NCBI RefSeq assembly: GCF_041381155.1
Contig: NC_091142.1
Location: 41,713,604 to 41,777,603 of the forward strand
Direction: 5' to 3'
Source of the DNA: Argopecten irradians
Lineage: Eukaryota > Mollusca > Bivalvia > Pectinida > Pectinidae
Length of the DNA stretch: 64,000 bases
Shown: piece by piece, positions 1 to 64,000 of the stretch
Position numbering within the stretch: the stretch's first letter is position 1
Layout: each line of letters opens with the position of its first letter
Made by a program: the position numbers and the translations under genes
Notes under the pieces: generated by a model
Told to the model about the DNA's origin: nothing
Database searches by the model: none
The model's input: the letters and a program-made list of their open reading frames with translations, nothing else

Positions 1-201
1 TGTACCATCAATATGTCAATAAAATTTGTTGAAATGAAAAAAATGCAGACAGAGTAAAAAATGTGCATCTGTCTGTCGACGATTGTCAGAATGTTAGATA
101 ACTTTTTATTATGAGGTGTTATATAGTGAATCTATACAGAGAAAGACTTAGAGCGGACGGCAACACCACCAGCTGCCAAACGAGTGATCGTCTTGTGATC
201 G

Positions 202-444
202 TTGACAAAATGCCAGCACACATACCGCCATATCGTCACTTACAGGCCTAAAGAGACATACACATATAAAAACAAAATGCTGAACTGCACTAAATGCCTA
301 AGTGAGGTACGCACTTTTCGTCAATGTCCTAATGACTGGCTATGTAGAGATTGTGGAGTATCTGGACATAAGCTTTCTGATTGCTCCAAACCTATTCTAT
401 CAGACCGAGAAGATCTTGGTAACACAGACAAAGTCATAAAATAA
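202..444 (+). pseudogene. LINE ORF1 fragment with CCHC zinc knuckle
   Basis: The frame carries CRDCGVSGHKLSDC, a CX2CX4HX4C knuckle, preceded by a CTKC pair that probably belonged to another finger. Such knuckles occur in the nucleic-acid-binding ORF1 proteins of L1/Tx1-like LINEs. Sequence upstream in another frame (ERLRADGNTTSC) also looks ORF1-like, so a frameshift lies between. The start codon shown is not credible as a native start. This is a relic, not a functional gene. Confidence 0.6.
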
Positions 445-1173
445 ATAACGCACATGAACTTGGTGACGACGGCGACGACGACGTCGTCAAACAGCAAAGA
501 CGTGACGATACCGATAAAGAGTTTTACTCCAGTGTGGAGACTAAAACAGAGAAGACCATAGATCTGTCCCTGCAATCCAGACATAAAGATCCTACCAAAC
601 AACTGAAGTTAAGTGTAAGGGAACACAAACAAAGCCTTCAAAAACAAAGGATACACCAAGCTGGTCGAACTCTAACTTAGCTGAAACGAAAACTACACCA
701 AAGTCTGGGATAAAGGCATCAAGTCGCATAAAACATTCTCCCAATTCGCCAGCAGAGGTCTTAAATGATCAGCAAATCCGAATGTTAAATAAGAAAGGAA
801 AATGGTCATCGACTTAGAATTCCAGCAATTATATTACACACTACTATAGACATACTGAAATATAGACACGCATTCAGTTGTTTAAGTAAATGAATGAGAT
901 AGAATACAAAATAATGTACTAAACTACCAATATCTAACCCATCATGCATTTTTTATATATTTATATGTACATGTACATTAGATGTGTAATATATTTAAAG
1001 CATGCATGTGATATGACTTTAAAAGAAAATAACCTTATATTTGGATATGGTCAGATATGTATTTATCTTTGCGTATACTATTTTATGACACCCGCAGAGA
1101 AAACAAAGAAAAAATAATAAAGACAATAAATAATAAAAAAGACTAAACATGTAAATAATTATTTATTAAGCTT

Positions 1174-1640
1174 ATGGATCTACGCTTTTTGAAAATTTCA
1201 AGATCTGTAGGATCAGCAAGAAACAGATTTTACAGATGGATACAAAATCAAAAAGCAGACATCATATTCACCCAAGAAACCACCTTTACGGAAACATTGA
1301 AGCCTTACGTAAGAGCAGAACAGGTTAGAACAATAGTACATAGGTATGGAACCAAAAACAGTAAGGGGTATCAATATATAACACAAATAATATAGGAAAG
1401 ATTACAAAAGTAGGAAGTGGGGAGAAGGGTAGACCTTTACTTAAAGATATAGAAATAGACAAAGTTGTCTATAGCATAGGAAATATTTATTCTCCAAATG
1501 ATAATACGGCACGCAACGCCATTTTCAAAAGAAATAAAAACTATGTAGATAGCAATGTGAAAGGTCTGTTAATATTGGGAGGAGACTTTAACGATACACT
1601 CCAACCGATCGACAGAGAATACAGGAATGAGAAAACAGAA
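1174..1640 (+). pseudogene. LINE APE-type endonuclease fragment
   Basis: The first frame contains FYRWIQNQKADIIFTQET, the N-terminal endonuclease motif with the metal-binding Glu. After a stop near 1395 a second frame continues with a region ending LLILGGDFNDT, the GDFN motif of the APE fold. Both motifs lie in the right order and spacing for an L1-like endonuclease split by frameshifts. It is inactive. Confidence 0.7.
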
Positions 1641-2579
1641 AAGAGAAACACAGTCTAAATTATCTCATTAAAACAAATAAAATTAATAGGCATACAGAGG
1701 GTTAATTAACAAAGCAAAGTGCGATACAACTGGCGCAGATATAATCAAAGCCAAGTCAGTCGCATAGATCTATGGCTAGCAGACTAAGGAATTGTGCAAA
1801 TTACAAAATCATGTGACATAAGACATGCATTAATATAATCATTATCACAGCGAGCAATTTTTCTTAAATATAAAGAATAACCATTCCTTAAATACAGCCT
1901 GTTTTTGGAAATAAATAATAGCTTCCTAAGCAATGATAACTATCAGAATCAGATAAAACAATTGATATAAAATAAAATATAAACACCACTGACAACAACA
2001 TAATAAAGAGAAACGACTTAGCAGGTACACATGAAAGGTTGTGATCAATGAAAACACAATCAAATTCTATAAAAAAACAAGCAAAACTTGAACAGAAGCT
2101 ACAAGCTTTCCAAGCTAATTTAGATAAAAACAAACATAACAGACACTGAAATTTCCAGTCTAGCTGATCTACAAAATAAAATAGAATCAGCCTATAAATG
2201 CACACAAGTCAGGTCGAGAGCCAACTGGACAGAAAACGGAAAAAATACTGAATTATTCCTGGGGCTAGACATGATAAGACAAAATGCAAAGCAGATTACT
2301 CAAATTAAAGATATTAATGGCATAGCTAGAAATAAACAAACAGGAAGTCTAGAATCAGAGAGAAAAAAATATGAAACACTATACAAATTAACTCACCCAA
2401 ATGCTGATATAATAAATATTTGTATACAGGAAACAAACATTGAAAAACCCTAACCGAAAGTCGGAAAAAAATGAAATGGAAAAGTAACTAGACAAGATTT
2501 GTAAGAAAATCATTTTTGAAATGAAATGAAATAAGAGCTCTGGTCTAGACGGCCCGATGTCTATACACAATAACGAGGT

Positions 2580-2900
2580 TTATCTTTATTCTTTCAAAAG
2601 GGAGATCCTTTCTTATTAGAAAACTGGAGACTAATCACAAACCTAAATATTGAATACAAGATTGCTGCAAATGTATTTTCCCCTAAGAGTAAAGTCTGTT
2701 TTACCATATATATATATTTATAAAATTTACCATCAGGCAAATACATTATATTATGGAATACACAGATAAAACAAATATTAACGGAGCACTTCTATTTCTT
2801 GATTTACAAAGGCTTTAACCCCCTCGAGTGGTCATTCATGTTAATGGCTTTAGAAAAAATGGATTTGAATAAATCTCTTTTTTGGATGAGTTAGTACTCT
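2580..2900 (+). pseudogene. LINE reverse transcriptase fragment (L1/Tx1-like)
   Basis: NWRLITNLNIEYKIAAN (near 2622-2672) matches the RT block usually read as WRPI-L-N-DYKI. About 100 bases later GALLFLDLQR corresponds to the block holding the first catalytic Asp. Frames change repeatedly. The YADD-type block is not seen before the next insertion starts. Confidence 0.6.
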
Positions 2901-3102
2901 TTATAAAACATACTCACTTTGATTTGATATAATAGGTTGTTATCAAATGGTGGTCAAGGTTGTCCCTAGTCTGCTTTGATCTTTGTGGTAGCGGTAGAAA
3001 TAATGGCAGCTAGTTAAGACCGAATAAAAATATTAAAGGAATTCCAATAAAATTTAAGAAAAATATGAAACATAAGCTCTTATTTCAGTTCAGACAAAAT
3101 GG

Positions 3103-3431
3103 TTAATAATGCTCCACCGCTGACAAATAGTATTTATTCTCACTAAAAGTCAGGAGCAGATGAATCAGTATTTTTCTTCAAAATTTACTTACTTTACACC
3201 ATTACCACCATTAAAATGTTTGAGCTTTTAATTCTCATCAAGATAAAAGTATTAGAAATTAATTGCACTCGGAAAAAAAATCTGCGATAATGTCCTAAAT
3301 GGAATGAAGTCCTGATTACGCATGTACCAAAATCAAAATAAGGTTTTTGTATTGTGTTTTAACAATTAGACATATTTACACAGTCATGATTAAACACCAA
3401 TTATTATTCAAATGATTAGTGTCGTTTATGC
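3103..3431 (+). mobile_element. TTAA-flanked MITE, copy A (3' end lost)
   Basis: Starts TTAATAATGCTCCACCGCTG and matches the complete copy at 13121-13484 through the internal block TTTACACCATTACCACCAT and the near-terminal TTTATGCTCTGTTGGCGG. The last bases of its right inverted repeat are missing where the next LINE begins. Confidence 0.75.
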
Positions 3432-4273
3432 TCTGTTGGCGGATAATAAAAGACTTAAGCAATGGCTCGCTTACCCACATTGATCTATCGTTGTGCCATC
3501 CATCAATTCTTCTGGATTATGATTGGATGGTCAACGATGATCTATGTAGGAGCGATCACTTTCCAATTAAACTAAAACACATACGGTTACCAAAACTTGA
3601 GGAACCTATTCCTCGTTGGAATCTATATAAGGCGGACTGGGTTCAATTTAAAACCTTGTGCGCAGAGGAGCTCATCGAGGATAAATGTTTGAACCTTGAT
3701 GACCCCATTAAAATTTTCACAGAAGCGCTCACTTCTATCGCTACAAAAACCATACCAAAATCCGTGCCAAAACCTACAAAGTTTCTTCTCTCAAATGATT
3801 CATTTATCAATAGATCTGGTAGAAATTCAGCTCTGAGGCGGTACTTGGCTTCGCGAACCGTCTCAAACTATAACAATTTTAAAATTTGGAGAGCAAAAGC
3901 TCGAATGTCTATCAAATCCGACAAGAAAAGTACTTGGAAAGAGTACGTCTCAAAAATTAACTCCAATACATCTTCGAAGAAAGTTTGGGAAATGATTGGT
4001 AAAATCAGTGGGAAAAGAAAAGCAACACCATCATCCCACATCATTAACAAAAATAAAGTATTTTCTTCAAAATCCAAAATAGCTGACGCCTTTGCCAAAA
4101 TGTATATGTTTTTAAAACAATTACCAGACTTTTCATTAAAATGTATTTTAACTATATTTAACCAAGTTTACTCTTCTGGCAAAATTCCCGAATCTTGGAA
4201 GGAATCTACTATTATACCCCTTCCGAAGGCCGGGAAAGATGCTACTGATGCCAATAACTATCGTCCAATATAA
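3432..4273 (+). pseudogene. LINE endonuclease C-terminus and RT start
   Basis: The frame begins within the endonuclease (THIDLSLC, then the catalytic-His block SDHFPI) and runs through the linker into the first RT block (ESWKESTIIPLPKAGK, then NNYRPI), where TAA ends it at 4271-4273. The true N-terminus is lost. A deletion inside the linker around residues 222-228 is likely, because the text from FAKMY to PDFSLK is shorter than usual in the family. Confidence 0.8.
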
Positions 4274-4306
4274 TTGACGAGTTGTATTTGTAAAACTCTA
4301 TAACGT

Positions 4307-5219
4307 ATGATAAATACTAGATTAGTTTGGTTCCTTGAATCAAACAATATTTCAAGTCCTTTGCAAAGCGGCTTTAGAAACCGCAGGGAAACGGTAGACC
4401 ACTTAGTTAGACTAGAAACATTTATACGAGAAGCATTTGCCAAGAAAGAACATCTTTTGGCCGTATTCTTTGACCTTGAAAAGGCATACGACACATTTTG
4501 GCAATATGGAATTATGAACGATCTCCATGATATCGGTATACGTGGTAATTTGCCAAAGTTTATTTCAAATTTCATATCTGATAGGCATTTCAAAGTTCGA
4601 ACGGGTTCAACTTATTTCAGAAACAGAAACACAGGAGATGGGCGTCCCCCAGGGTGGTATCCTGTCCGTCACACTTTTTTGATTAAAAATTAACAGCATA
4701 ACTAAATGTCTTGGCCAATCTACGGAAGGGTCTCTATTTGTGGATGATTTTTTGATCTGTTACAGATTAAAAAAAACATGCACACTATAGAACGACAACT
4801 ACAACAATGTTTAGGCAAATTACAAAATTGGGCTGACAAAAATGGCTTTAGAATTCCAAGATCAAAAACTGTCTACATGCATTTCTGTTAAAAACGAAAA
4901 CCACACAACGATCCAGTAGTTGAACAAACTAAATTTCTTGGATTAATATTTGATTCGAAACTGTCCTTTGTTCCACACATAAAACACCTTAAGGATAAGT
5001 GCTCAAAGGCGCTGAACATTCTACGTGTTCTGTCCCATTCTGATTGGGGTGCAGACCGTGAAATGCTTCTGCGTATCTACCGGGCACTTATTAGATCAAA
5101 ACTTGACTACGGCTCGATTGTCTATGGATCGGCTCGCAGCTCCTATCTACAGACGCTTGACCCTATCCAGAATCAGGGACTGCGTCTGGCACTTTGAGCT
5201 TTTCGAACAACACCTGTGA
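4307..5219 (+). pseudogene. LINE reverse transcriptase core, frame-broken
   Basis: The first frame (to 4693) has SPLQSGFRNRRETVDHLVR and AVFFDLEKAYDTFW, the RT block with catalytic Asp. A second frame near 4732-4765 gives the catalytic FVDD motif (SLFVDDFLICYR). A third, near 4925-5150, gives TKFLGLIFDSKLSFVPHI and LRIYRALIRSKLDYGSIVYG, the thumb region. At least three frameshifts separate these blocks, so no active RT can be made from this copy. Confidence 0.85.
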
Positions 5220-5381
5220 AGAGTCTCCATGTGGAAGCCAATGAGCCATCTCTAGACGATCGACGAAATAAATTATCCCAAAAACCCCGCATTCGATCTT
5301 GTATTTAATCCACAACACCAAGACATATTCAGACAAAATCAAAAGCTCATTCCAACATTTGGCATCAGAATTTCAAAGTTT

Positions 5382-6338
5382 TTGCAGGAACTAAATATAA
5401 ATTTCGACACCATTGACGAGTACACCATATCGGATGTACCACCATGGCTCGTTCAAACACCTGATATCAATTTATCTTTGCATGAGAGGGCAAAGTCCAG
5501 TGCATTACCCGAAGAACATAAATTCTCCGTTCGGGAGTGCATCAGAGCTTTCCCTGATCATGTCAAGATCTACACTGACGGCTCAAAAGATGGTGATAAA
5601 GTTGCGGCAGCATGCTGTACATCTAATCACTGTTCCTCTATCCGACTTCCAGATGTTGCCTCCATTTTCTCTGCAGAATCTTGTGCTATCGGTCTGGCCC
5701 TTGACCACATCGAAGAACACCGCATTGAAAAGGCAATCATCTGTTCAGACTCTCTTTCGGTTCTTCAAGCTTTGAAATCAAGATGCCCTAGAAATACTCT
5801 TATTCAAAATCTTTTAATCCGAACATTTCGATTTTCTTGTAAAACTCAAATTACTTATCTCTGGATTCCCAGTCATGTGGGTATAAAGGGGAATGAACAG
5901 GCTGATAAAGCAGCTAAGACTGCTCTTCGCCTAGCACAAACAGATTTGAAACTACCATACAGCGACATCAAACCTTCAATTCAGTCAGCCATCAAACACC
6001 ATTGGCAACAAAGGTGGTCTACCGAAACAAACAATAAACTGTTTAAAATTCAACCTACACTTAATCCTAAACTGTCCAGTCGGAGATACCGCAGAGAGGA
6101 AGTTGTTTTCTCTCGGCTCCGAACTAGACACATATATTTTACACATTCCTATCTATTGAGAGGGGAGTATACTCCCACATGCCATGCATGTGATTCTCCT
6201 CTCACAGTGGAACATATTTTAGTGCATTGTATTGATTTTAAGCACATACGAGATAAGTACTACACTTTGTTTCATGCCGTGAGACATAATCGTATTTTTA
6301 ATTATCTCAAAGAAATCGGTATTTTAAACAAAATATGA
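5382..6338 (+). CDS. LINE RNase H domain and C-terminal zinc knuckle (open frame)
   Basis: A 318-codon open frame forms the 3' part of the LINE ORF2. RNase H would remove RNA from the RNA/DNA hybrid during retrotransposition. The four acidic catalytic residues are visible: D66 (IYTDGSKDG), E99 (SAESCAIG), D123 (ICSDSLS) and D175 (NEQADKAAK), with H165 in WIPSHVGIKG. A C-terminal CHAC...H...C knuckle occupies residues 267-283. The ATG is internal: the homologous text begins upstream in other frames (PAFDLVFNPQHQ at about 5289). Long openness beside a broken RT suggests moderate age. Confidence 0.85.
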   Translation: MQELNINFDTIDEYTISDVPPWLVQTPDINLSLHERAKSSALPEEHKFSVRECIRAFPDHVKIYTDGSKDGDKVAAACCTSNHCSSIRLPDVASIFSAESCAIGLALDHIEEHRIEKAIICSDSLSVLQALKSRCPRNTLIQNLLIRTFRFSCKTQITYLWIPSHVGIKGNEQADKAAKTALRLAQTDLKLPYSDIKPSIQSAIKHHWQQRWSTETNNKLFKIQPTLNPKLSSRRYRREEVVFSRLRTRHIYFTHSYLLRGEYTPTCHACDSPLTVEHILVHCIDFKHIRDKYYTLFHAVRHNRIFNYLKEIGILNKI

Positions 6339-6605
6339 ACGTTTTCTCATCATACATCGTATCAACTCAACATTTTATGGTTTCATCAACATTGTGCATG
6401 AGTTATCTCATGTGTTTTAGACAAAACTATTTTATCCCATGCAAACGTTTTTTTATCAAATAAACGTTTACAATCTGTGTTTTAGTCCTTACTTGCCTTT
6501 TCTTACCCTGATCTTTTATCCTGATACTAATGCCTGACTTGTAGGCCCTAAATGACGACCTTAGTTGTCGATGGGCCGTAAACCTCAAACAAACAAACAA
6601 ACATG

Positions 6606-7350
6606 AAAGAAAAGAAAACTAACCATATTTTGAAGAATAAAAATGATAAAACCTCTGACCATTCCTATAATATCATATAAACTAACCAAGAGGAATAGTC
6701 AAAAGTATTCTGTCAAAATAATTATCAGAGAAAGTAATATTAGATAAACTGAAAATAAAAACAAATTGGATAGATAAATAAATTTGCAGAAGGAAGTCAT
6801 GCGAGAAAATTGTTTGAAATTTTAAAAGAAAAAAAAATCTAAAAACATTTAAAAAAAATATCAAGATATCCAACGAAATCACTTTTTATGATGAGGTAAG
6901 TAAAACAATGAAAACCTAAAAGAAATTAACAATAGTAAGGTATACAACACATTTACATTTAAAAATACTTGAGCCCATAAGTTTTAGATCTTTTATGCAA
7001 ATGTTTTTAGTTACGAGACAAGATATACCAGCAACACTCTCATTTTAATTCATTACAATCTAAATGTAACAGGTTAAAAGAATTCAAAAAGAAGTTGTTA
7101 CACATCATAGTATCGTGTAAACAAACTATACATAAATGGAAATTATTCCCTGTGTAATTACTGCAAAGTTAATGAAGACTTACATCACATGTTCATACAA
7201 TTTTTGTAAGTTGTGAAATCATCAAACCCTTTTGGTTAAAAATCATCAGTTTATTAAAACTGCTGCACATCACGACTGAAACAATTTTCTCTTGGAAAAG
7301 CATAATACTGAGTTACAAATTCTGAAACCATTCTTCAGCATTGTTACAAT
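6606..7350 (+). mobile_element. L1/Tx1-like LINE, 3' continuation after nested insertion
   Basis: At about 7145-7230 one frame gives LCNYCKVNEDLHHMF, the CX2C...H pattern found near the C-terminus of L1/Tx1-like ORF2 proteins. Upstream, about 6776-6840, WINKFAEGSHARKLFEILKE-like text is broken by stops. It probably belongs to the same relic as 1-2960, split by the insertions between. That linkage is inferred from position and family only. Confidence 0.5.
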
Positions 7351-7360
7351 CAACAAACTA

Positions 7361-7719
7361 TTAAAGATGCTGCACCGCTGAGAAACGGCCTTTTCTCACT
7401 ATCAAAAACAGGAGCATACGATTTAGTATGTTTCTTCAGTTACAAAAACTTTACACCATTACCACCATCGAAAAGTTTGAGCTTCTAATTTTACTTCAAG
7501 TAAAAAAAATATAAAAAATAATTAATTGCATCCCGAAAAAATTTGTGGCACTATATCCTATATGGAATGAAGTACTGATTGCGCACGCACCAAAGGCAAA
7601 CTCATTTATTTCATATTATTTTTTGTGTTAATTAGACATACTTAAACACGATAAAACACCAAATTTTTGTTCAAATGATGAATATCATTTATGTTCTGTC
7701 GGCAGTAGGGCATTCTTAA
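7361..7719. mobile_element. TTAA-flanked MITE, copy B
   Basis: Begins TTAAAGATGCTGCACCGCTG and ends with a degenerate inverted copy, TCTGTCGGCAGTAGGGCATTCTTAA. Internal sequence matches copies A and D. No coding capacity. TTAA at both ends fits piggyBac-type target duplication. Confidence 0.8.
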
Positions 7720-8454
7720 CAATCATAGCTTACTAAATTTACAAAAGCTACAACAACGTCAGCGAACAAAAAACAAACCCAACAAATGTACTAACTATTT
7801 TCAAGAATGGAATCGCAAATATAGTTACGAAGCATACACATTATTCAACGCCTAAGTGGATACAAACAAAACACACACGCATCGAGCAGATATGAATAGG
7901 TTTATTTTTGATACCATTTTTTTTCTTCTATAATATACCATGCATCCTTACTGACAATAGGCACTAATACCACTAATTTCAATGCTTTTCCCTTTATTGA
8001 TTGAAATAAAAAACATAGCAAATACTCACCCAAATCTGGATTTCAGTTTTGTATGGTCTCTTATAATGATATAATTCTATTTACATTACGAGTTCCGATA
8101 CTGTCCGCACAGAGCTATTTAAAGACGCTATTTTAACAAGTATGTATCGAGTATTTTAGTCTGACTTTATGGTTCCCTTTGATTCATTTAGTAAGTGAAG
8201 GGATGTCACTTCGGAAGGAACAATTGTGTTTGCAAAATGTGTCAATGGAAAAATAAATAAACTTTAAATTACGATGATGACATAGCTCGTTTTACCCTCA
8301 TTAATTAAGCTTCATTGATGGTGTTTTCGAGAATAAACAGTATTTTTTCTAGTAATTTAACGATCTATTTCAGTTACTACTAACCGGAAATTCGTAACAA
8401 TTACCATCCTAATTTATCTACATGTAATATGTGTAAAATGTAAGGAAATATCAC
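7720..8454. other. No recognisable feature
   Basis: AT-rich sequence with no convincing frame or repeat. Possibly the remaining tail of the L1-like LINE, but no motif supports this. Confidence 0.4.
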
Positions 8455-8640
8455 TATCTAGCATTGAATAGAAATGAATACGTGAAGTAGCAACAACTGG
8501 TATTGAAAAAAATGAATATGTGAATTACCAATAACTAGTATTGAAAAAAAAATGAATATGAAAATTAACAATTAACAATATCTAGTATTAAAAAATGAAT
8601 AATGTGAATTACCAATATTTAGCGTTAATATCTCTCTTTG
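8455..8640. repeat. Short minisatellite, about 40-bp unit
   Basis: Four diverged units built on ATGAATATGTGAATTACCAA and a following CTAGTATTGAAAAA. Unit boundaries drift through A-run length changes. Confidence 0.7.
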
Positions 8641-8772
8641 AATACGAAAAAAAACCAACAACAACACCAACTAACAATGTTGTGTCGGCCGTACAATTAA
8701 TGTTATTCCTGTCACTATTAAAGTATAACACTGCCAATAAATACTACCTTGTAATTTCTATCGATCAAAAAC

Positions 8773-9016
8773 ATTAAAATATTTCAAAAAATAGATACAC
8801 ACTATTACCATCACTGAAAAGTTTCACCTTCTTATTTTCCTTCTGGAAAAATAAATTTAAACTATTAATTGCATCTTGAAAAACACCCATCGACATGTAT
8901 GAAGTGAGGTAATAATTAACCAGACAATAAATACAAAGTAAATCATATTATATTATTTTTGTGTTAGTAATACACGTACCATTAAACATCAAATATTGTA
9001 TTGTTGAACATCTTTC
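8773..9016. mobile_element. Diverged copy C of the TTAA-flanked MITE
   Basis: Shares the internal order of the other copies (ACTATTACCATCACTGAAAA, then a TTAATTGCATC block and a TATTATTTTTGTGTTA-like block) and ends near GAACATCTTT. The terminal inverted repeat is mostly lost and the copy is shortened. Confidence 0.6.
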
Positions 9017-10156
9017 AAATTAGGTTTGGGAAAAAAACCGTTGGTACCTACCCTGATGAATGTGCTTATCGAAAACATTCTTGAAATAAATTACTATACG
9101 CTCGAAAATAAATTTACTTCATACACAAACCGAATATCTAAACATCTTAGAGCAAAATAATGGAACAAGCGCAAGCAACAATGTGGCGCCTAGGTCAACA
9201 TGTGAAATATATGGTTATTTACAAAATATTCGTTTAGATACGCACAACGTATTGATACAAAATATGTTTTTTTTATAAATGTTTAAATGCAATCTGCTTA
9301 TCATTCATATTTACATATGTATGTGGATTTTTTTCAAAATTTTTCATCATATAATTTTGATAAACATTATGCATGCATTTCTTCCTTTGTTATAGCAGAA
9401 TTTCTGATTTCCTTTTTTTCATTTTCGATTTTTCTTTCACATCCTTATATCATACACAATTGACCAATGGCAATAAAAATAAGTTTACAGCCCCTTTGTA
9501 CACATACTGTTTGTATCATGTACATGCTATTATAGCAATTTTTACGATCTGTGTTAATCAAGGTCCAAATCAAAAGTAAGGTTAAATTTGAAAATACCTA
9601 GTGTTACATGTAATTGGTTTGACATATTCTTTAAGTGTTCTATTTTCTATGAAAACATGAAAAGCAAATGGAGGCTGAGCAATATCAATATATATATAGC
9701 GAATCAACATTCAGAGGACTTCAAGCAGGTGACTTCAACAGAGGGCAAACATTGATATAGTCCCAGAATTAAAGCTTAATATCATATTCAAATTTAATTT
9801 CATACAAAAAATTCATTCGCTAAAATAAATATTCCCAACAAGTTCACCAATACAAGAAATAAGTTAGAGATTTTTATGTTTTAAAAAGATCTCTCATTTT
9901 AATTTTAAAAAATACTACCGCCACAATAACGTTCATTTTTACCCGAAAACATTGTTTTTCCAAACATTTTTAAAGAATGACAAAACAATATTTCGGTACT
10001 CGAAACCCAAGGTATTCTGAAAAAGCAATCCATCTCTGCCTAAATTTGAGTAATTGAAGAATAAAAAGAAATTGTCAATGGGAAGGGACACAACCCTCCT
10101 TAAAAGTTGTTGGAGATACGTAGGCAGGACATCAATAGGTTTGGAGAAGTGGACAG
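9017..10156. other. Unassigned; near end probably 3' UTR of the PAN-PLAT gene
   Basis: No coding motif. The stretch of about 60-90 bases next to 10157 resembles sequence flanking the exon copy at 37404-37523, as expected for a shared 3' UTR read on the minus strand. Farther left nothing is recognised. Confidence 0.4.
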
Positions 10157-10279
10157 TCACTCTGATTGAGGATACAGGAGATATGATGATTGTACACCGG
10201 GCCCCACATCACCACCATTGTCTATCCAACAGTTACATAGGAACGTGTACAGACGGCCGTCTACATCCTCCAGTGTAGC
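10157..10279 (-). CDS. PAN-PLAT secreted protein, exon 3 (end of PLAT domain, stop)
   Basis: The final 40 residues end at TGA. The text LYTFLCNCWID matches the closing strand of PLAT/LH2 domains (usually Y-F-C--W-D after the WF---V strand). The acceptor is TTTTGTTAAG before GCT. The exon starts in phase 0, matching the phase-0 end of exon 2, so the join reads LQIWK-ATLEDVDGRLY as a PLAT domain requires. A second copy of this exon lies at 37404-37523. No other last exon was found nearby. The large distance to exon 2 (8.3 kb) is explained by a 6.1-kb insertion in the intron. Confidence 0.75.
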   Translation of the reverse strand, partial: ATLEDVDGRLYTFLCNCWIDNGGDVGPGVQSSYLLYPQSE

Positions 10280-11334
10280 CTTAACAAAATACAAATGGTC
10301 AGCTTAGTATTCAAATGCATTACAACATTGTTATTCCAAGCCTCGTCGTTAAACGAATATACGAACATTGACGGGGACTGGTTAATGCTACATAATAACC
10401 ATTAATGTCTGGTCCACGTGTTCATTTTACACATGTTGTACTATAAGAGACGTTCATAGTAAATTATATACCATGTATTGCTTAATACATTTTTTGGTAA
10501 ACAATGCCACGGAGTATTTCGTAAGAAAAAAGCATGTTCTCGAAGACAAAATAATAACAGCTGCGATGTAAATAACACGATAGAATCGTCACCTTTCATT
10601 CTATAATATAGTTGTTTATAGAATATAACCGTGAGACTGCTCAATATACCTGTAGTATTATCGCCGATAGACAAAAGACATACAAGAAAAATATCACAAG
10701 GAGACACAAAACATGGCAATTTCTCTTCACCAGTATTCACGTGTTAATGCAGAACTTATGTATGGCCATTTTAAACGTATGCATATATAAGGCCAGGGTT
10801 TAATAAACTTCCGTGGTAGCAGAAAAACGGATTGACAACCATAATTGTTATACCTCTATGAAACAGTTTATATATGAACTCTATTGACAAAAACGCCAAT
10901 AAATGAACTGTTCCGTCGAAAGGTCGAAAGAACTATTAAATTCGACTGTTGAAATGTGCAGTTTGACGGAGTGACGCCATGCCTACTACTCGTGACGTCA
11001 ATGCATTGTTTTGAGTTAATGGGTTTAATAAAACAGTTATCGGCTGAGATGTGCTGCCCTCTACATTCGGCCTCGGGCAACAGTTTGTCTTCGGGTCCAA
11101 CAAATCATCTGTTGCCCTCCATCCCAGTCAACAACTGTATACTAGCGAACCATGAGAGTTCTAGGAAGCTAGGTTGGATATAGTTATAGTGCGGGACACT
11201 GATGGACTATGAGCCCAATGTAATATCACCATATACGTGTCTCGGATAAACATTGTATAAAAAGATAGTATTAGTTATACCTATGAAATGTTAATACCAG
11301 ATACTATCAGAAATAAATAAGAGGCCCATTGGTA
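10280..11334. other. Intron 2 of the PAN-PLAT gene, unique part
   Basis: Only short incidental frames on both strands and no domain motif. It ends at the left edge of the inverted-repeat element, in AAGAGGCCCATTGG (11319-11332), which looks like the start of a dispersed repeat continued at about 17473. Confidence 0.45.
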
Positions 11335-11447
11335 CGGAAGCCCTGGAGGGACTTTTAACTTATTAATTATGACTTATTTCTTAATACTTATTTCTTATCA
11401 CTTATTTGTTATCACTTATTTGTTATCACTTAAATTATTTGTTACTT

Positions 11448-12734
11448 GACGGCTGTGTCAAGGCGCGACGTTTTCACTGGAAAAACAAAATGGCCAAGGC
11501 AATGGACAGTACTAGTTCAAACGAGGGACAATGGACAGTCCAAACGAAGAAGAGGTAAGAATGATTGGAGTTTGTCATATTTTACCAGGGACATCCTTTA
11601 TTTTACAAACACGCCTATTCCCCTCACAACTCTTATTCACATATCAATCAGTACTGTTCAGTTAATATTACACGTATGGAATGAATAAAAATCTTGATAT
11701 AAAGAGTAATAATTGAATGAATTGGCAACGTAACGTTAACTTGAGTTTAAACCAATACTAAAGTACTGTATACAGTATACAATTCGGATATTTTATAAGT
11801 TGTTAGAACTTGTCTTCTACCCAACCCTTTAAATATCAAAATATGTTTAATATCAAATGTTAAGCTTAATTGTTGACAAATGTGTCATGGTGATGTGTTT
11901 CATGATAATACAGCATATTGTAGTTGTATATTTCCATGTAATGTTGGAAATAATTGTAAAATACATGCACAATTACACGAGTAGTTACGACCATGTATTG
12001 GCGTTATGGACTTACAGTATCCCCCAAATGCCTCGGACACTAGTCCATATATTTTACTTGTCACAGGTTGTCAATGGAATCAAGCGCTGTCATATTTAGT
12101 CACACTTCATGGAATATTTCATTAAAATGAGATGTTATAACTTTATGATGGTTTAAGGGTTACTTTATGTGATGTGAAACTTTGTCAGTCACACTTTGTC
12201 ACACCTGGTCTTAACTAACAGTAACAGACATACAGTTGAATGTAGTTCGATATAGTCTGTGTTGTAATTATGACATAACTAATTCGCAATTAGGCATGCG
12301 ACATAGTCTATTTTGTTACAACATAACTAAGTCGCAATTATAACACAACGATATGGAAAATCCTACAAAGTTGATTTGTTGCCTGGCTTGAGATGACGTC
12401 GAGCAATTTCAAATACACTTTTGGCTTCAGTAGGAGGTGAAATATTTTAAACTCAGTTATTACTGTATTCCCAATTTACATATGAGAGGAAAATCTTTTT
12501 AAATGCATATCATTCAATATATTTCAACTAGCCTGGCACCGCACGTGGTCCATCTGTCCTTAAGAAATTCTGTTTATCAGTTTTCTCAGAATGTACAGAA
12601 AGCAGAATAAATATTAGCAAAACGTTTAGTTTTGGTATTACTTTATTTATTATAAGAAAGCAAATATATCACAAACGGTTTGTCTACCGGTTATGAATGA
12701 TTTTGACAAAAGAACAAGTTAATATTAATAAATA
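11448..12734. other. Interior of the 6.1-kb element, nothing recognised
   Basis: No frame with a known motif. Near 12260-12350 two copies of a CATAACTAAGTCGCAATTA-like sequence occur about 60 bases apart. Confidence 0.4.
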
Positions 12735-13062
12735 AGTAAGGAATATTAAAAAGTGATTAATAATAATAATAAATTAGTAATAGATAATAACAAGTAAGTA
12801 GTAATAAATAAGTAATAAATAATAACAAGTAAGTCGTAATAAATAAGTAATAAATAATAACAAGTAAGTAGTAATAAATAAGTAATAAATAATAACAAGT
12901 AAGTAGTAATAAATAAGTAATAAATAATAACAAGTAAGTAGTAACAAATAAGTAACAAATAATAACAAGTAAGTCGTAATAAATAAGTAATAAATAATAA
13001 CAAGTAAGTAGTAATAAATAAGTAATAAATAATAACAAGTAAGTCGTAATAAATAAAAAAAA
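12735..13062. repeat. 35-bp minisatellite inside the 6.1-kb element
   Basis: About nine units of a 35-base repeat built from GTAAGTCGTAATAAATAAGT and AATAAATAATAACAA, with A/C changes at one site (AGTAGT or AGTCGT). The subrepeat vocabulary resembles the element's terminal arms. Long Leu/Tyr-rich reverse frames here are artefacts of the repeat. Confidence 0.9.
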
Positions 13063-13120
13063 AATATAAACAAAAATAATTAAATCACGAGTAAAAACAA
13101 ATAAGCAACAACAAAGTATA

Positions 13121-13484
13121 TTAAAGATGCTCCACCGCCGACAAACGGTATTTTTTTCACTATCAAAACCAAGAACAGACGATTTAGTATTTTTCTTCAG
13201 TTACAAAAGTTACTTACTTTACACAATTACCACCATGGAAAAGCTTGAGCTTCTAATTTTTCTTCAAGGTAAAAATATGAAAAATAATTAATTGCATCCC
13301 GAAAAAAATCCTTGGCACTATATCCTATATGGAATGAAGTACTGATTGCGCATGTACCAAAGGCAAAATAAATTATTTTGTATTATTTTTGTGTTAATTA
13401 GACAAATACATACACGATTAAATATCAATTTTTATTCAAATAATGAAGATCATTTATGCTCTGTCAGCGGTGGAGCATCTTTAA
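13121..13484. mobile_element. Complete TTAA-flanked MITE, copy D
   Basis: Starts TTAAAGATGCTCCACCGCCG and ends with TGTCAGCGGTGGAGCATCTT followed by TTAA. This gives inverted termini of about 23 bp with one mismatch and TTAA at both edges. It is the best-preserved of four copies in the window and has no coding capacity. Its internal mobile partner is unknown. TTAA targets suggest piggyBac-type mobilisation. Confidence 0.88.
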
Positions 13485-16400
13485 AGTATTTATTGAATGA
13501 GAAATAATTAATCCAATTACTTCATCTTTCAGAAAGAAGATCAAAGCCTGTGGTGCAAGGGGCAACAGAGTGTTTACATGTTATATAAAGGGTGGCAACA
13601 CTATTCCAGTGAGAAATATAGAGTGGTAACCATAAAAAAGGAGATGTGACAAGATTGATAGAATATAAAGCAGATGAAGTCCAGACGGTGGAAAGTATCA
13701 TAAGAAAAGGCGCAAAGTACTTCTTTCCGAAGTCAGTTTGGCGACTTGGAAGATATGGATTTATCATTGGCTAGTTTATCTGGCGAGTGCATAGAGACAT
13801 TCACAGACTTAGAAGGTTGTGAAAATACATTAAAGACATATCTCAAATCAATGTTTTCTTCTCTATAACATTTGTAACTGAGATTAAAAAGAAAAGAAGA
13901 AGCAAATAAATTACCAAAACATGAAACGCCCTATTCGCTAAAACGTTCAAAGGTACCAACCGATGTTAGTGGGAATGAAAATGACGAGTATATCTATATA
14001 TGAAAGAATCCTCTTGCCTTCCAGGAAATATGAAATTGTTTTCAGAATGACAAAACATTCCACATATTCTAGTGATGAAAGTTCAATTTAGAGTGCATCA
14101 AGGAAAACTTAATTGATCAGTGCATTAGGTTATCTAGGATAAAGGTGTTTCAATGTGAATATTAAGATTTGTTGAGTCACGAGATAAAAAAAATTGTGTT
14201 TCATTCTGGTCATATGGATCTTTGAAATAAACAATAAAGATATGAATTCTTTTTTTGTTATTGTTTTCAGATAGCATGTTCCAAAATAAGATTTTTTAGC
14301 ATATATAAAAATGTATTTTGACGTAAAAAAATTGACGTGAATTTCATATACGTTGAATTATATTTGTGTATATGTTAAAATGCATTTTTACATATGTATA
14401 AATCGTTGTCATTTTTACATATGCAAAAATCAATTTATAGCTCATCTCTCGAATAGTGGGGGCTTATATGATCATTTCGGCGTCGGTGTTGGTTAAAATT
14501 TTGGTTATTCAGTGTTATTCTGAACAACTGGCAATGATCGATTTCTACATTGATATAGGATCATGATTGTTGTGATAGATATCATCAAACACTTTAAGGA
14601 AGAAGAAAAGGCTGCATTTTGAGAATTTGAAGATGCCTAAATGGGCCGAAATTACATTTCTAAGAACAGGCATTGTTCCTACATTTATAAAGGAATGATT
14701 CCGCCCTCCATAAACATATGTTATCATACTACTTCTTCTCCATAACCGAAAGACCCAGGATACTAGCTGAACGATTTTTGTCTACTGTACTGTATATTCT
14801 ACTGTGTTGTGTTGTACATACCAATAGTAAGACGACCGTTAAGGCCCTAAGGCCTCTTGTTCTGATTTGCTACAATGTCTTCTAATATAAGGATTAAACC
14901 ATTCCAAACTGTAAAAACAAGGGGATAAATAGAAAGTTTTGATAGTAGATGGAGACACGCAAAAAGGGGACTGCTATACATGAACCATTTTAAAACGGTT
15001 ATAATAAAACTGATAACTAGAATTGCTGTACATGAACCCTTATATGAACGTTTATAACTAGAACTGTCGCCAGAGTGCCCGACTAATACCCCCGCTGAAC
15101 ACATTTAGTAATAACTCCGTTAATAGGGGACATTGCAGAACCCTATATAATTTACTTAATCCCTCTTTATGTCAGGGTTCTGTAAACCAAATATTTTATC
15201 AAAATCTGTCAATTAGTTTAGGAGGAGGTCGCCAGACAAAGATGTGTCTAAACAGACGGACAACCCAATTCCAGTATACCCCTCCTTAACTTCGTTGAGG
15301 GGGTATAACAACAGGTGTTCTGAAGAAAAATTGAGCATATTCTGTTCCGCATGCGGAACCTACATGTACGACGAATTGTGTTTTTCCTGTTTTGGAATTT
15401 CAAAAACCTACCAGCCATGTCATTTTTGTTCTTGCAAGTGGTACATGAAGAATATACAATGCTTCATACATGGTCTCCTAATACTTGATATGGATCACAA
15501 AATTGTTTTCAGGCTACATGTATCTGTTATTAAATTAATCTAGTAAATGCTGTTGTCCGATATAATATAACCTTAATAAAGGAACATTTAATACAAAAGC
15601 GTGTTTATACATTATATTGTAAAACAAACAATTTTTAAACATTGACTTATATCCATGTTGGTCCTGCCTTGCCATGGTAATACTATCAGTGACATGACTG
15701 TACTTGTACTGCCACAATAAACTGGCCACCAGACCCTAAGTTGTTGATAAGACTTTCTCAGCAGAGATCTTTACTAGATTATCTCCCCCTAGTTTAAAAT
15801 AAGGTCTGGTCAAATCTGGAAATCACTCCTCGGAATATTGGTGAGTACAGAAAGGTCAAACCCTTATTACCCCTAGGGCCTGGGAGTTCTCAAATGTGTC
15901 AGGTATGTAGAAGAGACAAAAATAATCAAGCCAAATTTTAGTGATTTTTTTAATATTCTAGAGACTGGTGGTCAGTCTACTGCCACAACTATATAATCGA
16001 TTTACAATCTGCTAAAAGAAAATTTTAACAGAATTTGAAATACATGCGTCTAATCAATAAAATTGATATGGGTTTATTATATTTGAAAAAAAAATAATAT
16101 TAAAAGGTTTTCAGTAGAATGTTAATAATTTAACCTTAAATAACCATGGTCTTTTCTGCAATCAATGGATTGGCTTCAAACTTGGTGGAATATAATATTG
16201 TCAAAGGCATTACTTTTGAAACACTCTTCACTTTTATTATCTTGTTGAAGTTAGAACTCGACGAACGCATCAAACATATCACATCCCTCTTTATATTTTA
16301 TTCCTAAGTTTACCTAAAGTTTCCAGGAAACAAATAGTGTTTTTTTACATTGCATGTACATATATTTCGGGCACTGGCCAAAACGATCTACTTGGAATGC

Positions 16401-17375
16401 ATATGGATACATTGCCGTTTCATTGTTCTGAGTCACCGAAACACATCCTGTATTTGACAACTTCTCAGCCATCCTCATCCCCTCATATTTTGTTTTTAGA
16501 TAAAAACACAACTAGGGATTATCTCACAAAAACACGTAAAATCAAACCCTTATCAGATCGATAAATAACACTGCTGAAATATCGACATACTAGTGATCTG
16601 CCTTTATTTTGAAAACAAACTAGACGCTTACATCTACACGTTATTCTTAAATCAGTCCATAATACTATAATATTAAAGTACTTCGAGTTTCATCAAAACT
16701 ATTTGTAGCATTCTGAAACAACCAACAGTCATTTTAATATCCTATCAGAGGTTATTTTAGATATTCTTTCAAAACAATGTTTCGTTCAACAAACAGTCGT
16801 AAATCTTCGTCAGGATGATTGGGGATGATCCACCGTTAAGAAGTTCTTAAAATGTTTTACTGTATATGTTGGTTTCTTTTCATCGTATAGTTAAATGTAG
16901 TCGTTCAAATCTTCAGTATCCATATCGGTTTTAAAATTGTGTCCTTCGCTCAATCCTCGCGCAAAAAACAAAACATACATCTGTTTTTCCAGAGGGCAGT
17001 TCAGCATAGTATTTTTTCTGTTGACGCATATCGTGCGAATTCCAGGGTGATCGATATCAGATAATCTACAATACTTGGTATCTTTAAAAAGATTGATTCA
17101 CTAATGCACGACCAGTTTCCGAAAGGTCCCCCAAAATGCTTGAGTCTTTTGTCCTTCGATGAAATGTTCTTAAATCATCTCTGCTAAGGGTGTTTCCAGA
17201 CACTGGTATACTTGTTTTTGTGAAGGAACAACAGTCAACACGACCGTTATGTTACACTACACAAAAACAAACTTAAAAACATACATATAGAATACTTCGT
17301 GATACATCCATCTTCTTCATCTGGTCATTCAAAATGACCGCAGAACACCTTGAAGCACGTCGTTTCATTTTTATA
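13485..17375. other. Interior of the 6.1-kb element, no assignable gene
   Basis: Several short frames occur, including a Cys-containing one at 15244-15543 (FCSACGTYMYDELCFSC), but none carries a recognisable domain. Around 15250-15305 the sequence looks like another dispersed repeat containing a CCTCCTTAACTTCGTTGAGG hairpin. The plus strand at 13650-13770 has a short gene-like stretch (EYKADEVQTVESIIRKGAKY) with no match I know. Confidence 0.4.
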
Positions 17376-17472
17376 ACTAATAAGAAATAAGTAATAAGTA
17401 TTAACGAATAAGTATTAAGTATTAGGAATTAAGTCATAACTAACAACTAAAAAGTCCCTCCAGGGCTTCCGT

Positions 17473-18560
17473 ACGTTGGCCTTAACGGTCACCTGGATAA
17501 AGAATAAAACAAAGACATAAACGCAATACGAATATTGGCCCATCAGGCTCCTGAAGTCAGTCAATGCTTATATCAACTTGACCTTTTAATCTATGAAAAG
17601 TATTCACATCTGTTATATTTCATATGAAAGCTGAGCAAATAATACTCATAAATGTGTTCGCCCGTATATATAAACTAATTTAAAAAGCAAAGTCCATCTT
17701 CTGCCCAGGGGACAATCTGAAACACTACTGCCACCAATATTGTATATTACCTTGAGAGCTATCAATATATGAATATGGAGCCAGTTAGGGACCTGTCGGG
17801 ATATGATGTTAAAATACTATTTCAGGCGGCTAAACAATTAACTCATTTCCTATGGAAATTGAGCAAATGATACTCATAAATTTATTATCCCTACATAAAC
17901 TATCGTAAATCTGAGACCGTATGGCCTCACAGAAATCCACATTTTTTAGAGTGTTTGAAAACCTTCCAATTTATGAAGAGTATTTGATTCTACCACATTT
18001 CCGAGGGGAGAAGAAGATATCTGGAGTTTTTGCCATTTCGACTTTTTTTACCCCGTCCCTCTGGTCCCTGGGGACCTATACAGATATGATTTTAAACTCC
18101 TATTTCAGGCAAATAATTCTAACCAAGATTGACTCATTATCTATGAAAAATGGAGCACATAATGCTCATAAATGTGTTTTTGCTTAATAACTATAAAGTA
18201 TTACAGGTAATAAATTTGAACCCAAGATCCATAAAACTCACTTTTTTGTAGAGGGCCTTGGGGCCTAACAATCTATGAAGACTTTTTATTCTAAAACATC
18301 TGGAGAAGGTGAATTGTGAGATTTAAGTCAATTCTACACTTTTTGCCCCCCTCCCCCCACTGGGGTTAGGGACCATATAATTCACAGTTCTAATTGGCCT
18401 TATGCCTTAGAAAATGTGTTCAAAATTTCATTGAATTGTCTTCAGCAATTTTGGAGAAGAAGTCAATAATGTAAATTGTTTACGAACACACGAGTAACGA
18501 TGCATATCGACAGACAAAGGCGATTAGAATTGGACATTAGGTGACCTAAAAACATCTCAC
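17473..18560. repeat. Dispersed repeat with internal duplications (bivalve-type)
   Basis: Opens with GGCCTTAACGGTCACCT and closes near AGGTGACCTAAA, giving short inverted edges. The inside shows repeated modules such as ATCTATGAAGACTTTTTATT and CATAAATGTGTT. I recognise this arrangement from bivalve genomic sequence from memory, not by search. The 88-codon frame at 17921 is part of the repeat and not a gene. Confidence 0.6.
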
Positions 18561-18592
18561 AAGTAAATTTCACAGATTGTTTTTCATCTCAC

Positions 18593-18816
18593 CTTCCATA
18601 TTTGTAACCCATCCATGCCTGTGGAGTGTAACCGGATGTGACTGATTTCTCCAAAGTTTGTGAGATAAATGTCCCGTCGTATCTCATCTTTTTTAAGGGG
18701 GCCAAGGAGGAAATTAGAAACAGCCGATAATGTACCCTGTATGTCCACAAAGAGGTTGTGTTTAGATCCGGCGTGGGGATCTGTGCCAATGTACACGGAT
18801 ATCGTCCATATTTCAC
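18593..18816 (-). CDS. PAN-PLAT secreted protein, exon 2 (PLAT domain body)
   Basis: The 224-base exon has an acceptor TTGTTCCGTTTAG and a donor GTGAGA after AAG. It encodes WTISVYIGTDPHAGSKHN, the first PLAT strand and glycine-rich turn, then LFVDIQG, and later DIYLTNFGEISHIRLHSTGM, the pattern where PLAT domains have F-V---LG-I--IRI-HD. PLAT/LH2 domains are beta-sandwich modules that bind lipid or protein partners. The exon needs two bases to finish its first codon, and exon 1 ends with one spare base (A), so the join makes AGT (Ser). Its end is phase 0, matching exon 3. Confidence 0.82.
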
Positions 18817-18849
18817 CTAAACGGAACAATAGACGGGGATATTCTTACA

Positions 18850-20010
18850 GGAAACATGATCATGTCTTACAAGGACCTCGGCTATATCAAGTATTATAGG
18901 GAACATGGTTAAGCAGGTATTACAGGGAACATGATTATAACCAGACATACAGGGAACATGGTTATAGCAGGTATTACAGGGAACATGACTATAGCAAGTA
19001 TTACAGGGAACTTGATTATAGTAAGTATTACAGGGAATTTGGGTATGGTAAATATTACACGTAATTGTGTTATAGCAAGTATTACAGGGAACTTCATTAA
19101 AACAAGTATTACAGGGAACATGGTTATAGCAGGTATTACAGTGAACATGATTATAACCAGACTTACAGGGAACTTGATAATAACAAGTATTACAGGGAAC
19201 TTGGTTATAGCAAGTATTACAGGGAACATGGTTGTAACAGGTATTACATGGAACATGATAATAACCAGACTTACTGGGAACTTGATTATAGCAAGTATTA
19301 CAGGGAACATGGTTATAGCAGTTATTACAGGGAACATGATTATAACCAGATTTACAGGGAACTTGATTATAGCAAGTATTACAGGGAACTTGGTTATAGC
19401 AAGTATTACAGGGAACTTGATTATAGCAAGTAATTCAGGGAACTTGAGTAAAGCAAGTATTACAGGGAACATGATTATAGCAAATAATACAGAGAGCTTG
19501 ATTATAGTAAGTATTACAGTGAACTTATCTTTAGCAAGTATTACAGGGAACTTGATTATAGCAAGTCTTAAAGCAAACTTAGGTATAGAAAGTATTAAAT
19601 GGAACTTGATTATAAAATAAATATTACAGGTAACATGATTATAGCAAGTATTGCAGAGAACTTGATTATAGCAAGTATTACAGGGAACATGATTATAGCA
19701 AGTATTACAGGGAACTTGATTATAGCAAGTACTACAGGGAACTTGATTATAGCAAGTATTACAGGGAACTTGATTATATCAAGTCTTAAATGAAACTTGG
19801 GTATAGAAAGTATTATAGGGAGCTTGATTATGAAAAGATATATTTCAGGTAACACGATTATAGCAAGTATTACAGGAAGCATGATTATAGCAAGTATTAC
19901 AGGTTACATGATTATAGCAAAAAATTCAGGCAACATGATTAAAGTAATTATTACAGGGAACTTGATTAAAGCAAATATTACAGGGAAATCGTTTATAACA
20001 AATGTAACTG
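18850..20010. repeat. 27-bp minisatellite in intron 1 of the PAN-PLAT gene
   Basis: About 40 units of TATTACAGGGAACATGATTA plus TAGCAAG, with variants AACTTG and AACCAGA. The unit is a multiple of three, so several frames on both strands stay open for up to 229 codons (for example ITGNLIIAS repeats). These are not credited as genes. The array sits just upstream of the exon 2 acceptor. Confidence 0.92.
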
Positions 20011-20449
20011 GAAACTTTAGTGTGCTTCCCGTCTGCTCTTGGCTGTGTGTTATAGCATAGCTACGCATGGTTGACTATGTTTGGTGAAGTGAATCACTGA
20101 ATATATATAAAATCATAAATCATTAAGGTTTGTTTACGCGTCATACACCATCGGCTTCAATTGATCGCTAGCTTTACTTCATTAATTGTTTACATTCACT
20201 TTCACATTGATCATTGATCTATTCAATCTATTATGCAATTTCATTGACTGTTTTACAACCATGGGCCATCGGTCGACGATATGAAACTTGGGGTCTATGA
20301 TACGCAGAATTATTTTACCGTCGCTAAGATACAAAATGTATATACAAACAGTTCACCACAAGGGGCGGATAATAACGAAAGGGTGGAGATTCCACGAGGA
20401 CAATTATAGAACTGTTAGAATCACGACTACGCATACCAATGATTACATT

Positions 20450-22565
20450 TACTGACACACAATTAATCGTTAATCATCTTATTTTAATGCGATGGTTATC
20501 TCGTTTTAACGCGTTAATTATATGGTTTTAACGCGTTAATCATCTCGCTTTAACATTTTCTTATCTCATTTTAACGCGTAGTTATCTCATTTTAAGGCGT
20601 TATTTCTCGTTAAAAGCGATAGTTATCTTGTTTAAACGGGTTAATAATCTCGCTTTAACGCGATAGTTCTCTCGTTTTAACGCGATAGCTATCCCGTTTT
20701 AAAGCGTTAATATTCTCGTTTTAACGCGATAATACTTTTGTTTAACGAGTTAATCATTAATCTGTAATCATTTGTCTACCTGATAACACATGATTTACTA
20801 AAAGGTACCATACCACATTACCCAATAGTAAGCATTTAACGTTAAGTTTGAGACAACTCGGTACAGAGAAGCTGTCATACATGTAGGGCATTTTTGAAGA
20901 TTGTAAATAGTAACAATAAAAATCCGTTTTGGGTGCTGAGTTAGGGATATATTTAGACTAGGACATGTGTGTACCCTATAGTAACCCATTCTCTATTACC
21001 CAGGGATTATGATTAACATCCACTGGAATATTGAGGAAGTGTAGTTATTTACTAAAGTTGTAGGTAAAAAAAAAAAAATGAAAATTGTGTCCAAAATACA
21101 CTTACAAATCGTTTGTTAATACTCTTTATTCTCGAAGAAAAATGATTATTTGGTCTATTTTGACATCGTTCATTCTATGTAGCTTACTATTTGTAATAAC
21201 ATTAAGAATCAAAGTTGTAAAACAGAATTGACTGAAACGAGCCAAGGTCAAAAGTGTACAAAGGTATACGTAAATATTGTTTTTATGTTAAGGATTATCA
21301 ATACCAATTTCATTATTTTAGTTAATAAGGAATCAAGGAATATGTCTATAGCAGTGGGTCACAGATCACGATTACTTTGTCTGGAATTAAGGTCGTCGGA
21401 TACATCTGTAACTATCTTTGATGTGAGCATGACAAAACCACGTACATGTACCAATAGCTTATTAGGGATGACAGTTGTAATATTATTGTCACAGCTCAGA
21501 AGTAGATCCTCAGACATCATCGGATGAAGTTGTTTGAGCATTTAACATTTAACATTAGCATTTAAAATCAAACATATTGTATCTAACATTTCAATTTCAT
21601 TTAAACTATTTAAACTTAACATTGTTAATAAAATAATATCTTCTACATTGATTTATTTCCATTTGTTATTTAATGTTTATAAAGTGTTTATCGTAAGAAT
21701 AGCTCTACACAGCTTATGCTATCTCAGTGTATATATACCACACTAAATAAACTTCTTGTATACTGTACTTTGCATAATACATATTGACGGGAACTAAAAG
21801 TTGTTTGTGGGTAAAGTCTAATACCATGGTGGACTTTTTAGTATTCTTGCTCCTTCTAGAACATAATTTTTATACAATAGAGATTCCTGAGAGACCAATG
21901 ACCATCCTCTAACACACACACGCACTGCACAGGTATTTTTTTGTATGATCTAAGATATAGTTATAGTTATATGTGCCGTAACTGGGCGATAATTTTGACA
22001 TGCTATTTTTTCATCATTAATTTATTAGAAACCAAACGGTTTGACGAATAAAGCTGTAAAAATCATTCAAATGGCTACAGATGACGTATAAACATTAGTT
22101 ATAACACGGAAATTTTGTACTGAGAAATTGTTGTTTTTATGCCTTAAATATATTATGTTTAAATGAAAGTATACCTGAAGAAGCCACTTTACAATTACTA
22201 AACACATTGTAAAAATGTGTAATGAAATTGTAGACCACAATTTGGATTCATGGTCTCACCGTATGTACTCATTTCACTTCACTCTTGATGTAAATAAATG
22301 ATTTTTGGCAGATCATTTTCAGCTCTTATTTGTACATGTAAAATTAAAACCTATGCATTGAAAGCACTGTGATTTTCAAAAAGACTCGTTAAAACTAAAC
22401 GAGATAACTAACGCATTTAAACGTGATAATTAACTCGTTTTAAAAACGAGATATTTTTCGCGTTAAAAAGAGATTACTAACGCGTTAAAATGAGATAAAT
22501 TAATGCGTTAAAATGAGATAACTAACACGTTCAAAGGAGGTAACTAATAACGAGATAATTATTTG
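20450..22565. mobile_element. Inverted-repeat element with tandem subrepeat arms
   Basis: The left arm (about 20465-20760) is a 20-24 bp tandem array of TCTCGTTTTAACGCGATAGT type. The right arm (about 22385-22560) holds the same sequence inverted (AACGCGTTAAAATGAGATAA). About 1.6 kb lies between, without a recognised transposase. Arms made of tandem subrepeats in opposite orientation are typical of foldback elements. Exact ends and target duplication were not determined. Confidence 0.55.
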
Positions 22566-22744
22566 ATTTCATTTTTCACAGTGACACCAATCGGCTTTCG
22601 TAAAGAGCGCTTGCTCGTATGTATGAAGAAACAAAACTCATTTCCCGAATGCAGCACTACGTAATAAACATAGTATAACAACACAAAAAAATATAAAAAC
22701 ACCTTGAAATATATCTATAAATCTATAAGTAATTAAGAACTTAC

Positions 22745-23024
22745 TTTTAGCGAAGTACTTGGTTACCAGGTCACTAGACGTCTGACCAGTCCCCTGTATA
22801 AAGTAGGTAATACACATTGCCTCCTCCTTCCAGTACCTGAACGCTAAACACCCGAGGCCAATACACTCATTTGCGCACTTAAATGTATTTGGTACCCCGG
22901 GTTTGGAGTTGCTGGTAATTAAATGAGCATTTGTTTGTATAGCACCTCCGACTCGTCCGAACGTGATCATGTCACAGAGGCCGTGTATGGGTAGGAGACT
23001 AACACTAAACAACATAAATTCCAT
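22745..23024 (-). CDS. PAN-PLAT secreted protein, exon 1 (signal peptide and PAN/apple domain)
   Basis: Starting at the ATG at 23024, the first 17 residues (MEFMLFSVSLLPIHGLC) form a plausible signal peptide. An ATG 13 codons upstream would place a charged stretch before it and is less likely. Residues 45-75 carry the PAN/apple pattern, with C50, C54, C59 and C71 in CANECIGLGCLAFRYW...C. The donor is GTAAGTTC after GCTAAAA. The exon ends in phase 1, which fits exon 2. The assembled protein would be about 208 residues: signal peptide, PAN, PLAT. PAN domains bind protein or carbohydrate, so an extracellular adhesion or recognition role is possible, but this is inference. A TTATATAC sequence about 60 bases upstream could be a TATA element. 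Confidence 0.75.
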
Positions 23025-23334
23025 CTGTGGAGTTTTATGTTTCAGGTCAGTATATATGTTCATGTGGCTTGTATAAGTATATAACTGTACTGACGACTTT
23101 ATAAATCAGCTTTAGCTTGTAAAACAGCATCTCCTATCATATTATGTCAGACTTAAACCACTCCCCTCCTTAAATAATATATCCGTATACGTTGTCATAG
23201 CTGAACAACGAACATATAACTGAGGGCTGTCCCATCTGCAGATAATTAGTTGACTATCAGTGGAATTTATAATCTGTATATTTTTAATCTTAATTTATAA
23301 CCTTTGCATCGCGTTATATTCTGTACGAGATAAT

Positions 23335-23600
23335 GTTTTGTTTGAACTGCCGCGTATACTGATCGATTAATACTGCCGAATAAACTTCCGTCAATACGAT
23401 TTGCTTTATTCGACAATACGAAATACTTCACCCGCCAATACGAAATACTTCACACGTTAATACGAAATGCTTCATGCGTCAATACGAAATACTTCACCCG
23501 TCAATGCGTAATGCTTTATCCGTCTATACGGAATGCTTTATTCGTCAATACGAAATGCTTTATCCATCAATACGAAATACTTCACCGTCAAATAGGGTTT
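23335..23600. repeat. Minisatellite, about 22-25 bp unit
   Basis: About ten units of GTCAATACGAAATGCTTCAC type with variable linkers (ATACTTCACCC, TGCTTTATCC). Confidence 0.85.
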
Positions 23601-23629
23601 ACGTTTGCGTGTTCCAAAGTATGGGTGCT

Positions 23630-24640
23630 GTTGTGTCCCTAATTATCTTAATAGTCTGTCGTGTAAATTATCTGGTCCTGTTGCTTTGTGTGGGTTGATG
23701 TTTTAAGGAGTTTGTCTATTGCTTGTTGTTTAATGTTAATTTCAGGCTTGACTGGGTGTATTGATAGTCCTTTTTCTGGTATGGTCTGATCCTCTTCTGT
23801 TGAGGAGGAGGATTTAATATGTACATTTAATATGTATGCCTTACAAGTGGTGTCTGTCATTAGGTGTCCATCCTTTATTAGTGATATGGTATATGTGTTC
23901 TCTCTTCTTGTATGGGGGAAATAGGGGTTGTATTTTCTTCTATTCTGGGTTGACTGTTGCTCGCACATCTATTGGTAGGTATTTTATAAGTTTTTCCATG
24001 TAATTTAGATATGCATTTCTAGTGCGTTATTGTAGTTTTGATTTGCATACTTTGCATTTCTGCTTGAACTCTTGATCTTGTTTGGTTTTGCTCGGTATAT
24101 GTAGTTTTTTACATTTTCATTTCTTCATGAATCGACGTATGGGTTGTGTTATCCGTGGCAATCTAGATTTTTATGTGATGTGTTTTGTGGTATGTTTTTG
24201 TCTATCGAGTCATTAAGTGTGTTTTTAATAAGATTCCAGAGGTCGTGTATCGTTTGGTTTGTTGATTCCTCCAGTTTCGTGTTGACGTGAGTCGGGTCAT
24301 TTCTAATAGTGTCCCAGTTTTCTTTACCGAATAAGGGGATGTCACTGGGCTGCTTCCTAATTTTCTTGAGTCGCACCACAATTTCAGTGAATATGATGTG
24401 ATCTTGTTGAGAATTGAAGGGCGATTTGTTAGTGTTAGGTCAAGAATGCGGTCACCTCTAGTTTTGTTGGTTGTCATTTGTGTGAGAGAGTTGTCTTCTT
24501 TGATATCAACTAGTTGTTGATGAAGTTTTGTGTCTGTTTTACATCGAATTGTTGTGTTGTTATTTCAAGCTATGTGTGGTAAATTGAAGTCTCCGCTCTT
24601 GAAAGTAATTATGTTGTTGTTATGTCCTAGTCTATTCATG
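23630..24640 (-). mobile_element. LINE fragment (endonuclease end to RT start), frame-broken
   Basis: Read on the minus strand: FKSGDFNLPHIA (near 24605-24570, the GDFN motif), then TRGDRILDLTLTNRPS (near 24450), a linker containing EIVVRLKKIRKQP, then IKQQAIDKLLKTSTHTK near 23730, which resembles the first block of a Jockey/CR1-group RT. Frameshifts and an abrupt end within the RT leave only an inert relic. Confidence 0.7.
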
Positions 24641-24759
24641 GGGGATTTCTAAATAAATCATGAAAATAAAACTTACCGCCGAAAGTTTAAATACTGACAA
24701 TTTGCAGAAAATTCATGATACACGGTAAAAATTGTGTTATTGGACGGACCATATAAAGA

Positions 24760-26310
24760 GGTTGAGGAACTATCAATTATATTCAATGATCTGGGTTACC
24801 ATACCACGAGAAGAGACTGAGGGATTTTAAACTGTATTCAATGATCGTGTCCAACAGACCACATAAACAGGCGAAGGAACTATAAAATGTTTTGATCATC
24901 ATTGTCAACTGACCACGTAAACAGGCTGAGGAACTACAACTGTATTTAATGATCATGGTCATCAGACCACGTAAACAGACTGCGGTACTAAAAACTGTAT
25001 TTAATGATCATGGTCATCAGACCACAGAAACAGGCTGAGGAACTACAAACTGTTTTGATGATCATGGTCAACAGACCACGTAAACAGGCTGCTGAACTAC
25101 AACTGTATGTAATGATCATGGTCATCAGACAATGTAAACAGACTGAGGAACTACAAACTGTATTTAATGATCATGGTCATCAGACCACGTAAACAGACTG
25201 CGGAACTACAAACTGTATTTAATGATCATGGTCATCAGACCACGTAAACAAGCTGAGAAACTACAAACTGTTTTGATGATCATGGTCAACAGACCACGTA
25301 AACAGACTGAGGAACTACAAATGTATTTAATGATCATGGTCATCAGACCATGTAAACAGACTGAGGAACTACAAACTGTATTTAATGATCATGGTCAACA
25401 TACCACGTAAACAGACTGAGGAACTACAAACTGTATTTAATGATCATGGTCAACATACCACGTAAACAGGCTGAGGAACTACAAACTGTATTTAAATAAT
25501 GGTCATCAGACCACGTAAATAGGCTGAGGAACTATCACGGTTATCAAACCACGTAAACAGGCTGAGGAACTACAAACTGTATTTAAAGCCACACTGTACG
25601 TAACTATCAAAAAATCAAGTTAAATTCGACTCCGATATTGTTAGTATTTGTCGATGTAGTTGAAATTAAGATATATTAAAGAATATTTAGAATGTTTTTT
25701 AATAGCTTTGGTACAGTAGTTGTTGAAAGTCGATACATGTAAACTTGCCTTCATTTTAAACTGGTCGTCATAGAACTAGTTACGATTATTGCCGAACGGA
25801 AATCGGAAAGTTCATGACTCGTTTTCGGAAGAGTTCGGACAGACGTTACGTAGTTACTGTAGTCACATGACGTTCTCGGCAACGACGTTACAATGTCGGC
25901 AAATTTCGGTGTGTTTGACTAAGTGGGACCCACCTAGCGATGTTTAATATTTATTTGTTTTTTATCAAAATATTCCGAATCATAATCGCTCATTTTGACT
26001 TCGATTCAGTCCTGTCTCTGCATGATTTACAACAAAAAAATTTTCAACATTCTTTTTAATCATGAAAAAACAAGAAAAAATACGGATATTGGGCCTTTAA
26101 TGATCATGGTCATCAGACCATGTAAACAGGCTGAGGAACTACAAACTGTTTTGATGATCATGGTCATCAGACCACGTAAGCAGACCGAGGAACTACAAAC
26201 TGTATTTAATGATCATGGTCAACATACCACGTGAAGAGGCTGGGTAACTATGATTGTATTCAATGACCTTGGTCAACGGACCACATGAACAGGCTGAGAC
26301 TAAGATATAT
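24760..26310. repeat. Minisatellite of about 54 bp, split by an insertion
   Basis: Units contain TGATCATGGTCATCAGACCA, CGTAAACAGGCTGAGGAACT and ACAAACTGTATTTAA. The array runs 24760-25586 and resumes at 26097-26310. It is interrupted by the 510-bp element at 25587-26096, after which the unit continues in register. Short frames (MIMVIRPRKQAEELQ) recur but are repeat artefacts. Confidence 0.92.
25587..26096. mobile_element. 510-bp TTAA-flanked insertion in the minisatellite
   Basis: The uninterrupted unit reads CTGTATTTAATGATCATGG. Here it is CTGTATTTAA, then AGCCACACTG...ATTGGGCCT, then TTAATGATC. The four bases TTAA are duplicated exactly, and the element's ends are AGCC/GGCCT (weak inverted repeat). 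It has no coding frame. This is a clean internal proof of a TTAA-type insertion. Confidence 0.82.
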
Positions 26311-26699
26311 AATCAGTTGTATCATTATAACGCCTGTAGTTTGTTCCACATATCGTTATATACATGTTGCACCAATGCATATGTACAGCTATTGTTATAC
26401 TTTATTTCACGAAAAATAAGATGTCGCTGCAAAACCTCATCATCAACCTGCACCAAACACAATAAAATAAACATGATGCAAGGGGATCGTGATAAGCACT
26501 AGTGATGAGAAATCAACAATTTATGACAGCAAGTAATCTCTGTCTTTGATAATGTATAGGAAATAATTGATTATCCCACAGGGAAACAGATGGCAATTAT
26601 TTTGTCTGGATTGAGTAAAAGAAGCAGAAAATTATTCCAAATGTTTGTAGCACTATTCATTGCAGGAGTGTTGATAAAGTGCGTTTTTCACTGATGAAT

Positions 26700-26835
26700 A
26701 AATTATCGGTAACAGTACAAATCACTGATGCATTAATTAATTGTTTAGGAACGAACCGGACTTCAGGTGCAAACCACTGATGCATGCAATAACTGTATAG
26801 GAACATACCGGACTTCAGTTCAAACCACTGATGTG
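26700..26835. repeat. Two-to-three-unit tandem repeat, about 60 bp
   Basis: Repeats CACTGATGCAT...TAGGAACGAACCGGACTTCAG and a diverged second unit with CATACCGGACTTCAGTTCAA. Confidence 0.6.
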
Positions 26836-26960
26836 TAACAGGAGAGGAGAAAATGTAGCGGATTCGAACGCCGGACCCTCCGAACACTAGCCGAGTGCTC
26901 TACCGACTGAGCTACTTGGTCACCGATGATCGACCCAGTCCAATCCCGCTACACGCCTCC
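26836..26960 (-). mobile_element. tRNA-derived SINE, copy 1
   Basis: Read on the minus strand: GGTGACCAAGTAGCTCAGTC holds an A box, and GGCGTTCGAATCC is a B box, as in a tRNA gene. The end TTTTCTCCTCTCCTGTTACA is shared with the copies at 27037 and 52850. These tails and mismatched stems show SINE copies, not tRNA genes. Confidence 0.75.
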
Positions 26961-27036
26961 CTCCTTTCTCGAAGTATTCGCCCTCGAAGACACACGAGAC
27001 CCTTCCAAACACCACCACCGTGGGTTATTTAATTGG

Positions 27037-27175
27037 GTGCCAATTCTGTAACAGGAGAGGAGTTAATGTAGCGGCCAGACCGGGATTCGAACCCGGGACC
27101 CTCCGAATACTAGCCGAATGCTCTACCGAATGAGCTACCTGGTCACCGATGATCGACCTAGTCCAATCCTACGAT
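27037..27175 (-). mobile_element. tRNA-derived SINE, copy 2
   Basis: On the minus strand, GACCAGGTAGCTCATTCGGT...CCCGGGTTCGAATCCCGG folds as a near-complete tRNA with acceptor stem GACCAGG against TCTGGCC (one mismatch) and anticodon loop CTAGTAT (AGT). It ends in the same CTCCTCTCCTGTTACA tail as copy 1, about 80 bases away. Confidence 0.75.
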
Positions 27176-27189
27176 GGCCGACAGCGACC

Positions 27190-27345
27190 GTCACCTCGTA
27201 CACGCATATTAGAAAAATGTGTACCTGAAAAATGTGTACCATGACACCTTACACGAAAAATGTGTACCATCATATCACTTCGTACATGCGATTTGGGAAA
27301 ATGTGTACACGAAAAATGTGTCCAATCACAAATTGCATGTACACT
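27190..27345. repeat. Degenerate tandem repeat with GAAAAATGTGTACC
   Basis: Five or six variants of GAAAAATGTGTACC occur at irregular 15-50 base spacing, just upstream of the first exon of the HECT gene. Confidence 0.6.
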
Positions 27346-27535
27346 TTTTCTGTGACCTATAGCAATACCCCCTCAACCCATACTACTGTAATTAAATCGA
27401 CAGCATTCCAAAGCGCGATAAGGCGTGATTAATGAGTAGATATTGTTTCTGCGAGACGCAGACTCATCGCGCCGGGCTCTCGCACATTTACCTGGTGGGG
27501 GAAGAAGAAACCTCAGTTGTATTCAAAACTAAAAA

Positions 27536-27735
27536 ATGTAAGTTTTACATTCTATTAAATATCTTGTTATGAGTTGAAGTTTTATACAAAAATACAATTT
27601 CACGAAGGATATTGAATTTATTCACAAAACTTATTGATAGGTCTTACATATCTATACGGAACAGCGATGGAGAGGACTCTACAATTATCTACTTCTCAGT
27701 GCCTGCTGATGGGAATCTTACCCTCGATGATTTAC
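27536..27735 (+). CDS. HECT gene: split start codon and exon 2 (TDP-43-like N-terminal domain, first half)
   Basis: An upstream exon ends ...AAAAAAT before GTAAGTTT (donor at 27538), and the next exon starts at 27641 with G after TTATTGATAG. Joining AT to G makes ATG, giving MSYISIRNSDGEDSTI. This aligns by eye with the start of TDP-43 N-terminal domains (M-S-E-Y-I-R-V...). The exon ends at 27735 with one spare base before GTAAGT. The split-ATG reading is inference, supported by phase and by the family's usual start. Confidence 0.6.
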
Positions 27736-28278
27736 GTAAGTCTGGAAATATTACCACCGTGATGTCAACCGTTAAATATGAATTAAGTATGATCTTATTT
27801 TGTCTCTTGAAATCGATACAATTCTTATATAAAAAGAATCCGTTGTTATTCAAATTAGGACATGTATGGTCAATAATAAAGCGGAAGACTCTTAGTATTT
27901 ATACAAAATTGTCTTATCCGTGTGATTTTCAGTCTTGTAAATCTGCCTATGCTGGATTTGAAGTCGAACCACAACATTACAATACCTACATATGTATGTG
28001 TTTAAAACTGTGAAAACACTTCAATTCAGCTACAAGTGGAATGTTTTAAAGTGAAAAATATTTTATTACTGAATTTGAACATATCGCTTTAGAATCATGG
28101 ATATTTATTGTATCGACAAAAACACGTTTTACATTCACATTAAAAAAATAATAGCCATTTCGGATATGGAATGTACTTTCACTTTTCATTATTCTTATAG
28201 TTAACTGTAAAATGTGCAACCATAAACAGATGGATACAGCTCTTCTTATGCTTTATTGTAATATAATTTCACTTCTAG

Positions 28279-28431
28279 GAACTGCATTCCCTTGCGCAGC
28301 ATCATTTAGATATCGAGATCAAAATGACGACAAACAACACCATATTCCAAGCCGAGATAATGTATTTATCGAGCCGAATGGAGGGTGGCATCAGCAAGGA
28401 CGAATGTACCTTGCAGTAAATAATGTGCATA
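28279..28431 (+). CDS. HECT gene: TDP-43-like N-terminal domain, second half
   Basis: The acceptor is ACTTCTAG and the donor GTAAGTTG. The 50 full codons include TAFPCAASFRYRDQND and FIEPNGGWHQQGRMYLAVNN. These positions correspond to the TDP-43 pattern F-G-A-GLRYRN...L--P--GWGN-VYVVNY, with Gly-Trp and the final hydrophobic strand conserved. The TDP-43 N-terminal domain has a ubiquitin-like fold that drives self-association, so oligomerisation is a possible role. It is in phase 1 at both ends. Confidence 0.65.
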
Positions 28432-28672
28432 GTAAGTTGATTTATATCATAATGCAATAATTTACGATGAATTATCATATGCATTGAAATTTCCATCAAA
28501 TTACTTTGAAATGAACTAAGAACTAGCGATATGTATGATTCAATATAAATGACATTTTATATAATAAGTAAACATATATCAACATTGTATTTGGGATGGA
28601 AAAATGAATCTAAATATCGTTTATTGTGTACGTTTATCTATCATTTCTACCCACTGTCATTCATTTGAATAG

Positions 28673-28810
28673 ATTATGATGGAAATTGCTTTGGGATGTT
28701 TGAGTCATATCGTAGACGAGTGTCCACAAAGCGTAAAGATGGAGCTTCCAACAGAGCTTTAAAAAAAAAAAAAAAACCGCAAGAAAAAGAAAGATTCGGG
28801 AGTAGCAACG
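28673..28810 (+). CDS. HECT gene: basic linker exon (possible nuclear localisation signal)
   Basis: Bounded by TTTGAATAG and a weak donor GTATTG. Encodes RRRVSTKRKDG and, through a 16-A run, LKKKKKPQEKER, a dense basic segment resembling a bipartite nuclear localisation signal. Phase 1 in and out. The A-run is a natural site for indel error. TDP-43 also carries basic signals soon after its N-terminal domain, but this sequence is not directly alignable. Confidence 0.6.
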
Positions 28811-29151
28811 GTATTGTGTGTTTTAGATACTGCATATACTTAAAATTATTTTTAACGATTCGGTGTTACTGAAAAAGCAAGTTAAAATAAAAACAATAAA
28901 TGTATGATGAGCAACAATTGGACTAGCTGTCTTATGCATATTAAAGTTGTATTAGGTATGGTATGGATAGTATTGAAAAGGACCATTTCAAGTAAGTAAT
29001 GTTGATTTTATTGCAAAAAATTGTTAATTATCACAGGAATCGATTTTGGTCTTTGAATCATATATAGTATAAGTGATCAATAAAAGAATTAAAGATATTA
29101 AAGTGACATGATATCATCATGCTGTTAAAGATTAAAAACTTTTCATTTCAG

Positions 29152-29489
29152 GTTCGTATTGGTCGCGGCCATTTCAAAAATTGTGTATTTTCGAAGATCT
29201 CATCTACAAGCCTATCAGGATGTGGCGGAATCGTTATTGTAGGGCCATTTTCCAAACAGACAACACAGCTACTGAAATCAAACAAGCCGCATTTGAAAAA
29301 TTCTGTCAAAAGAGTAGAATGTTTCGGCAAAAATATAAACGATATAACCAATTTATCTTGTGTATCCTGATGGATCCCTTGATGTTAACTTGCCCGGATC
29401 AACGGAAGAATTTTCTTTGTTGGGATACAGAAACAGTTTAGACCCAAGCAAGCGTTTTGATAGACTCCGGCTCTACATTTGCTGCAAAG
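29152..29489 (+). pseudogene. HECT gene: exon 5, unknown domain, frameshifted
   Basis: The acceptor is TTTCATTTCAG and the donor GTCAGC after AAAG. The first frame reads SYWSRPFQKLCIFEDLIYKP and AFEKFCQKSRMFRQKYKRYN. Near 29358 the sense frame jumps to VYPDGSLDVNLPGSTEEF and FDRLRLYICC. Exon length is 338, two bases off the length needed to keep frame, so either one base is missing or two are extra. The first frame stops at TAG soon after. The domain is unknown to me. Its second half (Y-DG---LPGS-EEF-L--Y) may be part of a beta-grasp fold. Confidence 0.6.
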
Positions 29490-29849
29490 GTCAGCAAGTA
29501 GATGCGACAAAATTATTGTGTTTTTATCATAATAATAGAGTAATTATGATGATACATTGTATTGGTTGAGGATAGAATTACCTGTTTAGGCTAGCTAATA
29601 TTCCAATGGAATTAAAAAAACATTGTATCTCCTGAAGTAGATATAATAAAAATATTGAGACAAGACTTAGTTGTTGATGTAAACAATAGCAATTCATAAT
29701 ACAGTTATTTCATTACATGTCTTAAGATGGGCTTTCAATACAATAATTACAAAATAGTATCACAGCAGCAACAAAATATATGTATTGCTTAACTCTTTGG
29801 TTTTCACTAAAATAGCTTGATAGGTTATAATTCGCCTGCTTTTTTCCAG

Positions 29850-30046
29850 ACAACTACGACTTAAATGCAGTAGAAATTTTGACCGATGACTCAAGTTCAT
29901 CCGATGAATTGCCTAGCTTATCTGTCAGGACATCAAGACATGATACAGACCAAAACAATGAAACGATCCCACTGACAGTCGATGTGAGGTTCTATTACAA
30001 AGAAGAGCAATTCACTAAAAGCTTTCCAAACAATACCAAAGGTTCG
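29850..30046 (+). CDS. HECT gene: exon 6, acidic Ser-rich linker
   Basis: The acceptor is CTTTTTTCCAG and the donor GTAAGTAA. It begins with two bases completing GAC and ends in phase 0. Encodes ILTDDSSSSDELPSL, which resembles a casein-kinase-2 target or SUMO-interacting stretch, then TVDVRFYYKEEQFTKSF, which starts a strand-turn-strand unit continued in the next exon. Confidence 0.6.
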
Positions 30047-30453
30047 GTAAGTAAATGCATTACGGAACTAAGTTACATTGTATCTGTAGATAATGCAAAG
30101 ACCATTAATTATGTCTGTTGCAGACAATTTTGCATTCTATGTGGAGTCATACATATAATCATTCGACAAATGTGTGTCACCGTATGCAATTTATACTTGA
30201 TACCTTTTAGATGATAGCAGGTAGCAGGCACAGACATGACATCTTCAGTTTACATCTTATTTTATTTTGTAATTTTCTATAACTGAAATTAAAATGATTG
30301 GTTGATAATGAGACTATAATTTAGAGCATGCCATACAAAACAGCCGATGTTCCCAATTCCCATTTTACACAGTCCACCTCTGTCATCTAAGGTCTTTGTT
30401 ATTTGACCTCTTCCTTCACTATTTATAGCGTTTTGTTATTGTTTCTTCTTCAG

Positions 30454-30611
30454 GCTGTCATGAGCTATTTGAAAGGGCGATTGCAATTGGATAATGCAGC
30501 CTTTTTGATGAAAATAAAGGATAGCGACAAGGTCATACTCCCTAGCGACAGGTTGCTGGATGTCTCCGGAAATGATACAGTCATACGTGTTGACGTGGAG
30601 CCCCAAATAAG
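30454..30611 (+). CDS. HECT gene: exon 7, ubiquitin-like region
   Basis: The acceptor is CTTCTTCAG. The exon keeps phase 0 in and leaves two bases at the end. Encodes SYLKGRLQLDNAAFLMKI, then VILPSDRLLDVSGNDT and VIRVDVEPQI. Strand, helix and strand order with a central L--R-L--VSG turn suggests a beta-grasp (ubiquitin-like) fold spanning exons 6 and 7. This is judged from pattern only. Confidence 0.55.
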
Positions 30612-30832
30612 GTTCGACAAACATATTTTCCCCTCAAAAATAAAAGTTAAAGCTAACAAACACATAGATATTTGGCACTGGTAGATTGGACATCGGTTAA
30701 TATAATCTGAAGTATGGGAGGATTTCTCTGTTAATGCCGGTAATGTATTAAATTAAATGCATAATTAAATAGATATAATTGGATCATACATTGTAAAATA
30801 ATGAAACTTATGTTTGATTTAATTTCTTGCAG

Positions 30833-30936
30833 TGTCACCCGACCGGTTACACCTTCAGACCACTTACGTGCAAATGAAAACGTAGACGACACGCATATTG
30901 CAGAGGAGATTGTCAACAACACACTACCTCTAATGA
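30833..30936 (+). CDS. HECT gene: exon 8, linker to the HECT domain
   Basis: The acceptor is AATTTCTTGCAG. The first base completes AGT with exon 7. Encodes TRPVTPSDHLRANENVDDTH and IAEEIVNNTLPLMK. The 3' boundary is uncertain: a GTTATT donor after AAA gives phase 0, but the HECT exon needs phase 2. A better GTATGT donor farther on lies after an in-frame TAG. The mismatch is another sign of decay. Confidence 0.45.
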
Positions 30937-31030
30937 AAGTTATTTACGATTTTAAAGAATTGTAGCCTCGTATGTCTGGTATTAGTATTACATTTTAATC
31001 AAAACTGTATAACTTTTCAATGTATTTCAG

Positions 31031-31398
31031 GAGCGGAGTTTCGGACCCGACGTCAACGTTGCGAATATTTCAACAATTGTTCCTTCAGGGACGCCAATTG
31101 GACGTCGAAGATGTATCAACAGTAATGGAAGGGGACACTTCCCCCATATTCATCAGTAGACACAATCTGTTTGCGGAAAATTGCGAAGAATTGGAATTAA
31201 TTTCCAATATTCGCTTTCCGATGGAAGTAAACTTCCATATTGAAGCTGCGGCGGATTATGGTGGTCTACGGAAAGAATAGTTCGAATCCATGGTTAAGGA
31301 AATAATTGAAAGATTGATTCGGGAAGATGGGCATTCTCTAAGGAAAGTAGAAGAAGCGTTGGCACGTCATCACTACTATAAGGTGGGGCTTGTCATTG
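31031..31398 (+). pseudogene. HECT gene: exon 9, HECT N-lobe start with in-frame TAG
   Basis: The acceptor is GTATTTCAG and the donor GTAAGTTG. Encodes TSTLRIFQQLFLQGRQ, NIRFPMEVNFHIEAAADYGG and LRKE, followed by TAG and FESMVKEIIERL. HECT domains have the hallmark -V-F-GE-A-D-GGPRREFF here, so TAG stands exactly where the first Phe of REFF is expected. One or two substitutions would account for it. After the stop the frame continues open and ends in phase 1, compatible with exon 10. Confidence 0.7.
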
Positions 31399-31959
31399 GT
31401 AAGTTGTTTTGTACAATATCTATTTATTGTAAACTAATTGTCCCTAATAGAATATGATGTTGAAAACATAGCTAGCTAGAGAACAAATGATTTCGTAAAA
31501 TGTATTTTTACAACAGGTGTATAAAGGATATGTTTAAAGTAGTTAGATTACGAAGTATTGTATTGGTAATATGAGCCGAAGCCTCGAATGAGCTATGATG
31601 TTACACGTCGTGCGAGATTAGATTGATATAATTTGTATTAAAATACCGTGCCGCTAATGATTGCATATTTCTTCGTTTTAATAGAGCGGTTTTCGGCTAT
31701 TTTATTTTTCATACCTACTTCGCGTTAATTGGGCCACATCAGACCTAGCCCAACGGACCTAATTGCCATAAATCTTTACTTGACTTGGAGGGAGGGGGAC
31801 ATTTAGGTACTGAGGGCTCGTGGTGTACTTAAACTCGTTAATTACTCCCAACGCCGGACTGAACACTGCTAGCCTTCTGCTAACTGTCCCCTAACACCCA
31901 CATGCTCCCTTATTGGACACTAATTATAAAAGAATATAGTTCTACAGATTAAACGTTAT

Positions 31960-32450
31960 GCCCTGCAGATACGTTGTTATAATTGTACCTGCTGCCCCTA
32001 TCTATTCATGATCGTAAAAGGCGACTAGATCTTTTCTTCTTCCTAATTGACTTTGTTCTTCCTAACATTTCCATTGACATCGCCTCACTTTTGGCCATCG
32101 ATTGAGCGCTTGCCCCTGTGTGGTAGGCTCTGGGTTCTGGCCGAGACACACCAAAGTCTATTAAAGTGGTAGTTTCTGCTTCTGTTTATCGTTCAGCATA
32201 CAGGGAGTAGGACGACTGGTTGGCCCGTTGTCAGTATAATGTGACCGGGTGGGGTGTGTGGCTTGGTGTCTTCAGTGGCATGCCTCAGTGATATAGCACT
32301 ATAAAAAGGGTAATATTTCCATTATACAAGAAGACACAAAACCAATGTACCGCAGACTCCCAAAACATCACCCCGCACTTCATACACGCTACATACTGCA
32401 TACATCACCATAGCTGTAAATAGGACGTTAAAATAATCAAACAAACAAAT
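31960..32450 (+). mobile_element. SINE with tRNA-like head and (CAAA)n tail
   Basis: GGCTCTGGGTTCTGGCCGAG holds a B-box-like sequence near 32135. The body includes GGCCCGTTGTCAGTATAATG and CACTATAAAAAGGG. The tail reads AGGACGTTAAAATAATCAAA then CAAACAAAT, like the 3' end of the RNase H LINE at 6570-6603 and the SINE at 40465. Body sequence is familiar from bivalve SINEs (from memory). Confidence 0.65.
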
Positions 32451-32494
32451 AACTACTACACACTAATGAGTATTAACTAAGAATTCTACACTAG

Positions 32495-32607
32495 GATCCG
32501 AGGTGCAGTGATCATTATTGGCACCTCAGGTGAAATACTGCGGCGTGTGTATGATATAACCGATTTTGGAAATCAAAGCGTGGTAATAAAGATAAATGAG
32601 ATTCCAA
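32495..32607 (+). CDS. Candidate orphan exon, unknown
   Basis: An AG acceptor (TTCTACACTAG) and GTAAGA donor bound an open frame with VIIIGTSGEILRRVYDITDF and GNQSVVIKINEIPS. It sits inside the long intron of the HECT gene but its phase does not fit between exons 9 and 10. It resembles single blades of beta-propeller repeats. May belong to an unseen gene or be chance. Confidence 0.25.
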
Positions 32608-32994
32608 GTAAGACTGGTCTAATATTTAGCTCTTGGTTAAAATGTATCGAACTGTGTATCAAAAGTACGTTGAAGGTCAATTTGAAACTGTATACATCAT
32701 CTGTAGCCATGATGACTTTTGGATGATTAACTGTTACATTTTTTGAACAGTTAGGGAGAACTTATATTTTTTTACAAGAGTACAATGTCTTTATTAAAAC
32801 TTCTATTAAAGCAATTTCGTCAATGCATTGTCTTAGTTGATAACACTGTAAACCGTAATAATTTTTTTTCAGTGGAAAATAATTTTACAGTTTTATTTCC
32901 AAATGATGTGATGTTTTGATTAGCTGAGGACACTCTGATACCGGACACCAGGAATATTCGAAAAAAATAATGATGTAAAGCTAGTATTGGTTAA

Positions 32995-33150
32995 ATATGT
33001 GTACAACAAAATGTTCACTGATTTGATATATGTATAACAAAATGTTCACTGATTTGATATATGTACAACAAAATGTTCACTGATTTAATATATGTACAAC
33101 AAAATGTTCACTGATTTGATATGTTTCCAACAAAGTGTTCAATAAATATT
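32995..33150. repeat. 34-bp minisatellite, about 4.5 units
   Basis: Units of ACAACAAAATGTTCACTGAT and TTGATATATGT repeat with few changes. Confidence 0.92.
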
Positions 33151-34059
33151 CTTAAACTGTCGCAAAGCCTGCAAAAATAATTATCTCTTTATTTTTTGTT
33201 CTGATAATACCGATATGTTCCATGAGGTTTAGTTCAATCATATTAAGAACCGGAGAGTGGAAACGATGCATTTTATGTATCTTTCCATGTTATATGATGC
33301 AGAAATCATCATAACAACAACTCGTTTGTTACAAATGCAAAACACGTGATGGTGTACTTGCTTATTTCCTTTGTTCTTCAAAGGGAGTATTAGTGTGAGA
33401 GTGAGAGTGTCCTAGACAAATACCTTTGATTACCGCATATCAAATCCCTCGACAGTAATCACAAAGTTGCCGATACAAATTTGAATGTTTGACTAATGTG
33501 TAGTTAACAGTTTACAGTAGTTAACAGTAGCTTGCAGAATTTTAGCACTTGGTATCTTTTACTTAATACGACTAAGACCACATTAAGATTTCGAAAATGC
33601 ATTTTGTAAATGTAGGCAACACTAACGGATTTAGAATCCACTATATAAGTAAAACCTGATCCGCTTGTCTCTCCTGTTATGGCTTAGCCATGGGCGACCT
33701 AATAATCCCACCAGAAAGCAATTAAGAAGGGGGAGGAAGGAAGCGGGGGCTTTGTTACTGCGATAACAGTGCTTTGTGTGTAGATGTTTCAATTACGTTA
33801 TATTTATTTTCAATTACATTTAAACTGTTAATTAGGTAATGACTGTTTGAAATATTAAGGATTCAAGTAATGACTGATAATTAACGCACCGGGATTTCAT
33901 AATGTTGTGTTCTCGACCCGCTTTTTAGAAATGTCACAAATAAAAGAAATAAAACAAATGTATAACTCAACACAATTGCACAACTCATCTAGACTACATT
34001 TATTATAATGCATCCAAGTCAGTTTCCAAATCTGTTTCCTGATTGATTGATTGATTGAT
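33151..34059. other. HECT gene intron, nothing recognised
   Basis: AT-rich sequence without motifs, inside the 5.3-kb intron between exons 9 and 10. Confidence 0.4.
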
Positions 34060-34310
34060 GGATGGTGCTTTACATCATTGCTCTGTTTAAAACCGAGCGG
34101 AGCTGGGACACTTATAAAGTTTCCTTCGTCTATCTGCTCTTTATATATCCCTCCAGAACTGTGCGATGTGGAGGAATGGGTTTTAGTTTAGGTTTCAGAC
34201 CTAAAACCCATTAATCACTCCCAATCCCGGACAGAGCACCGCGAGACCAGCAAAATTAATCTGCGGTACCTAATCCATCCCCTAACACTCATCTAGACAC
34301 TAATAACATA
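34060..34310. repeat. Dispersed repeat shared with about 31700-31935
   Basis: CACTCCCAATCCCGGACAGA and TCCCCTAACACTCATCTAGA correspond to ACTCCCAACGCCGGACTGAA and TCCCCTAACACCCACATG at 31845-31905. Two diverged copies of one repeat lie 2.4 kb apart in the same orientation. Confidence 0.55.
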
Positions 34311-36687
34311 CAAGTTGCTTAAAAAAGGAAAAGCAATACGTAAGGCAAATTAGTAGTGTGAATATCTACAGTTAGCTTACCTGTTAAATGTTTTTGAAAC
34401 TATCAAATGTAATTAGAAAATCATGCCCATACAAAACAGTTATTTATTTATAGTTATGCTACACAACCAATATGTTTATAAGTCTACAGGTACCAAATAC
34501 GTGTGCCAGAAAATAATCCCTTCATCAGAACAACTTTGTCGATGGATTTCATATAAAAATAAAGGGACTAAAATCACATTGACTTCCTTCAGACACGTTT
34601 TTTTCCCATTTTCATTATCAACCTTTATTATTTTTTTTTAATCTCAAATGTACATTTTTTAATTTGCATTGTCGGCTTAAGTCGGGATAAATTTGTAAAA
34701 CTGTTATCGCAATCTGGTATGTTTCAAGTAATTAAAAACGCTTAGTAATCATCTTAAGAAACAGTTTATCATGTTTGTTGGATTCAAAATGAAAGACTAA
34801 AATATACCGTACTTCGAATTTGCTCATTGAATTATTTCGAAAGCATTAGCTATGTTAAAACAATTAACATATCCAAAAATGACCTAAATGTATATTGAAT
34901 AAAATATTTGAAGTGTTGTTCAGTAAAATAAGCTATTGTGATGATTTTACTAACAAAAAACTAGATGTATATGTAATGACATTGCATATAATCATCGACA
35001 AACACAAAAATGTTTAAGAGTGTTTGAAAAAGTAATTGTAATGAGTTTAATTATTAATGTATGGACAATCTTAAACATTTGCTAAAATTCACAACTTTTA
35101 CAATTCAAATTTCCAAAGATTTTGAAGCGTTTCAGTATCTTTTCAAAACGGTTTGAATGTATGAAATTTAAAATTTTAACAGTGAAACAGCAACACTGAC
35201 AGCAAAACCTAGCGCATACTTCTCCTTGCTTATTTTGATTCCATATAAACGAATAAACGTTTGGAAACTAGTACAGGAACATACACTATAATCAAACTAA
35301 TATCTCTTTATAATCCAATTGTATAGTTTTCTTATTTAATATTACTTTTCCCATATGCTTAGCATACTCTGTAATAATCTTGTTTTTTAACTTTTGAATA
35401 TCAAATATTAGATATATATATAACATTTATAGTTTCATGTTACCGGTACCTACATTCCAAAAAGGATGCATTAGTGTACTGTGTCCTATTCACACATGTC
35501 ATGTGCATCTTATTTCCTATATTTGGTTGTTAAACACATGTTAAATGCTGACATTAATATACCAATATATAATGTTACAGGATAATTATAGTACTCTAAC
35601 ATATTCCGACTCAAAGTCAAACCAAACCAATAGCTCACAATACATGTTGCTTCTTAAATAGACTAAGTATATTAACAGCAAGTGGGTCCCGCTCAAGACC
35701 TTTTACCGAAAGTTCCCTACACATGTATTTTTCTAGTCAAATCACATCGTTGTGTTAATAACTTAATTATAATACAATCTATTTCTTAAGTAGAGAAGTT
35801 ATCCACTAAGGGACAATTATATCTACTACGAGCCATGATATTCAAGAGGCATCTCTACACAAGCCAAGACAGGCTTCCTTTTGATGAAGCTTTCAGCCGA
35901 ATTCTTAAAGAAATGCATTTTACGTATTAAATGCAGCAATCAGATATATAAATGTGTATTTGTGATGATACTGGTCTAAGCGCATTTTTATAGGTATAGA
36001 ATCTGGTGTATACACCTGGCGAGATAAACAACAGTATTAGTGTGTAATTGACAGCATGCTGACCCCACTGAAGACCTTTTACCTGAAGTCCTCTATACTA
36101 GCGAATGCGGATATTTGATTAGTCTATGGTCTATGGACGGAACTAACTATATACTGCGTTGGGCATCACGCCCTACGCAATGAAAATACTTTCAAAGCGG
36201 ATTGCACGCTAATTGCTACATACCAATGTATATTACCTAGGTATTCTGAAATACTTAATTGCTACTGAAAACTATAGATTTTATACTTTTATATCCAATT
36301 GACAATACTGAGATAGGTTTCACTAATTTACATAAAAATGTACATCGTTAATCATATGGTCAATTTGTGATGTCAACTACATGTATATAACAATAAACAT
36401 AGATAATCATTATTCAATAAAAAAAAATATTCAATCTACTACTGTGCTACGAAACAAACCATTGCTTGTATTTGAGTTTAACTATGGTTAAAACAGACGA
36501 AACAGTCAAAAGACTAGCTGAGATGTTAATATCCCCATGGTGTTCATTAAATGACGCATAAATAGTATGTTCTAAATTTGTAATATTGTGTTGAATTAAA
36601 GGAATTTTGTAATATGTAATAGTACTAATGTTGCTCATGAGTTTCACAAGATTGTTTTACTTTTGATTAATATTGTGTTTTGTACAG
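34311..36687. other. HECT gene intron, nothing recognised
   Basis: Only short frames. No exon of the PAN-PLAT type is seen upstream of its last-exon copy at 37404. Confidence 0.4.
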
Positions 36688-36806
36688 GACTCACCGCTTT
36701 ACAAGGCGGTCCTTGTGTGGAATTTCTACACGCGATCCTCCAGGGTCAACCTAGTGATGAACTTAGACAATTTCAAAAAGGCCTAGCAAGAACTGGAATA
36801 TTGAGA
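36688..36806 (+). CDS. HECT gene: exon 10, HECT N-lobe continuation
   Basis: The acceptor is TTTTGTACAG and a possible donor is GTAGTT. Joined to exon 9 the text reads VIGLTALQGGPCVEFLHAIL, matching the HECT segment usually written LG-A--HGGP---FL-P. It then continues DELRQFQKGLARTGIL. The phase-1 join is exact. No later HECT exon is recognised, so the catalytic Cys lobe is absent from the window on this strand. Confidence 0.65.
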
Positions 36807-37072
36807 GTAGTTATTTCATGTTTCATAAAATATACTATTTCTTCATTACTTGTTGAACTTTTGAGAGAACAAATTAGATAATGTATAACATATGGTATAT
36901 AGCCAATGTATGTTAAATATAAATGCATGTCAACCAATGCTTATATTTACAATAGCTTACAGAGCTTAACTGCCAATGTTAAAACTGGAAAATATCATAC
37001 AATGGGCTTAGAAGCAACATGTATGTACCGTGCAGTGGTAATGTAAACATATGTCATTGTTCTCCAGAGTCT

Positions 37073-37360
37073 TTGTATAACCCATCCTCGACACTCCAGG
37101 GGTTCCGATCACTTACGATCTAAACACCCCTAGAATGTATCATAGTAAAACTGGAGGCAATATAACAGGTAATTTAATCATTTGATGCACACCGACAGAG
37201 CCGTATAGCTTTGTTGTTGGGCGTCGCTCTTTCTGTTGTCTTCAAAGAAAATCGTTGCATGCCTCTGATTGGTTTAGATGTTTTCCGGTGAGCTGCCTTC
37301 AGTTTTACTATGAGATCGTTAGTGATTGGAACCCCTGGAGTATCGAGGATGGGTATAATC
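37073..37360. mobile_element. Short inverted-repeat MITE
   Basis: Arms of about 45 bases with few mismatches: CATCCTCGACACTCCAGGGG (37083-37102) and its inverse CCCCTGGAGTATCGAGGATG (37332-37351), each extended by GTTCCGATCACTTACGATC-like sequence. The loop is about 200 bases. It lies just upstream of the exon copy at 37404. Confidence 0.75.
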
Positions 37361-37403
37361 CTGTGAATACTAAACTGATCACCTTTGGTTACTTGTTAAT
37401 TAG

Positions 37404-37523
37404 GTCACACTGGACAATGGAGATGGACATTTATACACGTTCCTATGTAACTGTTGGATAGACACGGATGAAACAGGGCCCGGTATACAACCATCATGGC
37501 TTCTTTATCCTCAAACAAAGTGA
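37404..37523 (+). CDS. Second copy of the PAN-PLAT last exon
   Basis: Acceptor TTGTTAATTAG, phase 0, 39 residues and TGA. It reads GHLYTFLCNCWIDTDETGPG and IQPSWLLYPQTK, against LYTFLCNCWID...GPGVQSSYLLYPQ at 10157-10279. Acceptor position, phase and stop are all conserved. Similarity continues into the 3' flank and, after the transposon, at 43248-43310. No PAN or PLAT-body exon is seen upstream on this strand, so it is either an exon fragment or the end of a paralogue whose other exons I could not recognise. Confidence 0.65.
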   Translation, partial: VTLDNGDGHLYTFLCNCWIDTDETGPGIQPSWLLYPQTK

Positions 37524-37632
37524 CTCTTCGGCTCTCCAAACCTAATAGGCTCCGTAAGTCTCGTCACGTGACCTACGAGACTCTGCGTTATTACGCTACT
37601 TCCGGGTACATCGGCTGGTTGACAGGGACGCC

Positions 37633-37807
37633 ATGGCGCTGTCTATTTTGAACGGGTCAAACTATGTTGACGGGCAAACAAAATTAACTGGGAAGGGTGA
37701 AGCCAATGTTGAGAGTGGAAGACTTTTACGGTTTGCCATGGATGAAATGCGATTTTTAAGTGCAAACGTACATGCACAGGCCTCAGGGACACGTCTACAA
37801 AGTGCAG
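37633..37807 (+). pseudogene. Transposon accessory gene, first exon (SWIM/YqaJ protein)
   Basis: The frame starts at ATG just inside the left terminal repeat. It reads MALSILNGSNYVDGQTKLTG and ESGRLLRFAMDEMRFLSANV, an N-terminal pattern I recognise from animal proteins with a SWIM finger and YqaJ domain. A GTACTG donor follows AGTGCAG. Phase 1 does not fit the next exon (phase 0), so a frameshift or lost exon is likely. Confidence 0.6.
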
Positions 37808-38557
37808 GTACTGTATAAATTTTACGTTGTACTGCCGATGAAGGTCTAATGAACAATACATGTATGTTGAAATAAAGGAGTCAGAGTGATATTGAATATT
37901 TCGTTATATTCGGGAGTTTGTTTATCATATTTATTTTGATAAATATGATCATTTATCATATTTATTTTGTTTTGCTTCCTATCAAGTTGGAGTAGGCCTA
38001 GATCAGGGTGGAATATGACCTCATACACGTGTATTAATAGAGTAGATGTATACATTTACATATGCATATCTACATAAGTATGTCTACGTATCAATATATT
38101 TCCGGCTGGAAAGAAGACAATTGTCTAGAAGTCTTCCGAGCTACAATATTGCTGTTAGTTCAAGTACAGTACACGTGTACTGACACTTTTTTGTACCGAT
38201 GATCAAATACAAAGAATAATTTGATAAACACCACTGTGACCAGGGTAAATTCATGATTAAAGATGATAATGTGTACACATTTCACCTATTCAGACGGGCC
38301 TAGATATTAAAAATGGATGTTTGACTAAGACAAGACATGCTCCCATCCTCAATGCTGAGAGATACATGTACATGTATGAGATAGCTGGAATATGTATATA
38401 CCATATAACCACTCGGGGCCCCATATACCTTCCAAATATTTACAGCATTGTCAATTCAAACAATTAATTTATGATGTTAATTTAGATATGAAGATATGAT
38501 AATAATTACATCTATTACATGTATAACGATTTAAATACTGATATTACTTTTATGCAG

Positions 38558-38665
38558 ATATTTCTTGAAGATACACTACAACGTAATGGTATTGTGAACT
38601 CGTCTACATGTGAGTGCCCAATGGGACAGTACAGATGTAATAATGTAGCAGCAGCTTTATTATTC
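38558..38665 (+). pseudogene. SWIM zinc-finger exon of the transposon accessory gene
   Basis: After the acceptor TTTTATGCAG the frame reads DTLQRNGIVNSSTCECPMGQ and YRCNNVAAALLF. SWIM fingers have CXC...CXH. Here the final His is Asn (CNN instead of CNH), a single-base change that would remove a zinc ligand. GTGTAA follows as a possible donor. Confidence 0.65.
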
Positions 38666-38879
38666 GTGTAAATACACTAACTAGATCATTACATTGTTTT
38701 CAGTCCTGGTATCATATACCCTAGCTTGGTTTTATCAGCCAGCTAAATTCTGAATTTTTAAGGATCAAACTTGATATGTTAGGTCTATCAATGCCTGTAT
38801 GTGTATAGACCAAAAACCATAATGTACTCTGCATAAACTGTGAAGTTATATATTTATGCAATAATACACCCTCATGACC

Positions 38880-39005
38880 CAGTTTTAAAAATGCTGAGTG
38901 CGTTCAATCTGGAAAAGAGAGCCCCTATTCAGAGGGGTATCACCAAAGAAACAAATGGGATTGATGCATACTGCAAAGCAGGGGGAGTTAATATTATAGA
39001 GACAG
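38880..39005 (+). pseudogene. Accessory gene, exon between SWIM and YqaJ
   Basis: A frame with FNLEKRAPIQRGITKETNGI and KAGGVNIIETG ends at GACAG before GCAAGT. This is either a GC-AG intron or a decayed GT donor. The assignment depends on position between the SWIM and YqaJ exons. Confidence 0.35.
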
Positions 39006-39641
39006 GCAAGTTTATGGCCACCCACACGCATACATACACACACATAAATATAATCTCCATCAGTGTACCAAATACTTTAAATGTCATTTACCACTTATCT
39101 GGCCAGACCAACCATGTAATACAGCCATGTCATAAGTATTTTAAGACACATGTTTAATATGTAACACTATTATGTCACGTGTAGTTGTGACGTCATAATC
39201 TGTATATTTCGCATAATTGTCTCAGTAGACAGAAACATCACATCCGAGCCGGATTTCTGCTGTTTTATATAGAGACGAAATTATTAAGTTTCACTTATAT
39301 TACTATTAAGTTATGTGATGAATAGAATCTTACACTTGTGGCTGTGTAATTTGAATTTTATTAAACTTAAATAATTTGATATTCCAATTGCTTAGGCTCA
39401 TGGCATATCAAATTATTTAACTTGTTTGATAATTTTTTTTATTTCATAGACAGGACTCTTCACAAAGACAGTTTTCGTCCTGGTACTTTGCTTTACATTT
39501 GCATGTTTTTATTTATCTCTTACATATTGGTATGGAATATGCATTTTCATGACACCAGTTTGGTATTTGATCAATTTAAACAAATTGTCAAATTAAAATG
39601 TCCGTAAATATTTGTTTAAATTGCTGATTTTCATGTTATAG

Positions 39642-39850
39642 GTATATGGTTTCATGAATCCGGCATCATTGGAGCTTCTTCTGATGGGTTTGTACAGGGT
39701 ACATTTTCAAGTAATGTAAATGTACACTTACAGCACAAAGACCAGCCACTGTTGTCACCACACATAATTGAGGTGAAATGCCTACCGTATTCTCAGCCAA
39801 GAAAATGACAGTAGCTGAAGCATGTTTGTCTCAAAAAGATTTTATACTGG
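39642..39850 (+). pseudogene. YqaJ nuclease domain exon, frameshifted
   Basis: GIWFHESGIIGASSDGFVQG holds the YqaJ GASPDG block with its metal-binding Asp. HIIEVKCLPYSQP holds the E-V-K catalytic block. Near 39795-39805 a one-base shift separates this from TVAEACLSQKDFIL, the usual continuation. YqaJ domains are lambda-exonuclease-like nucleases. The donor is GTAATT. Confidence 0.7.
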
Positions 39851-40159
39851 GTAATTTAAAATTTAAAATTGAGAAAAAGTTGCATGTTGTATTAAATTTT
39901 TCAGGATTTATTCATGACCAAGAATCAGTTTTAAACACTGAACAAAAGACAAACAAACACTGTTTTGATTAATATTCATACATTATAATTTTAGAGCATG
40001 ACTATATAATACAGCCAATAAGTAATTAATAGTGTATACTGAATAAAAAAGAACTTAATATACACATTATTGTATTTCATGTATATAAATTGAAATAGAT
40101 AAACAGAAATTTAATGCCAAATTTATTAATGCACTGAATAGCTTCTTCTGTTGTTTCAG

Positions 40160-40290
40160 ATCTTTCTAGTGATGAACATCTCATACTAAAGGAGAATATT
40201 GATTATTGACACCAGATTCAGGGACAGCTTTCCTTAACTGGAACTCAGTGTGGACATGCACTCAAAGATTTACAGAAAATCAGAATAGTC
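40160..40290 (+). pseudogene. YqaJ domain, last exon with premature TGA
   Basis: The acceptor is GTTGTTTCAG. The frame DLSSDEHLILKENIDY is followed by TGA (40207-40209) and HQIQGQLSLTGTQC, the YqaJ block usually written Y--QIQGQ--LTG. The stop replaces the residue before HQIQGQ. The next 3' end is undefined. Confidence 0.65.
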
Positions 40291-40464
40291 ATGGAAGACT
40301 TATGGGCATCTAACATTGCATTAAATATATGTGTTCCATTATTTTACTTTTACAAGAAAACTGTTGAAGTAATATGCACTGTCATTTTCAAACAGACAAT
40401 TTTCAGAAGAGTTTTCCATATGTTACACAAAGTAACGAGCATTTGGAGAATTACAATAAATAAT

Positions 40465-40690
40465 AGGGGCCGCGGTGTCCGAGTGGTTAAGATGTTTTGA
40501 CATATTACCACAAGCCCTCCACCTGTGGGTCGCTAGTTCAAATTCCATGTGGGGCAGTTGCCAGGTACTGACCGCTGGCAGTGGTTTTTCACCTGGTACT
40601 CTGGCTTTCCTCCACTACATAACCTGGCACATCCTTACATAACACTGGCTGTTAATAGGACGTTAAACTAATAAAACCCCAAACCCAACT
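40465..40690 (+). mobile_element. tRNA-Ser/Leu-like SINE
   Basis: The head GGGGCCGCGGTGTCCGAGTG then GTTAAGATG matches class II tRNA 5' ends, and CTAGTTCAAATTCC is a B box. The tail is CTGTTAATAGGACGTTAAAC then TAATAAAACCCC. It is inserted within the 5.7-kb transposon. Confidence 0.8.
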
Positions 40691-41269
40691 ACATGATCCA
40701 TATATAGTTTTGATATTACACAGACAAATAAGAGCAAGAAATTAAATTCATTTTTGCAGTATTGCCAAAAGCCATTACATGTATTTACTTATACAGTGCA
40801 GTGAAATGAATACATATGCTTATACCATGAAATCAAGATATGGTCAACATATTCCATTTCACATTTCTAAAGTCTTATGATTAATTATATTAACTGACTT
40901 CTGTAGATACATGTATGTCTCATCTTAACATACATAAAGCATAAATCATACATATTTGTCCGAGACTTTGCCTTAATGTCACAGTCTTATTTGTCAAACT
41001 TTATAGCTCTCAATATATATTACTGAAATAGAATTAACATGTCAACATATTTGCCCAGTTATTATACATATAATTTGTATATTTTCTATATGCAATATAT
41101 TTCAATGTGCTTACAACATATTTTCTAATTTTAATTTTTACACCTTTGAAATATTTGTCCATACCAAGAAGAAGACTTATAATCAAATATCTATGCAGAA
41201 ATCCATGTCAGTATAAACTTAAACCTGGTCATTAAATCAGCTTTTAATTAAAATAGAAATTTTATCTAA

Positions 41270-41838
41270 CCATTTCCTTCCATTTCACAAATGTGAAGGT
41301 TAATAAGACAACAGCATAGCTGAAATAGTTTTGTAAACAAATGCCTATACTGAGCTGGAAAATTATTTAAAATGTCAAAATTTTTAATTCTCTCATTTGC
41401 CCTTTCAACATGATTTCTGCTTCTTCCAACATTGTTACAATGCCCAGCCTCTTCTGTGAATTGACATTTTGTTGAAAGAAAAGGTGGGATATTTAAGGAC
41501 ACACCAGCAGGAAGTTTATCAAATGTGTTAAAGCTTTGTCAGCAAGTAACATGTCACCTGGTTCCAGCTGGTCAAAAAGTTTGCAATGGTCTACTACTGC
41601 AGAATCAGAAGTAGTCTGAACTAGTGCTCCATTAGGGGCAGCACATGTAACAACTTTTACTGTATGCCTGCTCTTGTAACGACTATATACCAGAGACTGG
41701 CTGTTCATGTCTGAAGGTTTCTGTTGCATCTATTGCTATCCTAGCTGATGTGAAATCTTCAAATGACTTGCACATAGATCCCTTGGATTTAAGCTGACTA
41801 GGAATGCCAAGGGCTGATATGTCTTTTGTTGACATTCA
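41270..41838 (-). pseudogene. DDE_Tnp_4-type transposase (C-terminal two thirds), broken
   Basis: On the minus strand: SARIAIDATETFRHEQP contains the first catalytic Asp (IDATE). YSRYKSRHTVKVVTCAAPNG follows after a stop and shift. LEPGDMLLADKALTH holds the second Asp, LNIPPFLSTKCQF comes next, and SRNHVERANERIKNFDIL holds the catalytic Glu of the HVER motif. This is the IS5/Harbinger-related family often joined to THAP domains. No THAP domain is seen. At least two frameshifts or stops make it inactive. Confidence 0.8.
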
Positions 41839-43247
41839 TTTGAGATCTTAAATTTTATTTCATCTTTGAAATGTGATATTTCTTCTTCCAGTTTTTGAAC
41901 TGAGAATTAAATTACATAACATTTACAAACTTTGCTTTTGTCTGAATTTGTTGGTTATTAACATGTTGCCATTCAGGGTTCTGTCTCTTGGTCAAATGTG
42001 AACTTTTTGTGGAACTCTAGACCCTAGTAAAAACAACTTAAGGCCTGAATTTCTCACAACACTTTTTTACAATATTATACTCAGCTAATCCTGCCTATGT
42101 TATTAGTTTTATTTCTTTTTTAAATTGTCTTAATATTCATATGAAAAAACTAAAAATATAGGCAGGTTTAGCTGGTTAACCTTATTAGACCCAATAAGTG
42201 CTTAAGAATTGCATAACACAAAGAAGACATAAATCAATTTGCAAAGGAAATTAAAAAAAAAAAAAACCCAACACCTTCACAGTTTTCATACTTTCAGTCT
42301 ACATATAAATTGAGGTCGGTGAAAATGAAGCCCCAAATAGGGGAAGGGGCCCTTTTAGGGACGAGGACACTTAATGGGTCTGATAGGGTATATCAAAATC
42401 TTTCTCAATTAAATGTTATAAAAGGAAAACCACTGAAGTTTGACTTAAGTCTGCATTTTTTCCCCAATAAATCAGAGTCAGAACAGATAAATGAGACAGA
42501 TATTAATGTACACCTTTTATTGAAAACAGAAGAAATAAATGGATAATGTGGTAAAAAAACATACTGCCTCATTTAATAGGCTTACACCTGAAAATCTACA
42601 GAAAGGTATATTAAAGTACAGTCATAGTGAAGGACCAGCTGCAAGGCAAGTCCCTAGAAGAAGCACTGTGAAGATAGTAACAAACACAGAGGGGTGCTAT
42701 AGTGTCAACTAAGGTGCATTATTGGTCTTAATACAATATAATATTTCACAAAGATTAAGAACATAGAATATATATAGTTCTGTTTCTCATTGACCATACG
42801 ATTACGTTTGCTAACGTGGCTGTACACAGTATCTGGAGTAATTATACATTGTACAAATATAGATCGTCTTCGATATTCAAGAGGTTCTTTATCGTAGTAC
42901 ATATATATGCTATCGTAGTAATAATGTTAGACCTAATTTGTTGTTTACAGCCGATGACAGGGACATGTGAATCGTATACTTTACTCATGACCTGATATTG
43001 ACTACTGATTATATCTGAATAATCTCTGTCTGAACAAATTTACCGTTAAATATTAACCTGCATCTTTCAATCCATTTCTTCCTTTCCTTTGGGTCTTTCG
43101 GGAAACTAATTCACTGCATGTATGCGTTCCTCCCGCCCGGTAAGTGCATCCGAATGCATAACACCATAGGTTGCTACCGACGCCGGGATCCTGGATGTAC
43201 CCGGAAGTTGAAAACCGGAAGTAACGCGAAACGAGACTTACAGAGCC

Positions 43248-44789
43248 TATAGTATCCTAACCACGTATGTCCAATAACTATACAGGAGAGTTGGGTCACT
43301 TCCGGTTGTTCGGTTATTAGGGATATTCTTTATCTTGTTTAAAGCCGGCAATATAAGTTAAAACATGCATTTAAAATTAAAAATCAATAGATGATGATTT
43401 TATTTTTCAAAAACTGTTTTGAGACATCCCCCAGTTATGACAGTGTCGTATCCAATGAAGTGGCAGCCATTTGTCCTTTTGCTTTCCATAGTTACCTTCA
43501 CTGGCCAACCGCCTATATAAAGCAGGGGACTAGAATCACTTGCGTCATTCTAAAAATAGCTGGTCTCGGATACACATGCCCCGATATTGCAAATAACAAT
43601 GACAAACTGAAAATAATCACTGCACTCACCTGACAAGGTCTCATTGAAATAATACATGAATGTGTTGTAAGCTAAATCCAAAAATATATATATAAAAAAC
43701 CTAGATAATAAAACACTTCAATATACCGTAGGTTCTACACGTGTACCTAAACGTGGAGATATTATTTGAATTATTTAAATTTTAATTTTTATTTACTTGT
43801 ATGAAATTTTATTTTGACGAACGTGTAACGACAGCTTAGAGGAGTTGACATATTTTGTTGCCAGAACAAACCCCATATTGGTCATATACCTTTATAGGTA
43901 AGTGCATTGTTTACGCATTAGTAGGTGAAACACGGTGCCAGGTGTGTTTGTACGTGTATAGACGGGGCACACGTGTGTCGATTCTCGCTTTACATAAAGG
44001 TCGGTGAGCGCGCCAGATACAGGTATATGTAGATAGAAAAATAAAATGGCTGACATCGACAGGGGATGTTTCATAAACGGGTATTGAAATACAAGTAAGA
44101 ATGGTTTGGTAGCGATGATAAATAATGTAATTATTATAATTTGGATATTTTCAAACACAAGAATAAGTATGGATATAATACAAATGATGCAATTGTAGCT
44201 AAAATACATAAGTTACATATATTTGAAATGTGCATATAAGTAAGGATTGTGTGTTCTTTTTGTAGTTCAATATGTGGCTCCTGGTCTACTCGTTGATACA
44301 CTATACGTATTGTAAGTGTGTGCTTTCACTTTACTGCAATATTGTGATATGAGTTTTCCGTAAGGTAAGGAATGTAAAATTTGTCTTTGACTGTTTTTCA
44401 CGCGTGATTTAATCTTGAATGAATTATATATATGTATGTTTTGAGAGTGCTTCTAATTGTTCTTTTATTTTATTTAGAAAATGTTTTATAAAATAAAAAA
44501 AAAAAATAAAAAAAAAACCATTTAACTACGAACCCAGCGGGTTTGTCTTTTCTAATACCAATTTCCGCCTACTACTAATTGTGGAAAACTTTCTTTAATC
44601 TATTTTACTCGGATTTTATAACGATGTTTGTATCATTTTTTTCTTTGGTATATTTGTATATGACTGTAGTATTTTTTAACTTGAATTTGCCTTCTTATAT
44701 TTTGATAATTTGATTAGAATGTCTATCTGGAATTAAAGACCAAGAATTCAGTTTAAAATTGATTATTGTTGGTTAGTCAAAGGATTATT
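43248..44789. other. Flank of the transposon, then nothing recognised
   Basis: The first 60 or so bases (TATAGTATCC...ACGTATGTCC) resemble the 3' flank of the PAN-PLAT gene near 10090-10145. After that no gene is seen. An A-rich tract (AAATAAAAAAAAAAAATAAA, about 44490-44518) could be the tail of a lost retroelement. Confidence 0.4.
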
Positions 44790-45260
44790 TCGTGTATACA
44801 TATGTCTCATAATGATTCAAGTTAATCTTGGAACTTTAGTATCAGCCGGGATATCCAACGTGGAACGTGTTCGCACAGCGTGTGATAAAGGAGAAAGAAC
44901 CATCCACTCGATCATTGGCATTGGCCCATCCATTTTTATTAATGCGCTCGTCAAGACCAATTTGTATACAAAAGTGGTTTTGTCATCTGTTCTCTATGGA
45001 TATGAACATTGGGTGCTGTTGAGTGTGAGCGTTCTTTCAACACTAGCTCGTTTCCAACACTACGAAGCGAAACTTATTCTTTGTGTACATCGGCGATCAA
45101 GATAGGACATGATCCAGCCCATGCTTGGGTAATTTCGTATATCTGCCGAAATTGACAGAAGAAAGTTGCGTTTCCTTCAGAAGCTGGTATCCTTGGAACA
45201 GTCGTTTTTAGTCAAACCGCACAATTATATTCCTTTTTGAATGTACAAGTAGTCAAGCGG
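44790..45260 (+). mobile_element. LINE reverse transcriptase C-terminal fragment
   Basis: RTACDKGERTIHSIIGIG, LYTKVVLSSVLYGYEHWVL and FQHYEAKLI match the RT thumb and following region of CR1-like elements (usually A--KG----F-L...LY-KIVLPSVLYG-E-W). After a stop, FRISAEIDRRKLRFLQKLVS continues the family pattern. Both ends are lost and the frame is broken. Confidence 0.7.
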
Positions 45261-46002
45261 AGATCTTCTTGTGGCAAAGGATACTTTCCTGATATCGTTT
45301 GAGTCCTTCAAAGATACGAGCTACTCTCATATATTGACAGGTACCTCAGGACATGACATATACATTCCCCTCTAAATGTAAATAGAATTCAATAGTGAAT
45401 ACCGCAGAAAACGCGGCCTTGAAAGTCCGTATGACAGATATCATAATACATTTTAAAGTTTATGTAAGTGTTAATAATAATTCATGTATTTTGACGACCA
45501 CTTTGTAAATATCAACATGATTTACATAAAGACACTCAAGAGAACACATTATCGCTACCAATATTCTTCTTTTTAGATAGAGAGAAATCACTATTTATCG
45601 GTGGTGTCGCGAACCGATGACAGGAATATTATTAGAAAAAAGGAAATTGTAGTAAAGTCAACAAAACATTGTTTAAGTTACAGTTGAAAATATGAACAAT
45701 CGGGATTCGCATTAACATGTTGTAACTAGTCGCACCAGAGACCAAGGTATCTGCTCAATCTGAGAAGTTTCGTACCAACAATGTTGCTTTTAGTTATGAT
45801 TGATATGTTTTAGAAAATGCTTCACTACATTTGTAATTAATGATGAATATATAAATATATTTATGGTTGTTACTTTGTGTTAGGGTTCTACCTTTTAGCA
45901 AACCTTGATGGACAGAGGTTTGATATACTCCTGTTTTTCTGGTAGAGTTTATTGTCGCAAGGCACGTTACATGTGACTAAAGCATATGCTGAAGAGTCTA
46001 CA
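45261..46002. other. Nothing recognised except a repeated 26-base motif
   Basis: TCGCGAACCGATGACAGGAA then TATTAT near 45607 recurs at about 46625. Confidence 0.4.
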
Positions 46003-46275
46003 GGACAGTTCTAATATCTACTATCTTTATGTGCCCCAAAAGGTCCTTCCATCTACAGTACAGTTCTAATATCTACTATCTTTATGTGCCCCAAAAGGTC
46101 ATTCCATCTACAGGACAGTTCTAATATCTACTATCTTTTTGTGCCCCAAAAGGTCATTCCATCTACAGGACAGTTCTAATATCTACTATCTTTATGTGCC
46201 CCAAAAGGTCATTCCATCTACAGGACAGTTCTAATATCTACTATATTTTTGTGCCCCAAAAGGTCATTCCATCCC
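46003..46275. repeat. 57-bp minisatellite, about five units
   Basis: Units hold ACAGTTCTAATATCTACTAT, CTTTATGTGCCCCAAAAGGT and CATTCCATCTACAGG. Units are nearly identical. Confidence 0.95.
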
Positions 46276-46554
46276 CACTCTTCCTGGACTTAATATGGTC
46301 GTCTTGACAACCACATCACACTGTACCTGAAAGTGCAACATATCCAATAAAGACAGTAACGCTGTCTCAAGCCTTGTAAGATGTACAAAGTAATGCTGAA
46401 TTTTGTTGGCGCATGTTTGCAGAGGATTTTAGTAAATAATCATCATCATTATCATTCTCGATTTACGAAAACATTGAAAATATAGATAGTTGAAAAGAGA
46501 TAAAGACTAAGTATATTAAAAGAGACCTATCTACGTTTATATTTCAAATCAAAG

Positions 46555-46750
46555 TTCTTTAGGAGATAGAATACCATTTTTCATGAATCTACTAGAGATA
46601 GATCATTAATTTTATCGGCGATGTCGCGAACCGATGACAGGAATATTATAAGAAACAAATGAAATGAAGACGAAGTCGAGCTTTAAAACGGCAAAATTCC
46701 TGATCTAATCTGGTAGATTCATGAAAAATAACATTCTAAATCCTTTCTAA
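46555..46750. repeat. Imperfect inverted repeat (MITE-like)
   Basis: ATTTTTCATGAATCTACTAG (about 46576) pairs with CTGGTAGATTCATGAAAAAT near 46710. Arms are about 45 bases, the loop about 100, and the motif TCGCGAACCGATGACAGG lies in the loop. Confidence 0.65.
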
Positions 46751-48227
46751 AATATTTGGGATGCAGTGATGCGTACACGTTTTATTTAACCTTAAATATC
46801 ATAAAAATGTCATCTAAAAAAATCCTATTAGCCAATGCAAACATTTTTACATGTAACATTTCCGGAATACAACATTCAGTCAGTTAAGTCATGTGACTTT
46901 CATCAATTGACTTTAATTAGGGCACATTTGAAACAAAATGGCGGCATATGTTATGATTGTACACGGGTGGAAGATGACATATTATGACAGAACATTTATC
47001 ATTAATTATCAAAACATCTTGTATTAAATATAATCTTAATATGCACGAAAATTGAATTTAGACACATACATCAATAACAAATAAGAAATGCAAAACACAA
47101 CAACTTATCTTAGTTCCGTTATCGAGCAAGTATCACCGACAATGACCTTTACTCGGATATTGGTTTTCTCTGCCTGTAAGTGTCACCGCCATGACGGAAA
47201 AAAATGTGCCCTGAATTTTTCGCGGTCACATGACCAAAACGAATCTTTTCTACCTCCTAACCAGAAAATTTCCTTGTATCCCGGAATCGGTGTATTGAGT
47301 TCATCCCACCTTTAACGCAATCAAAACACTGTTCAATCTTTGTATACATGTATCACTTCAACATACCAGTTGATTAATAGAGTTCATGTCTTAATTTCGC
47401 GGAAGTTGATTTTGATGGCGTTTATATTTTTAATACGCGCACAATTTGACAAATTCAGCTTTTAATTCATCAAGATAATAGTTCAAAATCGGAAATATTG
47501 CCATGCATATGGTTTAGGTCAAACTTTTTTTAAAAAAGGTTAGATATGAATACATATGGTTGAGCACCATACTAATCTATGAACGACTCTTTTATTAAAC
47601 GAGTTGTGAATAATTGGACTTAATGAGTTAGTTGTTGGATCAGTTAGTCCTTATCATGCATATACAAATCAATGGGCATCTTCTTGTTGTTGTCTGTAGG
47701 GCAATATCGTAAATACGTATGTCATCTATAGGTTAAATGCTATAACATTCATATTCTACCACAATAGGCGCTGTTATTCAACTCCCAGGGTATCAGATAA
47801 ACGATGCAGATGTTGGTTAACAGTTTGTTTATACCACACGTGGTATAAACCCTGTACGCATTCTGATTGGCTGACACGGTGAACTTTGACCGAACTACTT
47901 ATTTCTCAGTGCAACGTCGTCACTTGTCAACGTCATCAACCATCGAGTGACGTCACGCTACAATGCACATTAGTGTATGTTGTGATCGCCGCCTGACGTC
48001 AAAACCGTTATTGGAAAGCGTAAGATATGCATCGAGATCGTTGCTAGTGTCAAAAAAAACGTGACGTATTTATGTGAAGTATAATAATTTGTGTGACTCT
48101 GTGAAACGGACTTGAACTTGATTACAATGGCTTGAAGAATATTGCCGGGAAGTAAAAAAGCTACAAAAGACACAAGCTTTAGAGAGTGTCCTTTGTTATT
48201 TAAAAAATGCCATATCCAGTGGGTAAA
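46751..48227. other. No gene recognised
   Basis: Short frames only. 47880-47960 is richer in GACGTCA-like sites than its surroundings (for example GAGTGACGTCACGC), the form of cAMP-response or ATF sites, but no gene is attached. Confidence 0.35.
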
Positions 48228-48387
48228 ACAATGGCGGCCGCAAACTGAAGCTGTCAGTTTGTTGGATTGATTTTGAAAAAAATGGTGTTTTATTTTGTTA
48301 TATGTTCGTGTATCTGTTACCTTAGAAACACAATCTTCAAAATTCAATCCTACACACAGATAGCTTCAGTTTGCGACCGCCATTTGT
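48228..48387. repeat. Inverted repeat with CG-rich arms
   Basis: ACAATGGCGGCCGCAAACTG then AAGCT at the left pairs with AGCTTCAGTTTGCGACCGCC then ATTTGT at the right, continuing to GGATTGATTTTGAA against TTCAAAATTCAATCC. Arms are about 52 bases and the loop is 55-60. Confidence 0.8.
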
Positions 48388-48699
48388 TCATACATATGGG
48401 GAGTTTGTGCGTTGCTCCGGTACTCCTCTCCCCAGTAAGAGAGATGTCATTGTTATATTTCAAACCAAACTGCAGCTATACCATTCAACAATCGGAACTA
48501 TATCTTCGGTCATCCTGACTATCGTAGTTACCCAGCTTAGCAAACAACATCGTTTTAAATTTGATCACGAACATGTAAAAGATATACTTATTTATGTAAA
48601 TGTATTGATTTAACAGCTAACGCGCTACATTGAATATGTCTGTATCCCATTGTGTTTATACTACTTTTAACGCAATCAAAACACTGTTCAATCACTATA

Positions 48700-49240
48700 T
48701 AAAGACTCTTTAATTATGTATTCATATTATACAACAAAGATACAAATGTACAAAACTTGTTCTCTGTTGGTTTGGTGGTCTCCTCCCTAAAGAAATTTTA
48801 TAAATATATTTTATGCAACCACAATCAACTCACTGTTAATATAGACATCCCGTCGGATAAGAAACAATGAGTTCATTTCGTCATAGTTGATATAATATAT
48901 ATATAAAGACTCTTTAATTTTGTATTCATATTATACAACAAAGATACAAAACTTGTTCTCTGTTGCTTTGGTGGTCTCCTCCCTAAAGAAATTTTATCAA
49001 TATATTTTATGCAACCACTATCATCTCACTGTTAATATAGACATCCCGTCGGATAAGAAACAATGAGTTCATTTCGTCATAGTTGATATAATATATATAT
49101 AAAGACTCTTTAATTTTGTATTCATATTATCAAAGATACAGAACTTGTGCTCCGTTGTTCTCGTGGTCTCCTCCCTAAGATATACATCCCGTCGGATAAG
49201 AAACAATGAGTTCATTTCGTCATAGTTAATATATAGCCTC
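48700..49240. repeat. About 190-bp tandem repeat, three units (third shortened)
   Basis: Each unit contains ATATAAAGACTCTTTAATTT, TTGGTGGTCTCCTCCCTAAA and GACATCCCGTCGGATAAGAA. The first two units differ at few positions, and the third lacks about 50 internal bases. Confidence 0.92.
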
Positions 49241-49387
49241 AAATCCAAAATTGCTAGAAAAAACATCAATACATGTATAACAGCTTTTGTCTATTTTTCA
49301 GCTAAAATAAAAATTCAGATGTTACTAAATATTTCATGTGCACAGACAATTATGAAATCGCAGATAATACCTGTTGTGACTGTCCAT

Positions 49388-49909
49388 TTATTTATCATAC
49401 AATTCATCAAGTTCCTTAACCTTGTCGACTATGTTCTTCCATGATATTTCAAAGTCTGCCTTGCTATCCTCCGGGCGAAATTGCTTGGTGATGTCCAGGT
49501 CCTGTCTCACAGCGTCGTTTTCATCAGAGTTCAAACAAAAGTTGAAAGCTTCTAATAAAACAGATTCTACCAACTTGCTTGTAATTCCGTCCATTTGGAC
49601 TAGATATGCATGAAGCCCCAAGTTATGGTAATTTCTTGGGAATCGACCATTTACTACTGCATCTATAACACCTCCTTCAGCGTCGTGCTCCCTGAATCGC
49701 TCCCGGAATGTCCGCCTTGTTATCCCGACGTAGATCGGGTACTTCTCTTTATTCTCGGGGTTAAACTTGACGTAAAACACGTACAGGCCTCCGTAATTCG
49801 GTAGTGTTTTTAGGTCTACGCCACTGATTTTTACGTCTTGCACATTGCCGCCGATCTTCTCCAGAAAATATCTTATGAATGGTTCGTTTCTCTCAGCATG
49901 GTCGGTCAT
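49388..49909 (-). CDS. Intronless GIY-YIG domain protein
   Basis: A complete 173-codon frame from ATG (49909) to TAA. GGLYVFY (40-46) and IYVG (59-62) form the two GIY-YIG strands. RRTFRERFREH (65-75) supplies the helix with conserved Arg and His. LVESVLLEAFNF (113-124) supplies the metal-binding Glu, E115 or E120. The family includes homing, repair and restriction nucleases. The substrate here cannot be read from sequence. The start suits a TATA element 45 bases upstream. AATAAA overlaps the stop codon and may serve as polyadenylation signal. Codon content is richer in GC than neighbours. A broken paralogue lies at 58430-59600. It could be of mobile or transferred origin. Confidence 0.8.
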   Translation of the reverse strand: MTDHAERNEPFIRYFLEKIGGNVQDVKISGVDLKTLPNYGGLYVFYVKFNPENKEKYPIYVGITRRTFRERFREHDAEGGVIDAVVNGRFPRNYHNLGLHAYLVQMDGITSKLVESVLLEAFNFCLNSDENDAVRQDLDITKQFRPEDSKADFEISWKNIVDKVKELDELYDK

Positions 49910-49950
49910 GGTTATTCGTCAATGGATCTATAACATAATAATTCCTGTAC

Positions 49951-49961
49951 TTATATACAGA
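49951..49961 (-). promoter_or_regulatory. Candidate TATA box for the GIY-YIG gene
   Basis: On the minus strand CTGTATATAAG lies about 45 bases upstream of the ATG, leaving room for a short 5' UTR. Confidence 0.35.
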
Positions 49962-50584
49962 CATTTTGATACAATGCCAAACCAAGTAAAGCTGACATAT
50001 ATCCGTGCTGATTAACAACACATCCCAAACGGAACAAAACATCATACAAACATAATCGATGATCAATTCAGCCAACGGAAGCAATGTGTAATGTGTAAAC
50101 GTATGTGATTCATTTTTTTAATTTTCATTGTGTAGCATTATACTTCTTTAGATTTCACTTTAATGAGACCATTCAGTGAGGCTAATTCTGTTTACATAAC
50201 CACGAAGCCAAATATTACATCAATTTCTTTCATACCGACGGGTGTAATACTGCCTGGTCAAGAGCGTTACACTCATGTCGCCTGAGGCTGTATTGCATGG
50301 CTACATTTTAGTGCCCATGTCATAAAGCCTCGTGACGTCACGGCGTTAACAAAATCTCTATTTCCTCGGTAAATTTTTAACATTCTTTTCACAAATATAA
50401 CTGGTTTTGCTATAAAATATTAAAAAAGCCGGAATTTCTTTTGAAAATAATACGTAATTTTTCATGTATGGACAATTGATTTCCAGATGTTGATTTCTTC
50501 GAATTTATTTGCAAATGGCGGGATATTATAGTTGAAATATTGCAATAAAACTTCGAGGTATGAAAGAAAAATATTCTTTCATAA
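49962..50584. other. Nothing recognised
   Basis: No frame or repeat of note. GAGCGTTACACTCATGTCGC (50260) is typical of dispersed bivalve sequence, from memory. Confidence 0.3.
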
Positions 50585-50708
50585 GTGGATATGAAGGATA
50601 GGGATATTCTACCCTCGAGATCACAAAATGTTTCAAAACCCTCGTCAAGCCTCGAGTTTTACTACATTTTTGACCCTCGGGTAGAATATCCCTATCCTTC
50701 ACATCCAC
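50585..50708. repeat. Inverted repeat hairpin (MITE-like)
   Basis: GTGGATATGAAGGATAGGGA then TATTCTACCC pairs with GGGTAGAATATCCCTATCCT then TCACATCCAC. Stem is about 33 bp with two mismatches. Frames on both strands mirror each other (MDMKDRDILP / MDVKDRDILP) for this reason. Confidence 0.85.
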
Positions 50709-51049
50709 ACATGAACGAGTCTTATAGTATTGTTCTACATTCCATTCCGAAATATATAGCGAGAAATATTGACAAATTTCAAGACATTGTTAAGCATTTT
50801 GATTGATACCGTTTAAAATCCAACTTGTTGATGTATGTTGTACCCATACATGAGCGACAGCCGCACATTATATAAATGCAATACGCAACCACTGAGGAGT
50901 TGGTATAGCACTAACACGTGACTCCACGTGATATATCAGCAGCGATCTGAAGCGACATAAGAAAAATCTCAAAATCGCCGAGTTTACTTGTCTAAATAAT
51001 GAAGCTATTCTCGGAACTATATTTTGTGTGGCCTTAACGACCAAAAGAA

Positions 51050-52217
51050 CTGACTAATATGCATACAGATTTTCTTACATATCAAGGTGTAATCAATGCA
51101 ATTATAATTGCCATGATGTTTTTGGTTTTGACAATCAAAAATGGAGACAAAAATACATTATTCCTTGTATCAGTACCAGAAGCACAAAATTGCAGTGGCT
51201 TCGGTTTAGAATTAATCAGTATATTTAACCACAAATTCATATAAGTTTAAAATAGGCCTTGCAGACACTCGTTACTGTCATCAGTGTAAAACTGAAATTG
51301 AGACTATAATTCATACATTATGGGACTGTGAAAATGTTCAGTTATTCCTATCAAATTTTGAATCCATATTAGAGATGCTTTTAATTCCATTTACGTTTAA
51401 TAAGGAATCTTTCATTTTTGGACTCTCTAATTGTAAAAATTATACCGATAATGTTGTCATTTATGTACTAAAGCAATATATTTATAGTGCTCGATGTCTC
51501 CAAATTGGTTTATCAATTAATGCGTTTAAAAATATTTTGAAGGATTTGTACAGGACTGAAAGATGCATTGCAACCACCAAGGGTGAAACAGATATTATGA
51601 AATTTGTCAATGAGTGGAGAAAATTGGAAAGTTTTTTAGAATAATGTCACTTTTAAACTTTTTCTCTTAATATTATAATTTTATCAATCTCATTGAGAAT
51701 AATGAGCCTTGTCAGTCCATTGCCACTTCTTTCTCTCAGTTCTTTCTACTATTCTTCTTTTTAACTTAAACTCTTCTTTTGCTTTTCTAAAAGGGTGCAA
51801 ATTTCTGTCATTAATCGTTCAATTAAAACTCAAGAAAATTACTTTCATATTGTATAGGGAATACCTGGTAATGTAAACCACTTTGTCTAAACGGCAACCA
51901 TTTTTTTTTTTTTTTCCAGATTTGATATTATTCAGTCGATTAGTATATATATGTGAAAACATATAATAACTAATTAATATATATAATGCATTTATACATA
52001 TCTACAGAGAGAGTAAACTTTGTTTTTTAATGAACACCTTGAGAATGCATTATATCTAGCAGCCCTTGTAAATAATTTGGTTTACAGTATAAGAGAAGTT
52101 CAAAGTTTATAAATGAATATTACGATTAAATAATGAATATTGAATATCATATGTTAATGCTTTTTGTACCCATGTAAAATTTCTTCAAAAATAAAAAAAA
52201 AAATAAAAAAAAAGAAA
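51050..52217 (+). mobile_element. 5'-truncated L1/Tx1-like LINE with A-rich tail
   Basis: HTDFLTYQGVINAI (51062) fits the ORF2 region before the C-terminus. After a shift, RYCHQCKTEIETIIHTLWDC is the CX2C...H...C motif. The longest frame (51375-51644) reads SFIFGLSNCKNYTDNVVIYV, the pattern FGL---......LL-KY-I that closes Tx1-like proteins. The element ends in AAAAATAAAAAAAAAAATAA at about 52186-52216. 5' truncation and an A-rich end fit target-primed insertion. Confidence 0.8.
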
Positions 52218-52849
52218 TGTTTCTCGACGAATTTGCTTAATCGTATCGCCATTCAATAAATCGGATATAAACATACTGTATGTACATACACAGTAATACA
52301 GAGATAAATATGCGAGATTTTAGCTTGTAACGATAGATAAAATTCTACGTCCATTGAAGGGATCACGAATGGAACCCAAATCAATAACTTGTTAAAAGTA
52401 AAGCACACTGCGTGTCGGACATTCTTGTTTCTTTCATCCAAAATCGATGATGTGTTCAATGATTTTATTGTTCGGTCAATAAAGTATGCCATTCGGTCAA
52501 GATTCATTGTGCAGTGCATATCCCACTTTGTCTCATTGCATACATGAACAAACTCAAATAACTCTATGTATAACTACATGTCCTTTTAACTGTATGAAGA
52601 GACGCAAAAGCATTTGGTCTAACAATTTTAAAATGACCAATTTCAATAAATTATCTGTCCATTAGATTTACCACTAGATCCTGCATATTTGAGGAATTTT
52701 GTATTTTTGACCAAACATTACATGTTCTTCTTATTTAAGTAAACAAGGATTGGAACTAACCTCTATAGCATTGCTAAGAAGAATTATGTGTGGCATGAAG
52801 TACATGTAAGGTAAATTGTATTTACATATTATTTTTGTGTAGCGGGATT
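52218..52849. other. Nothing recognised
   Basis: AT-rich with incidental frames only. Confidence 0.35.
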
Positions 52850-52975
52850 GGGCTGGATCGATCATTGGTAAGCAGGTAACTAAACAGTAGAGCATTCGGC
52901 TACTGTTCAGAGGTCCCGTGCTCAAATCCCAGTCTGACAGCTTCATTTTCCTCTCCTGTTACAGTTACTCAACCA
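52850..52975 (+). mobile_element. tRNA-derived SINE, copy 3 (degenerate)
   Basis: Opens GTAGCGGGATTGGGCTGGAT then CGATCATTGG, includes AGAGCATTCGGCTACTGTTC and a worn B box GTGCTCAAATCCC, and ends TTTTCCTCTCCTGTTACAG. Same family as the copies at 26836 and 27037, opposite orientation. Confidence 0.75.
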
Positions 52976-54245
52976 GTGAAAAACCGATGTGTGCGACATT
53001 TCGATGATTGATATGATGTGTACCTGGTCACCTTCATCAGACAAATGACCAGGTAGCATAAGTACACAAATGTGTAAAAGTACTTGTACATTGAAATGAA
53101 AGCTGAAGATCGATAATGTTGATTTTGACACTGCTGAGTATGTAACACATAAAACCATGACACATATATGATATACAGCTACACCTGAAAACTTTATTTA
53201 TATATATGGATATGATAATCAGTAGTATGCACTAACTTAGAATTGTATGGTTAAATTAATCTTTAAAAAAACCTCTATTTGTCTAAATGATAACTTACTT
53301 TTATACAAAATATATCACAAGTTTTGAGTTCTAAATACAATTACATGTAAACTGATTGCATAATTATACATAACAATTGTACAAATAACAAATTCTTGTT
53401 TTTTTTAACAATTATGGACATGTCCAAACTAGAGCCTCGAAAATTTTAATATCTGAAAACATTGTGTAATTTGCAGAACAGATACACCATCATTTTGTAT
53501 TCTCAATTAGTAAGATAATATTTTCAACAAAAACAAATCCAATAATAATGATATCTTTGAGACGCTAAAGGCAAACTGTGCTAGATACATTCAATATAAT
53601 TTTGATTTAAGACTGTCAATTTTACATTCTTTAACAGATAAAATTGTTAAAGAATAATTTAAAAAAAAACTTAACTCATCAAAATAGTATGTGATCATGT
53701 ATGTTTTAGATATATGATTATTTTGTAAGAATTGGGACAATTTAAACATAGAGGAAGACTATTTCAGTAAAGTGAAAATGTAGCTTAAAATATAGCTTAT
53801 AGCTGACAGAACAACACCCATTGATAGGCATTAGCAAGTGAATATACCCATATCTTGAAACTATAAAACTAAAATTATAAATTAAATTGAAATATTACAT
53901 ACCTGGTATACAAATTATACTACCCTAAACAACTCCTTCATATTGGATGGTATATTATCAACATTTAATCATTAAGATTTAAATCCTCTATAGTACAAAT
54001 TATATTACTAACTGCATATAAATGTATTTCAACTGCAGCTTTTGAATTTTAGATATCATTTACCTCATCTCATATACACATGTACAACTTGAAGAAATAT
54101 AATTGCTACTCTTGCATGTTTATTTGATACTATAGCTGTCTTGAGTAAATGTATCTTACGAATTTAAGCATATACCTATATGTAAATTAAAGTGTGCAAA
54201 ATTGATTGGCTAAATGGAATAGATCTATGATTGTCTACACAATTT
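52976..54245. other. Nothing recognised apart from a short hairpin
   Basis: At 53022-53056 TACCTGGTCA and TGACCAGGTA form a 10-bp perfect stem around CCTTCATCAGACAAA. The rest is AT-rich without motifs. Confidence 0.4.
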
Positions 54246-54472
54246 CTAGCTTATACTTTCTGCATTCTTAACATAGGAAGAATTATTGAAACGTCGCCAA
54301 TGATTGTAGATCACTTCACTGCGACTAAACTGCCCCATGGATTCTCTCAACTGACTAGCAATGGAAGGTGGTGGAACATCCATTTCCTCAGCAGAAACTT
54401 GTCTGGCTTGTCTGGTGCTAGTGAATTGCAGTCTCCGAATGACAACTTCTTCCATCAGCTCTGTCATATGAT
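54246..54472 (-). CDS. Candidate last exon, unknown protein
   Basis: The acceptor is TGTATTTTATAG. The frame reads HMTELMEEVVIRRLQFTSTR, EEMDVPPPSIASQLRESM and NHWRRFNNSSYVKNAE to TAG. A donor GTAAAT at 54704-54705 after GCACTAG would join ENQAL (54706-54760) with phase 1 and give ENQALDHMTELMEEVV. Upstream of that a TGA closes the frame. No known domain. It may be an exon of a gene I cannot identify. Confidence 0.3.
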
Positions 54473-54760
54473 CTATAAAATACAGAGAGTTTGAATATAC
54501 TATATTTTACATTATTATTTAATTGATGCTTTTCGTGAACACAATGTACAAAAGTACAAATATCTTCATGCATACAAAAACCTCTCCCTATTAAAATATG
54601 TGATCAAGTATATACTATCAACACAATTTACACAAATACACATTTGCAGACTAGTGTATTCGTTAATGCATAAAAACTACAATATATGTATACATGTACA
54701 TTTACCTAGTGCTTGGTTTTCACTTCCTTTGGTACTGCATCTCCCTTCCTTCCTTTCGGA

Positions 54761-55364
54761 AATGATATCCGAAATTGTTTCTCACCGTCGTTGGTTGCTT
54801 GTGGCCTTGAGGAATTTGCATTAAAATATGATACTGCCAAGCAGACTCTGGAGGAGAAAGTGATTTACACTTATTCATTGACAAGTAAATCAAGGAGAAA
54901 TGTCTCTGAGAATGTCTCTCTGTTACAATGTCAGTCCTTCTTCCTCAAGGAACTGTAGGCACCTCTTCAGCCATTCCAAATCCATATTGTAAGAGGTTTT
55001 TTAACTTAATTACACTGTAACAAATAATAGAGATTGATAGTTTACACATTACAGATGATATTTATTATTACGTGTGGCTATTGAGTTTTGAATGAAGATA
55101 CAAAATTATTTCAATAGAGTTAAATAGTATAAAAAATTAACTTACCGGTAATTATTACAAATACATAGTTATTGCAACTTTCTCAAAATATTGTCAACCA
55201 ATGTAATTAACGGGTACAGATGGACCAAGAAGATAAACAGTTTACAAAACACTTTCATTATGCCATTTATCATTGCAAATAAACTATAATTAAAATAACA
55301 ATATCCTTATATTAATTGATCATCTTATGATCGTATTACCTGAATAAGTTGGTCATCAAATCAG
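54761..55364. other. Upstream of the PLE fragment, nothing firm
   Basis: A minus-strand frame MDLEWLKRCLQFLEEEG (54985-54935) could be part of the same unknown gene. Otherwise AT-rich. Confidence 0.3.
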
Positions 55365-56621
55365 GTGAAATTAAACGTACACAAAGTTTATGTGGATGAC
55401 CAGAACCTTGTTGTGGAGGCGTTACCACCAGGTAGTAGGTTTGTTGAGAACAAGATCGTGATTGTGGATGAATTGGTGGAGAGGGATAGAATAAGACCAG
55501 CAGATGAGAGGACGGCGCAGATAATTAAAGAGGTTGCCAACTTAGTATGCCCCTATACAAGAATGGAGGTTGACTATCCATCGGCCCATGATTCTGGATG
55601 GATGCCGTTGCTGGACATTCAGGTCCAAATTCGCGACGCGGATGGGTCTGTGGACTGGAAGTTCTACAATAAAGAGGTTTCCAGCTCACAATTCATCCTC
55701 AATCGCAGTGAACTCCCTGTGTCCGTGAAACGCCAATCCCTAATTCAGGACGGCATACGCCGATTGCGTAACACCAGACCATCTTTGGTACCAGAACTGC
55801 GCCAAGAGCTTATGGAGGATCTTGCAGAGATGATGCTGATCTCAGGATACCCAGAGTCTTTTAGGGCCAATGTAATCATTGCTGCCCTCAGAGGCTATGC
55901 CAATCAGGTGTCCGCGAGCGGGCGTGGTGATACGCCACTATATCGGCATAGATCTTGGGAGGAGAATGAGCGCAGGTCTAGGAAGAACGTGAAAAAGGCT
56001 TCGTGGTTTCGACCAGCTGACACCGTAATTTTTGTACCATCAACTCCTGGTGCAGAACTTGCCAGACGTGTACGAGGGGTGACAGCGGTACAGGGGCCCA
56101 GACTTGACGTGAATATCAGGGTGGTTGAAACTGGTGGGCAGACGATCAAGCAACAACTTGTTCGTACCGACACTAAATTTGGTGATGAGTGTCAAAGAGG
56201 AGAGTGTGTGTTGTGTCAGAGCAACCCTGGTTCTGGTGGTGGGTCATTACATTTCCGGTCCGGTGCGCTGTACAAAGCCACATGCAAAATCTGTGCCAAG
56301 CACAACACAGTGGCCGAGTACACTGGTGAAACCGGCCGAAATGCCTATACCCGGTTCCAGGAACACAAGCGCCAAGTAGAGAGTGGTAATCTCTCTAATG
56401 CTCTGGCTAAGCACTTGCTCGAAGAACACCCAGGAGACGAAGGTGACATTAGAAACTTCAAGTGTGAAGTCCTCAAGACCTTCTCCAAGCCACTCGAACG
56501 ACAAGTTTCAGAGGCGGTCGCTATACACGGATCAGTTGCTGACAAGCTCCTCAATTCTAAGTCAGAATGGGAGCAACCTGCCGTAGAGAGATTGGTGGTC
56601 ACTAGGGAACCACGACTGTGA
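55365..56621 (+). CDS. Penelope-like element, 3' half: RT (YVDD), zinc finger and GIY-YIG nuclease
   Basis: The 418-codon frame is open to TGA. VYVDDQNLVVE (8-18) is the RT catalytic block. WMPLLDIQVQI (79-89) and FYNKEVSSSQF (100-110) follow as in PLE thumb regions, then SGYPESFRANVI. C276, C281 and C284 with C307, C310 and H313 make a finger before the nuclease. AEYTGETGRNAYTRFQEH (317-334) is the GIY-YIG block, and E383 is a candidate catalytic Glu. The upstream RT fingers and palm are missing, so the copy is 5'-truncated or split. The ATG is internal. Its GC-rich codons contrast with the AT-rich surroundings, which suggests a fairly young insertion. Confidence 0.75.
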   Translation: MKLNVHKVYVDDQNLVVEALPPGSRFVENKIVIVDELVERDRIRPADERTAQIIKEVANLVCPYTRMEVDYPSAHDSGWMPLLDIQVQIRDADGSVDWKFYNKEVSSSQFILNRSELPVSVKRQSLIQDGIRRLRNTRPSLVPELRQELMEDLAEMMLISGYPESFRANVIIAALRGYANQVSASGRGDTPLYRHRSWEENERRSRKNVKKASWFRPADTVIFVPSTPGAELARRVRGVTAVQGPRLDVNIRVVETGGQTIKQQLVRTDTKFGDECQRGECVLCQSNPGSGGGSLHFRSGALYKATCKICAKHNTVAEYTGETGRNAYTRFQEHKRQVESGNLSNALAKHLLEEHPGDEGDIRNFKCEVLKTFSKPLERQVSEAVAIHGSVADKLLNSKSEWEQPAVERLVVTREPRL

Positions 56622-58429
56622 ACAGCAATATGGGATATGAAATCTGATTAAAATACAGATCTTTATGACCACTCCAGTGATTGGAGGATCTGACAGCGTC
56701 CCATGGGGGGTCATGTCATGTTCAGGTGACCTTTATACCACGTGTACTCACGACCACGTGTAGGTTCTGCACCTTGTTGCATCAAGTGTAAACAACATTT
56801 CGTCCCAGTATACATATACGGTAAGCTATGTTGTTCTCCTGGGGCGAGATGACCTTAGGTGTGAAAGTTTTTGGGGGCAGCAAAATGACTGGTCTTTATC
56901 AAGGATCACGTGGACGTGGCTAGTGGGATTTTCTCTGATCCTTTTTATCAAACGTAATGATAATGGGAATCTGTGTTTTATTTTATTAGATTTGTTGTAA
57001 TAGGCACTATGTCTACAGAATAGTGTGAGGTACGAGTTGTCTCAAAACAATAACATACCCTTAGTCGATTGTCAAACTTTTCTTTCGATTGCCACCTCGA
57101 AAAGCTGGTATGTCTGACGTTTCGACCGTGCATGTGATTGCATATAATATCCCCTTTTCATACGTCAGTGTTATGTTTATGGCTACACAAGTTTATCTGA
57201 AAAGTATCTTGCGGTTATAACCATCGTTTAAACACTGGGGTTGATTAAGTGCACATAGCATGTTGGGTCGAAATAACCCGCCCTATACATCAAACGGGCC
57301 GAGACATTTCGTATCTGCACACAATAGATGTAAACAAATATGTAGACGAACACGTTGTGTTAGTGTTATTTCGGACTGAAGAAGGCCCTACAGTGGCTGA
57401 ATATATATTCCATAGAAATGATTTTGATTTTACTTTGAATTTATTTTGGCCTTTTATTTCGGATTATTAATATACTAGCTTTATACCGTTTTTCCTCATT
57501 ATAAGTTGGTCATCAATATCAGGATTAAATATATTTACTGTAGGCTTATGGCATTGGGTACTGGAATCCTTAGTGGGACATTGTATTTGTACTCCAAATT
57601 ACTTCACTTTACAGGATGCCTCAACTTGGAGAAAAACATGCTTTCGTTGCTGTAAAGTGAAAAGAAATATTTAAAATTTCGTTAAGTTATTGGTTTAATG
57701 AGCTTGTTGAAAATGACAACTTTTACTCAGAATGTCAGAACTAACTGCGGACAGACTGTCGGCTACGAGCGACTGAGGAAAATATGCCACTTTTAAACAT
57801 TCGAATAAGATATGAAAACGATTTGTTTTTGAAAGTCATGATGTAATCTGTTTAATGATGAATGATCGCTATTTTGCAGAAAAATTTGGGCTGTAATAGG
57901 GTTTAGGGTTTTTATCATCTATAAAGACAAAGTAACTGTCAAATATTATCATCGATACAAATGTTAGATAAGCTCATTACAAACTCTATTCATTTTGAGC
58001 ATTAAACGATACAATGTAAATAAGAGTATGTATATTGTAGAGGAAATTGACGGTATGTCGTTACTTAAGATATATTCATATCATACTATATACAGATACG
58101 AGGTAAAAACACTGTTGCCATGATTTTTGTCTTTTTCTCTTTGCGATATATACGTGACGGGAGCCACAGTTAAACCACTGCTAATAGATACGTAAGTTCC
58201 GATAAATAAACAATACGTCCAATTAGTCATAATTGATAAATAACTTTTATTTCCAAATGTGCAAAGCAATAACTTGTCAATTGGTTTGAAACACATATCA
58301 GTATTTATCGAAGTCCAGAATTACGAAATACTACATGAGCAGAGTCAAGTTACAATTATTCAAATACATGTGAAGCTGTTCATGTATTTATATCTAGCGC
58401 TAAACAGACGAAATTCCGTACCTGTCCCA
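56622..58429. other. PLE 3' flank, then nothing recognised
   Basis: 56640-57240 may include the PLE 3' UTR (GTCTGACGTTTCGACC near 57112 is typical of such tails, from memory). Farther on, short frames without motifs. No hammerhead ribozyme core was found by eye. Confidence 0.35.
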
Positions 58430-59600
58430 TGATGTTGTATCGGGGTATTAAAAAGTTATCCTTGCTATCTTTCAGGCGGAAATTCTTATTGATATCCAGC
58501 TCCCGTTTGATTTTGTAATTTCTTCAGAGTTCAAGCAAAAGTCAAAGTCTTTTTATAGAATAGATTCCACAAACTTGTGTAACGTGCACCGGGTCCGGTT
58601 CGTCCTGATGGTCACTCCGAACCTACTGTGTCCTTTGGTAGCGAAATATAACAAATTATAAATCTAATAAAACCTCAATCTCAATTGAACAAATAATCAG
58701 AATATTTACAAGGGATTTATACAATTAACAAATGCCGTAATACTTGCTACGGACCTGACCACACATACCTATTAACAATACAATAATCCTATACAGCGCA
58801 ACGGCACTATTCCGGTGCCCGCGCACTTGTCACTCTGCGCAGTGGCTACTATACCTATGTTCCTTAACCAATATCGAGCGCAGTGGTAACCTCGCCCGCT
58901 GCGCTGCACACTTGCTACTTGCTCTGTTATCGAGCGCAGCGGTGACTCGTCGCTGCGCCGCGCACTTGCTTCAGCGCGCAGTTGCTTTCTACAATGCTGG
59001 CTGTCGGGTATATAACTACTAAACACACGAAAGTCTTCTTCAGACTTTCACAGGGACTTATTCAGTCCTTGTATATTACCTGTTTAGCTTTTCCGACCTT
59101 CACAGCAAAACATCCCCCCGATAATGACTGGAGCACCTCTATTTATACCAAATGACCGTGTCCATATTTTGGTACACGGGTTAAACAGGTTATTCCATTT
59201 TTAATATATCTCTGGTCACCCGAACTCTTGATTTAACTTAAACAACACACATACTACTTAAAGAATTACAACGACACTGATACCACGTACTCGCTATGAA
59301 ACACATCAAGCTAACAAGGTTGACAATGCTGAAACTATACAGTACACACAGCTACAGCTACTGAATACGGGCACATCCGGTCGTGTATACACGTGTTTAT
59401 TTAAAACTCAAAACTGGGTCACAGCGTACGCACTTGTATTTACAAAGAGACAACATAACAAGAAGGGAACCTCTCGTTTCTATGACATATATGATTTAAG
59501 GAAAACTTTCCGTTTTCATCACACTTGCTTGTAATTTTGTCCATGCGGACCAGGCAAGCATGAAGTTCCAAGAAGTTTGTTACCACTACATCTTAGAAAA
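58430..59600 (-). pseudogene. Broken GIY-YIG paralogue, split by an LTR
   Basis: Sequence at 58480-58577 and 59524-59590 aligns with the 3' two thirds of the gene at 49388-49909: for example TTCTTCAGAGTTCAAGCAAA against TCATCAGAGTTCAAACAAAA, and CTTGCTTGTAATTTTGTCCA against CTTGCTTGTAATTCCGTCCA. It has small indels and lacks the GIY-YIG start. The 946-bp insert at 58578-59523 divides it. Confidence 0.75.
58578..59523. mobile_element. Probable solo LTR (946 bp) inside the GIY-YIG pseudogene
   Basis: The insert begins TGTAACGTGCACC and ends TTTTCATCACA, the TG...CA form of LTRs, with CTTG duplicated on both sides. Removing it plus one CTTG restores the sequence AACTTGCTTGTAATT of the intact paralogue. 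It holds GC-rich subrepeats (ATCGAGCGCAGCGGTGACTC near 58930) and a TATATAAC element. No gag-pol is present, so a solo LTR, probably of a Gypsy-like element, fits best. Confidence 0.65.
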
Positions 59601-60497
59601 TACTAAAAGGATATGTCTCTAATTCCGTGCGCAAGTCCCCCTAGGACCCTAGTTGTGGATATTGCATTTTGGGACCATATGATGAACAATATGGCCGAAA
59701 GGCCACCATCTTGGATTTTAATAAATAAAGGTCTGTTTCCGCTGTTTGTCAACTTTTATCTATAGGACGTAGCAAAAGTTTGGTTTGAAAAGCAGACATA
59801 GTATAACTCTTTCCAATGTCAGACATAGATCATTCTTTGGCGAGCGCCAAGATCCAACTGGAATCTCTTGTTTATGATTGTATTAACAGACGGTAACATA
59901 TCCGAATTCAGCGGTACGCATAAATGCGTGTAGGGCTATGTAGCTACGAATTGCCCGATGCAAAATAAAATACTTAAAATAATACGAGCTGTAAAGGGGA
60001 GGCTCGGCTGCAGATGACTAGCGACCAGCACTAGCTGGTGGAACATGAACTATCCCCTCTCATTAACTGGTCAGCTGTAGATAACTAGCATTTATATAGC
60101 AACGTTACAAAGAACATTCACCAAACGTTGATATGCACTAAGTCGCACGCATTACTATAACTTGTCAACCGCGCCAAATTCTTCGCGTTATACTTTTACC
60201 GGAAAATCGGCCACAAAACACGGCTTTCGACGCCTAGTATTGCTATCGCCGAGAGCCAAAAACAAGTATTTCCATGCCGAAAAAGCCGTCCGCTTACGAC
60301 GAATGTATTGACTGTTTATGTAATAATCAAAACGTTGTCATTTTGGGGAATGTACTTGAAGCTGAAAATACAATTTAAGAAGTTTTTCAGTGAGATTAAA
60401 AAAGTACATTTTTATTTCGAGAGTAGTTTATATGACAATCCCCTGTCGAGAACTTTTTCTCTCTACCAGTATTTCGTCGTGTCCACCTATCCCTATA
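59601..60497. other. No gene recognised
   Basis: CCAATGTCAGACATAGATCA (59813) and neighbouring text look like another dispersed repeat, from memory. Otherwise short frames only. Confidence 0.3.
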
Positions 60498-60966
60498 GGG
60501 ATCAACCAACTAAATAAAAAAAGACCTTCGAAATGGCCCCTGTGTATACAAGATTGAGCCCAGGATAGAATTTTAACCCGGCCGCTGATTGGCTGGCTAA
60601 TTATGAATTTCAAAAGTAAAAATGTTTTCTGACAGGTAATTATTCCTAGATAACCATAATATCAATTTGGAAATTCATATTGAGATTTAGGTTCAAAATA
60701 TCAATTTTGATAATGAATAGGTAAAAACATTAGAATTTCCGGATATTTTAGTGCAAAATGCGCCTGATTTCAATAAAGCTACCCTGGTTGGAGTTTGAGC
60801 AGAAGGACCCAAACTTTTTTTTTCTATCTAGTGTTATATGAGAACCTAGACTTTAATTATAGAACACAATACCTAACTAATATGTCTTTGTTTTAATAAT
60901 ACAGTACAAAACTTTAACAAAGTTTAACACTGTGGTCTATGTAAAATCATTTAGTTGGTTGCTCTC
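60498..60966. mobile_element. 469-bp MITE, copy 1
   Basis: Starts GGGATCAACCAACTAAAT and ends ATTTAGTTGGTTGCTCTC, 16 of 18 inverted matches. TATA stands on both sides. Almost identical to the copy at 62224. Confidence 0.9.
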
Positions 60967-61020
60967 TATAGCGAACGCAACCGGAAGTATAAGAGTCAGT
61001 CACTGGAGCCGAGTGAGTCC

Positions 61021-61762
61021 ATGGATACAAAGGTAAGTCGCCAAGTTTTAGAATAATATGTGTCACTGTGACTATGCATGCAGTTTATTTAGAATTGGCC
61101 AGTATGTTAATGGTACATATAACGTAGATTCAGGTAATTAGCACGGCTGTAAACGTGTGACATGTGCGTTTAACATCAGATGGGTACGATGACATGGGTG
61201 CGCGGTGCATGGTCTCCTCAGTTGTCAGAATTTAGTTCACAGAACTGTATGCATGTTCCAGTTTAGGTGAACCAGGAATTAGCGGTCAAATCAAGAAATT
61301 GGGGGGTCAGTCATCTCTGCCATATTGGAGTGCCGAGAGCCATAAAGGTATAAAACATAAGTTACAGCTTATACATTTGAAATTGGTAACATTAAGGGGA
61401 GACAATTACATTGTATTACATAATGTCTAGTTTGGGGTGTGGTATTTAGACCTGCCAGGTATCATTGGTGGGAGGGGGGGGGGGGGGGGGGGGGGTGTGG
61501 TGGTGGGGGGTGGCGGGGGGAGTCATCTCAGGTAAGCTAATTTAACTAATTGTACTGATTAATTGTAATATTAGGGCTAATTAGTTTATTAAAAGTATGC
61601 ATTTTATGTTATAATGATGTAAAATACCATTTTGTGAATATTTTTTCCTTTAATGAAACATATTAATGGTGTTTCAGGGTCATTCAAGATTTCCGGAAAT
61701 ATGTGTTGGTTGCACAGATTCCAGTCATGGACAAAGACATGCATCTTTTGTGCTCATTACAG
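61021..61762 (+). CDS. Candidate small spliced gene (exons 61021-61032 and 61678-61762)
   Basis: GAGTCCATGGATACAAAG is followed by a strong GTAAGT donor (61033). At 61678, after TGGTGTTTCAG, an 85-base exon in matching phase encodes GHSRFPEICVGCTDSSHGQR and HASFVLIT with a CX2C pair, ending before GTTTGA. A third exon might start at 62084 (TTTTCAG) and would stop after five codons. No family known. The splice signals are the only support. Confidence 0.25.
61468..61522. repeat. Poly-G / G-rich microsatellite
   Basis: A run of more than 20 G is followed by TGTGGTGGTGGGGGGTGGCG. It could form G-quadruplexes, and run length is likely to be unreliable in assembly. Confidence 0.9.
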
Positions 61763-62223
61763 GTTTGATCTTTGTTTAATTTGTTTATTTTAAACAGAAA
61801 GGCTCTGGAACCATGTTCCTGGTAAATTTGAATATGTAAAAGGTTTGGTATATCTGGTTTTCTTCCAAAATCTTGACATTTTCTATATTATAGGGGTACC
61901 TGATTATGTAATGGATTATCTCCCCTTGGCTGGGGACTTTTCCTATTTTTCATTATATTCAGAAAGTTTAATCATGTAACTAATAATTAACTTAAACAAC
62001 ATTAATACTATTTCAATATTTAATACATAATTTGCAATTAATCAACACAGTGTGTAAGTTCAACATTTCATGTTTTCAGAATTACTCCGCGGGTGACTGT
62101 CCGAAGGTGAAGCCCTGTCCTGGACAAACCACTTGACCGATTAAGTTCATATTACAGATTTGACATACAGCCGAAATACACTTTACATCATAGGTGAGTA
62201 TTAGAATTTTAATTTCTGCTATA
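61763..62223. other. Nothing firm
   Basis: Contains CTGTCCGAAGGTGAAGCCCT after a TTTTCAG acceptor (62083), mentioned with the candidate gene at 61021. Confidence 0.3.
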
Positions 62224-62691
62224 GGGATCAACCAACTAAATAAAAAAAGACCTTCGAAATGGCCCCTGTGTATACAAGATTGAGCCCAGGATAGAATTTT
62301 AACCCGGCCGCTGATTGGCTGGCTAATTATGAATTTCAAAAGTAAAAATGTTTTCTGACAGGTAATTATTCCTAGATAACCATAATATCAATTTGGAAAT
62401 TCATATTGAGATTTAGGTTCAAAATATCAATTTTGATAATGAATAGGTAAAAACATTAGAATTTCCGGATATTTTAGTGCAAAATGCGCCTGATTTCAAT
62501 AAAGCTACCCTGGTTGGAGTTTGAGCAGAAGGACCCAAACTTTTTTTTCTATCTAGTGTTATATGAGAACCTAGACTTTAATTATAGAACACAATACCTA
62601 ACTAATATTTCTTTGTTTTAATAATACAGTACAAAACTTTAACAAAGTTTAACACTGTGGTCTATGTAAAATCATTTAGTTGGTTGCTCTC
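62224..62691. mobile_element. 469-bp MITE, copy 2
   Basis: Same orientation as copy 1 and 1.73 kb away. I see only two differences (T-run 8 versus 9, and ATTTCTTTG versus ATGTCTTTG). TATA at both edges. Different outer flanks rule out a larger duplication. Confidence 0.9.
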
Positions 62692-62695
62692 TATA

Positions 62696-64000
62696 TATAC
62701 CTGCACATATACTCTTAGCATTTGCCTACTGTGTATACCACATACTAGTACGTAAACGAGGTACTTACCTGTAAAGCTGAATATGGGACTTGTCAGAGAC
62801 CAAAGCTGACATTTTAAAATTAGTACGGTAATGTGAAGGTTTACTGATGTGGCGTCACAAACGCAGGCATGAAAGCCCACACGACTTGTTTTTACCTAAC
62901 GGATGCCATCTTAACTCACTAGGCACTTCTAAGTTTTATTGGAACCTGAGACTGGCCATTAAACATGCATGTTCCAAATGTCTGGCTCATAGTGAGGGTA
63001 GGTTTTAGCTTGTTATAACGCGCTGATTATCAATGTCCATTTTTGGCGAGGGTCACCTCGCCATTGTGATCGTGGTTGCAAAATTCTCTTACAGTCAATT
63101 TCCTCAATATGATTGGCTTAGAAATTGCTCGCAGATACTAGCGCTCCTAGCGGTAGAGTATTCAACAACTTTGATTTTACCGGGAATCTTAAATAGCAAA
63201 TTTTGAATATGAAAGTTACTGAAATAAGCTTATCTGTAATGTTGAAATAGGAATAGTAGATTACTGCTTTCATATCCTTCCCATATACACTATCAAAATG
63301 ATCTTAGGTTGGAAATTTTTTACTTGAATTGTTTACAATGTTTCTAGACTTTTCGTCCCGAAAATGTTGTTTACAATGCATGAAGACGTTTCGTCCCGAA
63401 AATGCTTCGCTTCGCCCCTCGCGTTTGGTCCCTACTAGTGACAATTATCCCGCAACGGAAAAAATGAAATCAATGTTTCACCTCAAACATCAAAATTGTT
63501 TCAATAATGATTTTTGTATTTTGAATCATATTAGTTCGGGAGCAAATAAATTTCAGGACGAAATGGAGATTTGTTTATCACGGCTGCGTGATGCCACATG
63601 TACGTGTAAATCCACAATGGAAGAAAGACAACTCTAAGAAAATTTAGGATAAACTTTGTCAACTGATCAAATAGCGCATGACAGACGATGAACATTTTCT
63701 AAATGTCCAAGGTGGCGTAATCTTCCAACTTACGTCAGTTAATAAGGTATGAATATTTACCGCATCCATAATTATCGATAATTTTATAAGCACATGTATA
63801 CATTATCAGATACACATTTACATATTAAAGCACGTTTAGAGGTTGTCACTAAAACATTTTAGCCTCTTTCATCACATGTAGGTCTACAGGAACTTGACGT
63901 TCTGATAATATATCAATGACAAAAATCATACTTAAATGTTCGAAGTGAGATTATTTTGGACTACTACATTTGTAGATCGATGAAAATGCCGATTTCTTTT
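62696..64000. other. No gene recognised
   Basis: A 102-codon plus-strand frame (63329-63637) has repeated TTTCGTCCCGAAAATG text and no domain. A GGCGAGGGTCACCTCGCC palindrome lies at about 63043-63060. The rest is AT-rich. Confidence 0.35.

What the first reader, a model, noticed from the sequence alone, without database searches (positions are those of the whole stretch)
27536..36806. A TDP-43-type N-terminal domain apparently fused to a HECT ubiquitin ligase
Spliced exons place a domain that aligns by eye with the TDP-43 N-terminus (M-S-Y-I start, F-YRYRD-like centre, GGW and a final AVNN strand) ahead of a basic stretch, a ubiquitin-like region and a HECT N-lobe (ADYGG, then LQGGP). I know of no described TDP-43-N/HECT fusion. 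If real it would be an invertebrate E3 ligase family with a self-associating N-terminus.
Basis: partly seen in the sequence, partly recalled or inferred. Interest (0 to 1): 0.75.

Follow-up and report, generated by a model that had tools for sequence, protein, structure and literature searches.

The report
TDP-43-like ubiquitin ligase in a transposon
The odd fusion of a TDP-43-type domain with a ubiquitin ligase is real, but the copy here is a broken piece of a jumping gene: intact relatives sit inside DNA transposons beside a transposase, so the ligase probably serves the transposon rather than the animal.

Summary
The domains are there. Exons 27641-28431 match Pfam TDP-43_N above its cut-off (33.8 vs 27.1 bits). 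The window's HECT part alone gives no Pfam hit, but paralogues in the same genome with the same exon order have HECT domains above cut-off with the catalytic cysteine. The window copy is dead: two frameshifts in exon 4, a TAG in the HECT N-lobe, no C-lobe exons found.

It is transposon DNA. A terminal inverted repeat starts at 27170, before the gene. The C6 copy has this repeat at both ends and a 6-bp target duplication. The repeat occurs 101 times in the genome, control 0; 14 of 20 short inverted pairs have exact 6-bp duplications. A convergent DDE transposase (Pfam rva_4) lies 2-6 kb downstream of 11 of 46 HECT C-lobe matches. These are published marks of IS3EU transposons. A second, diverged TDP-43_N/HECT set, one with the transposase shown, exists. 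Most TDP-43 polymer-interface residues are lost, so self-association is unsupported. What the ligase does is inferred.

The parts
27170..36904 (+). 5' part of a decayed IS3EU-like DNA transposon (right end missing)
   Evidence: DNA homology to the C467 copy starts at exactly 27170 and its last collinear piece ends at 36904; terminal repeat at the start; no right-hand repeat in the window or the next 9.4 kb
27170..27194 (+). start of the left terminal inverted repeat, TACGATGGCCGACAGCGACCGTCAC
   Evidence: 0 mismatches to the pattern, 0.00 expected in shuffles; 101 places in the genome
27536..27537 (+). AT of a start codon split by an intron (rest in exon 1), inferred
   Evidence: donor GTAAGT follows; join gives M-SYISIRN; same phase in the C7 copy
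27641..27735 (+). exon 1, first half of the TDP-43_N domain
   Evidence: PF18694 33.8 bits over exons 1-3; borders
28279..28431 (+). exon 2, second half of the TDP-43_N domain
   Evidence: 57% identical to the C6 copy
28673..28811 (+). exon 3, basic stretch with a poly-A run; 3' border uncertain
29152..29489 (+). exon 4, conserved domain of unknown kind, broken by two frameshifts
   Evidence: matches other copies in three frames; two one-base gaps against the C62 copy
29850..30046 (+). exon 5
   Evidence: tblastn to C62, C610, C700, C6
30454..30611 (+). exon 6, possible ubiquitin-like/PB1 half (unproven)
   Evidence: PB1 12.8 bits below cut-off; matched in other copies by position only
30833..30961 (+). 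exon 7
   Evidence: GT-AG borders and open frame; not queried in the other copies beyond, which found only the window
31031..31398 (+). exon 8, start of the HECT N-lobe
   Evidence: 44-54% identical over the part before the stop to C6, C8, C610, C2 and C7 exons with DxGGPRxE; profile to PDB HECT ligases, best 2e-12
31278..31280 (+). in-frame TAG in exon 8
36688..36806 (+). exon 9, HECT N-lobe piece (LTALQGGP...)

Best explanation
27170 to about 36904 is the 5' part of a decayed copy of a large IS3EU-like DNA transposon. Relatives with both ends are 16.7-22.8 kb, end in inverted repeats TACGATGG...CCATCGTA, and the family makes 6-bp target duplications. They carry two convergent multi-exon genes: a DDE (integrase-core) transposase, and an accessory protein with a TDP-43_N domain, a basic linker, a conserved unknown domain and a HECT domain with the catalytic cysteine. 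Shown: domains, exon order, transposon ends, target duplications, transposase, decay of this copy, and constraint on one exon of the accessory gene between element copies. Inferred: the accessory protein is an active E3 ligase that helps the transposon, most likely by ubiquitinating a host silencing or repair factor or the element's own transposase complex, with the TDP-43_N and unknown domains choosing the target. I put about 0.35 on that functional step; the confidence given is for the identity.
For: TDP-43_N above cut-off. HECT above cut-off in C2, C6, C610, C16 and C598 copies and AREL1 at 2e-12 by profile, both lobes. Terminal repeats at both ends of the C6 copy with CCAGAC on both sides; left end found in 8 of 10 copies; homology of window and C467 begins at the repeat. 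101 genomic ends, reversed control 0; exact 6-bp duplication in 14 of 20 inverted pairs against 2 of 380 swapped pairs. Transposase rva_4 6.5e-25 and 3.1e-17; 11 HECT/transposase neighbour pairs, all convergent, 2.0-5.8 kb apart. Exon 4 constraint: pN 0.24-0.37, pS 0.73-0.98 in 15 pairs. IS3EU marks from PMC10045372 (passages).
Against: Of three copies with both ends found, only C6 has a matching target duplication; C8 and C610 do not. No left end found near the C7 and C16 copies, and C610 and C2 ends carry 5 mismatches. No terminal repeats found for the second family. 35 of 46 HECT C-lobe matches have no transposase match within 12 kb, though both searches scored only best candidates. HECT of C7 is below the Pfam cut-off (17.0 bits). 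Activity, expression and mobility are untested.
Confidence: 0.9

Rival explanations
1. An ordinary host E3 ligase gene family with a self-associating TDP-43-like N-terminus, spread by gene duplication.
For: Real domains, conserved exon order and constraint on exon 4.
Against: Inverted repeats enclose the C6 copy with a target duplication; 11 copies have a convergent transposase; the window copy is broken; most chain-interface residues are lost.
Confidence: 0.05
2. The TDP-43_N/HECT gene is a neutral passenger captured by the transposon, without a role in its spread.
For: Several copies are broken (window, C610, C16, C62, C467); no function is known.
Against: Gene order and orientation recur in 11 pairs and in a second diverged family; exon 4 shows few amino-acid against saturated silent changes between copies.
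Confidence: 0.25
3. The TDP-43_N domain joins or caps host TDP-43 chains and brings the ligase to RNA-processing bodies.
For: Same fold family as TDP-43; head-to-tail assembly of that domain is reported for TDP-43 (PMC5491494 and PMC5830921, passages). The acidic residue at position 14 is kept in 6 of 6 readable copies.
Against: Residues of both chain faces (17 and 21; 52 and 55) and Q34 are replaced or gapped in the copies read; position 48 is D or E in 4 of 7, resembling the S48E change reported to block assembly.
Confidence: 0.07

Closest known systems
IS3EU (IS3EU/GingerRoot) DNA transposons
   Same: TA..TA ends, 6-bp target duplications, integrase-core DDE transposase (criteria from PMC10045372 passages). 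Fungal IS3EU elements also carry extra genes, TET/JBP and alpha-kinase (PMC12730594 passages).
   Different: The extra gene here is a TDP-43_N/HECT protein; neither paper's main text contains HECT or ubiquitin. The tree position was not tested and Repbase was not available.
TDP-43 N-terminal domain
   Same: Pfam TDP-43_N above cut-off; 8 of 10 PDB hits of the family profile are TDP-43, best 2.6e-4.
   Different: Joined to HECT, split over two exons, most chain-interface residues replaced.
HECT E3 ligases (AREL1 the best PDB match)
   Same: N-lobe DxGGPRxE and C-lobe TC motifs in the paralogues.
   Different: Diverged; encoded in a transposon; the window copy has only N-lobe pieces.

Membership tests
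IS3EU DNA transposon | TA..TA termini | tested here: met
   TACGATGG...CCATCGTA at both ends of C6 and C8 and of the 20 pairs fetched, one of which starts TACAATGG
IS3EU DNA transposon | 6-bp target duplication | tested here: met
   exact in 14 of 20 short pairs, at most 1 mismatch in 18 of 20; swapped control 2 and 5 of 380; exact in C6, absent in C8 and C610
IS3EU DNA transposon | IS3-like integrase-core DDE transposase | tested here: met
   rva_4 6.5e-25 (C6) and 3.1e-17 (C610), joined exon translations; exons with HVDG, DPGTEN, IEAWW. The window copy itself lacks it.
IS3EU DNA transposon | transposase groups with IS3EU in a tree | not testable with these tools
   no IS3EU reference sequences held
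TDP-43_N domain family (PF18694) | profile match above the gathering cut-off | tested here: met
   window 33.8 bits against 27.1; second family 31.2; C7 26.3 and C6 26.2 just below
TDP-43_N domain family (PF18694) | head-to-tail chain interface residues of TDP-43 | tested here: not met
   positions 17, 34, 52, 55 replaced in all copies read, 21 proline or gap; 14 kept as D/E. Not a requirement of the Pfam family.
HECT E3 ligase | HECT profile match | tested here: met
   C2 35.5, C6 36.5, C610 33.8, C16 27.2, C598 37.2 bits against 23.9; C7 17.0 below; window alone none
HECT E3 ligase | catalytic cysteine in the C-lobe | tested here: met
   TxTC or TxSC motif in C7, C2, C6, C610, C16; absent from the window because the C-lobe exons are missing
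HECT E3 ligase | ubiquitin transfer activity | not testable with these tools
   needs protein
Ubiquitin-like/PB1 domain (exons 5-6) | profile or structure match | tested here: inconclusive
   PB1 12.8 bits against 23.6; 0 PDB hits

The most novel reading that the evidence does not exclude
A class of animal IS3EU-like transposons encodes its own HECT ubiquitin ligase with a TDP-43-like targeting domain, kept under selection and present in at least two diverged element families, as a counter-defence that ubiquitinates a host genome-defence or repair factor; the TDP-43_N fold has thus been reused outside TDP-43 in mobile DNA.
Probability: 0.4. Interest if true: 0.8.

Novelty: new variant of a known kind. 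Interest (0 to 1): 0.62.

Why it matters
It turns an apparent new host ligase into a transposon accessory gene, explains why such genes occur in scattered copies, and gives a testable case of a transposon carrying its own ubiquitin ligase. It warns that 'TDP-43_N/HECT' gene models in invertebrates may be mobile DNA, and it separates the TDP-43_N fold from TDP-43's polymer interface.

Tried and rejected
Pfam on the window's own HECT pieces found no HECT. Viral contigs hold no relative of the TDP-43_N region or of exon 4 by the tool's test. Profiles of exon 4 and of exons 5-6 gave no convincing solved structure. Structure prediction was not used: its rule admits window proteins read in one frame, and the useful proteins need exon joining or come from other loci. 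A search for inverted repeats of the second family between its two fetched stretches gave nothing. Paper searches for TDP-43 with HECT in molluscs, bivalves or by domain architecture, for HECT family expansion in bivalves, and for HECT with transposons returned 0 papers; TARDBP_N/TDP43_N gave 8 papers, none on this by title; IS3EU/HECT was searched only as either/or. Repbase was not searchable, so an existing entry cannot be excluded. In the interface table position 76 was dropped, because the alignment puts V, not N, there even in the host TDP-43 genes.
Full report
Observation. Exons at 27641-27735 and 28279-28431, joined in phase behind a start codon split by an intron, give a TDP-43_N domain: PF18694, E 3.1e-8, 33.8 bits against a cut-off of 27.1. 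The HECT claim is weaker on the window alone: Pfam finds no HECT in the exon 7-9 pieces, although all 5 PDB matches up to E 10 are HECT ligases aligned at the start of the N-lobe (E 0.86-1.5).

Paralogues settle the architecture. The window lies in an 845.8-Mb assembly (G000:C9:41713604-41777603). The TDP-43_N query matched 14 exon places; exon 2 of the C6 copy matched 10. Of ten exon blocks that I queried (1-6, 8-11; exon 7 not), tblastn found all ten in order in the C6, C8 and C7 copies. That count is partly by construction, because the queries included exons of C6, C7 and the window, and the C7 exon 5 match is weak (E 0.14). The independent check is ORF against ORF between copies: in C7, nine blocks (all but exon 6) match at least one other copy at E 1e-4 or better (output cut; C7 section seen whole). 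Exon 6 is matched by position only. C2 lacks exons 1 and 6, but its exon 1 matches C7. C610 lacks exon 6 and has two stops in exon 8. C16 gave exons 2, 4, 5 (with a stop) and 11, and a doubtful exon 3. C700 was fetched only in part. HECT: C2 35.5 bits, C6 36.5, C610 33.8, C16 27.2, cut-off 23.9; C7 is below it at 17.0. A profile of four HECT rows, the window's among them, matched 68 PDB sequences at E up to 1; the 60 shown are all named HECT ligases, best AREL1 at 2e-12 with N-lobe and cysteine-bearing C-lobe aligned. A profile of seven TDP-43_N rows gave 10 hits, the best 8 all TDP-43 (best 2.6e-4); the window sequence alone gave 7 TDP-43 chains among 10 hits, best E 0.032. In C7 and C6 the Pfam TDP-43_N score is just under cut-off (26.3, 26.2).

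The window copy is dead. Its exon 4 matches the other copies in three frames and has two one-base gaps against C62. TAG at 31278-31280 interrupts exon 8; exons 5-9 are otherwise one open frame across GT-AG joins. C-lobe exons 10 and 11 are not found in the window or the next 9.4 kb (only an E 0.55 match). C62 and C467 are close relatives (90-96% DNA identity in the collinear pieces) and are also damaged. DNA homology of window and C467 begins at exactly 27170 and its last collinear piece ends at 36904.

It is mobile DNA. The C6 and C8 copies are 97-99% identical over about 22 kb on two chromosomes. C6 is bounded by inverted repeats beginning TACGATGGCCGATAGCGGCCGCCAC and by CCAGAC on both sides, an element of 22,776 bp. 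C8 (22,536 bp) and C610 (16,675 bp, left end with 5 mismatches, right end with 2) have both ends but no matching target duplication. The left end was found 0.4-2.1 kb before exon 1 in 8 of 10 copies: window, C6, C8, C610, C2, C700, C62, C467; not in C7 or C16. In the window it starts at 27170 without mismatch; none is expected by chance. With up to 2 mismatches it occurs 53 + 48 times in the genome; the reversed control 0 times. From the listed places I picked by eye 20 inverted pairs 0.5-5 kb apart and fetched their flanks: 14 of 20 have an exact 6-bp duplication, 18 of 20 at most one mismatch, against 2 and 5 of 380 swapped pairs. I take these for short non-autonomous derivatives; their insides were not read.

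The transposase. On the opposite strand, downstream of the HECT gene, conserved exons occur in C6, C8, C7, C610, C16 and C467; C2 and C700 were not fetched far enough. Exons with HVWHVDG, QSDPGTEN and RIEAWWS can supply a D, D, E triad (the triad reading is mine). Joined exon translations give Pfam rva_4 (integrase core) at 6.5e-25 for C6 and 3.1e-17 for C610. Genome-wide, 46 HECT C-lobe matches and 34 transposase matches form 11 pairs within 12 kb, all convergent and 2.0-5.8 kb apart; the other 35 HECT matches have no transposase match within 12 kb, and both searches scored only their best candidates.

A second family. Pfam TDP-43_N also finds, besides three TDP-43-like genes (112.9-116.1 bits), eight other places. 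Seven of them (L037-L043) are 93-99.6% identical at the DNA level where they align, with TDP-43_N at 31.2 bits. Of 18 TDP-43_N places examined (ten of the first family, eight others), 9 have a HECT C-lobe match downstream on the same strand within 25 kb, three of them in the second family (C4 twice, C598). At C598 the HECT C-lobe (37.2 bits) is followed by a convergent transposase (rva_4 75.3 and 189.5 bits in two ORFs; HTH_21 below its cut-off). I found no terminal repeats for this family in the stretches held. A third lineage at C5:8.24 Mb has an exon 1 match (E 1e-5), but no exon 2 match, upstream of its HECT C-lobe.

Classification. PMC10045372 (abstract and passages) states that complete IS3EU families always have TA..TA termini and usually 6-bp target duplications. 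PMC12730594 (passages) reports fungal IS3EU elements with TAYGG..CCRTA ends that carry TET/JBP and alpha-kinase genes. The element here meets the terminus, duplication and integrase-core criteria; the tree test could not be run. The name IS3EU came to me from memory and was then checked in those papers. Neither main text contains HECT or ubiquitin.

How it may work. Shown: domain order, transposon structure, and constraint on exon 4 between element copies (pN 0.24-0.37 with pS 0.73-0.98 over 15 pairs of six copies; dS is saturated, so dN/dS could be computed for 2 pairs only, 0.13 and 0.15). Inferred: the protein is an E3 ligase that helps the element. By analogy with the published proposal that transposon-borne TET/JBP helps fungal elements escape silencing, I think anti-silencing or repair control most likely. 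TDP-43-type chains are unlikely: of the interface residues named in PMC5491494 (passages), positions 17 (6 of 6 readable copies), 34, 52 and 55 (7 of 7) are replaced, 21 is proline in three and gapped in three, 45 is D in 7 of 7, and 48 is D or E in 4 of 7. Against this, position 14 stays acidic in 6 of 6. The three host TDP-43 genes keep E17, E21, Q34, N45, R52 and R55. Another mode of association is not excluded.

Limits. No expression data, no other animal genomes, no Repbase. The paper searches found no description of the fusion or of a HECT-bearing transposon, but they cover open-licence papers only.

Noticed in passing
window 27071-27144 (-): tRNA-Thr (AGT) gene or copy whose 5' end lies 25 bases from the transposon's left end; by eye a similar partial copy lies just upstream (about 26850-26950).
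   Followed up: no
G000:C6:20760604-20783379 and G000:C8:17923083-17945618: Two 97-99% identical full-length elements on different chromosomes; only C6 has a matching target duplication.
   Followed up: partly
L037-L043 (C16, C598, C4 three times, C1071, C5): A second TDP-43_N gene family in seven copies, 93-99.6% identical in DNA; at C598 a HECT C-lobe and a convergent transposase lie downstream.
   Followed up: partly
L033-L035 (G000:C2:35591755, C1:25688306, C2:61728093): Three genes with full TDP-43_N domains of 113-116 bits, that is three TDP-43-like paralogues in one genome; RNA-binding parts not checked.
   Followed up: no
L015 2467-3096 (-) and L017 3023-3626 (-): On contigs C62 and C467 another HECT exon 8/9 pair lies on the opposite strand upstream of the window-like copy, so elements sit side by side there.
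   Followed up: no
window 3416-4273 and 5256-6338: Long ORFs that look like pieces of a non-LTR retrotransposon (recalled resemblance, not searched); similar pieces occur on C62 and C467.
   Followed up: no
window 55344-56621: 425-aa ORF that looks like the end of a Penelope-like or GIY-YIG element (recalled resemblance, not searched).
   Followed up: no
window about 37065-37355: By eye an inverted repeat (CCATCCTCGACACTCCAGGGG ... CCCCTGGAGTATCGAGGATGG) just past the point where the element homology ends, perhaps another small transposon.
   Followed up: no
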